Source: Betaproteobacteria bacterium (GTDB lineage Bacteria; Pseudomonadota; Gammaproteobacteria; Burkholderiales; Rhodocyclaceae). From it: a stretch of 59,775 nucleotides of DNA. Each line of letters opens with the position of its first letter. Within the stretch, counting starts at the first letter, position 1. Both the position numbers and the translations under genes were made by a program. Below, one piece after another: positions 1-59,775 of this stretch. Under the pieces are notes generated by a model, which searched no databases, was not told where the DNA came from, and worked only from the letters and a program-made list of their open reading frames with translations. The stretch is taken from positions 1-59,775 of the forward strand of contig WREP01000012.1 of assembly GCA_009779265.1 (NCBI GenBank), written 5' to 3'.

Positions 1-120
1 GACGAACCAACCCAAGGGTCGTCAAGCGACGTACGAAACAATTTCCGCCACGTAAAGGGGGCGAGCAGCTTAACCGGAGATGTTCATGGATTCCAATCAT
101 TATCTGTTAAATGAACAGTA

Positions 121-1062
121 TTGCGTCTGCCCCCTATTGTTTCTGCTTCTTTCGCCAGCCTGAGTCCCAATATACCAATATGTGGCATTATTTATGAGAA
201 GGTTAGCCCGCGTAGGCTGGGTATAGCGAAGCGAAACCCATCATTTCTGCTCGGCTGGATCTGGAAAGCGTGGCCTGTTGGCTTGATAGTGGCGGCGCTG
301 ACGGTGGTTGGGTTTTGGGGTTTGATACCGGCAGCGGCAAACGCGCAAGGAGCCGCTGCAAAGACCACCACCAACAGTATTGGCATGGAATTTGTGCTGA
401 TACCTTCCGGCTCCTTCCTGATGGGGTGCAACCCCTCAAATGAAAAATGCAATGACAATGAAATGCCGCAGCATCGGGTCAGCATCAGCCAGCCTTTCTA
501 TTTGGGAAAATATGAAGTGACCCAGGCGCAGTGGGTGGCTGTGATGGGGAATAACCCGTCGAGAATGAAAGGCCGGGACAATCCGGTGGAGACTCTATCC
601 TGGAAGGATGCTCAGGTTTTCATACAGAAGTTGAATCAGAAGGAAGGACATAACCGCTATCGCCTGCCCACTGAGGCGGAGTGGGAGTACGCCGCCCGCG
701 CTGGTACCAGTAGCGCCTACTCTTTTGGTGACGATGCCAATGCCCTGTCCGGTTATGCGTGGTACTGGGGCAATTCCGGTAAAACGACCCACCCTGTAGG
801 CCAGAAGCAGCCCAATCCTTGGGGTTTGTATGACGTTCACGGCAACATTAGGGAGTGGGTGCAGGACTGTTGGTCGGATAATTATCAGGGAGCACCAACG
901 GATGGTTCCGCAGTGGACGGTAATGACTGCAAGTGGCGAGTGTTGCGCGGTGGTTCGTTGTTCAGCGACCCGAGCTTCGCACGCTCTGCCTACCGCGATG
1001 CCGGTTTTCCAAGCCTCCGTAACAATGGCTACGGCTTACGTATTGCCGCCAGGACTCAGTAA
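121..1062 (+). CDS. Formylglycine-generating-enzyme (SUMF1) fold protein, membrane-anchored or exported
   Basis: The C-terminal 230 or so residues have the FGE-sulfatase/SUMF1 layout: an opening 'GMEFVLIPSGSFLMG', 'PQHRVSISQPFYLGKYEVTQAQW', 'NPVETLSWKDAQVF', 'YRLPTEAEWEYAARAG', 'WGLYDVHGNIREW' and 'RVLRGGSLFSD'. The family includes true formylglycine-forming enzymes and many bacterial proteins of other role; the substrate cannot be read from sequence. A hydrophobic stretch at about residues 47-75, ending AAANAQ, looks like a signal peptide or anchor. The start is doubtful. The only in-frame starts are TTG at 121 and weak TTG/GTG codons near 283-289, and residues 32-45 are encoded by a dispersed repeat (216-250), so the first 40-50 residues may be artificial. 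Confidence 0.75.
   Translation: MRLPPIVSASFASLSPNIPICGIIYEKVSPRRLGIAKRNPSFLLGWIWKAWPVGLIVAALTVVGFWGLIPAAANAQGAAAKTTTNSIGMEFVLIPSGSFLMGCNPSNEKCNDNEMPQHRVSISQPFYLGKYEVTQAQWVAVMGNNPSRMKGRDNPVETLSWKDAQVFIQKLNQKEGHNRYRLPTEAEWEYAARAGTSSAYSFGDDANALSGYAWYWGNSGKTTHPVGQKQPNPWGLYDVHGNIREWVQDCWSDNYQGAPTDGSAVDGNDCKWRVLRGGSLFSDPSFARSAYRDAGFPSLRNNGYGLRIAARTQ
216..250. repeat. Dispersed repeat, copy A
   Basis: Shares a 23-bp exact core (225-247, containing GCGAAGCGAAACCCATC) with copy B at 1116-1138. This motif is of a kind often seen between genes in proteobacteria. Here it lies inside the predicted reading frame of the SUMF1-fold gene. Confidence 0.6.
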
Positions 1063-1104
1063 CCTCTGGTGGTCTCTCGCTCCCACTGTTTTTTGAGCCC
1101 GCAC

Positions 1105-1141
1105 AGGATGGATAGAGCGAAGCGAAACCCATCATTTCCGC
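1105..1141. repeat. Dispersed repeat, copy B
   Basis: Second copy of the element at 216-250, in the same orientation, located between the SUMF1-fold gene and the ORF6N gene. A related degenerate stretch continues to about 1195. It may serve as transcription-end or REP-like sequence; that role is inferred. Confidence 0.6.
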
Positions 1142-1196
1142 GTATATCATCCTGATGAGTTTCGCCTGCGGTTCTCCCATCCTACGGCCCTTGTAT

Positions 1197-1727
1197 CTAC
1201 GCTTGCTCGTCGTCGTCACGGACAAAGCCGATGGATTGTTTTCTGGTGGCGGCGGACGGCGCCATCAACTGGCGGATGGCATCGAATATGACCTTGAACT
1301 GCTCGTCGTACTTGCATTCCAGCGCGGCCAGTTTGCGCGCCAGTTCCGTGTTGGAGGCCAGCATCTGGCGCAGCCGCACGAAGGTACGCATGATTTCGAT
1401 GTTGACCGCCACGGCGCGCGGACTTTTCAGGATACCGGAGAGCATGGCGACGCCCTGCTCGGTGAACGCATAGGGCAGAGTGCGGCGGCCACCCCAACTT
1501 GAGATCACGGTTTGTGATTTCAAGTTTCCGAATTCCTCGGCCGTGAGTTGAAACATGAAGTCGTCAGGAAAGCGCTCAATGTTGCGTTTGACCGCCTGAA
1601 CCAAGGCGCGTGTTTCGACCTCATAGAGCTCGGCCAAATACTCATCAAGCATCACCTTCTCCCCGCGAATGAGGCAAATGCGCGACGCGATGCGTTCAGC
1701 CGGAACAGTGGACTTGCTATTTCCCAT
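1197..1727 (-). CDS. ORF6N domain-containing protein (phage-type DNA-binding)
   Basis: The N-terminal half matches the ORF6N domain known from phage antirepressor-like and toxin/defence-associated proteins: '[19 protein letters not shown]', '[25 protein letters not shown]', '[21 protein letters not shown]' and '[10 protein letters not shown]'. The C-terminal part (about residues 125-176) is a charged helix, probably for oligomerisation. 176 residues is usual for chromosomal members. No other phage genes are adjacent, so it is a solitary accessory gene next to repeats. Its DNA target is unknown. Confidence 0.85.
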
Positions 1728-1805
1728 ATTCGAGATCCTTCAAGTTAGCCTCCGAAGAGAAATGGGGGAAACCACGGTTCACGCTCATCCTGAAACGCCG
1801 CCCCG

Positions 1806-4800
1806 CTACCCCGGCAACGGCTCAAACAACGCGGCCAAATCGTCATTGCCGAATTTGACCTCGATGCCGCGATCTTCGGAGAGGATGCCGGCGGCGAGTT
1901 CGGCTTTGCGTTCTTGCAGGGCGAGGATTTTTTCCTCGATGCTGCCGCTGACGATCAGTTTGTAGACGAATACCGGCTTGTCCTGGCCGAGGCGGTGGGC
2001 GCGGTCGGTGGCCTGGTTTTCCACCGCCGGGTTCCACCACGGGTCGTAGTGGATGACGGTGTCGGCGGCGGTCAGGTTGAGGCCGACGCCGCCGGCCTTG
2101 AGGCTGACGAGGAAGACCGGCACTTCGCCGTCCTGATAGCGGCGGATCGGCGTTTCACGGTCGATGGTGTCGCCGGTCAGGGTGGCGTAGGCGATGCCGG
2201 CGGCGTCGAGTTCGTTCTGGATCAGGGCCAGCATGCTGGTGAATTGCGAAAAGACGAGAATGCGCCGGCCTTCGTCCACCAGTTCCGGCAGCATGGCCAT
2301 GAGGAGATCGAGCTTGGCCCGCTCCTTGACCTTGCGCGCCGTCGTCGCCCGTACCAGGCGCGGGTCGCAGCAGACCTGGCGCAGTTTCAACAGGGCGTCG
2401 AGGATGACGATCTGGCTGCGGGCAAAGCCTTTTTGGGCGATTTCGTCGCGCACCTTGGCGTCCATCGCCGCTCGCACCGTCTCGTAGAGATCGCGCTGGC
2501 CGCCTTCGAGTTCGACGCTGCGGACGATGATGGTCTTGGGCGGCAAATCCCTGGCGACATCTTCTTTTTTACGGCGCAGGATGAAGGGGCGGATGCGCCG
2601 GGCCAGCAACTGGGCGCGCTGGGTGTCGCCCTGTTTTTCGATGGGCGTCCGCCAATGGCGGACGAATTGCCGGGCGCTGCCGAGAAAGCCCGGCAGCAGG
2701 AAATCGAACTGGCTCCACAATTCGCCCAGATGGTTTTCCAGCGGCGTGCCGGTCAGGCACAGGCGATGGCGCGCCTCGATTTTCCGCACCGCTTCGGCGC
2801 TGCGGCTCTGGGCGTTCTTGACCGTCTGCGCCTCGTCGAGAATGAGCAGGTGGTAGGGATGGCACGTCAGTTCCTCGGTGTCGCGCCAGAGTAGCGGATA
2901 GGTGGTGAGCACCATGTCGTGCGCCGGAATTTCGCCAAAGCGGCTCTTGCGTTCCGGGCCATGCAGCGACAGCACGCGCAGGCCGGGGGCGAAGCGTGCG
3001 GCCTCGTTCTTCCAGTTGAAAATCAGCGAGGTCGGCAGCACGATCAGCGCTGGACGGTCGAGGCGGCCTGCTTCCTTTTCCAGCAGCAGGTGGGCCAGCG
3101 TCTGCGCCGTCTTGCCCAAGCCCATGTCGTCGGCCAGGATGCCGGAGAGATTTTGCGCGCGCAGGAATTGCAGCCAGGCCAGGCCTTCCTTCTGGTAGGG
3201 GCGCAGGGAGAGATTGAGGCCGACCGGCGGGACGATGTCGACGATGCCCTGGGCCGCCCGCAGACGTTCGGCCAGCGCCAGGATGTCGTTCTGGCCGCGG
3301 AATTGCCAGCGGCTGATGTCAGTCAGTTCGGCCAGACGCGGCGCGTCGAAACGCGACAGGCGCAGCGTGTCGCCGCCGGCAAAGCCGTCGAACAGGTCGA
3401 TCAGCGTCGCCGCCAGCGGCTTGATGCGCCCGGCCGGCACGCGCAGGCGCTTGCCGTTGGCGGTGTGCAATTCAACCGGCGCGTCGTCGGGCAGGCGGGC
3501 CAGTTCGCCGGCTTCCAGCCAGCGCGGGTCGCGGCGGAACAGTTCGGCGAGGAGCGGCGCCAGCGGCAGGCGCTCGCCTTCGACGATGATGCCCATGTCG
3601 AGATCGAACCAGCCGTTGCCGGTTTCGTACAAATCCGCTTCCCAGCCATCGACTTCGATGATGTGATGGCGGAAATCGTCGGCGAACTCGACCTGCCAGC
3701 CGTCCTGGCGCAACTGGTCGATGGCGGTTTGCATGAAGGGCGTCCAGGCAGCCTCGTCGGCCAGGCCATAAAGCCCTTCCGGCGCGCTGCCGAAGGTAAA
3801 CAGGGTATGTCCCGGCAGCTTTTGCAGGCCGCTGCCCGAGAGGGCCGCGAGCGCCTTGGCCTCGGCCTCGGGGCGGCGCACCAGACGCACCGTCTCGCCT
3901 TCCGGCAGGGTGATGAATTCGCTTTTTTCCTCGGGCCGGATGTCGATATCGGCGTAGCGGAAAACGATCCGGGCCACGTCGAACAGGCCGTCGGCGAAGC
4001 TGGCCTGATAGTTGCGCCAGCTACGGTGGCTGTGGGTGTGCAGGGTTTCCAGTTGGAGGATGGCTTGCAGCGGCGCTTCCACCCGGCGCAAGCGGGCGCT
4101 GGCATCCTCGGCCGGCAGCGGCAGGTCGGGCGCCAGGTCGGACAGCGCCTCGGCGACCAGCGCCGCCTCCTTGGCCGACAACGGCGGCAGCGAGAAGAGG
4201 CGGTTGATGACAGCCGGATTGCCGACGACATCGAGCGGCCCGGCCTCATCCTCGGTGAGATCGACGTACCAGGGCGGATTGACGCCGATAATCATGGTCG
4301 CTGGCGGCTGTGCTTTCAGGGCCGGGCGCTGGAAGCCCTGGGCGTCGATCTGCCAGCCGATGCTGGCCGGGCGCGTGGCGCCAGCGGCCAGCGGCAGCGC
4401 GAGATCGTCCTCGGGATAGAGGCGCTGGCTGGCCGTCAGGCGCTGGAGGATTTCGCCGCCATGCTTCGGCCCCAGGCCGAAGGCGCGCAGCCCGCTTTCA
4501 TGGGCGCGTTCGGCCCAGATCAGGCGCAGGATGCCGATATCTTCCTCGCCGACGAATTGCGGCGGATTGACTAGGGCGCGCTCGACGTTCCACCACGCCT
4601 CGGCGCTTTCCGGGTATTTGCCCTTGCGGATTTCGATGCCGAAATGGCGGCGGTCAGCGCTCCATTTCAGGATGTAGAACAACTGCTGGCGGACGCCGGC
4701 CGGACGCGCCTTTTTCTTGGCCACGGCGATGGAGACGCGGCGCAGATCCTCGACCCATGAAAGCACGCTGCGGCTGACCCGTTGGCTCGGATTGCGGCTG

Positions 4801-5084
4801 GCGACGCCCTTGAGCAGCATCGCCACGACATGTTTGCAGTGGCGGCCGGCCGGGCAGGTGCAGCGGCTGACGAGCAGCATCTCGCCGTTCAGGCTCGGGC
4901 TGAGGTAGGCCTGGGCGACATAGGGTTGGCGCGCCGAGCCGGGCACCGTGGCGCGGATGCGGTCGTGGGCGATTTCCAGAGCGCTGACCAGATCGACGTA
5001 GGGACGCGCCTTGGCGATATCGCGCGAGCTAAACCACTCGGCGATGTCGCTCTCGGTATAGGTGTCGAGGCTGACGGCCAGCAT
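1806..5084 (-). CDS. SWIM zinc-finger SNF2-family helicase/ATPase
   Basis: A 1092-residue protein. A SWIM zinc finger (CxC...CxH in 'SRCTCPAGRHCKHVVAM') lies at residues 74-90. A long middle region follows, then a SNF2 motor: Walker A 'DDMGLGKT' at 652-659, DEAQ box at 750-753, and a C-terminal helicase lobe with 'ILVFSQFTSML', 'VSLKAGGVGLNL' and 'ATDRAHRLGQ'. Such bacterial enzymes are ATP-driven DNA translocases, probably acting on nucleoprotein or transcription complexes; the exact role is unknown. It starts 6 nt after the ubiB stop on the same strand, so the two are probably cotranscribed. Confidence 0.92.
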   Translation of the reverse strand: MLAVSLDTYTESDIAEWFSSRDIAKARPYVDLVSALEIAHDRIRATVPGSARQPYVAQAYLSPSLNGEMLLVSRCTCPAGRHCKHVVAMLLKGVASRNPSQRVSRSVLSWVEDLRRVSIAVAKKKARPAGVRQQLFYILKWSADRRHFGIEIRKGKYPESAEAWWNVERALVNPPQFVGEEDIGILRLIWAERAHESGLRAFGLGPKHGGEILQRLTASQRLYPEDDLALPLAAGATRPASIGWQIDAQGFQRPALKAQPPATMIIGVNPPWYVDLTEDEAGPLDVVGNPAVINRLFSLPPLSAKEAALVAEALSDLAPDLPLPAEDASARLRRVEAPLQAILQLETLHTHSHRSWRNYQASFADGLFDVARIVFRYADIDIRPEEKSEFITLPEGETVRLVRRPEAEAKALAALSGSGLQKLPGHTLFTFGSAPEGLYGLADEAAWTPFMQTAIDQLRQDGWQVEFADDFRHHIIEVDGWEADLYETGNGWFDLDMGIIVEGERLPLAPLLAELFRRDPRWLEAGELARLPDDAPVELHTANGKRLRVPAGRIKPLAATLIDLFDGFAGGDTLRLSRFDAPRLAELTDISRWQFRGQNDILALAERLRAAQGIVDIVPPVGLNLSLRPYQKEGLAWLQFLRAQNLSGILADDMGLGKTAQTLAHLLLEKEAGRLDRPALIVLPTSLIFNWKNEAARFAPGLRVLSLHGPERKSRFGEIPAHDMVLTTYPLLWRDTEELTCHPYHLLILDEAQTVKNAQSRSAEAVRKIEARHRLCLTGTPLENHLGELWSQFDFLLPGFLGSARQFVRHWRTPIEKQGDTQRAQLLARRIRPFILRRKKEDVARDLPPKTIIVRSVELEGGQRDLYETVRAAMDAKVRDEIAQKGFARSQIVILDALLKLRQVCCDPRLVRATTARKVKERAKLDLLMAMLPELVDEGRRILVFSQFTSMLALIQNELDAAGIAYATLTGDTIDRETPIRRYQDGEVPVFLVSLKAGGVGLNLTAADTVIHYDPWWNPAVENQATDRAHRLGQDKPVFVYKLIVSGSIEEKILALQERKAELAAGILSEDRGIEVKFGNDDLAALFEPLPG

Positions 5085-5090
5085 TGCGGA

Positions 5091-6608
5091 TTAGAAGAAA
5101 AGGCGGGCGAGCAGCGCGGCGAGCAGCAGGGCGATCACCGCCAGCCAGCGGTTTTGCCGGTTCTGGGCGGCGACTAGGCGGTCGAGTTGCGCTTGCAGGT
5201 TGGGCGCTGGCCGGGTCAAGGCTTGATGCGCCAGACGCGGCAATTGCGGCAGACTGCGCGCCAGTTGCGGCAGTTCCTGGCCGACGCCGCGGAAAAAGCC
5301 GCGCCAGCCGATCTGCTCGCTCATCCAGCGTTCGAGGAAAGGCTTGGCGGTTTTCCACAAATCGAGTTCGGGATCGAGTTGGCGACCCAGACCCTCGACA
5401 TTGAGCAGGGTCTTTTGCAGCATTACCAGTTGCGGCTGGATTTCGACATTAAAGCGGCGCGAGGTCTGGAACAGCCGCAACAGCACCTTGCCGAAGGAAA
5501 TGTCCTTGAGCGGCCGGTCGAAAATCGGCTCGCAAACGGCGCGAATGGCCGCCTCGAACTCGTCGGCGCGGGTTTCCGGGGGCGCCCAGCCGGATTCGAT
5601 GTGGGCTTCGGCGACGCGCTTGTAATCGCGGCGGAAGAAGGCGAGGAAATTTTGCGCCAGATAGCTCTTGTCGCTTTCGGTCAGCGTGCCGACGATGCCG
5701 AAATCGAGCGCGATATAGCGTCCGTCCGAAGCGACGAAAATATTGCCGGGGTGCATGTCGGCATGAAAAAAGCCATCGCGGAAAACCTGCGTGAAGAAAA
5801 TCTCGACACCGGCCGCCGACAGTTTCTTGAGGTCGATGCCCTCGGCGCGCAGCTTTTCGGTCTGCGACACCGGCGTGCCGTGCATGCGCTCCATGACCAT
5901 CACCGTCGAGGTGCACCAGTCCCAATGCACTTCCGGCACGATCAGCAGCTTGGAATCGGCGAAATTGCGCCGCAGTTGCGAGGCGTTGGCCGCCTCGCGC
6001 ATCAGATCCAGTTCGTCGCGCACATATTTGGCGAACTCGGCGACCACTTCCCGCGGCTTCAGGCGCCGGCCGTCGACCCACAGCGTTTCCAGCAGCAGCG
6101 CGAAACTGTCCAGCAGCGCCAGATCGTGCTCGATGACCGGGCGCATGTTCGGGCGCAGGATTTTGACCGCGACCTCGTGGCTGCCATCCTCTTCCTTGAG
6201 GCGGCCCAGATGCACCTGGGCGATCGAGGCCGAGGCCACCGGCGCCGGGTCGAATTCGGCGAACACTTCGCTGGCCGGGCGGCCATAAGCCTTTTCGATT
6301 TCGCGCAGGGCCAGATCCGAGGCGAAGGGCGGTACGCGATCCTGCAACTTGGCCAGTTCGTCGGCGATATCCGGCGGCAGCAGGTCGCGGCGGGTCGAGA
6401 GTACCTGGCCGAATTTGACGAAAATCGGTCCCAGCGCTTCCAGCGCCAGACGCAGGCGCTCGGCCCGCGGCGCCGACAGATCGCGCCAGAATTGCAGGGC
6501 ATTGGCGAGGCGCACCAGGCGTCCCGACGGCTCCAGTTCGAGCACCATTTCGTCCAGCCCGAAACGGCTGGCGACGGTAGCGATCTTGAGCAGGCGGAAA
6601 AGGCGCAT
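5091..6608 (-). CDS. ubiB: UbiB, ABC1/ADCK-type atypical kinase of ubiquinone biosynthesis
   Basis: At 505 residues this has the usual UbiB length. It shows the family's nucleotide-binding elements: the KxGQ motif ('[19 protein letters not shown]'), '[14 protein letters not shown]' with the AAVK-like 'VAVKILRP', '[12 protein letters not shown]' for the catalytic loop and 'ALDFGIVG' for the metal-binding DFG. The C-terminus has hydrophobic segments ending '[12 protein letters not shown]', consistent with membrane attachment. UbiB proteins support ubiquinone synthesis as ATPases that help lipid intermediates reach the Ubi complex. ubiA and ubiD lie 4-6 kb away on the opposite strand. Confidence 0.93.
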
Positions 6609-6704
6609 CCGGTCGATTCGGGAAAAATGGCAAACGACGATGTTAACACGCCGCTACCCTGGCCGCTTTCGTATTAGTGAGTTTTTGCGCAGTGCCGGCG
6701 GCGA

Positions 6705-6739
6705 CAAAAAGGCCGGGCTTCTTGCGAAGCGCCGGCCTT
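6705..6739 (-). terminator. Rho-independent terminator of the actP operon
   Basis: On the minus strand an 8-bp stem AAGGCCGG/CCGGCCTT with further pairing GCTT/AAGC inside is followed by TTTTT. It lies 20 nt beyond the actP stop and before ubiB, separating the two transcription units. Confidence 0.8.
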
Positions 6740-6759
6740 GGGTGTGTTGCGACTGCGGC

Positions 6760-8445
6760 TTAGTGGCTGGAGGCGCTGGCGGCGCCGACCCCGGTTTCCG
6801 AACGGATCAGTTGATCCGCGTACAGGGCGCGTTCCTTCTGCGCCCCTTCGCTGTTATCCAGCAGGGAAACAATCCAGATTACCAGGAAGGCGGCGGTCAT
6901 CGAGAACAGCGAGGGCGAGGCGTAGGGGAACCAGGCGCTGCCCTCTTCAAAGCCTAAGGCGGCTTCCCAAACGCCAGCCGATCCGATGGTCAGGCCAACC
7001 GAGAGAACCAGACCGACCGAGCCGCCGACAACCGCGCCACGGGTCGTGCAGTTCTTCCACAGCACCGACATGGCGAGCACCGGGAAGTTGGCCGAACAGG
7101 CGATGCTGAAGGCCAGCATGACCATGAAGGCGACGTTCTGCTTCTCGAAGATGATGCCGAGCAGCACGGCGATGATGCCGAGAGCCACGGTGGTGATTTT
7201 CGAGACGCGCAGTTCGGTCGCCGAATCGACATTGCTTCGCCGCCAGACGGAAGCGTACAGGTCATGCGACACGGCCGAGGCGCCCGACAGCGTCAGACCG
7301 GCAACAACGGCGAGGATGGTGGCGAAGGCCACGGCCGAGATGAAGCCGAGGAAGACGTCGCCGCCAACGGCGTTGGCCAGATGCACCGCCGCCATGTTGC
7401 CGCCGCCGATCAGCCCCTTGGCAATGTCGCCATCGACATAGTAGGTCTCGGGATGCTGGATCAGCATGACGATGGCGCCAAAGCCGATGATGAAGGTCAG
7501 GATGTAGAAGTAGCCGATCCAGGTCGTCGCCCAGGCCACCGACTTGCGGGCTTCCTTGGCGTTGGGCACGGTGAAGAAGCGCATCAGGATGTGCGGCAGA
7601 CCCGCCGTGCCGAACATCAATGCCATGCCGACACAGATGGCCGATATCGGATCCTTGATGAAGCTGCCCGGACCCATGATTGCGTCCTTGAGCTTGTGCA
7701 CTTCGGTCGCCTTGGTAAACAGCGCTTCCGGCGAGAAGCCGAACTGGAACAGCACGGCGACGGCCATGAAGGTGGCGCCGGCAAGCAGCATTACCGCCTT
7801 GATGATCTGCACCCAGGTGGTCGCCGTCATGCCGCCGAACAGCACATAGAGCAGCATGATGAAACCGACCAGAATCACCGCGTAGAGGTAATCCAGGCCG
7901 AACAGCACCTTGATCAATTGACCGGCGCCGACCATCTGGGCGATCAGGTAGAAGGCGACGACGACCAGGGTGCCGGTCGCGGCGAAGCTGCGGATCGGCC
8001 CCGGGGAGAAGCGATAGGCGGCAACGTCGGCGAAGGTGAATTTGCCGAGATTGCGCAGGCGCTCGGCCAGCAGGAAGGTGAGCACCGGCCAGCCGACCAG
8101 CCAGCCGATCGAGAAGATCAGGCCGTCGAAGCCGCTGCCGAACACCAGGCCGGTGATACCGAGGAAGGAAGCCGCCGACATGTAGTCGCCGGCAATCGCC
8201 AGGCCGTTCTGGAAGCCGGTGATGCCGCCGCCGGCGGTGTAGAAATCGGCCGCCGTCTTGGTTTTGCCCGCCGCCCATTTGGTGATCCACAGGGTGACGC
8301 CGACAAAAATCGCGAACATGCTGATCGCGGTCCAGTTGGTGGCTTGTTTCTGCATCTGGCCGAGATCGCCACCGGCGGCAACAGCCAGCCCGGCAGCGCC
8401 GGCCAGCGCGAGGCCGGCCAGGGAGAGTTTGATGATGGGCTTCAC
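6760..8445 (-). CDS. actP: Cation/acetate symporter ActP (sodium:solute symporter family)
   Basis: The 561-residue product has about 13-14 hydrophobic segments and the SSS-family layout. An N-terminal extra segment looks like a signal peptide or first helix ('[20 protein letters not shown]'), followed by '[15 protein letters not shown]', '[16 protein letters not shown]' and '[15 protein letters not shown]'. These match ActP-type permeases, which take up acetate and other short carboxylates with a cation. Its ATG overlaps the stop of the DUF485 gene (ATGA), the standard yjcH-actP arrangement. The divergent sensor kinase/regulator pair is probably its regulator, by analogy with CrbSR-type systems. 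Confidence 0.95.
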
Positions 8446-8753
8446 TGTACGCTCTCCTTGATGATGGCATCCGCTTCCGCGTCGAACTCGGAATTGGCCC
8501 GCCAGACATAGACCCAGGTCAGGATGATGGTGAGCAGGATGACGCCAAGCCCGATGGGAATGCCGATCGAGGTGACGCCGCCGACGCTGAGCTTGGTCGC
8601 CAGGAAAGCCTTGTCGAAGGCGATCAACACGATGAAACCATAGTACGCGACGAATATCACGATACTCATAATCACCGAGTAGACGTTGCGCTTGCTGACA
8701 AATGCCTGGAATTTCGGGTTTTCCCGAATGCGTTTGTACGTCTCTTGAGACAT
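8442..8753 (-). CDS. DUF485 membrane protein, partner of ActP (YjcH-like)
   Basis: A 103-residue protein with two transmembrane helices ('[20 protein letters not shown]' and '[21 protein letters not shown]') and the DUF485 start '[14 protein letters not shown]'. It is encoded directly upstream of acetate symporters in many proteobacteria and presumably assists the permease. The frame extends upstream to 8972, but the start at 8753 is preceded by a strong AGGAGG about 8 nt away and gives the normal family length. It overlaps actP by 4 nt. Confidence 0.93.
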
Positions 8754-8876
8754 GCTTTGTTTCCTCCTGTTATTTTGTGGTTTCGGGGTCTGATGAAGCG
8801 ATCGGCGCTGTTCAGGTCGAAACGGCGGACGAGTCATCAGCCAGTTACGCAGTGTAGATCGCGTTCCGCATTGGGC

Positions 8877-8896
8877 AACTAGGGGCATCCCTAGTT
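8877..8896. promoter_or_regulatory. Candidate operator: perfect inverted repeat in the acetate-uptake/two-component intergenic region
   Basis: AACTAGGG-GCAT-CCCTAGTT is an exact 8-bp inverted repeat with a 4-nt spacer. It is centred 42 nt upstream of the kinase start and 134 nt upstream of the DUF485 start. The symmetry and divergent-promoter position suit a dimeric LuxR/FixJ-type regulator such as the one encoded at 9930. Binding is inferred; it could also act as an RNA hairpin. Confidence 0.5.
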
Positions 8897-8928
8897 TATT
8901 TTTCGCCTCGCCGATAGGGCATGAGAGA

Positions 8929-9933
8929 ATGCGCGCAATGCCCCAGGAAACTCGCCAACTCGTTGAAAACACGCTGTATCGACCCTGGCTCGACCGCCTC
9001 GGACGAGGCGCCGTCCTGTTCGCGGCGCTGCTGCTGGCGACCAGCCTTGTCAGCCTGACTGGGCTTGCCGCTTACCGGGCCGGCCCCGGTCATGATGTCG
9101 CCGCGCTGGCGGCAGCGGCTGGCGCTCTGGGCGGTTTTGCCATCGTCGTCTGGCTGGTCGCACAATTGCGCCGTGCCCTGCGTCAGGCCGACGAGCGTTT
9201 GGCGCAGCAACAGCGCGAAGCGGTACACCAGGCCAGCCGCCTGAGCGCCCTGGCCGAAATCGCTGCGACCCTGGCGCACGAAATCAATCAGCCGCTGACG
9301 GTCATCACCACGTACACCGATGCCTGTCAGCGCCTGTTGCAGTCGCCGCCGGTCGATCACGAGGAAATCATCACCGTGCTGGGTAGATGCCATGCCCAGG
9401 CGCTGCGCGCCGCGTCGATCATCGAGCGATTGCGCGAATTCATCCGCCAGCGGCGGCATCAGCCGGCGCCCTGGCCGGTCGTGGCCTTGTTCGACGAGGC
9501 GCTCGATGTCTGCCGCGCGCAGCTCGACGAGGCACGAATCAGCGTCGATAGCCGGCAGCTTGCCGGCGATCTGCTTGTCGTCGGCGACCGGATTTTGCTG
9601 GTGCAGCTTCTGGTCAATCTGATCCGCAATGCCATCGACGCCATGCGGGCGGCGCCGGAAAGCGAGCGCCAACTGACGCTGACCGCCGCGCCGGACGCCG
9701 CCGCCGCGGAAGTGGTGATTTCAGTGGCCGATCGCGGTTGCGGCTTGCCGACAGCGGACAGCGAGGCATTGTTCGCTCCCTTCTTCAGCACCAAGGGCGA
9801 GGGCCTCGGGCTTGGTCTGGCTATCTGTCGCTCGCTGGCCGAAAGCCACAATGGCCGCCTGTGGGCGAGCGACAATGCCGGGGGCGGCGCCGTTTTCCAT
9901 CTGGCTATTCCGGCCGAGGCAGGCAGCGCATGA
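8929..9933 (+). CDS. Membrane-bound sensor histidine kinase, probable acetate/carboxylate-responsive
   Basis: 334 residues: two transmembrane helices (about 22-48 and 56-80), a short linker, an H-box with the phosphoacceptor His in 'LAHEINQPL' at about residue 116, then an HATPase domain with N-box 'NLIRNAIDAM' and G-boxes 'ADRGCGLP' and 'GEGLGLGLAICRSL'. It lacks a large periplasmic sensor domain, so the signal may be membrane- or permease-derived. The stop overlaps the regulator start by ATGA. Divergence from actP suggests control of acetate uptake and activation. An in-frame ATG at 8938 is an alternative start. Confidence 0.88.
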   Translation: MRAMPQETRQLVENTLYRPWLDRLGRGAVLFAALLLATSLVSLTGLAAYRAGPGHDVAALAAAAGALGGFAIVVWLVAQLRRALRQADERLAQQQREAVHQASRLSALAEIAATLAHEINQPLTVITTYTDACQRLLQSPPVDHEEIITVLGRCHAQALRAASIIERLREFIRQRRHQPAPWPVVALFDEALDVCRAQLDEARISVDSRQLAGDLLVVGDRILLVQLLVNLIRNAIDAMRAAPESERQLTLTAAPDAAAAEVVISVADRGCGLPTADSEALFAPFFSTKGEGLGLGLAICRSLAESHNGRLWASDNAGGGAVFHLAIPAEAGSA

Positions 9934-10553
9934 ATGCCTTATCCGTTCCCTCGCAAATCGTCTACATCGTCGATGACGATGCCGCTGTCCGCGACGCCCT
10001 GGCGTTGCTGCTGCGCTCGGCCGGACTATCGGTCGCCACCTTCCCGTCGGCCCGCGATTTCCTGGCCCGCGTCACGCCGCGCGATTCCGGCTGCCTGCTG
10101 CTCGATATCCGCATGCCGGGCATGAGCGGCATCGACCTGCAGGTCGAGATGCACAAGCGGCACATCGAACTGCCGGTCATTTTCCTCACTGGCCTGGGCG
10201 ACGTGCCGTTGGTGGTCAAGGCGATGAAAGCCGGCGCCGCCGATTTCATCCAGAAGCCGCTGGAAGGGCATCGTCTGGTCGCGGCCGTGACCCAGGCGCT
10301 GCAAGAAGATGCCCGGCGGCCGCGCGCCGAGGGCCAGGCCGGCGATCATTCACCGGACGACCGTCTGGCCAGCCTGTCCCGGCGCGAGCAGCAGGTCTTG
10401 CAGGAAATGCTGCGCGGTCGGCAGAGCCGCGAAATCGCCGAGACGCTGTGTATCAGCATCAAGACGATCGAGTTCCACCGCGCCAATATCCGCGAAAAGC
10501 TGGGCGCGACCAATATGGCGGATTTGTTCCGCCTGGTATTCAAACAGGAATAG
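9930..10553 (+). CDS. FixJ/NarL-type response regulator, LuxR HTH
   Basis: 207 residues. The receiver domain has the acidic pair 'DDDAAVRDA' near residue 16, the phosphorylated Asp in '[12 protein letters not shown]', the Thr switch in 'IFLTGLG' and Lys in 'IQKPL'. A LuxR-type HTH follows ('[13 protein letters not shown]', '[21 protein letters not shown]'). It overlaps the kinase gene by 4 nt, so the two are translationally coupled. The nearby palindrome at 8877-8896 is its best candidate binding site. The FixJ-like Tyr/Phe-rich receiver and short linker suit a regulator that dimerises on phosphorylation. Confidence 0.92.
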
Positions 10554-10575
10554 CATGACCGGGAAGGACAGCATG

Positions 10576-11454
10576 ATGGGCTGGTCGGCGATCCGTGAGA
10601 AAGCCGGCCTTTATGAAAGACTGATGCGTCTGGACAAGCCGATCGGCATCCTGTTGCTGCTCTGGCCAACCCTGTGGGCGCTCTGGTTCTCGTCCGACGG
10701 TCGGCCGGAATGGGCGGTGGTAATGATCTTCATGCTTGGCACCGTGCTCATGCGTTCGGCCGGCTGCGTCATCAACGATTACGCCGACCGCGAGTTCGAC
10801 CGCCACGTCAAGCGCACCTGCGAGCGGCCGCTGACGGCGGGCCGGGTGACGACGCGCGAAACGCTGCTGCTGTTCGCCGCGCTCTGCCTGCTCTCCCTCG
10901 CGCTGGTGCTGGCGCTCGGGCGGCCGCTGGTGATCTGGCTGTCGCTGCCGGCCCTTTTCCTCGCCATCAGTTATCCCTACACCAAGCGTTTCTTCGCCCT
11001 GCCCCAAGCCTATCTCGGCGTCGCCTTCGGCTTCGGCATCCCCATGGCCTACGCGGCGCATCTCGGCACGGTGCCGGGCGAGGGCTGGCTGCTGCTGTCG
11101 GCCAACATTTTCTGGTCGCTCGCCTACGATACCGAATACGCCATGGTCGACCGCGACGACGATCTGCGCATCGGCATCAAAACCTCGGCCATCACCTTCG
11201 GCCGCTACGATGTGCTGGCAATCATGCTGTGTTACGCCGCCGTGCTGACGATCATCGCCAGCGTCGGCTGGATGCGCGCGCGCGGCTGGCCGTTCTTCGC
11301 CGGCCTTGCCGTTGCCGCCGGCATCATGGCCGTGCATTACACCTGGATCCGGGGCCGTGAGCGCATGCCTTGCTTCCGGGCTTTTTTGCACAACAACTGG
11401 GTCGGCGGCGTGATTTTCGCCGGCATCGTCGTCGACTATCTGTTAAAGCCTTAG
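10576..11454 (+). CDS. ubiA: 4-hydroxybenzoate polyprenyltransferase UbiA
   Basis: A polytopic membrane enzyme that attaches the polyprenyl tail to 4-hydroxybenzoate in ubiquinone synthesis. Both Mg-diphosphate-binding Asp motifs are present: NDYADREFD at about residues 70-80 and [12 protein letters not shown] at about 183-196. The start '[20 protein letters not shown]' is typical. A GGGAAGGA ribosome site at 10561-10568 fits ATG at 10576 (7-nt gap, 292 residues); ATG at 10573 and 10555 are in frame and possible. It follows the regulator by about 20 nt, so it may be transcribed from the two-component promoter. Confidence 0.93.
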
Positions 11455-11458
11455 GTAA

Positions 11459-12010
11459 ATGGTGCGCCTGCTAAAGATCCTCGCGATTATTCTGGGATCT
11501 TCCTGGTTCTTTCCGGTGAGCTGCACCAGCGGCGTAGTCGTTGGCGCTCGTATCATCGCCAAGCTTGACGAAAGACACGTCGAGAGGGGGGATGCAGTTC
11601 ACTCGCCGTTCAAGATCGCTGCCGTGCCGGGCGTGCAGGGATTGCCATTCCGCGTTCTGAGGCTTGACGAAATCAAACCCGATGCTGCGGCAGATGCGGC
11701 GCTGGCATTGAAAAAAGAAAATATCGCGTTCCGAATGCCAGCACAATCAGGCTCGGCGCGTATTGGACAGTCCATGTTCTCGTATCAGGTGCTGGAAGAT
11801 AACGGCCAGGAGCAGTTCATTGAGCTTGTCGAGAAACAGGATGATGGTGACAACACTATTTGGAGCCGTTACAGAGCCACAAGCACTTCCATTTCGCCTG
11901 TCGGGTCGCGGATGTTCTACTTTGGCTATATGTTCGGCGCGTTGCCGTATGCTTTTTTTGGCGCATTGATTCTTTACGGAATCGGGCGTTTCTTCCGGAA
12001 ACGGCTCTGA
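11459..12010 (+). CDS. Small membrane protein of unknown function
   Basis: 183 residues, not recognised. It has an N-terminal hydrophobic helix (residues 5-30), a polar middle of about 120 residues without obvious motifs, and a C-terminal helix ('[25 protein letters not shown]') ending in a basic tail 'RFFRKRL'. The middle probably faces the periplasm. It starts 5 nt after the ubiA stop and precedes ubiD by 32 nt, so it sits inside the ubiA-ubiD transcription unit. Its base composition is lower in GC than its neighbours, suggesting a later acquisition rather than a ubiquinone function. Confidence 0.7.
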
Positions 12011-12042
12011 CATTCGTTGCAGCCGTTCAAAAGGAAAATTTG

Positions 12043-13518
12043 ATGAAATACCGCGACTTGCGCGACTTCCTGTCGCAACTGGAAAAAATCGGCGAATTGA
12101 AGCGCATCGGCGCGGCGGTCGACACCCATCTGGAAATGACCGAAATCGGCGACCGCGTGCTGCGCGCCGGCGGCCCGGCGCTGCTCTTCGCGCAGGCCAC
12201 CAGTGGCGGACGGCGGCACGACATGCCGGTGCTGACCAATCTGTTCGGCACGCCGCGCCGCGTGGCGCTGGGCATGGGCGAGGAATCGGTGACGGCCCTG
12301 CGCGAGATCGGCAAGCTGCTGGCTTACCTGAAGGAGCCGGAACCGCCCAAGGGCTTGAAGGATGCCTGGGACAAGCTGCCGGTGTTAAAGCAGGTGCTCA
12401 ACATGGCGCCGAAGCGGGTATCTTCCGCGCCCTGCCAGGAAATCGTTTGGGAGGGCAAGGACGTCGATCTCGCGCGCCTGCCGATCCAGCACTGCTGGCC
12501 GGGCGACATCGCACCGCTGATTACCTGGGGGCTGGTGGTGACGAAAGGGCCGCACAAGGCCCGGCAGAATCTCGGCATCTACCGCCAGCAGGTGCTTGGA
12601 CCGAACAAGGTGATCATGCGCTGGCTGCCCCATCGCGGCGGCGCGCTGGATTTCCGCGATTTTCAGTCGACCCATCCGGGACAGCCCTTTCCCGTTGCCG
12701 TGGCGCTTGGCTGCGACCCGGCGACCATGCTCGGGGCGGTGACGCCGGTGCCCGACAGCCTTTCCGAATACCAGTTCGCCGGCCTCCTGCGCGGCGGCAA
12801 GACCGAGGTGACGCAATGCCTCGGCTCCTCCTTGCAGGTGCCGGCATGGGCCGAGATCGTGCTCGAAGGCGTCATCCATCCCGGCGAGACGGCGCTTGAA
12901 GGCCCCTACGGCGACCACACCGGCTATTACAACGAACAGGCCGAGTTCCCGGTTTTCACCATCGAGCGCATGACCCTGCGCCGCGACGCGATCTACCACA
13001 GCACCTATACCGGCAAGCCGCCCGATGAGCCGGCCGTGCTTGGCGTCGCCCTGAACGAGGTGTTCGTGCCGCTCCTGCAAAAGCAGTACCCGGAAATCAG
13101 CGATTTCTACCTGCCGCCGGAAGGCTGCTCCTACCGGATGGCCATTGTGTCGATCAAGAAGCAGTACCCGGGGCACGCCAAGCGCGTCATGTTCGGCATC
13201 TGGAGTTTCCTGCGCCAGTTCATGTACACCAAGACCATCATCGTCGTCGACGACGACATCGACATCCGCGACTGGAAGGAAGTGATCTGGGCGCTGACCA
13301 CCCGCATGGACGCGACGCGCGACACGACCCTGGTCGACAACACGCCGATCGACTATCTCGACTTCGCTTCGCCGGTCGCCGGGCTGGGTTCCAAGATGGG
13401 CCTGGACGCCACCAACAAATGGCCGGGCGAAACCACCCGCGAGTGGGGAAGGACTATCGTCATGGACAGCGCGGTCAAGGCCCGCGTCGACGCGCTGTGG
13501 GGTGAACTGGGGCTGTAA
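12043..13518 (+). CDS. ubiD: UbiD, 3-polyprenyl-4-hydroxybenzoate decarboxylase
   Basis: 491 residues, like E. coli UbiD (497). Starts '[22 protein letters not shown]' at an ATG with AAGGAAAA 8 nt upstream. It has the family's prFMN/metal and catalytic segments, including '[12 protein letters not shown]', '[27 protein letters not shown]' and the C-terminal '[12 protein letters not shown]'. It decarboxylates the UbiA product using prenylated FMN supplied by UbiX, which is not in this window. The neighbourhood of ubiA supports the ubiquinone assignment over other UbiD-family decarboxylases. Confidence 0.95.
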
Positions 13519-13520
13519 TC

Positions 13521-13552
13521 GGGCTGACCGGCGGTAGGCCGCCGGCCAGCCC
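13521..13552. terminator. GC-rich hairpin between convergent ubiD and maeB
   Basis: GGGCTG...CAGCCC encloses CCGGCGG-TAGG-CCGCCGG. It is 3 nt past the ubiD stop and 8 nt from the maeB stop. No T-run follows on either strand, so it is a strong hairpin but not a classical Rho-independent terminator. It may serve both genes. Confidence 0.55.
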
Positions 13553-13560
13553 CGTGGCCA

Positions 13561-15837
13561 TCAGCGCGCCATGGATTCGACGACGGCCAGCGCCGTCATG
13601 TTGACCAGGCGGCGCACGGTTGCCGTGGCAGTCATCACATGCACCGGACTGGCCGCGCCGAGCAGGATGGGGCCGATGGTGACGCCCTCGCCGCTAACGG
13701 TTTTCAGGAGACTGTAGGAAATGTTGGCGGCGTCGATGTTGGGCATCACCATGAGATTGGCTGCGCCCTTCAACACCGACTCGGGGAAGAGTTTGCGCCG
13801 GATGCCTTCGTCCAGGGCAGCATCGCCGTGCATTTCGCCGTCTACTTCCAGTTTGCCGTCGCTCATCTCCGTCACCAGGCGGGCGGCGGCGCTCATCTTG
13901 CGCGCCGATTCGGAGGGCTCGGAACCGAAGTTGGAATGCGACAGCAGGGCCACTTTCGGCTGAATGCCGAAACGCCTGACTTCCTCGGCGGCGAGCAGGG
14001 TTATCTCGGCGATTTCCTCGGCGCTGGGGTTTTCGTTCACATGCGTGTCGCAGATGAACAGAGAGTGGCCGGGCAGCATCAGATAATTCATCGACGCCAG
14101 GGTGCTGACGCCCTCCCGTTGGCCGATGATCTGGCGAATGACGCCGAGGTGATGGCTGTACTGGCCGGTGGTGCCGCAGATCAGGCCGTCGGCGTAGCCC
14201 AGCTTGAGCAGCATGGCGCCAATCAGCGTCGGCTTGCGGCGCAGTGCTTCCTTGGCCAACGCCGGCGTCACGCCACGGCGCGCCATCAGTTGGTGGTAAG
14301 CCTGCCAGCACTCGCGGTAACGCTCGTCCTGATCGGGATTGACGATGTCGAAATGGACGCCCGGCTTGATGTTCAGCTTGGCCTTTTCGAGGCGTTTCTC
14401 GATGATGTCGGGGCGGCCGATCAGGAGTGGGCGGGCGAATTTCTCCTCGATTATCGCCTGGGCGGCGCGCAACACGCGCTCATCCTCGCCTTCGGCGAAG
14501 ATGATGCGCTTGCCCTGCGCCTGACGCGCGGCCTCGAAAATGGCCCGCATGCCGACGCCAGTGTGATAGACGAATTCCGAGAGCTTGGTGCGATAGGCCG
14601 ACCAGTCGGTGATCGGCCGCGCGGCGACGCCCGAATCCATCGCCGCCTGGGCCACCGCCGGGGCGATCTTGACGATCAGGCGCGGATCGAAGGGCTTGGG
14701 AATCAGGTATTCCGGGCCGAAGGTCAGCGTATCGCCAGGATAGGCCATGGCCACCTCGTCGGTGACTTCGGCTTCGGCCAGTTCGGCGATGGCGCGCACC
14801 GCGGCCATTTCCATCGCCTCGGTGATGCGGGTGGCGCCGACATCCAGCGCGCCGCGGAAAATGAAGGGGAAGCAGAGGACGTTGTTGACCTGGTTCACAT
14901 AGTCGGAACGGCCCGTGGCGATGATCGCATCGGGACAGACCTCCTTGACCAGTTCCGGCATGATTTCCGGCACCGGGTTGGCGAGCGCGAAAATCATCGG
15001 CCGGGCGGCCATCGACTTGATCATGTCCTGAGTGACCACGCCGGCCGTCGACAGGCCGAGGAAAACATCGGCGCCGACCATGGCATCGGCCAGGGCGCGC
15101 GCCTCGGTATCACGGGCGTAACGCGCCTTGCTCTCGTCCATGCCGCCGGGGCGGCCGACGTAGATGACGCCCTTGGAATCGCAGACGATGATGTTCTCGC
15201 GCTTGACGCCGAGATCGCACCACAGGTTGAGACAGGAAATGGCGGCGGCGCCAGCGCCCGAGCAGACGACCTTGATCTCGTCGACCTTCTTGCCGACCAC
15301 TTTCAGGCCATTGACCATGGCCGCGGCCGAAATGATCGCGGTGCCGTGCTGGTCGTCGTGGAAGACCGGGATATTCATCCGCTCCTTGAGCTTCTTTTCG
15401 ATGTAGAAGCACTCCGGCGCCTTGATGTCCTCCAGATTGATGCCGCCCAAGGTCGGCTCCAGCGCGGCAATCATATCGACTAGCTTGTCCGGGTCGTTCT
15501 CGGCCAGTTCGATGTCGAATACGTCGATGCCGGCGAATTTCTTGAACAGGCAGCCCTTGCCTTCCATCACCGGCTTGCCGGCCAGCGGGCCGATGTTGCC
15601 CAGCCCGAGCACGGCGGTGCCATTGGTGACCACGCCGACCAGATTGCCGCGCGAAGTGTAATCGGCGGCAGTGGCCGGATCCTCGACGATGGCCTCGCAG
15701 GCGGCGGCAACCCCCGGCGAGTAGGCCAGGGCCAGATCGCGCTGGTTGGTCAGACCCTTGGTCGGGCGGACGGAAATTTTGCCCGGCGTGGGCAAACGGT
15801 GATACTCAAGTGCGGCGTCGCGTAAATCCTTTTCCAC
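13561..15837 (-). CDS. maeB: NADP-dependent malic enzyme with C-terminal phosphotransacetylase-like domain (MaeB)
   Basis: 758 residues, the size of the hybrid MaeB proteins. The malic enzyme half (1 to about 430) shows '[15 protein letters not shown]', 'GDMIAAL'-type substrate region '[16 protein letters not shown]', '[12 protein letters not shown]' and the NAD(P) Rossmann motif '[12 protein letters not shown]'. The C-terminal half (about 440-758) resembles phosphate acetyltransferase ('[17 protein letters not shown]') and is regarded as an acetyl-CoA-responsive regulatory domain. The enzyme decarboxylates malate to pyruvate, useful when growing on acetate or propionate, in keeping with actP and the propionate genes in this window. 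Confidence 0.95.
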
Positions 15838-15981
15838 GGATTCTCCTCGGCGGGTGGCTGTTTTGGAAAACTTGATAGGTTACTCCAACTCCATAATTTC
15901 GTGGGGTCTTAATTGTGAATTACCAAGGCGATTGCGCGGAACCCGCGGTCTGCGGGAGACACCCCGGGAGGTATCATTTCG

Positions 15982-16941
15982 TCATACAGCATCAATATGC
16001 TCATTCGGTCCGGTGGTTTTTTCGATGAAGTAACGCGGTCGCTGCTTGGTTTCGAGATATATCTTGGCCAGATATTCGCCGATGATGCCGATGCACAGCA
16101 ACTGTACGCCGCCCAGCAGATAGATGGGTACCACGGTCGAGGTCCAGCCTGGTACCGCCTGATTGGAAAACAGCTTGATCCACAACGCCCAGAGCGATAT
16201 GCCGAAGCTGCCGGCTGAGATCAGCAGACCGAGGCCGGTTATCAGGCGCAGCGGTGCGGCGGAAAAAGAGGTGATGCCTTGCCAGGCGAAGGCCAGCATC
16301 TTGCGCAGCGGGTATTTCGATTCGCCGGCGAAGCGTTCTGCGCGGTCGTAATACACCGTGGCTGACGGAAAACCGAGTTGGGGGATAATGCCGCGCAGGA
16401 AATAATTGCTTTCGCCATATCCGCGCAGCGCGTCGATGGCGCGGCGGCTGAGAAGGCGGTAGTCGGCGTGGTTGAAGACGATTTCCACGCCCAGACGCGC
16501 CAGCAGCCGGTAGTAGGATTCCGCCGTCAGGCGTTTGAAAAAGGTGTCGGTAGCGCGTTGACGGCGCACGCCGTAGACCACATCCATGCCGGCCAGATGC
16601 GCGTCCACCATCTCTGTAATGGCTTCCAGATCGTCCTGTAGGTCGGCGTCGACGGAAATCACCGCGTCGCCGTCGGCATGGAAGAGGCCGGCCAGCAAGG
16701 CGTTTTGGTGGCCGCGATTGCGCGACAGCTTGACACCGCGCACATGGGGCTGGCTGGCGGCATGAGTTTCGATCAATTCCCATGTCCGGTCACGGCTGCC
16801 ATCGTCGACGAAGATCGCGTGACTATCCGGGCTGATCTTGCCTTGTGCGGCCAGGCATCCGATCAGTTCGAGCAGGCGCTTGATGGTTTCGGGCAGGACT
16901 TCTTCCTCGTTGTAGCAAGGAACGACGATGGAGAGCTTCAT
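15982..16941 (-). CDS. GtrB-like family 2 glycosyltransferase (polyprenyl-phosphate sugar transferase)
   Basis: 319 residues. The GT2 domain starts 'MKLSIVVPCYNEEEVLPETIKRL' and has 'IFVDDGSRD', 'ISVDADLQDDL' (DxD) and 'GMDVVYGVRRQR'. Two C-terminal transmembrane helices ('LITGLGLLISAGSFGISLWALW' and 'VPIYLLGGVQLLCIGIIGEYLAKIY') place it with DPM1/GtrB enzymes that load a sugar on undecaprenyl phosphate. The ATG at 16941 overlaps the gtrA-like stop (ATGA), which fixes the start although the frame extends upstream. Confidence 0.92.
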   Translation of the reverse strand: MKLSIVVPCYNEEEVLPETIKRLLELIGCLAAQGKISPDSHAIFVDDGSRDRTWELIETHAASQPHVRGVKLSRNRGHQNALLAGLFHADGDAVISVDADLQDDLEAITEMVDAHLAGMDVVYGVRRQRATDTFFKRLTAESYYRLLARLGVEIVFNHADYRLLSRRAIDALRGYGESNYFLRGIIPQLGFPSATVYYDRAERFAGESKYPLRKMLAFAWQGITSFSAAPLRLITGLGLLISAGSFGISLWALWIKLFSNQAVPGWTSTVVPIYLLGGVQLLCIGIIGEYLAKIYLETKQRPRYFIEKTTGPNEHIDAV

Positions 16942-17357
16942 TGTCCGGTATCTCCGTTGCGGGGAGCGGGAAGGGGGGATGGGCGCGATGAAAACGTCCA
17001 CCAGCGGTTGACGGCGAAATTCCATGCCAGCGTGCTGATCGTCGCGCCAACCTGGGCAATCAGGTAATGCAGCCCGGCAAGCGTGGTGAACAGCCACATC
17101 AACGCCCCGTTGATCGCCAGTCCCGCCAGCGCGGTGATGGCGAAGCGCGGCGCGGCCTCGCGGTGGCTTCGCGCCGAGGCGAAGGTGAAGCGCCGGTTCA
17201 GCGCGTAATTGAGGGCGGCGCTGAGAACAAAGCCGATGCTGCTGGCAGGCACCGGCGGGACACCCACATTAACCAGCGCGATCAGCAGCGCGTATTGCAC
17301 GGCGGTGGCGATGCCGCCGACGATGAGGAAACGGAACAACTGCCGCGCCAGTGTCAC
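16938..17357 (-). CDS. GtrA-family membrane protein (flippase-like)
   Basis: 139 residues, four predicted helices, with GtrA-family marks 'QLFRFLIVGGIATAVQYALL', 'SIGFVLSAALNYALNRRFTF' and 'NFAVNRWWTF'. GtrA proteins are thought to move lipid-linked sugars across the inner membrane. The GTG start at 17357 overlaps the upstream stop by GTGA, and the gene's stop overlaps the GT2 start. That double coupling argues for one three-protein glycosylation module. A longer in-frame extension to 17585 lies inside the upstream gene and is unlikely. Confidence 0.9.
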   Translation of the reverse strand: MTLARQLFRFLIVGGIATAVQYALLIALVNVGVPPVPASSIGFVLSAALNYALNRRFTFASARSHREAAPRFAITALAGLAINGALMWLFTTLAGLHYLIAQVGATISTLAWNFAVNRWWTFSSRPSPLPAPRNGDTGQ

Positions 17358-18832
17358 GCGAATGTTCGCCGTGACCAGGGCGCCGCCAGATAACAGGCAA
17401 TCAACACTGGCAGCACCCATAATACCGGCCCATGGTATTTGCCGGCGCTCTCGAAAATGCTGTGCAGCGTGAATAGATAGAGCCATAACCACAAGGGCAG
17501 GCGCGCCAGCATCGGCAGGCGCGATCGGGCCGCGCGCATGGCGAGCGCGGCAGCCGCGAGCAACACCCACATCAACAGCCACCATGCGTTGGCGGCGGCT
17601 TTCAGCAACAGGTAAAGCACACTGTTGTTACTGGCCTTGCCGACTTTCAGCGTGCTGTAAATGCCCGCCGCGTCATCGCCCGTGAAGCGGATCTGTTTTT
17701 CCAGCATCAGCGCGGCGAAGTCGGCGGGATGGGCGCGCATCCATTCCAGCGCCAGCCGCTTGCCCTCCTTGTCCTGTTCCAGTTCACCCAGCGCGGACAG
17801 ATCGACCTCGCCGCGCCCGGTATAACCGCCCGTGGCGAGCGGGTTGTTGGCGCGGTACAGATTATCGCCGCCAGTGGTCGATACCAGCACGAACTGCCCG
17901 AACACTTCATAATTCCGCACCGACCACGGCGCTACCACGAGGGCGGCGCCGAGCATGAGCGCGAGCGACAGACCGAGCGCCCGCGGCAATGGCCGCAAGC
18001 TCACAACCAGTAGTCCGGCCATGAGCAGCGGCAGTAATTGCAGTGAAGGCTGCACCAGCATGCAGCTGCCGAGCAGCAATCCCGCGCACGCCAGACGCCA
18101 CGGTGCGGCGCGTTCGAGCAATGCGCTGACGACGAACCAGCATGCCCACGGCAGCAAGGCCACGATCACCGCTTCTTTCTCCGGCATTCCCGCCATGGCG
18201 ACCAGATTGGGCCATACCGCGAACAGCAGGGCGGCCAGGCGCGCGGCCACGTTGCCGCCGAGCAGGGCGGTGATACGGGCCACACCCGTGACGGCAACGA
18301 TGAACAAAACCATGTTCGACGCGATCCAGGCAAGGCTGCCAGTGCCTGCCATCTTCATCCAGGCGGCCAGAAACAGAGGGTAACCCGCGGGCCAATAGGC
18401 ATGGGCGCCCGCCATCTCGTAACTTTCACCGGCGACGAGCCGGCGTGCGAGGTCGACGTAGGTGGCGCCATCCGATCCCGGTTCGGCTGGAAAGGTCAGA
18501 ATCCACAGCAAGCGCAGGGCAAGGCCGATAAGCACGATAAGGACGAGCGGCAAACGCCGCAATGCGGCTTCGACGTGCGGCGACCACGCGGACAGCCTGC
18601 GGGCCAGCATCAGCGCCGCGATGCCAAGGCACAGCATGACGGCGGCGGCAATGGGGAAGAACCATGCCGACACCGCCGAATCTTCACCAAGACCCAGGCG
18701 CAGTATCAGCAGCGGCGTGGAAAAGCAGGCCAGCGCGGCGAGCAGCAGCACAATCGCGTCAAGCCAGCCGCCGCTGAGCAGCAGCAATGCAGGCGAGCGC
18801 AACTGGGAGGGAGAATGGGATTCCACGCTCAT
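17354..18832 (-). CDS. Polytopic glycosyltransferase, GT39/ArnT-like
   Basis: About 492 residues with roughly 11 hydrophobic segments. The first periplasmic loop has 'AEPGSDGATYVDLARRLVAGESYEMAG...YWPAGYPLFLAAW', like the acidic-substrate loop of ArnT/Pmt-type GT-C enzymes that use polyprenyl-phosphate sugars. It is the first gene of the operon, followed by GtrA and GtrB-like genes, so it is probably the transferase that puts the lipid-linked sugar on an envelope acceptor. The start is uncertain: ATG 18832 has little ribosome-site signal, while ATG 18931 has AAGGG upstream and adds 33 residues. Confidence 0.75.
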   Translation of the reverse strand: MSVESHSPSQLRSPALLLLSGGWLDAIVLLLAALACFSTPLLILRLGLGEDSAVSAWFFPIAAAVMLCLGIAALMLARRLSAWSPHVEAALRRLPLVLIVLIGLALRLLWILTFPAEPGSDGATYVDLARRLVAGESYEMAGAHAYWPAGYPLFLAAWMKMAGTGSLAWIASNMVLFIVAVTGVARITALLGGNVAARLAALLFAVWPNLVAMAGMPEKEAVIVALLPWACWFVVSALLERAAPWRLACAGLLLGSCMLVQPSLQLLPLLMAGLLVVSLRPLPRALGLSLALMLGAALVVAPWSVRNYEVFGQFVLVSTTGGDNLYRANNPLATGGYTGRGEVDLSALGELEQDKEGKRLALEWMRAHPADFAALMLEKQIRFTGDDAAGIYSTLKVGKASNNSVLYLLLKAAANAWWLLMWVLLAAAALAMRAARSRLPMLARLPLWLWLYLFTLHSIFESAGKYHGPVLWVLPVLIACYLAAPWSRRTFA

Positions 18833-19004
18833 ACACGCTTGAGATTCAGGGCAGGAGTTTTGCAAGCCTGAACGTACAAGGCTGCCACGGGGCGAAAATT
18901 TGTATGCTCGGCGATTTTGGATGGTATCCATCGACCCTTGGCGCGTCAAATTTGCGTAAATTTTGCACAAGCGCCGCAAGGGATGATGAAAGGCCGGCGG
19001 TTAA

Positions 19005-21071
19005 TCAAAAACGATGCGATAGCGTCAGGCGGAAGGTACGCGGTTCGCTTGGGTGGATATGACGGTCGAAAACTGGCGCCGCTTCGCCGGGCAGTTGGGA
19101 GGCGTAGCCGTATTCGATGTCGTTCAGCCGACGGTCGAACAGGTTATAGACATCCAGGGCCAGCCGGGTGCGCAAGGAGAGTTTGTAGCCGATACGCAGA
19201 TTGGTCAGCGTCGAGCCTTGGGAACGCGCCGAGTTGTCCTCGATCAGCGGCCTGGGCCCGAAGTAACGCAGGCGCAGCGCGCCGAACCACGGGCCGAGGC
19301 GATCCACGGTGATGCCCAGATTGGCCGTCGTCGTCACCGCGCCGGGGATGTGGCCGCCCTCCGGCGCCGCGTCGCGGAAACGGGCATGCGACCAGGCGAA
19401 ATCGGCGTCGATGGCCAGCCAATCGTTGGCCACATAGAGATTGCTCCATTCCACGCCATAGCGGCGCGACGGCCGGGATGCCTCGGTCGTTCCGGCATCG
19501 CCGACGAACAGCAGCTCGGAATCGGCAGCGAGTTGCCACAAGGCGAAGGTGCTTTGCCAGCCGCGCACGATTTCCGAGCGCAGGCCCAGTTCGTAAGCCC
19601 GAGTGCGAACCAGCGGCCGCACCCGCCCGAGCGGCGTTACGCCATCGCCCGGATCGACGCGGATGGTCGTGCCGCGGGCATCGTTGGAATGAAAGCCGTG
19701 ACCGTAATTAAGGTAGAACTCAGTGTCGCGCCACGGCCCGAAAATCAGCGCCAGCTTGGGCGTCAACATGTGCGCGCCGGCCTTGCCGCCGTTGTCGGCC
19801 AGATCGGCAGCGACGGCGAAGCGGTAAGCGTCGGCGCGCACTCCCTGGATGGAGCGGAACCACGGTGTCCAGCGCGTCTCGTTCTGCGCCCACAGCGCCA
19901 GACTGGTTTGTTTGACCTTGTCCTCGCGCACCGTCGCCAGCGCGTGGCGGGCGCTGGTAGCGTAAAGGCCGAGCGGCTGGATGCGGTCGAAACGCCCCTG
20001 GATGCCGAAGGAATTTTCCACCGCGAAGCCGCCCCAGTGATCGAACAGCGATTGCGCCACGGCGAATCCGGCGGCCTGGCGGCGCTCGGCCTGCTTGAAC
20101 TGATCGCCGCTGGCGCAGGTTCCAGTGGCGGCGATGTCGTTCAGGCAGTACTGGAAATTCGACCACAGATCGAGGCCGGAATGCAGCCACCACAGGCTGG
20201 CCCTGCTCTGGCTCTGCGCGCCGCGCCCGGCCCACTCGCCGGCCAGGCTGTAGCGGAAGGACTCGCCGCCGGTGCTCGGGTCGAGCGAGCCGAAACGGTC
20301 GACCTGGCGGCTGTCGACGGCCCGCTGGGCGATTTGGTCGGTCGATGTCCACAGCCCGTGGTAGGCCATGCCGCTCACCGACCAGCCGTCGAGGCGCGTG
20401 CCCTGGCTGTAGCGCAGCACGCCGTTGAATTTGCGATAGTGCTCGGCGACCCGCCACGGCCCGTCGTTGTGAAACAACTCCAGACCGTAGAGCAAGCGAC
20501 CGCCGTCCATTGCGGGCGAGCCGGCGAGCAGGCTGCGGGCGTAGCCGTTCTCGCCGGCCGTCACTTCGGCCAGCGTGCCGTCGATTTGGCGGAAATAGTC
20601 GATATGCGCGCTGCCAGCGGAGGAAAAATCGCCCTCTTCGGCAAAATACGGCCCCTTGCGGTAATGGATGCGCTCGACCAGTTCGGGAATCAGAAAATTA
20701 AGATCGCTATAGCCCTGGCCGTGGGCATGGCTGGGCATATTGACCGGCACGCCGCCGACCCAGGTGGCGAAATCGGTGCCGTGATCGAGATTGAAGCCGC
20801 GCAGGAAATACTGATTGGCCTTGCCGTCGCCGGCATGCTGCGTAACGATCAGGCCCGGCACCATCTCCAGCGCCTCGCCGGGGCGCAGCAGCGGCAGCGC
20901 CGCCAGACGCTGGCTGGCGACCACGCCCTCGCTGCCGGCCGCCGCGATGCCTTCGAGATTTTCCGTCCGGGCGCGAACTTCCACCGGCGACAACTCGGTC
21001 GCTTCGGTCCCCTGCGCCACGCCGGCCAAGGCCAGCAGGTATGAACAAACTAGTTTTCTTCTTAATGACAT
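19005..21071 (-). CDS. TonB-dependent outer-membrane receptor, probably for a nickel complex
   Basis: 688 residues: a short signal-like N-terminus ('LVCSYLLALAGVAQG'), a possible Ton box 'LSPVEVRA', a plug domain ('LRPGEALEMVPGLIVTQHAG', 'YFLRGFNLDHGTDFATWVGG', 'SDLNFLIPELVERIHYRKGP') and a beta-barrel ending in Phe ('TFRLTLSHRF'). The nickel role is inferred from position: it follows the NiCoT permease on the same strand, with a NikR-like operator ahead of that gene and nikR beyond. Directly before its start is a strong terminator hairpin (21075-21098) and no clear ribosome site, so its expression may be attenuated. Confidence 0.88.
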   Translation of the reverse strand: MSLRRKLVCSYLLALAGVAQGTEATELSPVEVRARTENLEGIAAAGSEGVVASQRLAALPLLRPGEALEMVPGLIVTQHAGDGKANQYFLRGFNLDHGTDFATWVGGVPVNMPSHAHGQGYSDLNFLIPELVERIHYRKGPYFAEEGDFSSAGSAHIDYFRQIDGTLAEVTAGENGYARSLLAGSPAMDGGRLLYGLELFHNDGPWRVAEHYRKFNGVLRYSQGTRLDGWSVSGMAYHGLWTSTDQIAQRAVDSRQVDRFGSLDPSTGGESFRYSLAGEWAGRGAQSQSRASLWWLHSGLDLWSNFQYCLNDIAATGTCASGDQFKQAERRQAAGFAVAQSLFDHWGGFAVENSFGIQGRFDRIQPLGLYATSARHALATVREDKVKQTSLALWAQNETRWTPWFRSIQGVRADAYRFAVAADLADNGGKAGAHMLTPKLALIFGPWRDTEFYLNYGHGFHSNDARGTTIRVDPGDGVTPLGRVRPLVRTRAYELGLRSEIVRGWQSTFALWQLAADSELLFVGDAGTTEASRPSRRYGVEWSNLYVANDWLAIDADFAWSHARFRDAAPEGGHIPGAVTTTANLGITVDRLGPWFGALRLRYFGPRPLIEDNSARSQGSTLTNLRIGYKLSLRTRLALDVYNLFDRRLNDIEYGYASQLPGEAAPVFDRHIHPSEPRTFRLTLSHRF

Positions 21072-21074
21072 GTC

Positions 21075-21098
21075 AAAAAAAGGCCGGTCTGCCCGGCC
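21075..21098 (-). terminator. Rho-independent terminator placed directly before the TonB receptor start
   Basis: On the minus strand GGCCGG-5 nt-CCGGCC is followed by seven T residues, ending 3 nt before the receptor ATG (21071). It closes the NiCoT transcript, or acts as an attenuator controlling read-through into the receptor gene. Confidence 0.75.
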
Positions 21099-21113
21099 AT
21101 CCCCCCAATGATT

Positions 21114-21923
21114 TCAGGCCACGGCGGGCCGGCGTGTCAGGCGCACGGCGGCGACGAAACTCAGCGCGATGATGGCGATCAGGGCGCCGCCAAAAACCAG
21201 TTCCTTGCCCTCGCTCCAGGCGTCGATGGCCGGCGACAAGAGCTTGGCGGCGCCGAAGGCGGCAACCAATAGGCTGATGCCGGAAACCACCAGCCCCATG
21301 ACGCGCGAGGCGATCAGCGCCACCTGATCGGCGCGGGCGATCAGGCGGGCGATCCACAGGCCGTTGATGCCGTCGGTCAGCAGCATGCCGGCGGTAAACA
21401 GCATCGCCAGCAGCAGCGCATGCTGCCAGCCGCCGAACTGGGTCGCCGTCAGCGCGAAAAAAGCAGCTTGCGACAAGGTGTCGAAAGACAGGGCAAAAAG
21501 CGCGCCGACCAGAGCCACCAGTCCCGGATGCGAAACCCGGCGCAGGCTGCCGAGCAGCCGCCCCTTGAGGCCGACCGGCTGCACGACTTGTTCCGGCCCG
21601 GCGCGCAGCACGGCGGCCAGATTGAGGCTGCCGAGGGCGACCAGGAAGGCAATCGAGATCACCGCGCCGAGCAGGCCGAACCATTCCGGTACCTCCCAGT
21701 GGCCAGCCAGCGCCGAGACGCCGAGAGCGATGACCAGCACCACGGCGCCGTGACCGAGCGAGAACAGGGTGCCGCAAAAACGCGCCAAAGCGGGCCGGGA
21801 ACGGGCGTTGTAACGGGTCAGGCCGTCGATGGTAGCCAGATGATCAGCGTCGAAGCCATGCTTCATGCCAAGGACGAAAGTCAGGAGCAACAGCGACAGC
21901 CAGTCGGTGGGCAGGGATTCCAT
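21114..21923 (-). CDS. Nickel/cobalt permease of the NiCoT family
   Basis: 269 residues with about seven to eight helices. The family signature HGFDADH (HX4DH) is near residue 22 ('GMKHGFDADHLATIDGLTR'). Further NiCoT features are 'TLFSLGHGAVVLVIAL' and 'LSFDTLSQAAFFALTA'. These permeases import Ni2+ (or Co2+) through the inner membrane with high affinity; nickel is the likely substrate because nikR and hydrogenase maturation genes follow. A NikR-like operator sits only 9 nt upstream of the start codon, so nickel-dependent repression is expected. Confidence 0.92.
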   Translation of the reverse strand: MESLPTDWLSLLLLTFVLGMKHGFDADHLATIDGLTRYNARSRPALARFCGTLFSLGHGAVVLVIALGVSALAGHWEVPEWFGLLGAVISIAFLVALGSLNLAAVLRAGPEQVVQPVGLKGRLLGSLRRVSHPGLVALVGALFALSFDTLSQAAFFALTATQFGGWQHALLLAMLFTAGMLLTDGINGLWIARLIARADQVALIASRVMGLVVSGISLLVAAFGAAKLLSPAIDAWSEGKELVFGGALIAIIALSFVAAVRLTRRPAVA

Positions 21924-21931
21924 GACGCGCC

Positions 21932-21962
21932 TTGTATGAACGAATTACTAATCTTCATACAA
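21932..21962. promoter_or_regulatory. NikR-like operator upstream of the nickel permease
   Basis: TTGTATGAA-N13-TTCATACAA is a perfect 9-bp inverted repeat. Its core reads GTATGA-N15-TCATAC, which is the E. coli NikR site GTATGA-N16-TCATAC with one spacer base fewer. It lies just upstream of the permease ribosome site, and nikR is the next gene, so autoregulated nickel repression is a natural reading. Confidence 0.8.
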
Positions 21963-22082
21963 ACACGGCGCCAGCGCAACAAGTCACTGTTCATATGCCC
22001 CCGCCGCCTGCATTGACCATGGCAGGCGATTTTGCCCGCAAGTCTGCACACTACCCGGTTTTTGATTCAAGACTGCACGAAA

Positions 22083-22161
22083 CTGGATTGCTTCGCGGCG
22101 CTCGCAATGACGCCTGTTTCCGCGCCGTCATTGCGAGGAGTGAAGCGACGAAGCAATCCAG
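22083..22161. repeat. Long imperfect palindrome between nikR and the nickel permease
   Basis: Arms CTGGATTGCTTCG.../...CGAAGCAATCCAG converge on CGCAATGACG/CGTCATTGCG around a central 13 nt. This resembles a dispersed intergenic repeat found in many bacterial genomes. The right arm has 9 extra bases. It would form a long hairpin in the nikR transcript. Confidence 0.75.
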
Positions 22162-22189
22162 AATTGACGCCATTTGAATGAAAACCGCT

Positions 22190-22654
22190 TCACCGGGCGG
22201 GACGGTAGTGGACATGGGCCTGGCCCTGCGCATCGTGGGTATGCGGCTGCTCGGCTTCGAGGGCGATGACGTTGAGATGGCCGTGGCGCACGCCGCGCTC
22301 GGCCATCAGCGCCTCGGCGAAGCGCCGGACGGCGGCGGTGCTGCCCTTGAGAATTACCGTTTCCAGGCAATTGTCGTGATCGAGATGGGTGTGCATGGCG
22401 GCCACCGTCAGATCGTGGTGGTCGTGCTGCAAGCCGGTCAGGCGCTCGGCCAGCTCGCGCTCGTGGTGGTTGTAGATGTAGGAAAGATTGGCCACGCAGT
22501 GACCGGCCGGCGGATCGCGCTGGCGGTCGCCCTCGAGCGCGCCGCGAATCAGGTCGCGCACGGCCTCCGAACGATTGACATAGCCGCGGGCGGCGATCAG
22601 CGCGTCAAACTGGCGAGCCAGCGGTGCGTCGAGCGAAATGGTGAAGCGTTCCAT
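22190..22654 (-). CDS. nikR: Nickel-responsive transcriptional regulator NikR
   Basis: 154 residues. An N-terminal ribbon-helix-helix domain ('MERFTISLDAPLARQFDALI', 'YVNRSEAVRDLIRGAL') is followed by the ACT-like nickel domain with ligands equivalent to H76, H87, H89 and C95 of E. coli: 'HHDLTVAAMHTHLDHDNCLET'. NikR tetramers bind DNA when loaded with Ni2+ and repress nickel uptake. The C-terminus carries an extra His-rich tail ('EQPHTHDAQGQAHVHYR'), possibly additional metal binding. It lies between hyp genes and the nickel permease. Confidence 0.96.
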   Translation of the reverse strand: MERFTISLDAPLARQFDALIAARGYVNRSEAVRDLIRGALEGDRQRDPPAGHCVANLSYIYNHHERELAERLTGLQHDHHDLTVAAMHTHLDHDNCLETVILKGSTAAVRRFAEALMAERGVRHGHLNVIALEAEQPHTHDAQGQAHVHYRPAR

Positions 22655-22727
22655 CGGTCAGGCTCCGGGAAAGACGCCGCCACAATGCCGCCAATCCGGA
22701 ATGGGCGCAACCAGTGCCCTCCGACCT

Positions 22728-22796
22728 GATTCCATTCCCATCTCAACCGATTGTCAGCTTTGCTTGCGCGCACTCGATTGATCTGGAAGCGGAATC
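22728..22796. repeat. Imperfect palindromic element, copy 1
   Basis: GATTCC...GGAATC arms (about 17 of 23 positions complementary) around a loop containing GCTTTGCTTGC. It ends at the stop codon of the gene starting at 23097 and is related to the element at 28132-28234. It may act as a terminator hairpin. Confidence 0.55.
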
Positions 22797-23097
22797 AGGC
22801 GACCAGCGCGATGCCGCGACTGGGAGCGAACCTCGGCTCGACGCTGCGGAGCGGCTGTGGGCGGACGGGACGCTGCTTTTCCAGGCGGCACAGTTCGGCC
22901 TGCAAGGCCACCTGCTGTCCGGCGGTCAACATCCGGTGACCGGAGCGCCATTCGCAACGGGTATCCACGGCCAGTACGCCGGCCTGCTGCAAACTCTCGG
23001 CCAGCCCGCATAGCTCGCCATGAACCAGACGCCGACCATCACTGAGCTCGGCGAAAAATTCACCTTTTCTCAATAAGACGACTGCCTGAACTGCCAT
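22795..23097 (-). CDS. Small conserved-looking protein of unknown function in the hyp/nikR locus
   Basis: 100 residues, not recognised. It begins 'MAVQAVVLLRKGEFFAELSDGRR' and has two or three Cys ('GELCGLAES', 'DTRCEWRS', 'AELCRLEKQ') but no clear metal motif, no signal peptide and no membrane segment. An ideal AGGAGG lies 8 nt before the ATG at 23097, which supports a real gene and this start. Position between hypX and nikR suggests a role linked to nickel or hydrogenase, but nothing in the sequence proves it. Confidence 0.65.
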   Translation of the reverse strand: MAVQAVVLLRKGEFFAELSDGRRLVHGELCGLAESLQQAGVLAVDTRCEWRSGHRMLTAGQQVALQAELCRLEKQRPVRPQPLRSVEPRFAPSRGIALVA

Positions 23098-23280
23098 GAC
23101 TAAACCTCCTGCGATGGAGCATAGCGCCGGTGTGACGGGGCAGGCCGTGGCATATTCCACGTTTTCATTAATATTCCGCAAAGCCTCTTGTGGCAAGGGT
23201 TTCAAGGGGTTGAGGCGGGCCGGCGGGCGTGCTTCGGCGGTCTTGCCAAATGCAGGATGGCGCAGCTGGCGGCCCACATC

Positions 23281-24969
23281 TCAGCGCGGCGGCTTCCAGT
23301 CGAGATCGCGGTGGCGGGCGAGGTGGCGCGGCGTCCACGAATGCGGCGAGCGGCGGACGAAATGATGGCGCGCGACATGATAGGAGGGATCGAAGCCGTA
23401 GAAGTTGCGCCGCATCTCGGCCAGCTCCTCGGCCCGCCAGGCGGCCAGCGGTTTTTCCACCTCGTCGGCGGCGCGGCGGGCGTTCTTGACCGCCAGTTGT
23501 TCGGCGAAATCGGGCGCGGCGGCCAGTTCAGCGGCGCGGCGGGCGACTTCGCCGGCAAAGCCAGGCGTCGCCAGACAGGCGTCGTAAAAGCCGAGCGCCA
23601 CCGCTTCGGCGGCGGTCATCGGCAGGCGTCGGCGCATGATGGCGCGCGCGCCCTCGGCGCCGACGCGCGGTGGCAACAGGTAAGTCCAGAATTCCGAGCC
23701 GTGGAGATTGCCCACGTTGCGGTAGTGCGGATTGAGCATGACGCCGTCGCGCACCCACACCCGGTCGGCGGCGCGCGCCAGGAAGCAGCCGCCGGCGCCG
23801 GCATTGCCGCCGACCGCCGCCACCGTCAACTGGCTGGCGCAGCGGAGAATGGCCTCGGCCAGATCGTCGATGGCGTTGATGTTGGCCCACGACTCGTCGG
23901 CCGGACTTTCCGCCGCCTCGATGCTGTTGAGGTGGATGCCGTTGGACCAGAAATCGGGGCCGCCGCTCAGCACGATCACCCGCGTCGGCCGGCCGCTGGC
24001 CCAGCGGAAGGCTTCGCTCAGGCGCCGGCACTGGCCGGTGCTCATCGCCCCGTTGTAGAAGGCGAAGGAGAGGAAGCCGACGCCATCGGCTTCCTCGTAG
24101 GCGATGTCCTGCCAGGTCGCGGCGGGCGAGCGCCACCAGCCGGACAGCGGCAGTTCCGGCAGGGCCGCCGCCTCGGCAAAGGCCAGCGTCGCCGGCAGCT
24201 TGAGGCCGCCATTGATGCCTTCCTCGCGGCGGACGTGGCCGAGCCAGATGGCACCGTCGGCGGTGGCGCGCAGGATGGCCGTCTCGCGCCGGCCGAGCAG
24301 GCTTCCCGGCGGCCCTTTTAGCGCCGCTTCCGGCCAGGCGTCGAACAGGCGGCAGGGCTGGCCGAATAATTCGTCGGCGACGCCCGGCATGCCGTCAGCG
24401 GCATCGAGCCGGGCCAAGGCGTCGGCGGTGGTCATGGCTTGCCAGTCGATGGCCCGGTCGGTTTGGCGCATTGCCGCGTGCGCTTGGCCCGGCACGCGGC
24501 GCGGCGTGAAAACGCCGCCTTGGAAGCGGTCGACGGCGGTGAGCACGGCGCGTAGCGCCGCTTCGGTGACTTCGTTGCGATAGACCGAGGATTTGCGCGC
24601 CGCCGGCAGCGCGAAGCGCTCCTCCGCCCAGACCGGGCCGGCATCCATTTCCGCCTCGGCCTGCAAGACGGTGACGCCCCATTCCGGGCGCCGCTCGCTG
24701 ATCGCCCAATCCAGCGCCGCCGGGCCGCGATCGCCGACGATGCCGGGATGGACGATCAGGCAGCAATGGCGCGACCAGATCGACGCGGGAATGGCCCGCC
24801 GCAGATAGGGCGCGATGATCAGATCGGGGCGAAACAGCGCCACCGCTTCTTCGGTAACGGCATCGGCGATGTCGAACTCGACGCTGAGCAAATGCCCGCG
24901 TTCGGCCAGCGCGCAGTAGAGGCGCTGGCTCAGGCTGTTGAAACTGTGCGTCAGTAACAGGATGCGCAT
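23281..24969 (-). CDS. hypX: HypX (HoxX), CO-ligand-forming hydrogenase maturation protein
   Basis: About 562 residues in two domains. The N-terminal half is formyltransferase-like ('MRILLLTHSFNSLSQRLY', 'PDLIIAPYLRRAIPASIW', 'LIVHPGIVGDRGPAALDWAI'). The C-terminal half is an enoyl-CoA hydratase/isomerase fold ('RVIVLSGGPDFWSNGIHLN', 'VAAVGGNAGAGGCFLARAADRVW', 'LHGSEFWTYLLP'). HypX makes the active-site CO of NiFe hydrogenases from formyl-tetrahydrofolate through formyl-CoA, so it marks a hydrogenase that matures in oxygen. The ATG overlaps the hypE stop by 1 nt (TAATG). Confidence 0.93.
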   Translation of the reverse strand: MRILLLTHSFNSLSQRLYCALAERGHLLSVEFDIADAVTEEAVALFRPDLIIAPYLRRAIPASIWSRHCCLIVHPGIVGDRGPAALDWAISERRPEWGVTVLQAEAEMDAGPVWAEERFALPAARKSSVYRNEVTEAALRAVLTAVDRFQGGVFTPRRVPGQAHAAMRQTDRAIDWQAMTTADALARLDAADGMPGVADELFGQPCRLFDAWPEAALKGPPGSLLGRRETAILRATADGAIWLGHVRREEGINGGLKLPATLAFAEAAALPELPLSGWWRSPAATWQDIAYEEADGVGFLSFAFYNGAMSTGQCRRLSEAFRWASGRPTRVIVLSGGPDFWSNGIHLNSIEAAESPADESWANINAIDDLAEAILRCASQLTVAAVGGNAGAGGCFLARAADRVWVRDGVMLNPHYRNVGNLHGSEFWTYLLPPRVGAEGARAIMRRRLPMTAAEAVALGFYDACLATPGFAGEVARRAAELAAAPDFAEQLAVKNARRAADEVEKPLAAWRAEELAEMRRNFYGFDPSYHVARHHFVRRSPHSWTPRHLARHRDLDWKPPR

Positions 24970-26021
24970 TAGCAAATCCGCGGCAATTGCTCGCCGGAGA
25001 GCCAGTCCACGATGCGCCGGCCGCCGAGGGCGGTGGTCATTTGCACGAAATGATGCGGGTCGTCATGCACCGAACCGATGATTGCCGCCTGCCGGCCAAG
25101 GGGGTGGGCGCGCAGCGCCGCCAATAGCTTGTTTGCGTCCTTTTCCGCGCAGATCGCCACCAGTTTGCCTTCGTTGGCGACATAAAGCGGGTCTAATCCA
25201 AGAAATTCACAGGCCGCGTTGACCGCCGGATTCACCGGCAGCGCCTTTTCCTGCAACATCATGCCGACCCCCGACTGGCGGGCGATTTCGTTCAACGTCG
25301 TGGCCAGCCCGCCGCGCGTCGGATCGCGCAGCACATGGAGATCGGCGCCGCTGTCTTGCAGCGCGGCGACCAGTTCGTGCAGCGCCGCCGTGTCGGAAAC
25401 GATGGGCGAGGCGAAACCAAGGCTCTCGCGTTCGGCCATGATGGCCATGCCGTGATCGCCGAGCGTGCCGGAAACCAGAATGGCATCGCCCGGCCGCGCC
25501 TGCCGCCCGGACAATTCCCGGCCCGGCGGAACGACGCCGACGCCGGTGGTGGTGATGAACACTCCATCGCCCTTGCCGCGCTCGACCACTTTGGTATCGC
25601 CGGTCACCACCGGCACCCCGGCAGCCTTGGCCGCCGCCGCCATACTCTGCACGATACGTGACAGATCGGCGAACTTGAAGCCTTCTTCGAGGATGAAGCT
25701 GGCCGCGAGGTACAACGGCCGCGCCCCCATCACCGCCACGTCGTTGATGGTGCCATGCACCGCCAGGCAGCCGATGTCGCCGCCGGGAAAGAACAGGGGC
25801 GAGACGACATGGGCGTCGGTCGCCAGCACCAGCCGCCCGCCCCCCGGCGCCGGCAACAAAGCGCCGTCGTCGCCCTGGGCCAGATAGTCGTTGCCGAGAT
25901 GGCGGGCGAAAATCTCGTCAATCAACTGCGCCATCGCCCGCCCACCGGAGCCATGCGCCATGTCGACCCGGCCTTCCTTGAGGTCGAGGGGACGGACGTA
26001 ATTTTTGCGGGATTCACTCAT
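24969..26021 (-). CDS. hypE: HypE, carbamoyl-dehydratase of NiFe-hydrogenase cyanide ligand synthesis
   Basis: 350 residues from ATG 26021. It has the PurM-like fold marks 'MAHGSGGRAMAQLIDEIF', 'GDDGALLP', 'VHGTINDVAVMGARP', 'GVPVVTGDTKVVE' and 'LRDPTRGGLATTLNEIA', and the invariant C-terminal 'PRIC' whose Cys is carbamoylated by HypF and dehydrated to thiocyanate. In a typical operon it follows hypD directly; here a 719-bp integron-type cassette separates them. Its original ribosome-site context (overlap with hypD) has been replaced by the cassette's attC, so translation may now be weaker. Confidence 0.96.
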   Translation of the reverse strand: MSESRKNYVRPLDLKEGRVDMAHGSGGRAMAQLIDEIFARHLGNDYLAQGDDGALLPAPGGGRLVLATDAHVVSPLFFPGGDIGCLAVHGTINDVAVMGARPLYLAASFILEEGFKFADLSRIVQSMAAAAKAAGVPVVTGDTKVVERGKGDGVFITTTGVGVVPPGRELSGRQARPGDAILVSGTLGDHGMAIMAERESLGFASPIVSDTAALHELVAALQDSGADLHVLRDPTRGGLATTLNEIARQSGVGMMLQEKALPVNPAVNAACEFLGLDPLYVANEGKLVAICAEKDANKLLAALRAHPLGRQAAIIGSVHDDPHHFVQMTTALGGRRIVDWLSGEQLPRIC

Positions 26022-26029
26022 GACTGGAT

Positions 26030-26090
26030 GCCTGACGACCAAGATAACCGGCGCGGCGTAGCCGTGCCCGGGTTGATTGCAGGGTTAGAT
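26030..26090 (-). other. Solitary integron attC site inside the hyp operon
   Basis: Read on the minus strand, this 61-bp element starts ATCTAAC (R''), continues CCTGCAATCAACCCGGG, and ends with CGCCGGTTATCTTGGTC and GTCAGGC (R'). It matches the six 61-bp attC sites at 56.6-59.1 kb in length, order and most bases. The R' core is GTCAGGC instead of GTTAGGC. Confidence 0.88.
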
Positions 26091-26754
26091 GTTGGACAAG
26101 AACCATGACCTTTGCCTGCCTTGAAAAATCAGGTATGCCCCAACGCCAGATATACGCCATGCACAACGTCAACTCTACTGATCTCGTCCGCGCTGTCCAA
26201 GAAGACAAGTTTCTCTTTGCAGATTTTACTTGTGCGAACAAGATGTGCATTCGCTTGCCGTATCTCTGGCAGATCAAGGAAGGCTATGAACTTCAGGAAA
26301 TTTTCTGGAACTATGCTTGCCTTTGTCTTCCCGTTTAATAGTGCGGTGATGTCTTTTTCGATGCCTATTCTTTGTGCAGAGCCGTAAACGCCCCCGTTAT
26401 TGATTGGCACATTACACTTGACCTCACCAACAAATGAGACCGGATAATCAAGCTTGATGTCATATCCGTTTGAGCTGGGCTTTGCATTAAGGACGCTGTC
26501 TCGTAGCTCAGCGGTATATTGATCATCAAGCAATAATTTCCCTGCGATCCAGTCTGCGAAAGCCAGTGTCACGCGCAGAGTAAGAATATTATTGATGTCT
26601 GAAAGAGTAGATTTTAGTTTTAGAAGTGACGCCGCGTTGAGTTGACCGTAGTAGTCGTGCTTAGGCATAGAAAGGCAATCGACGAAGAATCTATTTAGAC
26701 GATGGCGAAGTGCCTGTTCTCGCTCGTAAACGGGATTAATCATGAGTGGCCTGA
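26036..26754 (-). mobile_element. Integron gene cassette inserted between hypD and hypE
   Basis: A 719-bp unit holds one gene plus a terminal attC, in the same orientation as the hyp genes. It is flanked by direct repeats GTCAGGC (minus strand 26755-26749 and 26036-26030). Deleting it restores hypD reading ...S-Q-A-S-S-H-E-stop with its TGA overlapping the hypE start (ATGAGTGA), a usual operon junction. The cassette replaces the last hypD codons by T-H-D-stop. It is much more AT-rich than the flanking genes. Confidence 0.85.
26129..26743 (-). CDS. Cassette-borne protein, possible PD-(D/E)XK-type nuclease
   Basis: 204 residues from ATG 26743, which overlaps the hypD stop by 8 nt, so it is probably translated by coupling. 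No family was recognised with certainty. Residues 112-130 read 'SNGYDIKLDYPVSFVGEVK': an Asp followed about 13 residues later by E-V-K on a predicted strand, then 'YGSAQRIGIEKDITALL', which is the arrangement of restriction-endonuclease-like PD-(D/E)XK cores. A helical N-terminus ('REQALRHRLNRFFVDCL') precedes it. Low GC and the attC downstream show foreign origin. A defence or DNA-processing role is inference. Confidence 0.75.
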   Translation of the reverse strand: MINPVYEREQALRHRLNRFFVDCLSMPKHDYYGQLNAASLLKLKSTLSDINNILTLRVTLAFADWIAGKLLLDDQYTAELRDSVLNAKPSSNGYDIKLDYPVSFVGEVKCNVPINNGGVYGSAQRIGIEKDITALLNGKTKASIVPENFLKFIAFLDLPEIRQANAHLVRTSKICKEKLVFLDSADEISRVDVVHGVYLALGHT

Positions 26755-27875
26755 CTATCTTTATGCCGCCCATAAGTGTAATGCGCCGCGCAAGCGCCTT
26801 CCGAGGACACCATGCACGAGCCGACCGGGTTTTCCGGCGTGCACACCGTGGCGAACAGCTTGCAGTCGCGCGGGCGCTTGACGCCGCGCAGGATGGCGCC
26901 GCATTCGCAGGCTTTGTGGTCGGGCACCGGGCGGTAGGCGAGGGAGAAGCGCCGTTCGGCGTCGTATTCGCCATAGTCATGGCGGATGCGCAGCGCCGAG
27001 TAGGGCAGCGCGCCGAGGCCGCGCCATTCGAAGCTTTTGCGCAGCTCGAATACCTCGGCCACGAGCCGCTGCGCCTTGACATTGCCGGCGCGGTCGACGG
27101 CGCGCGTGAATTCGTTTTCGACTTCGGCGCGGCCCTCGTTGACCTGGCGGATCAACATGCGGATGGCCTGCATCACGTCGAGCGGCTCGAAGCCGGCGAT
27201 GACCACCGGCTTTTGGTATTCCTCGGCGAAAAATTCGTAGGGCCGGCTGCCGATGATGGTCGATACGTGGGCCGGGCCGATGAAGCCGTCCAGCGGCACG
27301 GTGCCCCATTGGCGCACTTCCGGCGATTCGAGAATGCTGGCAATGGCCGACGGCGTCAGCACATGGCAGCAGAGAACCGAGAAATTGGGCAGGCCGAGCG
27401 CCGCCGCCTGCTGGATGGCTACCGCCGTCGGCGGCGTCGTCGTCTCGAAGCCGATGGCGAAAAACACGACCTGTTTTTCGGGATGTTTTTGCGCCAGCGC
27501 CACGGCGTCCATGCTGGAATAAACCATGCGCACGTCGCCGCCGCGCGCCTTGGCCTTTTGCAGCGACAGGCCGTTTGATGCCGGAACGCGCAGGCAGTCG
27601 CCGTAGGCGCACAGCGTTACACCCTGTTCCAGAGCCAGGCGGATGGCCTGGTCGACGCGGCCAATGGGCAGCACGCAGACCGGGCAGCCGGGGCCGTGGA
27701 TCATGCGCACGTTGGCGGGCAGCAGGTCGCTGATGCCGTAGCGCGAAATGGCGTGCGTGTGGCCGCCGCAGAATTCCATGAAATGATAGCGACGGGCCGG
27801 ATTGGCGGCGCGGCGGATGGCCTCGGCCAACCCGCGGGCGAGGTCGCCGTCGCGGAATTCGTCGATGTATTTCAT
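26736..27875 (-). CDS. hypD: HypD, NiFe-hydrogenase Fe(CN)2CO assembly scaffold
   Basis: 379 residues with all HypD marks: 'EFCGGHTHAISRYG', 'HGPGCPVCVLP' (iron-binding Cys), 'FFAIGFETTTPPTA' and the C-terminal Fe4S4 cluster Cys set in 'KACECGAILRG', 'RDCKLFATVCTPENPVGSCMVSSEGACAAHYTYG'. Together with HypC it carries the Fe(CN)2CO unit to the hydrogenase large subunit. It overlaps hypC by ATGA. The last three codons (T-H-D) and the stop come from the inserted cassette, without touching conserved residues, so the protein should work. Confidence 0.97.
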   Translation of the reverse strand: MKYIDEFRDGDLARGLAEAIRRAANPARRYHFMEFCGGHTHAISRYGISDLLPANVRMIHGPGCPVCVLPIGRVDQAIRLALEQGVTLCAYGDCLRVPASNGLSLQKAKARGGDVRMVYSSMDAVALAQKHPEKQVVFFAIGFETTTPPTAVAIQQAAALGLPNFSVLCCHVLTPSAIASILESPEVRQWGTVPLDGFIGPAHVSTIIGSRPYEFFAEEYQKPVVIAGFEPLDVMQAIRMLIRQVNEGRAEVENEFTRAVDRAGNVKAQRLVAEVFELRKSFEWRGLGALPYSALRIRHDYGEYDAERRFSLAYRPVPDHKACECGAILRGVKRPRDCKLFATVCTPENPVGSCMVSSEGACAAHYTYGRHKDSQATHD

Positions 27876-28117
27876 CCGGGCAGCATTTCGCCCATTTCGC
27901 CGCCGGCTTCCAGTTGGGCGAACAGCGCCAGCGTCCGCGCTGCCTCGTCGGCATCGAGCTTGTTCAGCGCGTAGCCGACATGGACGATGACGTAATCGCC
28001 GGGCGCTACGTCCTCGACCAGGGCCAGCGAAATTTCCTTCCTCACTCCGGCGAGATCGACGACGGCCATCTCGCCGTCACGCAGTTCCACCACTTGGGCG
28101 GGAATGGCCAGACACAT
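27872..28117 (-). CDS. hypC: HypC, hydrogenase maturation chaperone
   Basis: 81 residues beginning 'MCLAIPAQVVEL', the invariant HypC start in which Cys2 binds iron and contacts HypD and the hydrogenase large subunit. The OB-fold core 'VDLAGVRKEISLALVEDVAPGDYVIVHVGYAL' and helix 'KLDADEAARTLALFAQL' are typical. It overlaps hypD by 4 nt and follows hypF after a 249-nt gap that contains a palindromic repeat. Confidence 0.97.
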   Translation of the reverse strand: MCLAIPAQVVELRDGEMAVVDLAGVRKEISLALVEDVAPGDYVIVHVGYALNKLDADEAARTLALFAQLEAGGEMGEMLPG

Positions 28118-28131
28118 TAGCGTTTCCCCTT

Positions 28132-28234
28132 ATTCCATTTCCATATCAGCCGATTACTTTGTCGGCTTCGCTTGCCGTACTCCAGTACTGTCTGCGCTTT
28201 GCCTTCGCGTACTCGGCCGATCTGAAAACGGAAT
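28132..28234. repeat. Imperfect palindromic element, copy 2, between hypF and hypC
   Basis: Arms ATTCCATTTCCATATCAG... and ...CTGAAAACGGAAT pair through GCCGA/TCGGC segments. It is related to the shorter element at 22728-22796. Between it and hypF (28235-28366) an open frame on the minus strand without a start codon (...CKQHGFPALILEVLPPP...) may be a gene remnant; no further gene is seen in this gap. Confidence 0.55.
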
Positions 28235-28366
28235 TATTGCACCGGGCGCATTGTCCGCCACGGCGGGCGGCGGCGGCAACACCTCCAGGATCAGCGCAGG
28301 AAAGCCGTGCTGCTTGCACTCTCCCCCGCCCTGCGCTGCCGGCAGGCCGCCGGCCAGACTGAAAAA

Positions 28367-30778
28367 TTACTTGCCGCATTGCGCCTGTAGATGCTGGCGG
28401 CCGATCCAGGCTTGCCCCAGCGCCAGGCCGCCGTCGTTGGGCGGCACACGACGCGCTTCCAGCAGGCGCAGGCCGGTGTTTTCCAGATGGCCGCGTAGCG
28501 CCCGCATCAGCACCGCATTCAAGGCGCAGCCGCCGGCTGCCGCCAGCGTTTCCAGCCCTTCGCGCCGCGCTGCGGCAAGCAGCCAGTCGGCCAGCGCGGC
28601 GGCAAGCGTGGCATGAAACAGCGCCGCGCCGTAAGGCGCGTCGTCGCAATCGAGCAGGGCGGGGACTAGCGGCGTCAGGTCGAGCGTGCCGTCGCTGTCC
28701 AGCCGCCAGCCGCCGGCCAGCGGCGCAAGCGGGCCGTGGCTGGCGATCCATCCTGCCGCTAGCCCTTCCAGTTCCATCGCCGCCTGCCCCTCGTATTGCT
28801 GTACGGCGCGGCAGCCGAGCAGGCCGGCGGCGGCGTCGAACCAGCGGCCAAGGCTGCTGCTCGGCGGGCAGCGCAAATTGGCGGCGAGCATGGCGAGCAG
28901 CGGGCCGGTTTCGTGCTGCGGAAAGCGGCGCCGCCGCCAGTCCTCGCTGCGCTCACCGAGGCCGGCGACATGTAGGGCGGCCAGTCCCATGCGCCACGGC
29001 TCACGGGCGGCGCGGTCGCCGCCGGGCAGCGGCAGGGGGCGCAAGTGGCCGAGGCGTGTGCACGCCGCCCCTGCCACACGCAGCAATTCGCCGCCCCACA
29101 GGCAGCCATCCGGCCCGAGGCCGACGCCGTCGATGGCCAGCCCGAGTACCGGCGTTTCAATGCGATGCTCGGCAAGGACGGCGGCGATATGGGCATGGTG
29201 GTGGCCGACGGCCAAGGCCGGCACGCCCAATTCGTCGGCCAGGCGGCGGGCCAGCGCGGAAGAGGGATAGTCGGGGTGCAAATCGTGCACCACCAGTTGC
29301 GGTCGCGCTTCCAGGATGGCCGGCAGGTGCGCCGCCATTTCTTCGAGAAAGCCGAGCGTGGCGACATTGTCCAGGCTGCCGATATGTTGCGACAGCCAGG
29401 CGGCATCGTCGCGCATCAGGCACAGGGTGGTTTTCAGAAAGCCGCCGAGCGCCAGCGCGCACGGCCCGCCGCCGCTCAGCGGCACGGGCAGCGGTACATA
29501 GCCACGGGCGCGGCGGATCAGGATCGGGCCGGCGCGCAGCAGCGAATCGTCGCAGCGGACGACGATGTCGCGATCGTGTACCAAATAAGCATCGGCGATG
29601 CCGGCCAGTCGATCGAGTGCCTCTCCGTTACCGATGACCAGCGGCTCGCCGTGCGGATTGGCGCTGGTCATTACCAGCAGCAGATCGGAAATTTCGGCGA
29701 GCCAATCGCTGCCGCTCGGCCGACCCGCAGCCTCATGCCACAACAGCAGATGCAGCGGCGTCGCTGGCAGCATGACGCCGAGCCAGGCCAGGCCGGGCGC
29801 GATGCCGGGCAATTCGGTGCATAGCCCCTCCCCCCTCGGAGGTTGTCGCAAAAGGCTCAATCCGCGCCCTTGAAGCCCCTCCCCCCTCGCGGGGGAGGGG
29901 TTGGGGAGAGGGGGAGGTGGATCATCTTTTTCCGCCTTGGGGCAAAGCACAATCGGCCCCGCTGGCGAGCGCAGCAGCTTTTCGCATTCCGCGTCGATCC
30001 GCGCCAGTCCCGCCAGCGATGCCGGATTCAGGCCCATGATCGCGAACGGCTTGGCCTCGCGCTGTTTGCGTTCGCGCAGCGTGGTCACCGCTGCCGCGTT
30101 GCGCGCGTCGCAAGCGAGATGAAAGCCGCCCAAGCCCTTGATGGCGACGATCCGGCCCGCCCGCAGCAAGGCCAGCGCCGCCGCCAACGCATCGCCGGGC
30201 AAGGGCTGGCCGGCGGCGTCGAGCAATGAGAGGCGCGGGCCGCAGTCCGGGCAGCACGTCGTTTCGGCATGGAAGCGGCGGTCGGCGGGATCGGCATATT
30301 CGGCGGCGCACGGCGGACACAGCGGAAAAGCCGCGAGGCTGGTGCGCGCCCGGTCGTAAGGCAGGCCGTGGCTGACCGTGTAACGCGGCCCGCAGTGGGT
30401 GCAGGTGGTAAAGGCATAGCGCCAGCGGCGGCCCGCCGGATCGAAAACATCGGCGATGCACTCGGGGCAGAGCGCGGCGTCGGGACCGATGGCGCTGCCA
30501 AGCGCGCCCGGCAGGCTGCGCAGAATGGCGAAACCGCCCTGCTCCGGCGGTTCGGCGGCCGCTATATTAATAGCATCGACCCGCGCCAGCGGCGGCGCCT
30601 CGCGCGGCAGGCGGGCGAGAAATTCATCCAGCCGTTCGCCGGCAACCAAGAGGCTGACATCCGCGCCGTCATTGCGCACCCAGCCAGCCAGCCCGAGTTC
30701 CCCGGCCAGCCGCCAGACATAGGGCCGAAAGCCGACCCCCTGGACCAGACCGCGGATGCGCAGCAAGCGAGCAGGCAT
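28367..30778 (-). CDS. hypF: HypF, carbamoyltransferase of hydrogenase cyanide-ligand synthesis
   Basis: 803 residues, longer than the usual 750-770. Order: acylphosphatase domain ('LLRIRGLVQGVGFRPYVWRLA', residues 4-25), two zinc fingers ('CPECIADVF...CTHCGPRY' and 'CPPCAAEY...CPDCGPRL'), a YrdC-like domain ('RIVAIKGLGGFHLACDA') and a Kae1-like domain with 'HHHAHIAAVLAEH' and 'AAAGGCALNAVLMRAL'. It makes carbamoyl-AMP and carbamoylates the HypE C-terminal Cys. A 36-residue Pro/Gly/Arg-rich insert sits in the YrdC part, encoded by a dispersed repeat (29824-29928). The start at 30778 gives the canonical N-terminus. Confidence 0.95.
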   Translation of the reverse strand: MPARLLRIRGLVQGVGFRPYVWRLAGELGLAGWVRNDGADVSLLVAGERLDEFLARLPREAPPLARVDAINIAAAEPPEQGGFAILRSLPGALGSAIGPDAALCPECIADVFDPAGRRWRYAFTTCTHCGPRYTVSHGLPYDRARTSLAAFPLCPPCAAEYADPADRRFHAETTCCPDCGPRLSLLDAAGQPLPGDALAAALALLRAGRIVAIKGLGGFHLACDARNAAAVTTLRERKQREAKPFAIMGLNPASLAGLARIDAECEKLLRSPAGPIVLCPKAEKDDPPPPLPNPSPARGEGLQGRGLSLLRQPPRGEGLCTELPGIAPGLAWLGVMLPATPLHLLLWHEAAGRPSGSDWLAEISDLLLVMTSANPHGEPLVIGNGEALDRLAGIADAYLVHDRDIVVRCDDSLLRAGPILIRRARGYVPLPVPLSGGGPCALALGGFLKTTLCLMRDDAAWLSQHIGSLDNVATLGFLEEMAAHLPAILEARPQLVVHDLHPDYPSSALARRLADELGVPALAVGHHHAHIAAVLAEHRIETPVLGLAIDGVGLGPDGCLWGGELLRVAGAACTRLGHLRPLPLPGGDRAAREPWRMGLAALHVAGLGERSEDWRRRRFPQHETGPLLAMLAANLRCPPSSSLGRWFDAAAGLLGCRAVQQYEGQAAMELEGLAAGWIASHGPLAPLAGGWRLDSDGTLDLTPLVPALLDCDDAPYGAALFHATLAAALADWLLAAARREGLETLAAAGGCALNAVLMRALRGHLENTGLRLLEARRVPPNDGGLALGQAWIGRQHLQAQCGK
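29824..29928. repeat. Dispersed GC-rich repeat inserted in frame in hypF
   Basis: The stretch carries a 16-bp direct repeat AGCCCCTCCCCCCTCG at 29824 and 29875, and a palindrome CCCCTCCCC-CCTCG-CGGGGAGGGG. In hypF frame it gives P-N-P-S-P-A-R-G-E-G, the typical translation of a repeat usually found between genes. The edges are estimated from where HypF-like sequence resumes. Confidence 0.7.
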
Positions 30779-30871
30779 GGATGTGTCCCCGAAAAAATGG
30801 AACGCTACCATCAATGGCTGCGTTTCAAGCCGAAAAACGCCCCGGGGCTCGGCTTGACGCCTGCGCTGTCG

Positions 30872-30904
30872 TGACACAAAATTTGCCCCCGCCCCCTTGT
30901 GTCA
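30872..30904. promoter_or_regulatory. Candidate operator between hypF and the binding-protein gene
   Basis: TGACACAA-N17-TTGTGTCA is a perfect 8-bp inverted repeat in the 203-nt region between the divergent starts of hypF (30778) and the BtuF-like gene (30982). The half-site and spacing differ from the NikR-like site at 21932, so the regulator is unknown. Confidence 0.5.
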
Positions 30905-30981
30905 ACGGAATAAATCATTATGTTTCAACGGCTTGTGTGGCTGACGCCACCCGCTTCCGGACAGTGCGCTTGAAATTCGGC

Positions 30982-31875
30982 ATGAAACTGTTTCCTTGGG
31001 CCATTCTGGCAACTTTGCTCGCCTTCCTGCTTCCCCCTGCGCGCGCCGAAATCGTGGTCAAGGACGATAGTGGGCGCGAACTTCGCCTCTCGGAACCGGC
31101 GCGGCGCATTGTCGCCCTCGCCCCGAATGCCGTCGAAAATCTGTTCGCCGCTGGCGCGGGCGGCAAGCTGGTCGGCGCCGTCGACTACAGCGATTATCCG
31201 CCAGAGGCCGGGAAGGCGCCGCGCGTTGGCGGTTATGCGCGTCTTGACCTGGAAGCCATCGTCGCCCTCAAGCCTGATCTGGTGGTGGCGTGGGAGAGCG
31301 GCAACGACATGAAGCAGGTCGACAAGCTGCGCGCGCTTGGCCTGAATATCTATATTTCGCAGCCGCAGCGCATGGCGGATGTTGCCGACGAGCTTGAACG
31401 CCTGGGCCGGTTGGCCGGTACCGAGCGCATCGCCAATGCTGCGGCGCAAGGCTTCCGCCAGCGCCTGGAGGGCTTGCGCGCGGCCAATGCCGACAAGCCC
31501 AGGGTGCGCGTATTCTTCCAACTCGGCGGCGCGCCGCTGATGACGGTCGGCGGCCCGCAGGTCATCAGCAGCGTCATCGCCTTGTGCGGCGGCGTCAATG
31601 TCTTCGGCCATCTCGACCAGTTGGCGCCGACGGTTGGTCGTGAGGCGGTGCTTGAAGCCGATCCGGAAACCATCATCGCCACCGGCATGGAAGTCGCCCG
31701 CCCCGAGGCGCTGCGTGTTTGGGACAAATGGACGCGACTGACGGCGGTGCGGCGCGGCAATCTGTTTCACATCCACCCCGACATCATGCTGCGCCACACG
31801 CCGCGCCTTCTCGACGGCGCCGAGAAACTCTGCGCCCAACTCGATGTCGCGCGCGACCGCCGGCCCGCGCAATAG
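30982..31875 (+). CDS. Periplasmic metal-chelate/cobalamin-binding protein, BtuF-like
   Basis: 297 residues from ATG 30982 with a signal peptide ('MKLFPWAILATLLAFLLPPARA'). The helical-backbone ABC receptor fold is shown by 'VVKDDSGRELRLSEPARRIVALAPNAVENLFAAGAG', 'VGGYARLDLEAIVALKPDLVVAW' and 'LFHIHPDIMLRHTPRLLDGAEKL'. BtuF-type proteins deliver cobalamin to BtuCD; relatives bind haem or metal complexes. No permease or ATPase genes are adjacent. Position opposite hypF and near nickel genes makes a nickel or cobalt complex possible; cobalamin would serve the mutase at 52510. The frame extends upstream but the signal peptide fixes the start. Confidence 0.85.
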   Translation: MKLFPWAILATLLAFLLPPARAEIVVKDDSGRELRLSEPARRIVALAPNAVENLFAAGAGGKLVGAVDYSDYPPEAGKAPRVGGYARLDLEAIVALKPDLVVAWESGNDMKQVDKLRALGLNIYISQPQRMADVADELERLGRLAGTERIANAAAQGFRQRLEGLRAANADKPRVRVFFQLGGAPLMTVGGPQVISSVIALCGGVNVFGHLDQLAPTVGREAVLEADPETIIATGMEVARPEALRVWDKWTRLTAVRRGNLFHIHPDIMLRHTPRLLDGAEKLCAQLDVARDRRPAQ

Positions 31876-31912
31876 ATTCCCCTGCGCCGCCGGTCGTTTT
31901 TGATTTGTGAAA

Positions 31913-31940
31913 ATGACATCGCGTGGCCGCTGCCTATAAT
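31913..31940 (+). promoter_or_regulatory. Probable sigma-70 promoter for the Sco-type operon
   Basis: ATGACA (5 of 6 matches to TTGACA) at 31913-31918 and a perfect TATAAT at 31935-31940, separated by 16 nt, 28 nt before the ATG at 31968. A GGAGA ribosome site follows. Confidence 0.6.
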
Positions 31941-31967
31941 ACGCAATCCCTCTGGAGAAACTCGCCC

Positions 31968-32300
31968 ATGAAGCCCTTCCTCCTCCTGCCGGTTCTCGCG
32001 GCCATCGCTCTTCCCGCCGCCGCCGACGATACTGCCGGCGGCGCCGCCATCGTCAGTCTCGGCCAGATCAATGGCGTCGCGCTGGCCTGTCAGCAAATGG
32101 CTATCGCCAGCCGGGCGCGGCACGCCGTGCAGGACATTGCGCAGAAAACGCGGAGCAATGGCGAAATTTTCGAGGAGGCGACCAGCGCCGCCTTCCTCGA
32201 CCAGGGCAAGGGCCTTGAATGTCCCGATGTGGCGACGCTGAATACCCGCCTGGGCGAAGCCGAACAGCAGTTGCGGCAAGCCTTCCCGCCGGCCCCATGA
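31968..32300 (+). CDS. Exported small protein of unknown function, cotranscribed with the Sco gene
   Basis: 110 residues with a clear signal peptide ('MKPFLLLPVLAAIALPAAA'). The mature part is short, helical, and has two Cys ('VALACQQM' and 'GLECPDVA') that could form a disulfide or bind metal. Not recognised as a named family. It overlaps the Sco-type gene by ATGA, so a joint role in periplasmic copper or redox handling is possible but not shown. Confidence 0.75.
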   Translation: MKPFLLLPVLAAIALPAAADDTAGGAAIVSLGQINGVALACQQMAIASRARHAVQDIAQKTRSNGEIFEEATSAAFLDQGKGLECPDVATLNTRLGEAEQQLRQAFPPAP

Positions 32301-32884
32301 AGCTGTCGGCTCTCTTCCTGCTTGCGGCCCTGCTCGCCGGTCAGGCCGCTGCCCAGTCGGCGCACGAAATCCTGCTGGCCGAGCGCAACGAAGACATCGT
32401 CCCGCGCTATTTGCTCCAGGACACGCGCGGCCGCGCGGTGACCAGCGAGGATTTCTCGGGCCGTTTCCAGTTGCTGGCTTTTGGCTATACCTACTGCCCC
32501 GATATCTGCCCGACGACTTTGGTGGAAATGGCCGAGGTGCTGCAACGGCTGGGCGACAAGGCTGGGCGCGTGCAGGCGATTTTCGTTTCCGTCGACCCGG
32601 AGCGCGACAGCGCCCAGGTGCTGCAAACCTACACCGAATTTTTCGACCGCCGCATCCTCGCCCTGACCGGCTCGCCAGCCCTGATCCGGCGAGCCGCCGA
32701 CAATTTCCGCGTGCGCTACGCCAAATCGCCTGCCGCCAACGGCGAGCCGAATCAGTACGCGGTCGACCATTCGGCCGGCATGTACCTGATCGGGCCGAAT
32801 GGTCTCTTCATTCGCAAATTCGCCTACGCCACGCCGATCGACACGCTGGTCGACACCCTCACGGAACTGCTGGCGATTCCTTGA
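32297..32884 (+). CDS. SCO1/SenC family copper/redox protein
   Basis: 195 residues: signal peptide ('LSALFLLAALLAGQAAA'), thioredoxin fold, the copper-binding CxxxC in 'GYTYCPDICPTTL' and the third ligand His in 'VDHSAGMYLIGP'. 'IFVSVDPERDSAQVLQTYTEFF' is a family hallmark. Sco proteins deliver copper to cytochrome oxidase or act as periplasmic thiol reductants. Start at ATG 32297 overlaps the previous stop. No oxidase genes lie next to it. Confidence 0.94.
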   Translation: MKLSALFLLAALLAGQAAAQSAHEILLAERNEDIVPRYLLQDTRGRAVTSEDFSGRFQLLAFGYTYCPDICPTTLVEMAEVLQRLGDKAGRVQAIFVSVDPERDSAQVLQTYTEFFDRRILALTGSPALIRRAADNFRVRYAKSPAANGEPNQYAVDHSAGMYLIGPNGLFIRKFAYATPIDTLVDTLTELLAIP

Positions 32885-32905
32885 GGCGTTTGTCCGGGCG
32901 GCAGG

Positions 32906-33478
32906 CTAGGTGGACTGCGCCTGACTCCAGGCTTTGGCAAAGCAGGGCGACTGGGCGCCGATGGCGATATTGTGCTTGCCGGTGGCGATCCGGCAGAGAT
33001 TCAGGCCGCTCTGGTCGATGGCGGTGACGGCGGCGAGATCCATCTCATCCACGGTGACGCGGGCCAGCGCGTGCATCAGATCGTTGTGCAGCGCGGCGTT
33101 GAAGCCGCCGGTAATGCGCATGATCTTGCGGCTACCGACCTGATTCACGGTCAGGATCGAGGCATGGCCGGACGCCAGCGCCGCTTCGACGGCGTCCTCG
33201 ATGACGACCTGATTGATCGGCCCGGTCTGGAAACGGCCGCCGAAGACATCACCGATGCGGCTGACGATGGTGAGCGGCACGTCAATTACCGGCGAGCCGA
33301 ACAGCGAGAACTCGCAACCAGCGGTATGACCGATTTCGAGCGTAAGCGCGGTTCGGGCCATGAGGCCGGAGAGAGAGAGGTTTTCGATGCCGCCCACATC
33401 GACGGCGCCGCCATAACCAATGCGTACCTTGGGCGGCGAAGAGAAGCGGATGCGTTGATGTCTACGTTGTTCCAGCAT
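32906..33478 (-). CDS. PilZ domain protein with a STAS-like C-terminal domain
   Basis: 190 residues. The N-terminal PilZ domain has the c-di-GMP-binding arginine motif ('EQRRHQRIRF', RxxxR type) and '(D/N)xSxxG' as 'ENLSLSGLMA'. From about residue 108, 'GSRKIMRITGGFNAALHNDLM...DLAAVTAIDQSGLNLCRIA' resembles a STAS/anti-anti-sigma fold with a D-Q-S-G segment in the place of the usual phosphorylatable D-S-S/T-G. This suggests a c-di-GMP-regulated partner-binding protein. The next gene is a divergent chemoreceptor. The PilZ call is firm, the STAS call moderate. Confidence 0.82.
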   Translation of the reverse strand: MLEQRRHQRIRFSSPPKVRIGYGGAVDVGGIENLSLSGLMARTALTLEIGHTAGCEFSLFGSPVIDVPLTIVSRIGDVFGGRFQTGPINQVVIEDAVEAALASGHASILTVNQVGSRKIMRITGGFNAALHNDLMHALARVTVDEMDLAAVTAIDQSGLNLCRIATGKHNIAIGAQSPCFAKAWSQAQST

Positions 33479-33909
33479 GATTTGGCAGTTTGAGCAAAGT
33501 AGAGAATAGTTTGCAGTGTAGCCAAAATTGGTAATTGTTGCATTGAATTCTATGGCGCGAAATTACGTCGACCCGCCGCGAACAAGCGGCATTTCCGTCA
33601 AGTTCAGTTTTTTCACGCGCTGATTGCAAGCGAATCTGCGGTAATGCAAAAACGCTCTCCGCGGGTTAAAACAACGGCATGAAAAATATTTTTTTCGCAA
33701 GCGATATTTGTAACTTTCTCTTGCGCTGCCGGGTAAATCGAGGGAAGCAGCGTGGCGGGGATTTTTCCGCTTTGGAGTATTCATGCGATTGCTCTGTATG
33801 TGGGTTGGGTCGATGTTTCCCTCGTCGCTGCAAGCCGCTACAATTTACATATTTTGTATCTGCCGGTTCTCGCCTGGGCGGCCCGGCGTATCGAGAAAGC
33901 AGGAAATCC
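33479..33909. other. Intergenic region between the PilZ gene and the chemoreceptor
   Basis: 431 bp, more AT-rich than its surroundings, holding the divergent promoters. Open frames here are short and lack coding character. A weak sigma-28-like match near 33597-33625 was seen but is not reliable. No RNA gene recognised. Confidence 0.5.
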
Positions 33910-35925
33910 ATGAGAGCGTTTTTCCGGCCGGCGACGGCGTTGATGAATCGCTTGCGCTACACCCGCAAGTTTTCCTTGCTGGGCGCCGCCGTGGCCCTGC
34001 TCATGCTGCTGTTGCTGGCGACGGTCTATGACGACCGAAAACGCGACATCGAAACCGCCGAACAGGAGTTGGCCGGCCTGCAAATGCTCAAGCCGCTGAA
34101 TCGCGCCGTACAGTTCATGCAGCAGCACCGGGGTTTGTCCTCGGGCGTGCTGAACGGCAACGAAGCGATGAAGGCGGCGCGCGCCGGCAAGGAGCAGGAG
34201 GTCGAAGCCGCTCTGGCCGAGGTGGTCGAAGCGCTGCCGCCGGCCCTGCGCGAACTGCCAGGCTGGCGTCAAAGCAATGAGGACTGGCAAGCGATTCGCC
34301 GCGATGGCCTGAGCTGGACGCCAGCGGACAATCTCCGGCGGCACAGCGAAATGATTGCCAGGATGCTGGCCTTGATGGTCGATGTCGCCGACGCGACGCA
34401 ACTGACCTTCGATTCGCGTCCGGATACCTACTATTTCATGGATACCGTGGTCGTCAAGATGCCGGCCATGCTCGAACCGCTCGGCATCACCCGCGCCCGT
34501 GGCACCGGCGCGCTGGCGCGCAAGGAACTGCTGCCGCAGGTACGTACCGACTTGGCGGCCTTGATTGCCCAAATGTCCGGCACGCTGCGGGCGCAAAACA
34601 ACAATCTGGACAAGGTGATGCGCTTCGCGCCGAGTTTGCAGGGGGCGCTGACGGGGCCGAGCCGGGAATTTTCGAGCGGCGCCGAAAAAATCTTCACGCT
34701 GGTCCGCGACGATATTCTCGGCGAGCGCTTCGCCACGCCGTCGCAGGAGTATTTCGCCCTGACCACGCAGGTCATCGATCTCGGCTACAAAATGATGTTC
34801 GAGACCCTGATTCCGCAGTTCGAGCAGCAACTGCTGGCGCGCAAGGTGCATGCCGAGCGGGTGCTGGCCTTCGATATCGGGCTGTCGGTGCTGGTCATGG
34901 CCCTGGTGGCTTATTTCGGTATTGGTACCTACTATTCGGTGATTGCCAGCGTCGATGTCTTTTCGCGCGGCGCCCATCGCCTTGCCGACGGCGATCTGAG
35001 CGCCGAGTTCCATACCGAGGGTGACGACGAACTGCATGCCGCCGGCCGCGCTTTCAATGAGATGGCGGCGGCCTTGCGGGAGGTGCTCGGGCGCATTCGG
35101 GACGAAGTGCTGACCCTGCGCGCGGAGGCCGAGCAACTGGCCACGTCGAGCCAGCAGATATCGCTCGGCGCCACCGCCCAGAGCAGCGCGGCGTCGAACA
35201 TGGCGGCGACGGTGGAGCAGATGACCGTCAGCGTCGATCACATTTCGCACTGCGCCCGCGACGCGCAGGACAGCTCGCGCGCATCCGACACGGTTGCCGC
35301 CGAGGGCGGCCAGCTCGTCGCCGGCATGATCGGCGATATCGGCGAGATCGCCACGCTGGTCAACCAGGCGGCCGAATCGGTCGAAGCCCTGGGGCAGCAG
35401 TCGGAGGCGATCACGGCCATTGTCGGCACCATTCGCGACATTGCCGATCAGACCAATCTGCTGGCGCTCAATGCCGCCATCGAAGCGGCGCGCGCCGGCG
35501 AAAGCGGGCGCGGTTTCGCCGTCGTCGCTGACGAGGTGCGCAAGCTGGCCGAGCGAACGGCCAAGTCGACACAGGAGATTGCCGAGATGATCGAGGCCAT
35601 TCAGAGCGGCACCGCGACGGCCGTCGACGGCATGAAGCGCGGCGTCGACCGGGTGGCCGCCAGCGTCGGACAGGCGGAACAGACCGGCGCCGCGATTACC
35701 CGCGTCCAGGAGCAGTCGCGGCGGGTGGTCGAGGCCGTCACGGATATTTCCGGCGCCCTGGGCGAGCAGACCGTGGCCAGCACCGAAATCGCCAAGAATG
35801 TCGAGCGCATTGCCCAAATGGCCGAGCAAAACAACGCCGCCGCCCGCACCAATGCCGATACCGCGGAAAATCTGCACCAGTTGGCGGAAACCATCGGCCA
35901 GGAAGTTGCCCGCTTCCGTTCCTGA
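33910..35925 (+). CDS. Methyl-accepting chemotaxis protein with NIT-like sensor region
   Basis: 671 residues from ATG 33910 (AGGAAA 5 nt upstream). A cytoplasmic tail and TM1 (about 22-42) are followed by a roughly 290-residue all-helical periplasmic region containing '[20 protein letters not shown]', reminiscent of the NIT nitrate/nitrite-sensing fold. Then TM2 ('[20 protein letters not shown]'), HAMP ('[11 protein letters not shown]') and the signalling hairpin with '[43 protein letters not shown]'. There is no C-terminal CheR-binding pentapeptide. The ligand is unknown. Confidence 0.93.
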
Positions 35926-36022
35926 ATCCTGCGCTGCCGGCGTTCCGGGCGCGCCTGCTGGCCCCTGCGCCGCCAGCCGCTGGCGACAGGGTGAGTCCAT
36001 GGCAGTTAAACCCATAGAAAAT

Positions 36023-36036
36023 TTGATGCAGATCAA
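36023..36036 (+). promoter_or_regulatory. FNR/ANR box upstream of the cytochrome c peroxidase gene
   Basis: TTGATGCAGATCAA is an exact match to TTGAT-N4-ATCAA. Its centre (36029.5) lies about 41 nt before a likely start point near 36070, with GAGAAT at 36058-36063 as a possible -10, as expected for a class II FNR-activated promoter. Peroxidase induction at low oxygen is known for related bacteria. Confidence 0.85.
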
Positions 36037-36100
36037 TATTATATGTTGGCTGTAGGTGAGAATGGATCGTTTCGCTTTTCCACAACAGGGAGTGTTCACC

Positions 36101-37096
36101 ATGAAACGAACCGTTCTTTCCGCTGCCATCGTCGTGCTGTCCGGCCTCGCCCTGGCGCAGACCCCGGCCGCCGATGAGCCGATCCAGCCGATCCGGCCGG
36201 CGGCCAATGTCAATCTGGGCATGGTCGAATTGGGCAAGAAGCTCTACTTCGATCCGCGCCTGTCCAAGTCCGGTTTCATTTCCTGCAACTCCTGTCACAA
36301 CCTGTCGATGGGCGGCACCGACAACATTCCGACCTCGATCGGCGACCAGTGGCAGCAGGGGCCGATCAACGCGCCAACCGTGCTCAATTCCAGCCTCAAC
36401 CTCGCCCAGTTCTGGGACGGCCGCGCCAGCGATCTCAAGGAACAGGCCGGCGGCCCGATCGCCAATCCGGGTGAAATGGCCTTTACCCACACGCTGGCGA
36501 TCGGCGTGCTCGAATCGATTCCGGCCTATGTCCGCGAATTCAAGCAGGTCTTTGGCAAGGACAAGATCGACATCGACCAGGTGACCGCCGCCATCGCCGA
36601 GTTCGAGAAGACCCTGGTGACCCCGAATTCGCGCTTCGACCAGTGGCTGCTCGGCAAGCAGGACGCCCTGAGCAAAACCGAACTGGAAGGCTATGCCCTG
36701 TTCAAGGATAGCGGCTGCGTCGCCTGTCACAATGGCGAGGCCGTTGGCGGCAATTCCTTCCAGAAAATGGGGCTGGTCGAGCCGTACAAGGCCAACATGG
36801 CGGAAGGCCGCGCGGCGGTGACCGGCCAGGACGCCGACCGCTTCAACTTCAAGGTGCCGACCCTGCGCAATGTCGAAATGACCTATCCGTACTTCCACGA
36901 CGGCGCCGCCAATACCCTGACCGAAGCCGTCGACATCATGGGCCGCCTGCAATTGGGCAGGAAGTTCAGCAAGGAAGAAAACGCCAAGATCGTCGCCTTC
37001 CTGAAGACCCTGACCGGCGATCAGCCGAGCTTCAACTTGCCGATTCTGCCGCCTTCCACCGACGCGACGCCGCGGCCGACCCCGTTCGTCAAATAA
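36101..37096 (+). CDS. Di-haem cytochrome c peroxidase
   Basis: 331 residues with a signal peptide ('MKRTVLSAAIVVLSGLALA'). Two CXXCH haem sites: 'FISCNSCHNLSMGG' (about residue 66) and 'SGCVACHNGEAVGG' (about residue 210). It also has 'FWDGRASDLKEQAGGPI', 'VPTLRNVEMTYPYFHDGAANTL' and 'GRKFSKEENAKIVAFLKTLTG', typical of the CcpA/MauG family. It reduces periplasmic H2O2 with electrons from c-type cytochromes. It has an FNR box upstream and is followed by a terminator, then the ccm operon that makes its haem attachment possible. Confidence 0.95.
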   Translation: MKRTVLSAAIVVLSGLALAQTPAADEPIQPIRPAANVNLGMVELGKKLYFDPRLSKSGFISCNSCHNLSMGGTDNIPTSIGDQWQQGPINAPTVLNSSLNLAQFWDGRASDLKEQAGGPIANPGEMAFTHTLAIGVLESIPAYVREFKQVFGKDKIDIDQVTAAIAEFEKTLVTPNSRFDQWLLGKQDALSKTELEGYALFKDSGCVACHNGEAVGGNSFQKMGLVEPYKANMAEGRAAVTGQDADRFNFKVPTLRNVEMTYPYFHDGAANTLTEAVDIMGRLQLGRKFSKEENAKIVAFLKTLTGDQPSFNLPILPPSTDATPRPTPFVK

Positions 37097-37118
37097 GCGG
37101 CGGGCAAGAGCAAATTGA

Positions 37119-37140
37119 CGGGGGCGCCAGCCCCCGTTTT
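37119..37140 (+). terminator. Rho-independent terminator after the cytochrome c peroxidase gene
   Basis: CGGGGGC-GCCA-GCCCCCG followed by TTTT, 22 nt past the stop codon. It separates the peroxidase gene from ccmA. Confidence 0.85.
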
Positions 37141-37223
37141 CATTGGCATGTTTGATCCAGGTTGTTCTGCCGTTAAACTTGCCTGTTTATCATTTGCCGC
37201 CGGATTCACACGGTTTTTTCCCC

Positions 37224-37841
37224 TTGCTACTCGAAGCTGACAATCTGGAATGCGTGCGCGGTGAGCGCCGCCTGTTCGCGGGCCTCGGCTTTCGGCTGGC
37301 GGCGGGAGAACTGCTTTTCTTGCAGGGCCGCAACGGCGCCGGCAAGACCAGCCTGCTGCGCATGCTGCTCGGCCTGCTGCCGCCGGAGCAGGGCGAAATC
37401 CGCTGGCGCGGCCAGCCGATCCGCAAGCTGGCCGACGAATATCGCGCCGATTTGTGCTACCTCGGCCATCTCAACGCCATCAAGGAAGAACTGACGCCCC
37501 TGGAAAATCTGCTGGCGACTGCCCGCCTGGCCGACGAGGATTTGAGCGAGGACGATGCCCTGGATGCGCTGGAACAGGTCGGCCTCGCCGGACGCGAGGA
37601 TCTGGCCTGCAAATATCTCTCGCAGGGGCAGAAGCGGCGCGTGGCGCTGGCCCGTCTGGTCAAGGAGCGGCGGCCGTTGTGGATTCTCGACGAGCCTTTC
37701 GTCGCCCTCGATGTCGCCGCCGTGGACTGGCTGGCCGGCCTTATTTCCGGCCATCTCCAGCGCGGCGGCCTGGCGGTGATGACCACCCACCAGCCGGTTG
37801 CCATTCCCGCCGGCACCGTGCGCGAATTGCGGCTCGGTTGA
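37224..37841 (+). CDS. ccmA: CcmA, ATPase of the haem-handling ABC complex in cytochrome c maturation
   Basis: About 205 residues from a TTG at 37224, the family's usual length and N-terminus ('LLEADNLECVRGERRLF'). ABC motifs: Walker A 'GRNGAGKTS', signature 'YLSQGQKRRVALARL', Walker B 'LWILDEPFVALD' and the His switch in 'MTTHQPV'. With CcmB-D it drives release of haem-loaded CcmE. The start is uncertain: no ATG fits and no good ribosome site precedes the TTG; an upstream TTG at 37143 is in frame. Confidence 0.92.
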   Translation: MLLEADNLECVRGERRLFAGLGFRLAAGELLFLQGRNGAGKTSLLRMLLGLLPPEQGEIRWRGQPIRKLADEYRADLCYLGHLNAIKEELTPLENLLATARLADEDLSEDDALDALEQVGLAGREDLACKYLSQGQKRRVALARLVKERRPLWILDEPFVALDVAAVDWLAGLISGHLQRGGLAVMTTHQPVAIPAGTVRELRLG

Positions 37842-37854
37842 GAATGAGGCGCTG

Positions 37855-38523
37855 ATGTTCAAAATCATTCTGGCGGTGATTGGCCGCGACTTGAAACTGG
37901 CCATGCGCCGCCAGGCCGACATCGTTTCGGCGCTCTTTTTCTTCATCATCGTGGTCAGCCTCTTCCCGCTCGGCGTCGGGCCGGAGCCGAACCTGCTGCG
38001 CACCCTCGCCCCCGGCGTGCTGTGGGTGGCGGCGCTGCTGGCGACCATGCTGTCGCTGCCGCGCCTCTTTGCCGACGATCACCGCGACGGCACCCTGGAG
38101 CAACTGGCCTTGGCGCCGCACCCGCTCGGCCTTGTCGTGACCGGCAAGGTGATCGCCCACTGGCTGGTTTCCGGCCTGCCGCTGGCCCTGATCGCGCCGG
38201 TGCTGGGCGTGCAGTTCGATCTTTCCAGCGAAGCCCTCTTCGTGCTGACCGCCGCCATCCTCATCGGCACGCCGGCCCTGTCCGGCATCGGCGCCATCGG
38301 CGCGGCGCTGACCCTGGGTCTGCGCGGCGGCGGCGTGCTCTTGTCGCTGCTGGTGCTGCCGCTGTACATCCCGGTGTTAATATTCGGCGCTGGCGCGGTC
38401 GATGCCACGGTGTCCGGTCTCGGGGGGGAAGGACACCTTTCCCTGCTCGCCGCGCTGACTTTCGCTTCACTCGGCTTTGCCCCCTGGGCTTCGGCCGCCG
38501 CCCTGAAGATCGCCCTCGAATGA
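37855..38523 (+). CDS. ccmB: CcmB, membrane subunit of the haem ABC complex
   Basis: 222 residues with six hydrophobic segments. 'VIGRDLKLAMRRQADIVSALFFFIIVVSLFPLGVGPEP' and 'LLSLPRLFADDHRDGTLEQLAL' are CcmB hallmarks. It follows ccmA by 13 nt and overlaps ccmC by ATGA. It anchors CcmA in the membrane. Confidence 0.95.
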   Translation: MFKIILAVIGRDLKLAMRRQADIVSALFFFIIVVSLFPLGVGPEPNLLRTLAPGVLWVAALLATMLSLPRLFADDHRDGTLEQLALAPHPLGLVVTGKVIAHWLVSGLPLALIAPVLGVQFDLSSEALFVLTAAILIGTPALSGIGAIGAALTLGLRGGGVLLSLLVLPLYIPVLIFGAGAVDATVSGLGGEGHLSLLAALTFASLGFAPWASAAALKIALE

Positions 38524-39278
38524 AAGACCGCTTCAATCTCTACCGCTTCGCCTCGCCGGCCACCTTCTACCCCCTGGCCGGCAAAATGATTCCGTGGTTC
38601 GCCGCCGCCGCCGTCCTTTTCGGCGTGGCCGGTCTGTGGCTCGGCATGCTGGTGGCGCCGACCGATTTCCAGCAGGGCGAGGGTTACCGGATCATTTTCA
38701 TCCATGTCCCGGCTTCCTGGATGTCGATGTTCATCTATCTGGTCATGGCCTTCTGGGCGGCCATTGGCCTGGCCTTCAACACCCGCCTGTCGGGCATGAT
38801 GACCCAGGCGCTGGCGCCGACCGGCGCGCTGATGGCCTTCCTCTCGCTGTGGACCGGGGCGCTGTGGGGCAAGCCGATGTGGGGCACGTGGTGGGTCTGG
38901 GATGCCCGCCTGACGTCGGAACTGATCCTGCTCTTTCTCTACATCGGCTATCTGGCGCTGACCGCCGCCATCGACGACGCGCGCCGCGCCGACAAGGCCG
39001 GCGCCGTGTTGCTGCTGGTCGGGGTGGTCAATATTCCCATCATCTATTTCTCGGTGCAGTGGTGGAACACCCTGCATCAGGGGTCGAGCGTCAACCTCGC
39101 CAAGTCGTCGATGGCCGTCACCATGCTCTGGGGCATGCTGTTGATGGCGCTGTGCTTCTGGATGTATTCCATCGCCGTCGCCCTCGCCCGCGTGCGCACC
39201 ATCATGCTCGAACGCGAGCGCCACACCGACTGGGCGCGGGCGGAATTGACCGAAGAGCGGGCCGGAGAACGGACATGA
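38520..39278 (+). CDS. ccmC: CcmC, haem-presenting protein of cytochrome c maturation
   Basis: 252 residues, six helices, with the tryptophan-rich periplasmic motif 'GTWWVWDARLT' and flanking haem-ligand histidines in 'IFIHVPASWMSM' and 'NTLHQGSSV'. CcmC binds haem and loads it on CcmE. It overlaps ccmB and ccmD by 4 nt on each side. Confidence 0.96.
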   Translation: MKDRFNLYRFASPATFYPLAGKMIPWFAAAAVLFGVAGLWLGMLVAPTDFQQGEGYRIIFIHVPASWMSMFIYLVMAFWAAIGLAFNTRLSGMMTQALAPTGALMAFLSLWTGALWGKPMWGTWWVWDARLTSELILLFLYIGYLALTAAIDDARRADKAGAVLLLVGVVNIPIIYFSVQWWNTLHQGSSVNLAKSSMAVTMLWGMLLMALCFWMYSIAVALARVRTIMLERERHTDWARAELTEERAGERT

Positions 39279-39475
39279 TCCACTGGAACAGCGTCGGCGA
39301 ATTTCTCGCCATGGGCGGTTACGGCCTGTACGTCTGGGGTTCGTTCGGCGTTACCGCGCTGATCATGCTGGTCGAGCCGATACTCGTCGCCCGCCAGCGC
39401 AAGAACACCATCGCCCGCCTCCGGCGTCAGCTGCGCGCCGACGCCAGAATTGAAAACCGGAGTCCCGAAGCATGA
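39275..39475 (+). CDS. ccmD: CcmD, small membrane subunit of the haem exporter
   Basis: 66 residues: one transmembrane helix ('[19 protein letters not shown]') after the CcmD-type start '[12 protein letters not shown]', and a basic tail ('[15 protein letters not shown]'). It is required for release of holo-CcmE from CcmABC. It overlaps ccmC and ccmE by 4 nt. Confidence 0.9.
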
Positions 39476-39954
39476 AGTCCCGTCACAAGAAACTGGCCTT
39501 GATCGGCGCTGCCCTGGTCGTCGTCGGCATCATCGCCCTCCTCGTGCTGAATGCGCTGAACAGCAATATCGCGCTCTACATCTCGCCGACCGACGTGGCC
39601 GCCGGCAAGGCGCCGGCCGACAAGCTGTTCCGCATCGGCGGCGTGGTCAAGGAAGGCAGCCTCGCCCGTCAGGCCGACGGCGTGACCGTCGCCTTCATCG
39701 TTACTGATACCGAGACGGACATCCCCGTGCATTACAAAGGCATCCTTCCCGACCTGTTCAAGGAAGGCAAGGGCGTGGTCGCCCAAGGCAGGTTGAGCGA
39801 AGATGGCCATTTCGCCGCCAGCGAGGTGCTGGCCAAGCACGACGAAAATTACATGCCGCCGGCCGCCGCCAAGGCCGTCGACGACGCCCACGCCCGCGCC
39901 GCCGGGAAAAAAGCCGCCGAGGATACCGCTACCCCGACGAAAGCGAGCAACTGA
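39472..39954 (+). CDS. ccmE: CcmE, periplasmic haem chaperone
   Basis: 160 residues: an N-terminal anchor helix ('[22 protein letters not shown]'), an OB-fold domain ('[12 protein letters not shown]', '[21 protein letters not shown]') and the motif '[10 protein letters not shown]', whose His forms the covalent bond to haem. A flexible Ala/Lys-rich tail follows. It receives haem from CcmC and passes it to CcmF. Confidence 0.96.
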
Positions 39955-39956
39955 GC

Positions 39957-41945
39957 ATGATTCCCGAACTCGGCCATTTCGCCCTCATCCTTGCCGCTCT
40001 GGTCGCTCTGGTGCTCGGCACCCTGCCCTTGATCGGCGCCCACCAGCGCCGCTCGGCCTGGATCGCCCTGGCCCGCCCGGCCGCCGGCGCCATGACGCTG
40101 CTGGTCGCTTTCGCCTTCGCCTGTCTGACGCAGGCTTTCGTCGTCAATGACTTCTCGGTTCTTTACGTCGCCCAGCATTCCAATACGCTCTTGCCGCTGA
40201 TTTATCGCGTTTCCGCCGTGTGGGGCGGGCACGAGGGTTCGCTGCTGTTGTGGATGCTGATGCTGGCCGGCTGGGCAGCCGCCGTCGCGCTGCTGTCGCG
40301 CCAGTTGCCCGAGGTTATGGTCGCCCGCGTGCTCGGCACGCTCGGTCTGGTTTCCTTCGGCTTCTTGCTCTTCATTCTGCTCACCTCCAATCCCTTCGAC
40401 CGTCTGCTGCCGGGCGCCATTGAAGGGCGCGATCTCAATCCGCTGCTGCAAGATCCCGGTCTGGTCATCCACCCGCCGCTGCTCTACATGGGCTATGTCG
40501 GCTTTTCCGTGGCCTTCGCCTTCGCCATCGCCGCCCTGCTTTCCGGCCAGCTCGACGCCGCCTGGGCGCGCTGGTCACGGCCGTGGACGACGGCAGCCTG
40601 GGTTTTCCTCACCCTCGGTATCGCCGTCGGCTCGTGGTGGGCCTATTACGAATTGGGCTGGGGCGGCTGGTGGTTCTGGGACCCGGTCGAAAACGCCTCG
40701 TTCATGCCCTGGCTGGTCGGCACGGCGCTGATTCACTCGCTGGCGGTTACCGAAAAGCGCGGCAGTTTCAAGAACTGGACCGTGCTGCTGGCCATCTCGG
40801 CCTTCTCGCTGTCGCTGCTCGGCACCTTTCTCGTCCGCTCCGGCGTGCTGACCTCGGTGCATGCCTTTGCCACCGATCCGGCGCGCGGCATTTTCATTCT
40901 GATCTTTTTGATCGCCGTCATCGGCTCCTCGCTGGCGCTGTTCGCCTGGCGGGCGCCGAGCGTCGGCCTCGGCGGGCGCTTCGCCCTGATTTCGCGCGAA
41001 TCGCTGCTGCTCACCAATAACGTGTTGCTGGTTGTTGCCTGCGCCACGGTACTGCTCGGCACGCTCTATCCGCTCCTGGTCGACGCCTTGGGCATTGGCA
41101 AGATTTCGGTTGGCGCGCCTTATTTCAACGCGGTATTCGTGCCGGTCATGGCGCCGGTGCTGTTTCTCATCGGCATCGGCCCCTTCGCCCGCTGGAAGGA
41201 AGCGGCGTTGCCCGAGATCCTGCGCGCCGTGCGCTGGGCCTTCGCCGTCGGCGTCATCGTCGCCATCGCCCTGCCGCTGCTCTACGGCCACTGGTCGCTG
41301 CTGACCGCCCTTGGGCTCCTGCTCGCCGCCTGGATCGCCGCCACCGCCGTCATCAACTTTGTCGCCCGCGCCCGCCAGACGCGCGGCGAGGCTTCGCTGG
41401 CCCGCGCCCTGCTCCGCCAGCCGCGCAGCTTCGTTGGCATGCACCTCGCCCACCTCGGCGTCGCCGCCTTCGTCGTCGGCGTCACCATGGTCATGAGTTT
41501 CGAGGAAGAAAAGGACGTCAAGATGGAGGTCGGCGAGACGGTTACCGTTGCCGGCTACAGCTTTAGCTTTCACGGCATCCAGCGGGTCGAGGGGCCGAAT
41601 TACGTCGCCGCCCGGGGCTTGTTCGACCTGAGCCGTGACGGCAAACTGCTGCGCCAACTGCTGCCGGAGAAGCGCAATTATCACTCCTCGGCCATGCCGA
41701 TGACCGAAGCCGCGATCGACGCCGGCCTCTGGCGCGACGTCTACGTCTCGCTCGGCGAGCCGATCGACAGCGACAAGCCAGAAGGCGCCTGGGCCGTGCG
41801 CGTCTATTACAAGCCCTTCGTCGACTGGATCTGGGGCGGCTGCCTGCTGATGTCGCTCGGCGGCCTCCTCGCCATGCTCGACCGCCGTTACCGCCTGAAG
41901 GCGCGAAGCGCCGCCCACCTGCCTGCTGGAAGCCAACACGCATGA
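39957..41945 (+). CDS. ccmF: CcmF, cytochrome c haem lyase subunit
   Basis: 662 residues with about 15 helices. Hallmarks: 'YRVSAVWGGHEGSLLLW', the WWD motif 'GWGGWWFWDPVENASFMPW', 'RSGVLTSVHAFA' and the C-terminal domain 'GGLLAMLDRRYRL'. It takes haem from CcmE and attaches it to apocytochrome CXXCH cysteines with CcmH. It starts 2 nt after the ccmE stop and overlaps ccmG by ATGA. Confidence 0.97.
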   Translation: MIPELGHFALILAALVALVLGTLPLIGAHQRRSAWIALARPAAGAMTLLVAFAFACLTQAFVVNDFSVLYVAQHSNTLLPLIYRVSAVWGGHEGSLLLWMLMLAGWAAAVALLSRQLPEVMVARVLGTLGLVSFGFLLFILLTSNPFDRLLPGAIEGRDLNPLLQDPGLVIHPPLLYMGYVGFSVAFAFAIAALLSGQLDAAWARWSRPWTTAAWVFLTLGIAVGSWWAYYELGWGGWWFWDPVENASFMPWLVGTALIHSLAVTEKRGSFKNWTVLLAISAFSLSLLGTFLVRSGVLTSVHAFATDPARGIFILIFLIAVIGSSLALFAWRAPSVGLGGRFALISRESLLLTNNVLLVVACATVLLGTLYPLLVDALGIGKISVGAPYFNAVFVPVMAPVLFLIGIGPFARWKEAALPEILRAVRWAFAVGVIVAIALPLLYGHWSLLTALGLLLAAWIAATAVINFVARARQTRGEASLARALLRQPRSFVGMHLAHLGVAAFVVGVTMVMSFEEEKDVKMEVGETVTVAGYSFSFHGIQRVEGPNYVAARGLFDLSRDGKLLRQLLPEKRNYHSSAMPMTEAAIDAGLWRDVYVSLGEPIDSDKPEGAWAVRVYYKPFVDWIWGGCLLMSLGGLLAMLDRRYRLKARSAAHLPAGSQHA

Positions 41946-42526
41946 ATCGCTATTTCTGGATACTCGGCGCTTTCGCCGCCCTCGCCAGCCTTCTCGCCGT
42001 CGGCCTCAGTCTTAATCCGCGCGCCATTCCCTCGCCGCTGGTCGGCAAGCCGGCGCCGGCTTTCCGCCTGACGGTGCTGGACAATCCGGAGCAGACTTTC
42101 GGCCCCGAAGCACTGCGCGGCAAGCCGTGGCTGCTCAACGTCTGGGCGTCGTGGTGTATTTCCTGCCGGCAGGAGCATCCAGTACTGGTCGAGTTCGCGA
42201 AAAAGGTCGACGTGCCGCTGATCGGCCTCAATTACAAGGAAGTGCGCGGCGACAGCGAGTTCGACATGAGCAAGCTGCCGGCCGACGAAGAGGTCAGGCT
42301 CGCGCAGCAACGCGCCAAGGCCTGGCTGAACGCCCACGGCAACCCCTACCGGCTGACGGTGATGGACATCGACGGCCGTGTCGGCATCGACTTCGGCGTC
42401 TACGGCGTGCCGGAAACCTATGTCATCGACAAGGACGGGGTCATCCGCATGAAGCACACCGGGCCGATCAGCCCGGAGGCGCTGGCGAAGAAAATCCTGC
42501 CCCTGCTGGCGGAGCTTGGCCAATGA
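41942..42526 (+). CDS. ccmG: CcmG/DsbE, periplasmic thioredoxin of cytochrome c maturation
   Basis: 194 residues: a signal anchor ('WILGAFAALASLLAVGLSL'), a thioredoxin fold with CXXC 'WASWCISCRQEHP' and the acidic 'GVPETYVIDKDGVI' with cis-Pro. It keeps apocytochrome cysteines reduced. It overlaps ccmF and ccmH by 4 nt. Confidence 0.95.
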   Translation: MNRYFWILGAFAALASLLAVGLSLNPRAIPSPLVGKPAPAFRLTVLDNPEQTFGPEALRGKPWLLNVWASWCISCRQEHPVLVEFAKKVDVPLIGLNYKEVRGDSEFDMSKLPADEEVRLAQQRAKAWLNAHGNPYRLTVMDIDGRVGIDFGVYGVPETYVIDKDGVIRMKHTGPISPEALAKKILPLLAELGQ

Positions 42527-43005
42527 TCGCCCGCGTCTTCGTCTTGGTGCTCGCCCTCGGCCTCGGCAGCGCCGGGGTGCACGCCTCGTCCGCCTGGGAA
42601 GCCGCGCAGGCCGCCGATCCGGTCGCCGAAAAGCGCCTGCAAGACTTGTCCAGGGAATTGCGCTGCCTGGTTTGCCAGAACGAAACCATCGCCGATTCCA
42701 ATGCCGATCTGGCTGTCGACCTGCGCCGCGAGATTCGCAGCATGATCCACGATGGCCGCTCCGACAATGAGATCCTCGATTTCATGGTCGCCCGCTACGG
42801 CGACTTCGTGCTCTACCGGCCGCCGGTCAAGGGCATCACGCTGCTGCTCTGGGGCGGCCCGGTGCTGCTCCTACTGCTGGGCGTTGGCGCCCTCTTCGCC
42901 TATCTGCGCCGCCGCGCCAGCCGGCTCGGCGACGCCGAGCGCCCCCTGTCGGCCGAGGAAGCCAGCCGCATCGAAGCCCTGCTCAAGGAAAACGATAACA
43001 AATGA
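42523..43005 (+). CDS. ccmH: CcmH (CcmL-type), thiol-redox subunit of the haem lyase
   Basis: 160 residues with a signal peptide, the LRCXXCQ motif 'ELRCLVCQNETIADSNADLA', 'LRREIRSMIHDG' and 'FMVARYGDFVLYRPP', then a transmembrane helix ('LLLWGGPVLLLLLGVGALF'). It presents the apocytochrome thiols to CcmF. It overlaps ccmG and ccmI. Confidence 0.95.
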   Translation: MIARVFVLVLALGLGSAGVHASSAWEAAQAADPVAEKRLQDLSRELRCLVCQNETIADSNADLAVDLRREIRSMIHDGRSDNEILDFMVARYGDFVLYRPPVKGITLLLWGGPVLLLLLGVGALFAYLRRRASRLGDAERPLSAEEASRIEALLKENDNK

Positions 43006-44033
43006 TGATGTTATTTTCCGTGTATGCGATGCGGGTTCGTGACAACTTCGCCGCCCTCTTCACGCAGCCGCTCTTCATTCTGTGCGCGGTGCTGCTCGTC
43101 GTCGTCATCTGCGCCGTCCTCATCCTGCCCCTGTGGTTTGGCCGCCGCGCCGCTGTGGAGGGTGACCGGCAGGCAGCCAATCTGGCCATTTTCCGCGACC
43201 AATTGGCCGATCTCGAACGCGAGCATCAGGAAGGCATCCTGGCCGAGGTCGATTTCGCCCAGGCCCGCCAGGAATTGCAGCGCCGCCTCCTCGACGAGGC
43301 CGCCCCGGCCGAAGCGGCGCCGGCCACGGCCGTCCCCAGCCGCAAGACGGCCATCGCCCTGGGCCTGCTGCTGCCGCTCGGCGCACTGCTTGGTTATCTG
43401 CTGCTCGGCACCCCGGCGGCGCTCGATCCGGCGCGTACGACGCCGGCCCAGGGCGGCATGACGCAGGAGCAGGTCGACGGCATGGTCGCCCGTCTGGCCG
43501 AGCGCATGCAGAGCCATCCCGACGACGTGCAGGGCTGGCTGCTGCTGGCCCGCTCCTACGAGGCGCTTGGCCGCCGCGACGATGCTGCCAAGGCCGGCGC
43601 CAGCGCCGAGCAAGCCGTCGCCCGTCTGGCCGAGCGCGCGCAAGCCAAGCCCGACGACATGCCGGGTCAACTACTGCTGGCCCGTTCCTACGAGCTGCTT
43701 GGCCGTTACGACGATGCCGCCAAGGTTTACGCCAAGGCCGAAAAAGCCATCAACGACCAGCCCGATCTGTTGGCCCGCTATGCCGAGAGCCTTGCCCTGT
43801 CCAGCGGTCAGAACGGGCTGCTGGCCGGCAAGCCGCGCCAACTGGTCGAGCGCGCCCTGAAGCTCGATCCCCAGCATGCCTACAGCCTCTACCTTGCCGC
43901 TGCCGCAGCCACGCAGGCCAACGAAAAGGAAAAGGCCATCGCCTACTGGGAGACCCTGCTGCCGCAGCTCGAACCCGGCTCCGAGCAGGCGCAGATGGTG
44001 CGCGCCAGTATCGACAAGCTGAAGGGTAAATAA
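43002..44033 (+). CDS. ccmI: CcmI, TPR chaperone for apocytochrome c
   Basis: 343 residues: two N-terminal transmembrane helices ('FILCAVLLVVVICAVLILPLWF' and 'TAIALGLLLPLGALLGYLLLG') with a short leucine-rich loop between, then TPR repeats ('DVQGWLLLARSYEALGRRDDAAKA', 'MPGQLLLARSYELLGRYDDAAKVY'). The TPR domain captures the C-terminal helix of apocytochromes. It is a separate gene from ccmH here, unlike the fused E. coli ccmH. A start further in (MRVRDNF) is possible. Confidence 0.93.
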   Translation: MMMLFSVYAMRVRDNFAALFTQPLFILCAVLLVVVICAVLILPLWFGRRAAVEGDRQAANLAIFRDQLADLEREHQEGILAEVDFAQARQELQRRLLDEAAPAEAAPATAVPSRKTAIALGLLLPLGALLGYLLLGTPAALDPARTTPAQGGMTQEQVDGMVARLAERMQSHPDDVQGWLLLARSYEALGRRDDAAKAGASAEQAVARLAERAQAKPDDMPGQLLLARSYELLGRYDDAAKVYAKAEKAINDQPDLLARYAESLALSSGQNGLLAGKPRQLVERALKLDPQHAYSLYLAAAAATQANEKEKAIAYWETLLPQLEPGSEQAQMVRASIDKLKGK

Positions 44034-44038
44034 AACCT

Positions 44039-44515
44039 ATGGTCGACGCCGCGCGCCGTGGCTTTCTGCGCGGCCGGTCGCGGCCAAAAGCCGAATTGCG
44101 CCCGCCCTGGGCGCTGCCGGAAGCGGCTTTTGTCGATCACTGCACGCGCTGCCGCGATTGTCTGCCAGCGTGCCCGCAGGGCATCGTCGTCAGCGGCGAC
44201 GGCGGCTATCCGCGCATTGATTTCAGCCGTGGCGAATGCACTTTCTGCGCCGCCTGCGTTACCGCCTGCCAGCCGCAAGCCCTGCTGCGCCGTGAGGGCG
44301 AGGCGCCGTGGGCCTGCCGGGCAAGCGTTGGCGCTGCCTGCCTGCCGCAGCACGGGGTCGAATGCCGGGTCTGCGGCGATTACTGCGCCGCCGGGGCCAT
44401 CCGCTTTCCGCCCCGTCTTGGCGGCAGTCCGCTGCCGGCAATCGACGCCGAGCGCTGCACCGGCTGCGGCGCCTGCCTCGCGCCCTGTCCCGGCGGCGCT
44501 ATCCAGATCGCCTGA
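44039..44515 (+). CDS. napF: NapF-type ferredoxin
   Basis: 158 residues with Fe4S4-binding cysteine clusters: 'HCTRCRDCLPACP', 'ECTFCAACVTACQ' and 'RCTGCGACLAPCP', plus extra cysteines in 'HGVECRVCGDYCAAG'. The N-terminal 'DAARRGFLRGR' is typical of NapF. NapF is a cytoplasmic protein that helps mature or supply electrons to the periplasmic nitrate reductase NapA. It starts 5 nt after ccmI, so it is probably the last gene of the ccm operon; the rest of nap is not in the window. Confidence 0.92.
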   Translation: MVDAARRGFLRGRSRPKAELRPPWALPEAAFVDHCTRCRDCLPACPQGIVVSGDGGYPRIDFSRGECTFCAACVTACQPQALLRREGEAPWACRASVGAACLPQHGVECRVCGDYCAAGAIRFPPRLGGSPLPAIDAERCTGCGACLAPCPGGAIQIA

Positions 44516-44517
44516 TT

Positions 44518-44778
44518 CTACTGTTCGGGGGTGTATGGCAATAGTGGCGCGGGCGAAAAACCGAGTTCTATCATCTCGGCTTCCAGTTTGATGCGTAAAA
44601 TCAGCAAGCCGCGCAGCGATTCCCGCGCCCGATCCTCCGCCCAGGAAAGGTGGTCGTCATGCAGGCAGGCATCGATTTCGTAGCGATTGGCCAGATCGAC
44701 ATGGCAAACCACGGCGTAACGCCGAATCTCGTGATCCAATTCCTGCAATTCGTGTTCATAATGCTCGAAGCCGCTCAT
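44518..44778 (-). CDS. Small acidic protein of unknown function
   Basis: 86 residues from ATG 44778, convergent to napF with only 2 nt between stops. Two helices are likely ('EHYEHELQELDHEIRRYAVVCHVDLANR' and 'AEDRARESLRGLLILRIKLEAEMIELG'). Rich in His and Glu, one Cys pair at 'VVCHVDLANRYEIDACLHDDH'. Not recognised. It lies opposite the start of the 44811 gene. Confidence 0.65.
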   Translation of the reverse strand: MSGFEHYEHELQELDHEIRRYAVVCHVDLANRYEIDACLHDDHLSWAEDRARESLRGLLILRIKLEAEMIELGFSPAPLLPYTPEQ

Positions 44779-44810
44779 AATCAAAGCATACAGCCAAATG
44801 GAATCTTCCG

Positions 44811-46337
44811 ATGCACTGGTTAAGTCTGCCTGATCCGCGCAAGAACATTACCCTGGCCTTTCGCGATCTTGCCGAGGGGCGGGCCTGGCTGGCCAGGCAA
44901 CCGTCGGCCCAGCCGCAGCAGATGCTGGCGGCGCTGGTCATGCAGGTCGAAGCCATCGACGGCGGCGGTTGCGATCCGGCGCTAAGCGTCAAATTGCTCG
45001 GCCTGCTGCGCCACGCGGCGGCGCCCTTGCAGGAGCACATCGAACCGCGCTTTACGCGCAAGCCCCTGCCGCTGCCCGCCGAAGACTACCGCGCCTTCGC
45101 ACTGGTCGCTCGCTTCTGGCACCGCCTCGGCGTCGCCTATCTGCGCCGCTATGAGGAACTGGACATGGAGCAGCGCGGCCTAGCCCTCAATCGCGCCGCC
45201 AGCGCCTTGCGTCTTGCCGCCAATGTCCATTTCCTGGCGGCCTACGAATGCCCGCTGGCGCTTGAGCGCCAGCTCCTCGCCGTTCTCGCCCTGGGTCAGC
45301 GCGATGGCCTGCTGACGCGCCTCTTGCCGGACAAAGCCTTTCCCCAACTCGGCGATGCGACCGTTGCCGGTCACCTGGCCTGGGACTTCCTGTTACGTCT
45401 GATCGACCCCTATCGCCTGACCGCGCCGCAACTGCATGTCGCCAACCGGGCGCTCAGCCGCTGGCGCGAGTTGGCCGAATTCCGCGGCAAACCCGATCCC
45501 GACGTGCATGGCCGCGACATCGACCTGAACGCCCTGCACGGCGCCGCGCTGCCCGACATCGCGCCGCGCTGGCTGGTCATCAGCGCCATCGACCGCAAAT
45601 TGCGCAGGCGCCTCGAATCGCTGCGCCAGGGCGAGACGCCGGAAAGCCTGAAGCTCGGCCGCGAATTATCGGCAGCGGCCTGCATCGACTTGCTTGAGGA
45701 AATCCGCCACAGCCTGACCATGCCCGAGCGGGAAGTAGACGATGCCGTCGGCGACATCGCGCTCGCCTTCGGCGGCGAGGATGCCTATGCCATGCTGCGC
45801 GGCGAGTACCTGAACGCCAGCGGCGACCTCGCTCCCGAGAGCAGCGCGCTTGCCTACCAGCGGACCGTGGTGTTCGGCTTCGACCGCGCCGATCAGGCGA
45901 CCACGGCGATCAAGCGCATTGCGGTTACCAGCGAGATCTGGCAGCAGATCGACGGCATGGTCTTGCGCGCCGGCACTGGCAAGGCGCGCCGTCAGGCGCC
46001 CTGTCTGGTGGCCGCCCAGGTGCAAGGCCAGGCGCGGCTGGGGGTGCTGTTCGGCTTGCAGGTAACGGCCGGCGACGCGCTGACCGGCGGCCTCTACTGG
46101 TACCCGGGCGAGATCGAAGCCGGCTGGCTCAAGCGGCCCGCAGCGGGCGCGCTGCCGCGCATTCCGGCCTTTCTGATCCGCGCCGAGGGGCAGGTGTCGC
46201 TGGCGCTGCCGGCTACGGCCAGCGTCCGCCTGGGGGTCGGCCTTGTCATCGGCGGCGCGTCGCTGGAACATCTGCGGCCGGACGAGGTACTCGAACGCGG
46301 CGTCGATTTCGTCCGCTATGCCTGCCACGCCGGGTGA
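44811..46337 (+). CDS. Conserved-looking cytoplasmic protein of unknown function
   Basis: 508 residues, no signal peptide or membrane segment. The N-terminal half is helical (Ala/Leu/Arg-rich, residues 10-230, with 'AFALVARFWHRLGVAYLRRYEELDMEQ'). From about 350 there is a beta-rich part ('AQVQGQARLGVLFGLQVTAGDALTGGLYW', 'GASLEHLRPDEVLERGVDFVRY') that loosely recalls PilZ or molecular-scaffold domains found in betaproteobacterial proteins. I do not assign a function. GC content matches the core genome, and the gene stands alone, convergent with the next. Confidence 0.75.
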   Translation: MHWLSLPDPRKNITLAFRDLAEGRAWLARQPSAQPQQMLAALVMQVEAIDGGGCDPALSVKLLGLLRHAAAPLQEHIEPRFTRKPLPLPAEDYRAFALVARFWHRLGVAYLRRYEELDMEQRGLALNRAASALRLAANVHFLAAYECPLALERQLLAVLALGQRDGLLTRLLPDKAFPQLGDATVAGHLAWDFLLRLIDPYRLTAPQLHVANRALSRWRELAEFRGKPDPDVHGRDIDLNALHGAALPDIAPRWLVISAIDRKLRRRLESLRQGETPESLKLGRELSAAACIDLLEEIRHSLTMPEREVDDAVGDIALAFGGEDAYAMLRGEYLNASGDLAPESSALAYQRTVVFGFDRADQATTAIKRIAVTSEIWQQIDGMVLRAGTGKARRQAPCLVAAQVQGQARLGVLFGLQVTAGDALTGGLYWYPGEIEAGWLKRPAAGALPRIPAFLIRAEGQVSLALPATASVRLGVGLVIGGASLEHLRPDEVLERGVDFVRYACHAG

Positions 46338-46346
46338 AAGCTCGGA

Positions 46347-47768
46347 TCATCGAGACAAATCGTAGGAATAGATGTTGGGGTCGTCGTTCTCGTACCAGTT
46401 GCCCTTGTTCCAGTAGACCTGTTTTTTCCCGGCGTTGAAGCCGAGAACCCCAAGGTAACCGGGAATTGCAAGCTTGGTCCATGTTCTGCCGTTGTTTTTT
46501 GAGAAATACACGGCGTCGGCGCTGATATTTGCCGGGTATCTTCCCCAGGGGTACAACCAGCGCGGCACTTTATGGTCGCTGTCGATTGTCGCCAGAATGA
46601 CATCGTCGCTGGCGAAGAAATTGTGTTCCTGATTTGATCTGATGGATGAATCAGCGGGAAATGGCCAGAAAGGATTGGGCAGCGTGCTGAGTCTTTTCCA
46701 TGAATGATCCCCGACAAGCAATTCCGCCAGTTCGGCGTCGAAAATATTGCCTTGGCTCACCGCGGCAATGATGCGCCCCTTGCCATTGCTTATCAGTTGA
46801 TAAATGAAAAGCCCCTGATGTGTGCGTACCTCGCCAAGCTCCCACCGACCCTCTTTGCGCGTCAACTGCCCTTCGCGTGTAATGGCCTCCCAGTTACGGC
46901 CATCCCAATATCTGTCACTGACCCAGACCTTTGCTTGCTGGGCGTCCAGTTGGACTACATGCGCTTTGATGGTATTTGTGTAATCCCCCCGGGGGCGCAT
47001 GTCAGCATAGAGTTTTTTTGAAAGCTCGATGGCTTCTGTATGTTCCCCCTGATCGGGCGAGTAGAAAATGCGCTCAAAATCTTCATAACCGCCCCATGCC
47101 CATACCTCATTATTGTTATAAAAATAAGGCTCCAAAAAATATGCCTTCGACCTTTCTGTCATGGCCATGAATCCGTTTTCCAGGAGAGCTTGCCAGGTTT
47201 TTCCCTGATCGCTTGTGCGGAAAACGGCGCTCTGCCGGTAGGGGCGTTTTTCATCCGGCGCAAGATTCAGCCCGGTCAGCAAAAACAGGTTTTCTCCATC
47301 CGGGGAAGAAATCAGGCGTGCCCTGCCGTCAACAAAGGCCAATACATGAAACTCGCCATCTTCGCCCAAGCGGGAAATCAGCGTGACCCCTTCTCCATTG
47401 CGCAGCGTCAGCGACCGGGCTTGCAGCGCCATGCTGCCCCAGCGCTGCGCCTCGTCAGCGCTTTGGGGCAGCAAACTGCCCAGATCAAGGGCGCTCGCCG
47501 GTATTTCGTCCGCATACTCCCGGTAGCCCACCAGCCAGATATTCCGCGGCGTGGCGGTAATGCCCGTACAGAATTGTTCCATCGCGCGTTGCCCGGCAAG
47601 CGGCGCCTTGCCCAATACCTGCTGGCCGGGGCTGCTGCCGCCGAGTTCGAGCTTGGCGCTGGACAGCGCCAAGATGTAGCCCAGTGCGAGCAGTATTAAA
47701 AGCACAGCGAACGATTTTATTATTCTGCCCGGCGACGCCTGCCTGGTAATGCGGCGAAAAATTTCCAT
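46347..47768 (-). CDS. Membrane-anchored beta-propeller protein with Asp-box (BNR) repeats
   Basis: 473 residues from ATG 47768 (AGGAG 10 nt upstream). An N-terminal signal anchor ('SFAVLLILLALGYILALSS') is followed by a domain with Asp-box motifs of sialidase-like propellers: 'FRTSDQGKTWQALL', 'FYSPDQGEHTEAI' and 'YFSKNNGRTWTKL'. The periplasmic function is unknown; the sialidase catalytic Arg triad is not evident. The gene is clearly lower in GC than its neighbours, which suggests transfer. Confidence 0.78.
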   Translation of the reverse strand: MEIFRRITRQASPGRIIKSFAVLLILLALGYILALSSAKLELGGSSPGQQVLGKAPLAGQRAMEQFCTGITATPRNIWLVGYREYADEIPASALDLGSLLPQSADEAQRWGSMALQARSLTLRNGEGVTLISRLGEDGEFHVLAFVDGRARLISSPDGENLFLLTGLNLAPDEKRPYRQSAVFRTSDQGKTWQALLENGFMAMTERSKAYFLEPYFYNNNEVWAWGGYEDFERIFYSPDQGEHTEAIELSKKLYADMRPRGDYTNTIKAHVVQLDAQQAKVWVSDRYWDGRNWEAITREGQLTRKEGRWELGEVRTHQGLFIYQLISNGKGRIIAAVSQGNIFDAELAELLVGDHSWKRLSTLPNPFWPFPADSSIRSNQEHNFFASDDVILATIDSDHKVPRWLYPWGRYPANISADAVYFSKNNGRTWTKLAIPGYLGVLGFNAGKKQVYWNKGNWYENDDPNIYSYDLSR

Positions 47769-47800
47769 GCGCTGTTTCTCCTGAAGCGCGCCCATAAAGA

Positions 47801-47828
47801 CACAGGCCCGTCATTAAACGGGCCTGTG
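47801..47828 (-). terminator. Terminator of the propionyl-CoA carboxylase operon
   Basis: A perfect 10-bp stem CACAGGCCCG/CGGGCCTGTG with an 8-nt loop, followed on the minus strand by TCTTT. It lies 27 nt past the pccA stop. Confidence 0.8.
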
Positions 47829-47855
47829 CGGGTTACGGTGAGTCGGCGGGGACGA

Positions 47856-49868
47856 TCACTCGAATTCGATGATCACCTGATCGACCGACAGGCTCTCGCC
47901 GACGGCGGCGGCGATTTTCTTGACCTTGCAATCCTGCTCGGCCTTGAGGATGTTTTCCATCTTCATCGCCTCGATGATCGCCAGTTTTTCCCCAGCCTTC
48001 ACTTCCCGGCCGACTTCGACCGCGACTTCGCGCAGCAGGCCGGGCATCGGCGAGAGCAGGAATTTCGACAGGTCGGGCGCCGGTTTTTCCGGCATCAGCG
48101 CCAGCAGTTCGGCAGCGCGCGCGCTCATGACCATGAAGTCGGCGCGGGTGCCCCAGTGGTACAGGCTGTAGCGGGTCTTGTGGCGCTCGACTTGCAGGGT
48201 GAAGGGGGCGCCGTTGTAGGTGCCCTTGAACAGCGATTCGCCCAGTTTCCAGTCGGAAAGGATTTCGTAGGCGCTGCCGTTGTATTCGACATAATAGCCC
48301 CCCTCGATCGGGCGCGCGGTGACCGGGTGGTTTTCCTTCTCCTCGCCGTTCAGGCGCACAACCATCCACTGATCGCCGACGATGCGCTCATGACCTTCCA
48401 ACTGGCCGGAGATGGAGGCCGAGCGGTCGGTGAAGGCGCGGTAGACGTAGGCGGCGACCGAGACCAGCAGGGCTGGGTCATCGTGCGGCACCATCGAGGC
48501 GTCGAAGCCCTTGGGGTATTCCTTGGCGATGAAGCCGGTGTCGAAAACGCCGGACTGGAAGCGCGGGTGCTGCATGAGCGCTGCCTGGAACGGGATGTTC
48601 GAGGAAATACCGCGAATCACGAAGGCGTTCAGGCCGGCGCGCATGCGCGAGATGGCGGCGTTGCGATCCTTGCCGTGCACGATCAGCTTGGCGATCATCG
48701 AGTCGTAGAACATCGAGATTTCGCCGCCGTCATAGACGCCGGTATCGACGCGGATGGTGCCCTTGGCATCGGTGCCTTCGGCCGGCGGCAGGAACTTGAC
48801 CAGACGGCCGGTGGAGGGCAGGAAGCCGCGGAAGGGATCTTCGGCGTTGATGCGGCATTCCATCGACCAGCCGTCGATCTTGACCTCGGCTTGGGTGAGG
48901 GGCAGCTTTTCGCCAGCGGCGACACGAATCATCTGCTCGACCAGATCGAGGCCGGTAATCAGTTCGGTGACCGGGTGCTCGACCTGCAAGCGGGTGTTCA
49001 TTTCCAGGAAATAGAATTCCTTGGTGGCGCCGGAGACGACGAATTCGACGGTACCCGCCGATTCGTAATTAACAGCGCGGGCCAGGGCCACGGCCTGCTC
49101 GCCCATGGCCTTGCGCATTTCGGCATCGACGAAGGGGCTGGGCGCTTCCTCGATGACTTTCTGATGACGGCGCTGGATCGAGCATTCACGCTCGTTGAGG
49201 TAGACATAGTTGCCGTGAGAGTCACCGAGCACCTGGATTTCGATATGGCGCGGTTCCAGGACGAATTTTTCGATGAATACGCGGTCGTCGCCGAAGGAAT
49301 TACGCGCCTCATTGACACAGGAGGAAAAGCCCTCGTGCGCCTCGGCGTCGTTGTAGGCGACGCGCAGACCCTTGCCGCCGCCGCCGGCGGAAGCCTTGAT
49401 CATCACTGGGTAACCGATCTTCTTGGCGATTTCGACCGCCGCGTCGGGGCCGGCAATGGCTTCGTTATGGCCGGGGATGGTGTTGACCCCGGCGACGATG
49501 GCCAGCTTCTTGGACTCGATCTTGTCGCCCATCTTGGCGACCGAATAATGCTTCGGCCCGATGAATTTGATGCCCGCTTCTTCCAGGCGGCGGGAGAATT
49601 CGGCGTTCTCGGAGAGGAAGCCGTAGCCGGGATGCACCGCCTCGGCACCGGTTTCCTTACAGGCGGCGATGATCTTGTCCATCACCAGATAGGATTCCTT
49701 GGAGGCGGCCGGCCCGATGCAGACGGCTTCATCGGCCATGTCGACATGCAGGGCGTCCTTGTCGGCCTCGGAATAAACGGCAACGGTGGAAATGCCCATC
49801 TTGCGGGCGGTCTTGATGACGCGGCAGGCGATTTCGCCGCGGTTGGCAATGAGAATTTTCTTGAACAT
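47856..49868 (-). CDS. pccA: Propionyl/acetyl-CoA carboxylase alpha subunit (biotin carboxylase + BCCP)
   Basis: 670 residues. Biotin carboxylase domain ('MFKKILIANRGEIACRVIKTA', 'KASAGGGGKGLRVAY', 'EMNTRLQVEHPVTELITG'), a middle BT domain, and a C-terminal biotinyl domain with the lysine in 'AIIEAMKMENIL'. It carboxylates biotin for transfer by PccB. The frame runs on upstream but ATG 49868 gives the canonical start. It is the last gene of the mutase-meaB-pccB-pccA operon, which supports propionyl-CoA as substrate over acetyl-CoA or other acyl-CoAs. Confidence 0.95.
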   Translation of the reverse strand: MFKKILIANRGEIACRVIKTARKMGISTVAVYSEADKDALHVDMADEAVCIGPAASKESYLVMDKIIAACKETGAEAVHPGYGFLSENAEFSRRLEEAGIKFIGPKHYSVAKMGDKIESKKLAIVAGVNTIPGHNEAIAGPDAAVEIAKKIGYPVMIKASAGGGGKGLRVAYNDAEAHEGFSSCVNEARNSFGDDRVFIEKFVLEPRHIEIQVLGDSHGNYVYLNERECSIQRRHQKVIEEAPSPFVDAEMRKAMGEQAVALARAVNYESAGTVEFVVSGATKEFYFLEMNTRLQVEHPVTELITGLDLVEQMIRVAAGEKLPLTQAEVKIDGWSMECRINAEDPFRGFLPSTGRLVKFLPPAEGTDAKGTIRVDTGVYDGGEISMFYDSMIAKLIVHGKDRNAAISRMRAGLNAFVIRGISSNIPFQAALMQHPRFQSGVFDTGFIAKEYPKGFDASMVPHDDPALLVSVAAYVYRAFTDRSASISGQLEGHERIVGDQWMVVRLNGEEKENHPVTARPIEGGYYVEYNGSAYEILSDWKLGESLFKGTYNGAPFTLQVERHKTRYSLYHWGTRADFMVMSARAAELLALMPEKPAPDLSKFLLSPMPGLLREVAVEVGREVKAGEKLAIIEAMKMENILKAEQDCKVKKIAAAVGESLSVDQVIIEFE

Positions 49869-49920
49869 GAAGTCTTGTCCTTTTTGCAGGATTGCGGTTC
49901 CTGATTCACTCAATCCTGTA

Positions 49921-51456
<1,536 letters not shown>

Positions 51457-51492
51457 AAAAAACTCCCTAAGTGGATCGGATCGTGCGGAACT

Positions 51493-52503
51493 TCAGTGTT
51501 GCAAACAGTCGAGCAGGGCGTGCGCGGCAGCAGCCGGCGGCGTTTGTCCTGCCTCGACGGAGAGGATAAGGGCCGGCAGGCTTTCCTGCACGCGCGGATG
51601 GCGGCGGAAATGCTGGCGCAGGCCGGAGTCGATCAATTGCCACATCCAGGCCAATGCCTGGTGCTGGCGCTTGGTGGCAAATTCGCCGGTCGGCTTGAGG
51701 GCGGTCTGATAGTGCTCGACTTGCTCCCAGAAATCGGCGATGCCCTCCTTCTTCAAGGCGGAGAGCGTGATTACCGGCGGCGCCCAGTTGGGCGAGGCCG
51801 GGCGTAGCATGTGCAGCGCATTGCGCCACTGGGCGCGCGCCGCCGCGCTCGCGCGCGGGTCGATGTCGGCCTTGTTGATGACCACCAGATCGGCGATCTC
51901 GACGATGCCCTTCTTGATGGCCTGCAAGTCGTCGCCGGCATTCGGCAATTGCAGCAGGCAGAACATGTCGACCATGCCGGCCACGGTCGTTTCCGACTGG
52001 CCGACGCCGACCGTCTCGACGATGATGACATCGTAGCCGGCGGCCTCGCAGAGCAGCATGGCTTCGCGCGTTTTCTCGGCGACGCCGCCGAGCGAGCCGG
52101 CCGAGGGACTGGGCCGGATGAAGGCTTCCTCGCGCTGGGAGAGTTGCTCCATGCGCGTCTTGTCGCCGAGGATGGAACCGCCGGTAAGCGACGACGAGGG
52201 ATCGACGGCGAGCACAGCGAGCTTTTTGCCCTGCTCGATCAGCCAGACGCCGAGGGCTTCGATGAAGGTCGATTTGCCCGCCCCCGGCACGCCGGAAATG
52301 CCAATGCGGATGGCATGCCCGGTGCGTGGCAGGAGCGCCGTCAGCACCTGACGCGCCCGTTGCTGATGATCGAGGCGCGTCGATTCGACCAGCGTGATGG
52401 CCTTGGCCAGCGCCCGGCGCTGGCCGGCCAGGATGCCGTCGACCAGTTGCCGGTCGGCATCGGGCAGCAGATGGACGCGCACAGGCATTTCGTCGAGTTT
52501 CAT
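51493..52503 (-). CDS. meaB: MeaB/ArgK-type GTPase chaperone of methylmalonyl-CoA mutase
   Basis: 336 residues. G3E-family GTPase: Walker A 'GISGVPGAGKST' at about residues 57-68, switch region 'LAVDPSSSLTGGSILGDKTRM', 'IVETVGVGQSE' and the base-recognition NKAD in 'VVINKADID'. It guards the mutase against inactivation and gates cobalamin loading. It starts 6 nt after the mutase stop, confirming the pairing. Confidence 0.95.
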   Translation of the reverse strand: MKLDEMPVRVHLLPDADRQLVDGILAGQRRALAKAITLVESTRLDHQQRARQVLTALLPRTGHAIRIGISGVPGAGKSTFIEALGVWLIEQGKKLAVLAVDPSSSLTGGSILGDKTRMEQLSQREEAFIRPSPSAGSLGGVAEKTREAMLLCEAAGYDVIIVETVGVGQSETTVAGMVDMFCLLQLPNAGDDLQAIKKGIVEIADLVVINKADIDPRASAAARAQWRNALHMLRPASPNWAPPVITLSALKKEGIADFWEQVEHYQTALKPTGEFATKRQHQALAWMWQLIDSGLRQHFRRHPRVQESLPALILSVEAGQTPPAAAAHALLDCLQH

Positions 52504-52509
52504 GCAGAC

Positions 52510-54660
52510 TTAGCCGCAAGTTTTCCTGATTTCTTCGAGCACCTTGCGCGCCGAATCCTCGATGCGCGTGCCGGGGCCGAATACGGCCTTGGCGCCGGCG
52601 GCGAACAGGGCGTCATAATCCTGGGCCGGAATGACGCCGCCGGCGAAGACCACGATGTCGTTGGCGCCCTCCGCCTTCAACGCCTGAATCAGTTGCGGTA
52701 CCAGAGTTTTGTGACCGGCGGCCAGGGACGAGCAGCCGACGGCATGGACGTCGTTCTCGATGGCCTGACGGGCGGCCTCTTCCGGCGTCTGAAAGAGCGG
52801 CCCCATGTCGATGTCGAAGCCGAGGTCGGCATAGGCCGTGGCGACCACCTTGGCGCCCCGGTCATGGCCGTCCTGACCGAGCTTGGCGATCATGATGCGC
52901 GGCCGGCGGCCTTCTTCTTCGGCGAACCTGGCAACATCGGCCTTGATCTGTTCCCAGCTTTCCCGACCTTCCACGACACCGCCGTACACGCCCGAAATGG
53001 TCTGGTTCGTAGCGCGGAAGCGGCCGAAGACCTTTTCCAGCGCATCCGACACTTCGCCGACCGTGGCGCGCAGGCGGATGGCCTGGACCGACAGATCGAG
53101 CAGGTTGCCTTCGCCGCTTTCGGCGCAACGGGTCAGCGCCGCCAGCGCGGCTTCGACCGCCGCTGCATCGCGCGTGGCGCGAATCTGCTTGAGGCGGGCG
53201 ATTTGCGCTTCGCGCACGGCATGATTGTCGATATCGAGAATGTCGATCGCGTCTTCCTGGGCCAGCTTGTACTTGTTGACGCCGACGATGACATCCTTGC
53301 CCGAATCGATGCGCGCCTGCTTGTCGGCGGCGCAGGTTTCGACCTGCATCTTGGCCCAGCCGGATTCGACCGCCTTGGTCATGCCGCCCATCGCCTCGAT
53401 TTCCTGGATGATGTTCCAGGCCTTGTCGGCCATGTCCTGGGTCAGCTTCTCCATCATGTAGGAGCCGGCCCACGGGTCGACGACATTGGTGATGTGCGTT
53501 TCTTCCTGGATGATCAACTGCGTGTTGCGGGCGATGCGGGCCGAAAACTCGGTCGGCAGCGCGATGGCTTCATCGAGGGCATTGGTGTGCAGCGACTGGG
53601 TGCCGCCGAAAACCGCCGCCATTGCCTCGATGGTGGTGCGCACCACGTTGTTGTAGGGGTCTTGCTCGGTCAGCGACCAGCCCGAAGTCTGGCTGTGCGT
53701 GCGCAGCATCTTCGACTTGGCGCTCTTGGCGTTGAAGCCGGTCATGATGCGATCCCACAGCAGGCGGCCGGCGCGCATCTTGGCGATTTCCAGATAGAAA
53801 TTCATGCCCACCGCCCAGAAGAAGGACAGGCGGCCGGCGAAAGTATCGACATCCATGCCGGCGGCGATGCCGGTGCGCACGTACTCCATGCCATCGGCCA
53901 GCGTGAAGGCCAACTCGATGGCCTGATTGGCGCCCGCTTCCTGGATGTGGTAGCCGGAAATCGAGATCGAGTTGAACTTCGGCATGTGCTGCGCCGTATA
54001 GCCGAAAATGTCGGCGATGATCTTCATCGACGGCTTGGGCGGATAGATATAGGTATTCCGCACCATGAATTCTTTGAGAATGTCGTTCTGGATGGTGCCG
54101 GACAGTTGCGCCTGCTGCACGCCCTGTTCCTCGGCGGCAACGATGTAGCCGGCGAGAATGGGCAGCACGGCGCCATTCATGGTCATCGACACGGAAATCT
54201 TGTCGAGCGGGATGCCGTCGAAGAGGATTTTCATGTCCTCGACCGAGTCGATGGCCACGCCGGCCTTGCCGACATCGCCCAAAACGCGCTGATTATCGGA
54301 ATCGTAGCCGCGGTGCGTGGCTAGATCGAAAGCCACCGAAACGCCCTGACCGCCAGCGGCCAGCGCCTTGCGATAGAAGGCGTTGGATGCCTCGGCGGTG
54401 GAAAAACCGGCGTACTGGCGGATGGTCCACGGCTTGACCGCATACATGGTTGGCTGCGGGCCGCGCAGATAGGGCGAAAAACCGGGCAGGGTATCGGCGA
54501 AGGCCAGGCCCTCGACGTCTTTCTTCGTATACAGGGCCTTGAGTTGCAGCCCTTCCGGGGTGTTCCACGCCAGCTTGCCGACGTCGCCGCCGGGCGCCTG
54601 TTTGGCAGCAGCCTTTTCCCAAGCGTCCAGATTGTTGGAGTCAAAGAAATTTTCAGACAT
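52510..54660 (-). CDS. Methylmalonyl-CoA mutase, large (single-chain) form
   Basis: 716 residues. The substrate-binding barrel has '[41 protein letters not shown]' and '[14 protein letters not shown]'; the C-terminal B12 domain has the DxHxxG motif '[24 protein letters not shown]', '[12 protein letters not shown]' and 'VFAGGVIP'. This homodimeric form (ScpA/human MUT type) interconverts methylmalonyl-CoA and succinyl-CoA with adenosylcobalamin. First gene of the operon, divergent from a GntR regulator. No epimerase gene is present in the window. Confidence 0.96.
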
Positions 54661-54837
54661 GGAATTAACTCTCGCAAATACTTTCGAAAATTCGATTTTT
54701 TTTGGGCCGATGGTGCAGAATCCAAAACTCTACGTACTCGCGCCCCCCCTTGACACACCTGACCCCCCATAATACGTTATACATAATTACAGAGGCAAGC
54801 CGGCACGCACCGACGGCCCATTCCCCCACACCGCCAG

Positions 54838-55503
54838 ATGACCCCTATCGTACCCACCGCGCTTTACCAGGAAGTCGCCGAACGGCTGCGCCAGCGCATC
54901 TACGCCCACGAACTGACACCGGGCACCTGGATCGACGAGCAGAAACTGGCCGAGCAATACGGCATCTCCCGCACGCCGCTGCGCGAGGCGCTCAAGGTAC
55001 TGGCCGCGGAAGGGCTGGTCAAACTCAAGCCGCGGCGCGGCTGCTACGTCACCGAAATTTCCCGTCAGGATCTCGACGACATCTTCCCACTGATGGCCAT
55101 GCTCGAAGCCCGCAGCGCGCTGGAAGCGACGCGCTGCGCCAAAGCGGCCGATATCCACGACCTCGAAGACATCCACGAGCGCCTCGAAGCCGCCGCTCGC
55201 AATGGCCGCATCGACGCCTTCTTCGAGGCCAACCAGGAATTCCACCGCAAGATCCAGGAATTCTCCGGCAACCGCTGGCTGCTGTCGGTCATCCAGGATT
55301 TGCGCAAAGTGCTGAAAATGTCGCGCCTGCACTCCCTGTCGCTGGAAGGCCGCCTGCAACAGTCGCTGGACGAGCACCGGGCCATCATGGCGGCCTGCGC
55401 CGCCGGCCAGGCCGAAGAAACCGAGCGCCTGATGCACGACCATCTGCTCGCCAGCCACAATGCCCTGGCCCGCACCCCGGAAGTCGGCGGCAAGGCGGAG
55501 TGA
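54838..55503 (+). CDS. GntR-family regulator with FCD domain, probable propionate-operon regulator
   Basis: 221 residues. Winged HTH 'LYQEVAERLRQRIYAHELTPGTWIDEQKLAEQYGISRTPLREALKVLAAEGLV' then an all-helical FCD ligand domain with metal/ligand His positions 'EFHRKI' and 'LDEHRAIMAAC...HDHLLAS'. FadR/FCD regulators bind small organic acids or CoA-related ligands. Its divergence from the mutase operon (177-nt gap, containing the AT-rich sequence ATACGTTATACATAAT) suggests control of that operon by a propionate-derived ligand. Confidence 0.9.
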   Translation: MTPIVPTALYQEVAERLRQRIYAHELTPGTWIDEQKLAEQYGISRTPLREALKVLAAEGLVKLKPRRGCYVTEISRQDLDDIFPLMAMLEARSALEATRCAKAADIHDLEDIHERLEAAARNGRIDAFFEANQEFHRKIQEFSGNRWLLSVIQDLRKVLKMSRLHSLSLEGRLQQSLDEHRAIMAACAAGQAEETERLMHDHLLASHNALARTPEVGGKAE

Positions 55504-55552
55504 TCTGCCGGGGTGACGAGCAAAACCCCAGCGAATAGTGCGCAAATTTTAT

Positions 55553-56158
55553 TTACAACGCATCCAGTGGACTCAAAATTCCCCGCCCGCCCTTGTTGAG
55601 CACATGCGTGTAAATCATGGTCGTGCTCACATCCGCATGGCCCAGCAACTCCTGCACCGTCCGAATGTCATAACCTGCCTGTAGCAGATGCGTGGCGAAC
55701 GAATGACGCAACACATGCGGCGACACCGGTTTTTCAATGCGCGCCAGCCGCGCCGCCTCGCGCACCGCACGTTGTACCGATTCGGGATAGATGTGATGGC
55801 GCCGTTCCAGCAACTTACCCGTGCGCGCATCCGGACGCGGGTCAACGGCGCGCACTGCCGACGGAAACACCCACTGCCACGCCCAACTCCGATCCGCCGT
55901 GGGATACTTCACCGCCAGCGCATGTGGCAAATACACTTGGCCCAATCCGGCATTCAAATCCTTTTCGTGCAGCGCCCGCGCTTTTTCCAATTGCGCCTTC
56001 AGGGGCGCGATCAGGTTTTCAGGCAGCACCGTCACCCGATCCAAATACACTTGCTCGGTGCGAATGCTGTAATGCCGCGTGCGCAGATGGATACGCATGC
56101 GCTCCAGCAATCCTGGCTGGCGCGGAAGGTCGGCGGGAGCGTCTGAAGAAGAGATCAT
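55553..56158 (-). pseudogene. intI: Integron integrase IntI with internal deletion
   Basis: 201 residues in one open frame, against about 330-340 for the family. The N-terminus '[24 protein letters not shown]' runs straight into '[17 protein letters not shown]', which in intact IntI lies about 135 residues further on. The intI-specific patch ('[25 protein letters not shown]') and the catalytic H-x-x-R, H and Tyr ('[14 protein letters not shown]', '[18 protein letters not shown]') remain, but most of the core-binding domain and the first catalytic Arg (the 'GTGMR' segment) are gone. It can hardly be active. The start ATG 56158 gives the normal N-terminus. Confidence 0.9.
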
Positions 56159-56280
56159 CCGGGAAATTTTAGGCTTGCCCAAACAATGCCGGATGTATAT
56201 TGTAGCGAGGATTTTCTCATGATACATTGCTTTATGCGACGGATCATCACGAGATAGCCGTCGTCTAATTCTAGTTAGGT
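56159..56280 (+). other. attI region with core site
   Basis: The gap between intI and the first cassette ends in the core GTTAGGT (56274-56280), preceded by TCGTCTAATTCTA, as expected for attI. TTGCCC at 56175 and TATATT at 56196 (15-nt spacer) are a weak candidate for the cassette promoter Pc. Confidence 0.75.
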
Positions 56281-56333
56281 GGCGCATGCAATCAGCCACA
56301 GGTCACATCAACCACTTCAGGAGCTTAATTCAC

Positions 56334-56657
56334 ATGGTTAAAATCAGTGTTCTCTATTCAAATATAGTCGGCAGTCGCTTTGACTTTGACTATTACTTGT
56401 CAAAGCACATGCCGCGCGCTATAAAGCTTCTCAGCGCATATCCAGGCTTTCGCGGTGTTACGGTTGAGCGTGGCATTGGTGGCGCTGAACCCAATTCACC
56501 ACCGAAATATACTGCAGCGTGTTTTTTCACATTTGATACTGTCGACTCCTTTATTTCTGCCTTTATGCCACACGCCAATGAACTGCAAGGCGATATACAG
56601 AATTACACCGACATTCCAGCCGAAATTCAGTTCAGCGAAATACTCACCGAAAAATAG
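56334..56657 (+). CDS. Cassette 1: EthD-family ferredoxin-like dimer protein
   Basis: 107 residues from ATG 56334 with AGGAG about 11 nt upstream. The EthD pattern is plain: 'MVKISVLYSNIVGSRFDFDYYLSKHMPRAIKLL' followed by 'GVTVERGIGGAEPNSPPKYTAACFFTFDTVDSFISAF'. EthD proteins are small alpha/beta-barrel dimers of mostly unknown chemistry, some in ether or aromatic degradation. It is nearest to attI and so best placed for expression from Pc. Confidence 0.88.
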   Translation: MVKISVLYSNIVGSRFDFDYYLSKHMPRAIKLLSAYPGFRGVTVERGIGGAEPNSPPKYTAACFFTFDTVDSFISAFMPHANELQGDIQNYTDIPAEIQFSEILTEK

Positions 56658-56663
56658 GCAACG

Positions 56664-56724
56664 ACCTAACCCGGCAATCAACCCGGACACGGCTCCGCCG
56701 TGCCGGTTATCTTATCCGTTAGGC
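56664..56724 (+). other. attC1
   Basis: 61 bp: R'' ACCTAAC at the left, R' GTTAGGC at the right, with CAATCAACCCGGAC... and ...CCGGTTATCTTATCC between, forming the usual imperfect hairpin around GGCTCCGCC. Confidence 0.93.
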
Positions 56725-56730
56725 ACAAAA

Positions 56731-57204
56731 ATGACACCACTCGCGATCATCAAGTACATAGTCGAGCGTTTGCAGGGTACAACATACGAGCCGTGGGTAA
56801 ATGCGCTGCTTTTTATGCTTCTATTCGTGGCCATACTCGCTGCGATCATGTTTCTGCTTGGCAAAGGCGGTCGCAAACTTGTTTCAAACGCGGCGTCGGC
56901 GGTAACCGAGAAGCTCAAGAATCGTCGTGGCTTTGCTCCCGAGTGGGAGCAGTTCCGCCTGCGCGTTGAGCCGTACGTTGATCTGGGAAGTTCCATTTAC
57001 TTCGCGTTTGTAGGACTCTACTCAGCGTTGCTCGTTGGGATTGCTGCTGTCTTAGCAATGCACAAGGCTCCGGCTTGGGCACTGCTTGTTTGTATGGTGT
57101 GGGTATTGGCTAGCTTTTTTTATATGCGCATAAACTTGGAGGCAGCCTCATGGGCTTATCACAAAATAAAGTCTCGCAAGAAAATCGGGGTCAAACCCCG
57201 ATAA
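56731..57204 (+). CDS. Cassette 2: membrane protein of unknown function
   Basis: 157 residues starting 7 nt after attC1. Helices at about 26-46 ('ALLFMLLFVAILAAIMFLLG'), 88-110 and 115-133, with a basic stretch between ('KGGRKLVSNAASAVTEKLKNRRG') and a Lys/Arg-rich C-terminus. No family recognised. No clear ribosome site, which is common for cassettes and suggests reliance on the attC-adjacent leader. Confidence 0.8.
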   Translation: MTPLAIIKYIVERLQGTTYEPWVNALLFMLLFVAILAAIMFLLGKGGRKLVSNAASAVTEKLKNRRGFAPEWEQFRLRVEPYVDLGSSIYFAFVGLYSALLVGIAAVLAMHKAPAWALLVCMVWVLASFFYMRINLEAASWAYHKIKSRKKIGVKPR

Positions 57205-57245
57205 CGCATTTTTTAAGGCAGGCAAGGTCGTGGTTCTTGTCTAGC

Positions 57246-57306
57246 ACCTAACCCTGCAATCAACCCGGACGCAGCTACGCTGCGCCGGTTATCTTATCCG
57301 TTAGGA
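57246..57306 (+). other. attC2
   Basis: 61 bp: ACCTAAC ... GTTAGGA, otherwise nearly identical to attC4 (ACGCAGCTACGCTGCG centre). Confidence 0.93.
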
Positions 57307-57469
57307 AGCATTGAACCACCGCATTTCGTGCCCATGCCGTTTTCATTCTTTTGCGCTGCCTCCGCTCAATGTTCGGCATCGCGGCCACATCCCGCTCTGG
57401 CAGACGGAGGTGGTATTCTTTGCGGGTCGTGCGTTCGGTTGGGTTTGTGTCCGGCACTTCGCCCAAGCG
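57307..57469. other. Cassette 3: short cassette without a convincing gene
   Basis: 163 bp between attC2 and attC3. A plus-strand frame (57328-57528, 66 codons) ends by reading through attC3, and a minus-strand frame also stays open (57487-57275), but neither shows a ribosome site or a recognisable protein. It could be an ORF-less cassette, a promoter cassette or a small RNA or toxin carrier. Confidence 0.5.
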
Positions 57470-57530
57470 TCCTAACCCTACAATCAACCCGGACGCACGT
57501 ACCGTGCGCCGGTTATCTTGTCCGTTAGGC
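57470..57530 (+). other. attC3
   Basis: 61 bp: TCCTAAC ... GTTAGGC with ACGCACGTACCGTGCG centre, matching attC5. Confidence 0.93.
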
Positions 57531-57562
57531 TTTTCTCATTTACCTCGATTCAAGGAGTTTTC

Positions 57563-57961
57563 ATGTCATCCTTCACTGATCCAACCAAACAAGAAATTTG
57601 GGCTACTGTCCGTGCAATGAATGATGCGTGGACAAAGGGAAACCCCGATGATCTTTCCAAGTTCTTTCACCGAGACATGGTGGCAGTCACCCCCACAGAT
57701 CGCAATCGCTTAGATGGGGGTGCAGCCTGTATCGCCGGATGGAAAGGCTTTCGTAACGCAGCTCTTATTCATCGTTGGGAGGAAATAGAGCCTGTCATTC
57801 ATGTTTACGGTAATTCGGCTGTTGTCGCATACTCTTTTGACATGTCGTTTGACATGGCTGGTAACACGATAAACATGGGCGGGAGAGATCTGTTCTTCTT
57901 CATCAAAGAAGGCGAAAAATGGTGGGCAGTTGCAGATCAATTTTCTCCATATCCGGCCTAA
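57563..57961 (+). CDS. Cassette 4: SnoaL/NTF2-like protein
   Basis: 132 residues from ATG 57563 with AAGGAG 7 nt upstream. 'EIWATVRAMNDAWTKGNPDDLSKFFHRDMVAVTP' and 'VIHVYGNSAVVAYSFDMSFDM...GRDLFFFIKEGEKWWAVADQFSP' fit the cone-shaped NTF2/SnoaL fold (DUF4440-like). Members are enzymes or binding proteins for small hydrophobic ligands. The TAA stop lies within the R'' of attC4. Confidence 0.85.
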   Translation: MSSFTDPTKQEIWATVRAMNDAWTKGNPDDLSKFFHRDMVAVTPTDRNRLDGGAACIAGWKGFRNAALIHRWEEIEPVIHVYGNSAVVAYSFDMSFDMAGNTINMGGRDLFFFIKEGEKWWAVADQFSPYPA

Positions 57962-58016
57962 CCCTGCAATCAACCCGGACGCAGTTACGCTGCGCCGGTT
58001 ATCTTATTCGTTAGGC
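57956..58016 (+). other. attC4
   Basis: 61 bp: GCCTAAC ... GTTAGGC. The stop codon of the cassette gene is inside R''. Confidence 0.93.
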
Positions 58017-58018
58017 GA

Positions 58019-58579
58019 ATGAACTATCCAATCACAATTGCAGGAGCCATCGTTCTGTTCGCGTTCTTTGCGCATACAATTGTTGGCATCCGAGAGGCTC
58101 TGAGCACTCGCCTGCATAGAACCTCAGCCGAAGGCGACGTAGACATCGTGATAGTGGAACGGAACTGGGTTCAATCCCTTTGTGCCTTTCAGCTGGTCAC
58201 CGTTGACCTATTCGTTTTTTCGGTGCTGCTGTTGGTGCTGGGTACGACAGATCTATTGCCCGCCAGAGGAGAAATCGCTTTGGGTGCTGCCTGCTTCTTT
58301 ACGCTTTGGGGCATAGCATGGCTCGTCCAACTGCTCGTCTTGCGTCGTAGCTTGAAGGACTTAATGGGTCTTATGGTTCGTTTGTGTCGGCTTACTCTTG
58401 TGGGGTGCGCAATCGCTATGATCGTAGTCGCCAAACAAGTCGTTGCAGCAGACTGCTCACCCGCTACGCAGGCGCGCGAAGGTGTTATGCTTCACAGATC
58501 ACGCACTGAATGGGCGCTGTGCCTAACCTTACAATCAACCCGGACGCACGTACCGTGCGCCGGTTATCTTATCCGTTAG
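58019..58579 (+). CDS. Cassette 5: membrane protein reading through its attC
   Basis: 186 codons, starting 3 nt after attC4. Helices at about 7-25, 55-80, 88-108 and 122-145. No family recognised. There is no stop before attC5, so the frame crosses the whole attC and ends at the TAG inside GTTAGGC; the last 18 or so residues (...STRTHVPCAGYLIR) are attC-encoded. Either the tail is genuine or an upstream frameshift removed the original stop. Confidence 0.75.
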   Translation: MNYPITIAGAIVLFAFFAHTIVGIREALSTRLHRTSAEGDVDIVIVERNWVQSLCAFQLVTVDLFVFSVLLLVLGTTDLLPARGEIALGAACFFTLWGIAWLVQLLVLRRSLKDLMGLMVRLCRLTLVGCAIAMIVVAKQVVAADCSPATQAREGVMLHRSRTEWALCLTLQSTRTHVPCAGYLIR

Positions 58580-58581
58580 GC
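58521..58581 (+). other. attC5
   Basis: 61 bp: GCCTAAC ... GTTAGGC, centre as in attC3. Lies inside the cassette 5 reading frame. Confidence 0.93.
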
Positions 58582-58602
58582 ACCTTCATTTAGGCACTTT
58601 GC

Positions 58603-59043
58603 ATGATTCATACGAAAAGCCAGGCCGCGAAGTTTCAAGTGCAGGTCACAAATGGAACGCAGTTTTCCATGGCCGATACATCGCCCGATAAGGGCGGAGG
58701 CAATGCCGGTTTTCGTCCCCATGAACTGCTTGAAGCCGCTTTGGCCAGTTGTATGAATATGAGTTTGCGCATGTACGCCGAGAAGCATTCCTTCCCGCTT
58801 TCTGGCGTATCGGTCAGTGTTTCGCTCAACCGAGCCAATCCCGGCGTACCGTCTTTTGAATACAGCGCCGAGTTTGAGGGTCCGCTATCGGAAGCGCAAA
58901 GAAGTCAGTTGCTCACCGTCCTAGAAAACTGCCCCGTTCGCAGCACATTATCGAAGCCCTTGCAGTTCAAACTTCATGAACAATCGCTGCCCCTGGATGC
59001 TCAAGAGCCAAAGGTGATCCAAATTGTGCGGCATACCACCTAA
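58603..59043 (+). CDS. Cassette 6: OsmC/Ohr family protein
   Basis: 146 residues. The OsmC fold is shown by 'GFRPHELLEAALASCMNMSLRMYAEKHSFPLSGVSVSVSL' with the first redox Cys, and 'LLTVLENCPVRSTLSKPLQF' with the second. The two-Cys pair of this family reduces organic hydroperoxides. The length is normal. The stop is in R'' of attC6. A stress-resistance cassette is a reasonable reading. Confidence 0.93.
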   Translation: MIHTKSQAAKFQVQVTNGTQFSMADTSPDKGGGNAGFRPHELLEAALASCMNMSLRMYAEKHSFPLSGVSVSVSLNRANPGVPSFEYSAEFEGPLSEAQRSQLLTVLENCPVRSTLSKPLQFKLHEQSLPLDAQEPKVIQIVRHTT

Positions 59044-59098
59044 CCCTACAATCAACCCGGACGCACGTCCCGTGCACCGGTTATTTTGTCCGTTAGGT
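59038..59098 (+). other. attC6
   Basis: 61 bp: ACCTAAC ... GTTAGGT. Slightly diverged (CACGTCCCGTGCA centre, TTATTTTGTCC). Confidence 0.92.
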
Positions 59099-59116
59099 CC
59101 AAGCAATGAGCATGCT

Positions 59117-59581
59117 ATGATCATCCGTAAGGCTATAGTACAAGACGTGCCTCAAGTCGCTGAAATGGTAGGCGAGTTGCTTGCTGAAATCATGAACGCC
59201 ATCGGTGTTCAGGCATTCAATTTCGATCTTTCCAAGACAGTTAATCGCCTTATCGATTTCATCAATCAAGAGAAATATTTTGTTTTCGTGGCCTGTGATG
59301 GTGCCTCGCCTGTGGGTTTCATTGCTCTTTATGAAAGCTATGCACTCTATGCAGAAGGCTCCTTCGGCACCATTCCTGAACTTTACGTCCGCCCGATGTA
59401 TCGTTCAAAACAGGTAGGGTTCCAACTGCTCTCCCAGGCAAAATCATTCGGCCAGTCGCGCAACTGGACACGCTTGGAAGTGACTACACCGCCCCTTCCT
59501 CAGTTCGATAAAACACTGGCCTTTTATGAGCGCGAGGATTTTTCAATCAGTGGTGGCCGCAAACTCAAGGTGTCGCTGTGA
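59117..59581 (+). CDS. Cassette 7: GNAT-family N-acetyltransferase
   Basis: 154 residues from ATG 59117. GNAT layout: 'MIIRKAIVQDVPQVAEMVGELLAEI', 'VFVACDGASPVGFIALYES', 'GTIPELYVRPMYRSKQVGFQLLSQAKSFG' (acetyl-CoA loop, with the Q/RxxGxG-like 'RSKQVGFQL') and 'LEVTTPPLPQFDKTLAFYEREDF'. The substrate is unknown. GNAT genes are among the commonest integron cargo. Confidence 0.9.
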   Translation: MIIRKAIVQDVPQVAEMVGELLAEIMNAIGVQAFNFDLSKTVNRLIDFINQEKYFVFVACDGASPVGFIALYESYALYAEGSFGTIPELYVRPMYRSKQVGFQLLSQAKSFGQSRNWTRLEVTTPPLPQFDKTLAFYEREDFSISGGRKLKVSL

Positions 59582-59588
59582 CACTCGG

Positions 59589-59659
59589 GCCTAACAATCC
59601 GGTCCAGCGACAGCCGGCCAGCTACGCTGTCCGCCTGCCGCTGACCTTCGTCGTTAGGC
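59589..59659 (+). other. attC7, divergent type
   Basis: 71 bp: GCCTAAC ... GTTAGGC, with inner sequence CAATCCGGTCCAGCGACAG and CCGCTGACCTTCGTC unlike the 61-bp family. It points to a cassette from another integron lineage. Confidence 0.88.
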
Positions 59660-59698
59660 TTTCCATTAAATTTGTCATCAACTCAAAGAGCATTCGTA

Positions 59699-59775
59699 AT
59701 GACTACTGCACTTCTTCTGATCGACCTTCAGAATGACTATTTCCCCGGTGGAAGCATGGAATTAGTCGGCGCCGA
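59699..59775 (+). CDS. Cassette 8 (partial): isochorismatase/nicotinamidase-like hydrolase
   Basis: Only the first 25 codons are in the window. 'TTALLLIDLQNDYFPGGSMEL' is the typical start of cysteine hydrolases of the isochorismatase/nicotinamidase family, with the catalytic Asp in LIDLQNDYF. The catalytic Lys and Cys lie beyond the edge. Confidence 0.8.
   Translation, partial: MTTALLLIDLQNDYFPGGSMELVGA

Follow-up and report, generated by a model that had tools for sequence, protein, structure and literature searches.

How does a gene that carries an integron recombination site come to lie inside a hydrogenase maturation operon? The window (the whole 59,775-nt stretch of DNA analysed here) makes up one contig of a draft assembly in 75 contigs (2.53 Mb, 94% complete), from an organism that the names of HypE homologues place near Azonexus/Dechloromonas. 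Within it a single open reading frame of 204 aa, followed by a single 3' attC in the same orientation, separates hypD from hypE, with hypC and hypF located upstream (Table 1). GTCAGGC occurs at both ends of the unit and the G-to-G distance of the two cores is 719 nt on the minus strand; the bounds that we give place the predicted crossovers after the G at 26,755 and after the G at 26,036. The unit is markedly poorer in G+C than its neighbours (0.469 compared to 0.654 for hypD and 0.658 for hypE), as is the GC3 of its open reading frame (0.473 compared to 0.826 and 0.806). The ATG of the cassette gene overlaps the present hypD stop codon by 8 nt (ATGATTAA), and both HypD and HypE are intact, with full matches to NCBIfam equivalog models. 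These results bear out the initial annotation, which had described an AT-rich, one-gene cassette in sense orientation, flanked by GTCAGGC and two undamaged hyp genes and situated ~30 kb from the integron array (array start near 56.27 kb), and they confirm its main point, namely that a cassette resides within the hyp operon.

Table 1. Features of the window, and host cores at the scored cassette junctions of the lineage.
Feature	Position	Strand	Host core	Remark
hypE	24969..26021	-		
Right core GTCAGGC	26030..26036	-		its TCAGGC taken as host sequence before hypE
attC, 61 nt	26030..26090	-		located by BLAST and covariance model
attC R' GTCAGGC	26030-26036	-		
attC R'' ATCTAAC	26084-26090	-		
Cassette unit, 719 nt	26036..26754	-		TCAGGC ... 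attC ... G; predicted crossover place
Cassette gene P0001, 204 aa	26129..26743	-		from ORF list
hypD	26736..27875	-		C-terminus now read through left core
Left core GTCAGGC	26749..26755	-		at hypD end
hypC	27872..28117	-		
hypF	28367..30877	-		
Integron integrase gene intI	55553..56158	-		internal in-frame deletion of about 135 residues compared to sister species
First array core GTTAGGT	56274..56280	+		attI side by position; by eye
Array attCs in window, span	56664..59659	+		
Array attCs, 61-nt family	56664-56724, 57246-57306, 57470-57530, 57956-58016, 58521-58581, 59038-59098	+		
Array attC, different type, 71 nt	59589-59659	+		
hypE junction			GTCAGGC	own genome
ftsE junction (ftsY/ftsE)			GTTAACC	attC read by eye
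glgA junction (pgi/glgA)			GATAACC	two contigs of one draft
recG junction			GATGGAA	start codon in core
pssA junction (ilvC/pssA)			GTTAGCC	
tyrA junction			GATGAAC	start codon in core
scpA junction (trpS/scpA)			GATGGAC	start codon in core
YlqF GTPase junction			GTTGAAC	
DUF4345 gene after alaS			GCTAGGC	

The attC at the hyp site belongs to the family of the resident array, as had been proposed. We trained a covariance model on 12 array attCs, leaving out the one at hyp; it scored the site at 68.5 bits (E 8e-15), and the best non-self BLAST match of its region within the genome was 88% over 59 nt (E 2.2e-15). Searching the genome with the 70-nt attC region returned 20 places by BLAST, while the covariance model, which represents one attC family and which more distant attCs could escape, returned 23 at E <= 1. 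A strict attC consensus pattern had no match within the window; relative to RYYYAAC ... GTTRRRY, R'' fits and R' reads GTCAGGC. The strand that folds is the plus strand of the window. When this bottom strand was folded, a check suggested by the initial annotation, the free fold was unremarkable (-12.5 kcal/mol, z -1.97, with 10 of 200 shuffles as good), and the canonical attC fold, with a probability of 2.5e-6, was weak, at the low end of, but within, the range computed for six array attCs (1.7e-6 to 4.9e-3). The weak point is the R box, in which, of six pairs, one is mismatched and another is a G-T wobble, and which is weaker than that of the array. At the transcript level, the RNA fold predicted for the attC region gave no support for an unusual structure (z -0.99), and an Rfam search produced no relevant match.

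We then compared the hypD/hypE junction across the genus. A HypE match was obtained from each of the 76 genus genomes, in several cases to distant paralogues only, and the junction sample comprised 30 loci, 29 besides our own, with hypD visible in 28. These 28 relatives displayed an 8-nt overlap of hypD and hypE in 6 cases, 18-19 bp in 2 and a spacer of 83-706 bp in 20; in the three relatives closest by HypE, 517, 528 and 84 bp separate the two genes. The cassette gene was found in none of the 28 junctions, the attC model had no match on 30 hyp loci (the 29 other genus loci and L012), and the cassette protein matched none of the relatives' spacers longer than about 50 bp. The comparison with relatives called for in the initial annotation thus favours insertion: none of the 28 relatives carries the gene at this junction without an attC, although an empty site with the same flanks was not found among the relatives compared. 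The 83-706-bp spacers, considered as possible cassettes, were rejected given that the attC model and the cassette protein were both unmatched; by eye, four long spacers among the seven inspected were rich in G+C and in repeats, and the other three measured 19-85 bp. In many genus members (L055, L058, L065 and similar loci) the spacer consists of ~500-700 bp of G+C-rich repeats. GTCAGGC also occurs within such a repeat (L055, L065); this raised the idea of a core derived from a repeat, for which no evidence was found.

The initial annotation had further argued that removal of 719 bp restores an overlap of the two hyp genes. Deleting these 719 nt in silico does yield an 8-nt hypD/hypE overlap (ATGAGTGA). 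However, 7 of the 20 removal lengths tested (710-729) give this same overlap and 6 give a 4-nt overlap, so that about one length in three behaves as the claimed one does; frame restoration is therefore weak evidence, and we rejected it as proof.

The cassette gene itself is rare in this lineage. A single-sequence search with its product returned a match in only one of 199 family genomes, its own, and a 34-sequence profile matched in 2 of the 76 genus genomes. In the second of these (L134) the gene lies inside a cassette array with an attC on both sides, and the gene recurs with identical surroundings in a named Azonexus record (L085). In a wider protein search, 92 proteins were recovered at E <= 0.001, which leaves 90 once the query and a shorter version of the query are set aside, and none of the 92 bears a precomputed Pfam domain. 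The few homologues that come with a name are annotated as hypothetical proteins, from Shewanella, Pseudoalteromonas, Vibrio, Thioflavicoccus and other organisms, and homologues from Bacteroidales share 27-39% identity. Plasmids contained no match to the cassette protein, whereas viral contigs contained three homologues, with an attC recognised in neither of the two whose flanks were inspected. Inspection of 15 homologue loci revealed attCs beside the gene in five (L085 and, by eye, L083, L087, L088 and L089), a doubtful attC in L084 and none recognised in the other nine, indicating that the family is often, but not always, found as a cassette gene; an overly strict attC script run over 23 loci had detected only L085. 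In L089 (Methylomonas lenta), near 2990-3670, a homologue together with one attC looks by eye like a solitary cassette that occupies a GTTAAGT site and is not part of an array. Searches with PADLOC and NCBIfam gave no match for the cassette protein, a sequence search of solved structures gave none (best E 0.42) and Foldseek gave none at E <= 0.001. We regard the protein as a likely candidate for a PD-(D/E)XK-like nuclease, with D95, E107 and K109 as putative residues of a D...ExK active site.

The hyp insertion is one of several in its own genome and in sister species, which the initial annotation had missed. Nineteen of the 23 attCs in the genome lie in the array at the end of the window or within about 2 kb of the end of another contig, and the remaining four are internal to contigs, where they occupy three locations: the hyp site, contig C15 and contig C14. 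On C15 (L143, 6786-9250), cassettes with two attCs and open reading frames of 343 and 358 aa, neither of which matches a Pfam family over its cut-off, occupy the leuA/yihY interval. The left core there reads GTTAGGC followed by CACTCA, like the left end of the hyp cassette. On C14 (L145, 5782-6835), cassettes lie between aroG and serB, and the last of the cassette genes (145 aa, DUF6869), which reaches up to serB, is not followed by an attC. In relatives, serB follows aroG by 0-853 bp in 23 of 29 loci and was unseen in the other 6, and yihY follows leuA by 479-1357 bp in 25 of 29 loci. Across these 58 aroG and leuA loci, the attC model gave a single match, an insertion between ilvC and pssA in the sister-species draft G261.

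We additionally examined 20 stretches from the sister-species drafts G260, G261 and G262, which were selected from the model matches and do not represent all of them. Matches to the attC model were present in 19, and in nine of these an attC was directly followed by the start of a host gene; the other ten, which were left unscored, contained array pieces, clusters before further cassette-like open reading frames, or intergenic ends. Together with the hyp site, the nine sister-species cases make ten scored junctions (Table 1), the core-gene insertions being those of G260 and G261, with host genes confirmed by Pfam or NCBIfam. The model scores of the nine stretches (27-57 bits) were below that of the hyp site. 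In eight of the ten junctions the host core reads GWT, a count to be read with the model's own preference for G-T-T at the core in mind, and the exceptions are the hyp site (GTC) and the alaS site (GCT); in three (recG, tyrA and scpA) the start codon forms part of the core, as G|ATG. Scoring only attCs that precede a gene start forces an orientation shared with the downstream gene, and the upstream host genes that could be identified (n=10: hypD, leuA, aroG, ftsY, pgi twice, ilvC, trpS, alaS and a degQ-like gene) were all in cassette orientation as well. In G260, contigs C24 (L212) and C17 (L214) carry different cassettes that end at the same GATAACC core between pgi and glgA, as if one site had been used twice or two strains had been mixed in the draft.

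For the ilvC/pssA insertion, the 30 leuA loci (L176-L205) provide a good empty-site comparison. Leaving aside L184, which is without pssA, L190, which is the G261 insertion, and L176, which is our own genome, the ilvC/pssA gap measured 132-384 bp in 25 of the remaining 27 loci, with no reliable gap obtained for L197 and L201. Three relatives read TTTTAGCCAATG at the place where the G261 insert ends in TTAGCCCATG, and the G261 right core therefore looks like native host sequence. Among other genus members, 20 attC-bearing stretches inspected by eye mostly showed attCs followed by more cassette-like or unidentified genes, and no clear operon insertion was scored in them. In one (L235, from G243), a cassette-like gene 36 nt after an attC starts like a TIR-domain protein, judged by eye from its first 45 residues.

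An integron integrase gene is present in the window, and it is the sole one found in the assembly and is internally deleted. Its product of 201 aa matches the integron-integrase family at positions 160-315 only, below the cut-off. Compared to the genes of sister species, it retains the N-terminal 40 residues and the C-terminal part, with about 135 residues missing in between; the missing segment is conserved and contains GTGMRLLECLRLR, which we take to include the first catalytic arginine of tyrosine recombinases. Four further integrase-family matches occur in the assembly, at 20-74 bits where the cut-off is 265, and the 14 control genomes also give matches at this level. By comparison, 48 of the 76 genus genomes contain an integron integrase over the cut-off, and the genes of the sister species are full-length. 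Since the only intI found is deleted, the insertions either predate this deletion or used an integrase from elsewhere; with a draft that is 94% complete, a second copy may also have been overlooked. In the array itself, 12 of the 13 aligned attCs have a GTT core, and one, on contig C40, reads GTCAGGT.

Taken together, these results lead us to favour, with a probability of roughly 0.8, the reading that the insert is a single cassette of the resident attC family, which IntI inserted at an attG-like secondary site, which is now probably frozen, and whose gene is read from the hyp operon. The integron integrase would have joined the folded bottom strand of the attC to double-stranded GTCAGGC at hypD/hypE, cutting after the G, and the product would then be host G / cassette gene - attC / host TCAGGC, a layout in which no host base is lost. 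If the cassette entered a GTC site behind its G, the empty host site would be expected to read GATA-GTCAGGC-ATCCAGTC. Such a crossover implies host G/TCAGGC and a cassette that starts with TCAGGC, a six-base match, and a cassette of this kind is possible given the GTC core on C40. Because its ATG overlaps the new hypD stop, the cassette gene should be transcribed and translationally coupled in the hyp operon, and hypE, behind the attC, would retain a start of its own. On this reading, the other cassettes between core genes in this genome and in sister species would have arrived by the same process. As intI has since lost its internal segment, the cassettes have probably become fixed, barring a supply of IntI in trans.

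The target sequence is the less regular part of this picture. The attG consensus is GWT. One account gives the target motif as GNT, extended to GTTRRRY (PMC10127599), and the hyp site, with GTC, falls outside both. The initial annotation had left the route of entry open on the grounds that both cores read GTCAGGC and not GWT; the sequence is as it described, a GTC core is now known from the array as well, and the GTC of the hyp site, together with an R box weaker than that of the array, makes the route less than certain. Given GTC here versus GWT in eight of the ten lineage junctions, we describe the event as one that works like an attG insertion rather than one that fits the consensus. Either the cassette core or its repair history is odd, in that both cores read GTCAGGC while R'' pairs best with GTTAGAT.

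One version of events that would account for this oddity is that IntI inserted a GTTAGGC-type cassette, the left core of which was subsequently converted or mismatch-repaired to the host GTCAGGC. The better fit of R'' to GTTAGAT and the prevalence of GTT cores in the array (12 of 13) point in this direction, but an extra step is required and the array does hold a GTC core (1 of 13), and we consider core repair unlikely, if worth keeping in mind. The integrase could also have been uninvolved, had a circle or array fragment bearing GTCAGGC crossed over with the chromosomal GTCAGGC in a Campbell-type event, whether through ordinary recombination or through microhomology. The identity of the 7-bp cores at the two ends, a GTC rather than GWT target and the resemblance by eye between the start of the cassette gene (ATGATTAATCCCG) and that of hypE (ATGAGTGAATCCCG) are all compatible with such an entry; against it, 7 bp offers very little length for homologous exchange, the break falls exactly at the attC core and the other insertions of the lineage end at GWT host cores, which makes it improbable in our judgement.

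Readings that dispense with an insertion fare worse. Repeated attC sequence might have produced an assembly chimera, as the draft has many contigs that end in array fragments; against this, hypD and hypE occur in normal order on either side of a complete cassette on one contig, and P0001 and P0003 are each listed on 2 contigs. Assembly error at the hyp insertion is unlikely, and a chimera of this kind very much so. Nor do we give any real credence to the idea that the gene has long belonged to the hyp operon and by chance ends in a hairpin resembling an attC. Sense orientation and the 8-nt overlap with hypD do resemble an operon gene, but the gene is absent from the 28 other genus junctions and from 74 of the 76 genus genomes, its relative in the genus sits in a cassette array, and its GC3 (0.473) departs from the 0.81-0.83 of its neighbours. 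As far as the genus has been sampled, with the gene in 2 of 76 genomes and 0 of 28 junctions, an ancestral operon gene is refuted.

Integrase-mediated insertion at an attG-like site therefore remains our preferred reading for the hyp cassette, and it raises a broader proposal, on which we are evenly divided. In the Azonexus/Dechloromonas sub-lineage, the integron may act as a genome-wide gene inserter that seeds cassettes at short core sites between core genes, sometimes at G|ATG; cassette genes would thereby become transcribed, perhaps translationally coupled, members of housekeeping operons, integrase loss would fix the result, and the hyp cassette would be one frozen product. Integrons are usually viewed as gene stores, with one array and one promoter. 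The insertions at hypD/hypE, ftsY/ftsE, pgi/glgA, trpS/scpA and ilvC/pssA suggest a second fate, in which cassette genes join conserved operons and integrons act as a source of new genes for ordinary operons. A laboratory result on attG sites thereby becomes testable in nature, in terms of the cores used, the frequency of fixation and whether integrase loss follows, and the host cores listed in Table 1 (eight of ten GWT, three with a start codon) constitute a ready test set.

Finally, we compared the hyp cassette with known systems. Cassettes at secondary or attG sites have reportedly been described by Recchia & Hall 1995, Segal & Elisha 1997 and Loot et al. 2024. The hyp cassette shares with these a single attC outside an array, precise ends, retention of the host sequence and a presumed role of IntI, and differs from them in being a natural insertion in a chromosomal operon, in its GTC core, in the presence of several such loci in one lineage and in the deleted integrase. 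Single and clustered attCs lacking an integrase are termed SALIN and CALIN, respectively (PMC12690207, PMC12444791). The hyp attC resembles the former, as the nearest other attC found in the covariance-model scan lies ~30 kb away, and C15 and C14 resemble small clusters. Xanthomonas CALINs, as far as these sources describe them, adjoin a few conserved loci, whereas here cassettes end directly at host gene starts. A further comparison is with the chromosomal integron of a related betaproteobacterium, Dechloromonas aromatica RCB, for which the portion of the account at hand describes an array and calls secondary-site insertion possible (PMC2426708); unlike the hyp cassette, no operon insertion features in that portion. 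A survey of titles and the beginnings of abstracts, with subscription papers mostly outside its scope, found no report of cassettes inside hyp or other core operons. The hyp cassette is thus of a known kind, located at a secondary or attG-like site with a core outside the GWT consensus, and what is unusual is its setting, in a lineage with recurrent cassettes between core genes and with the local integrase deleted.
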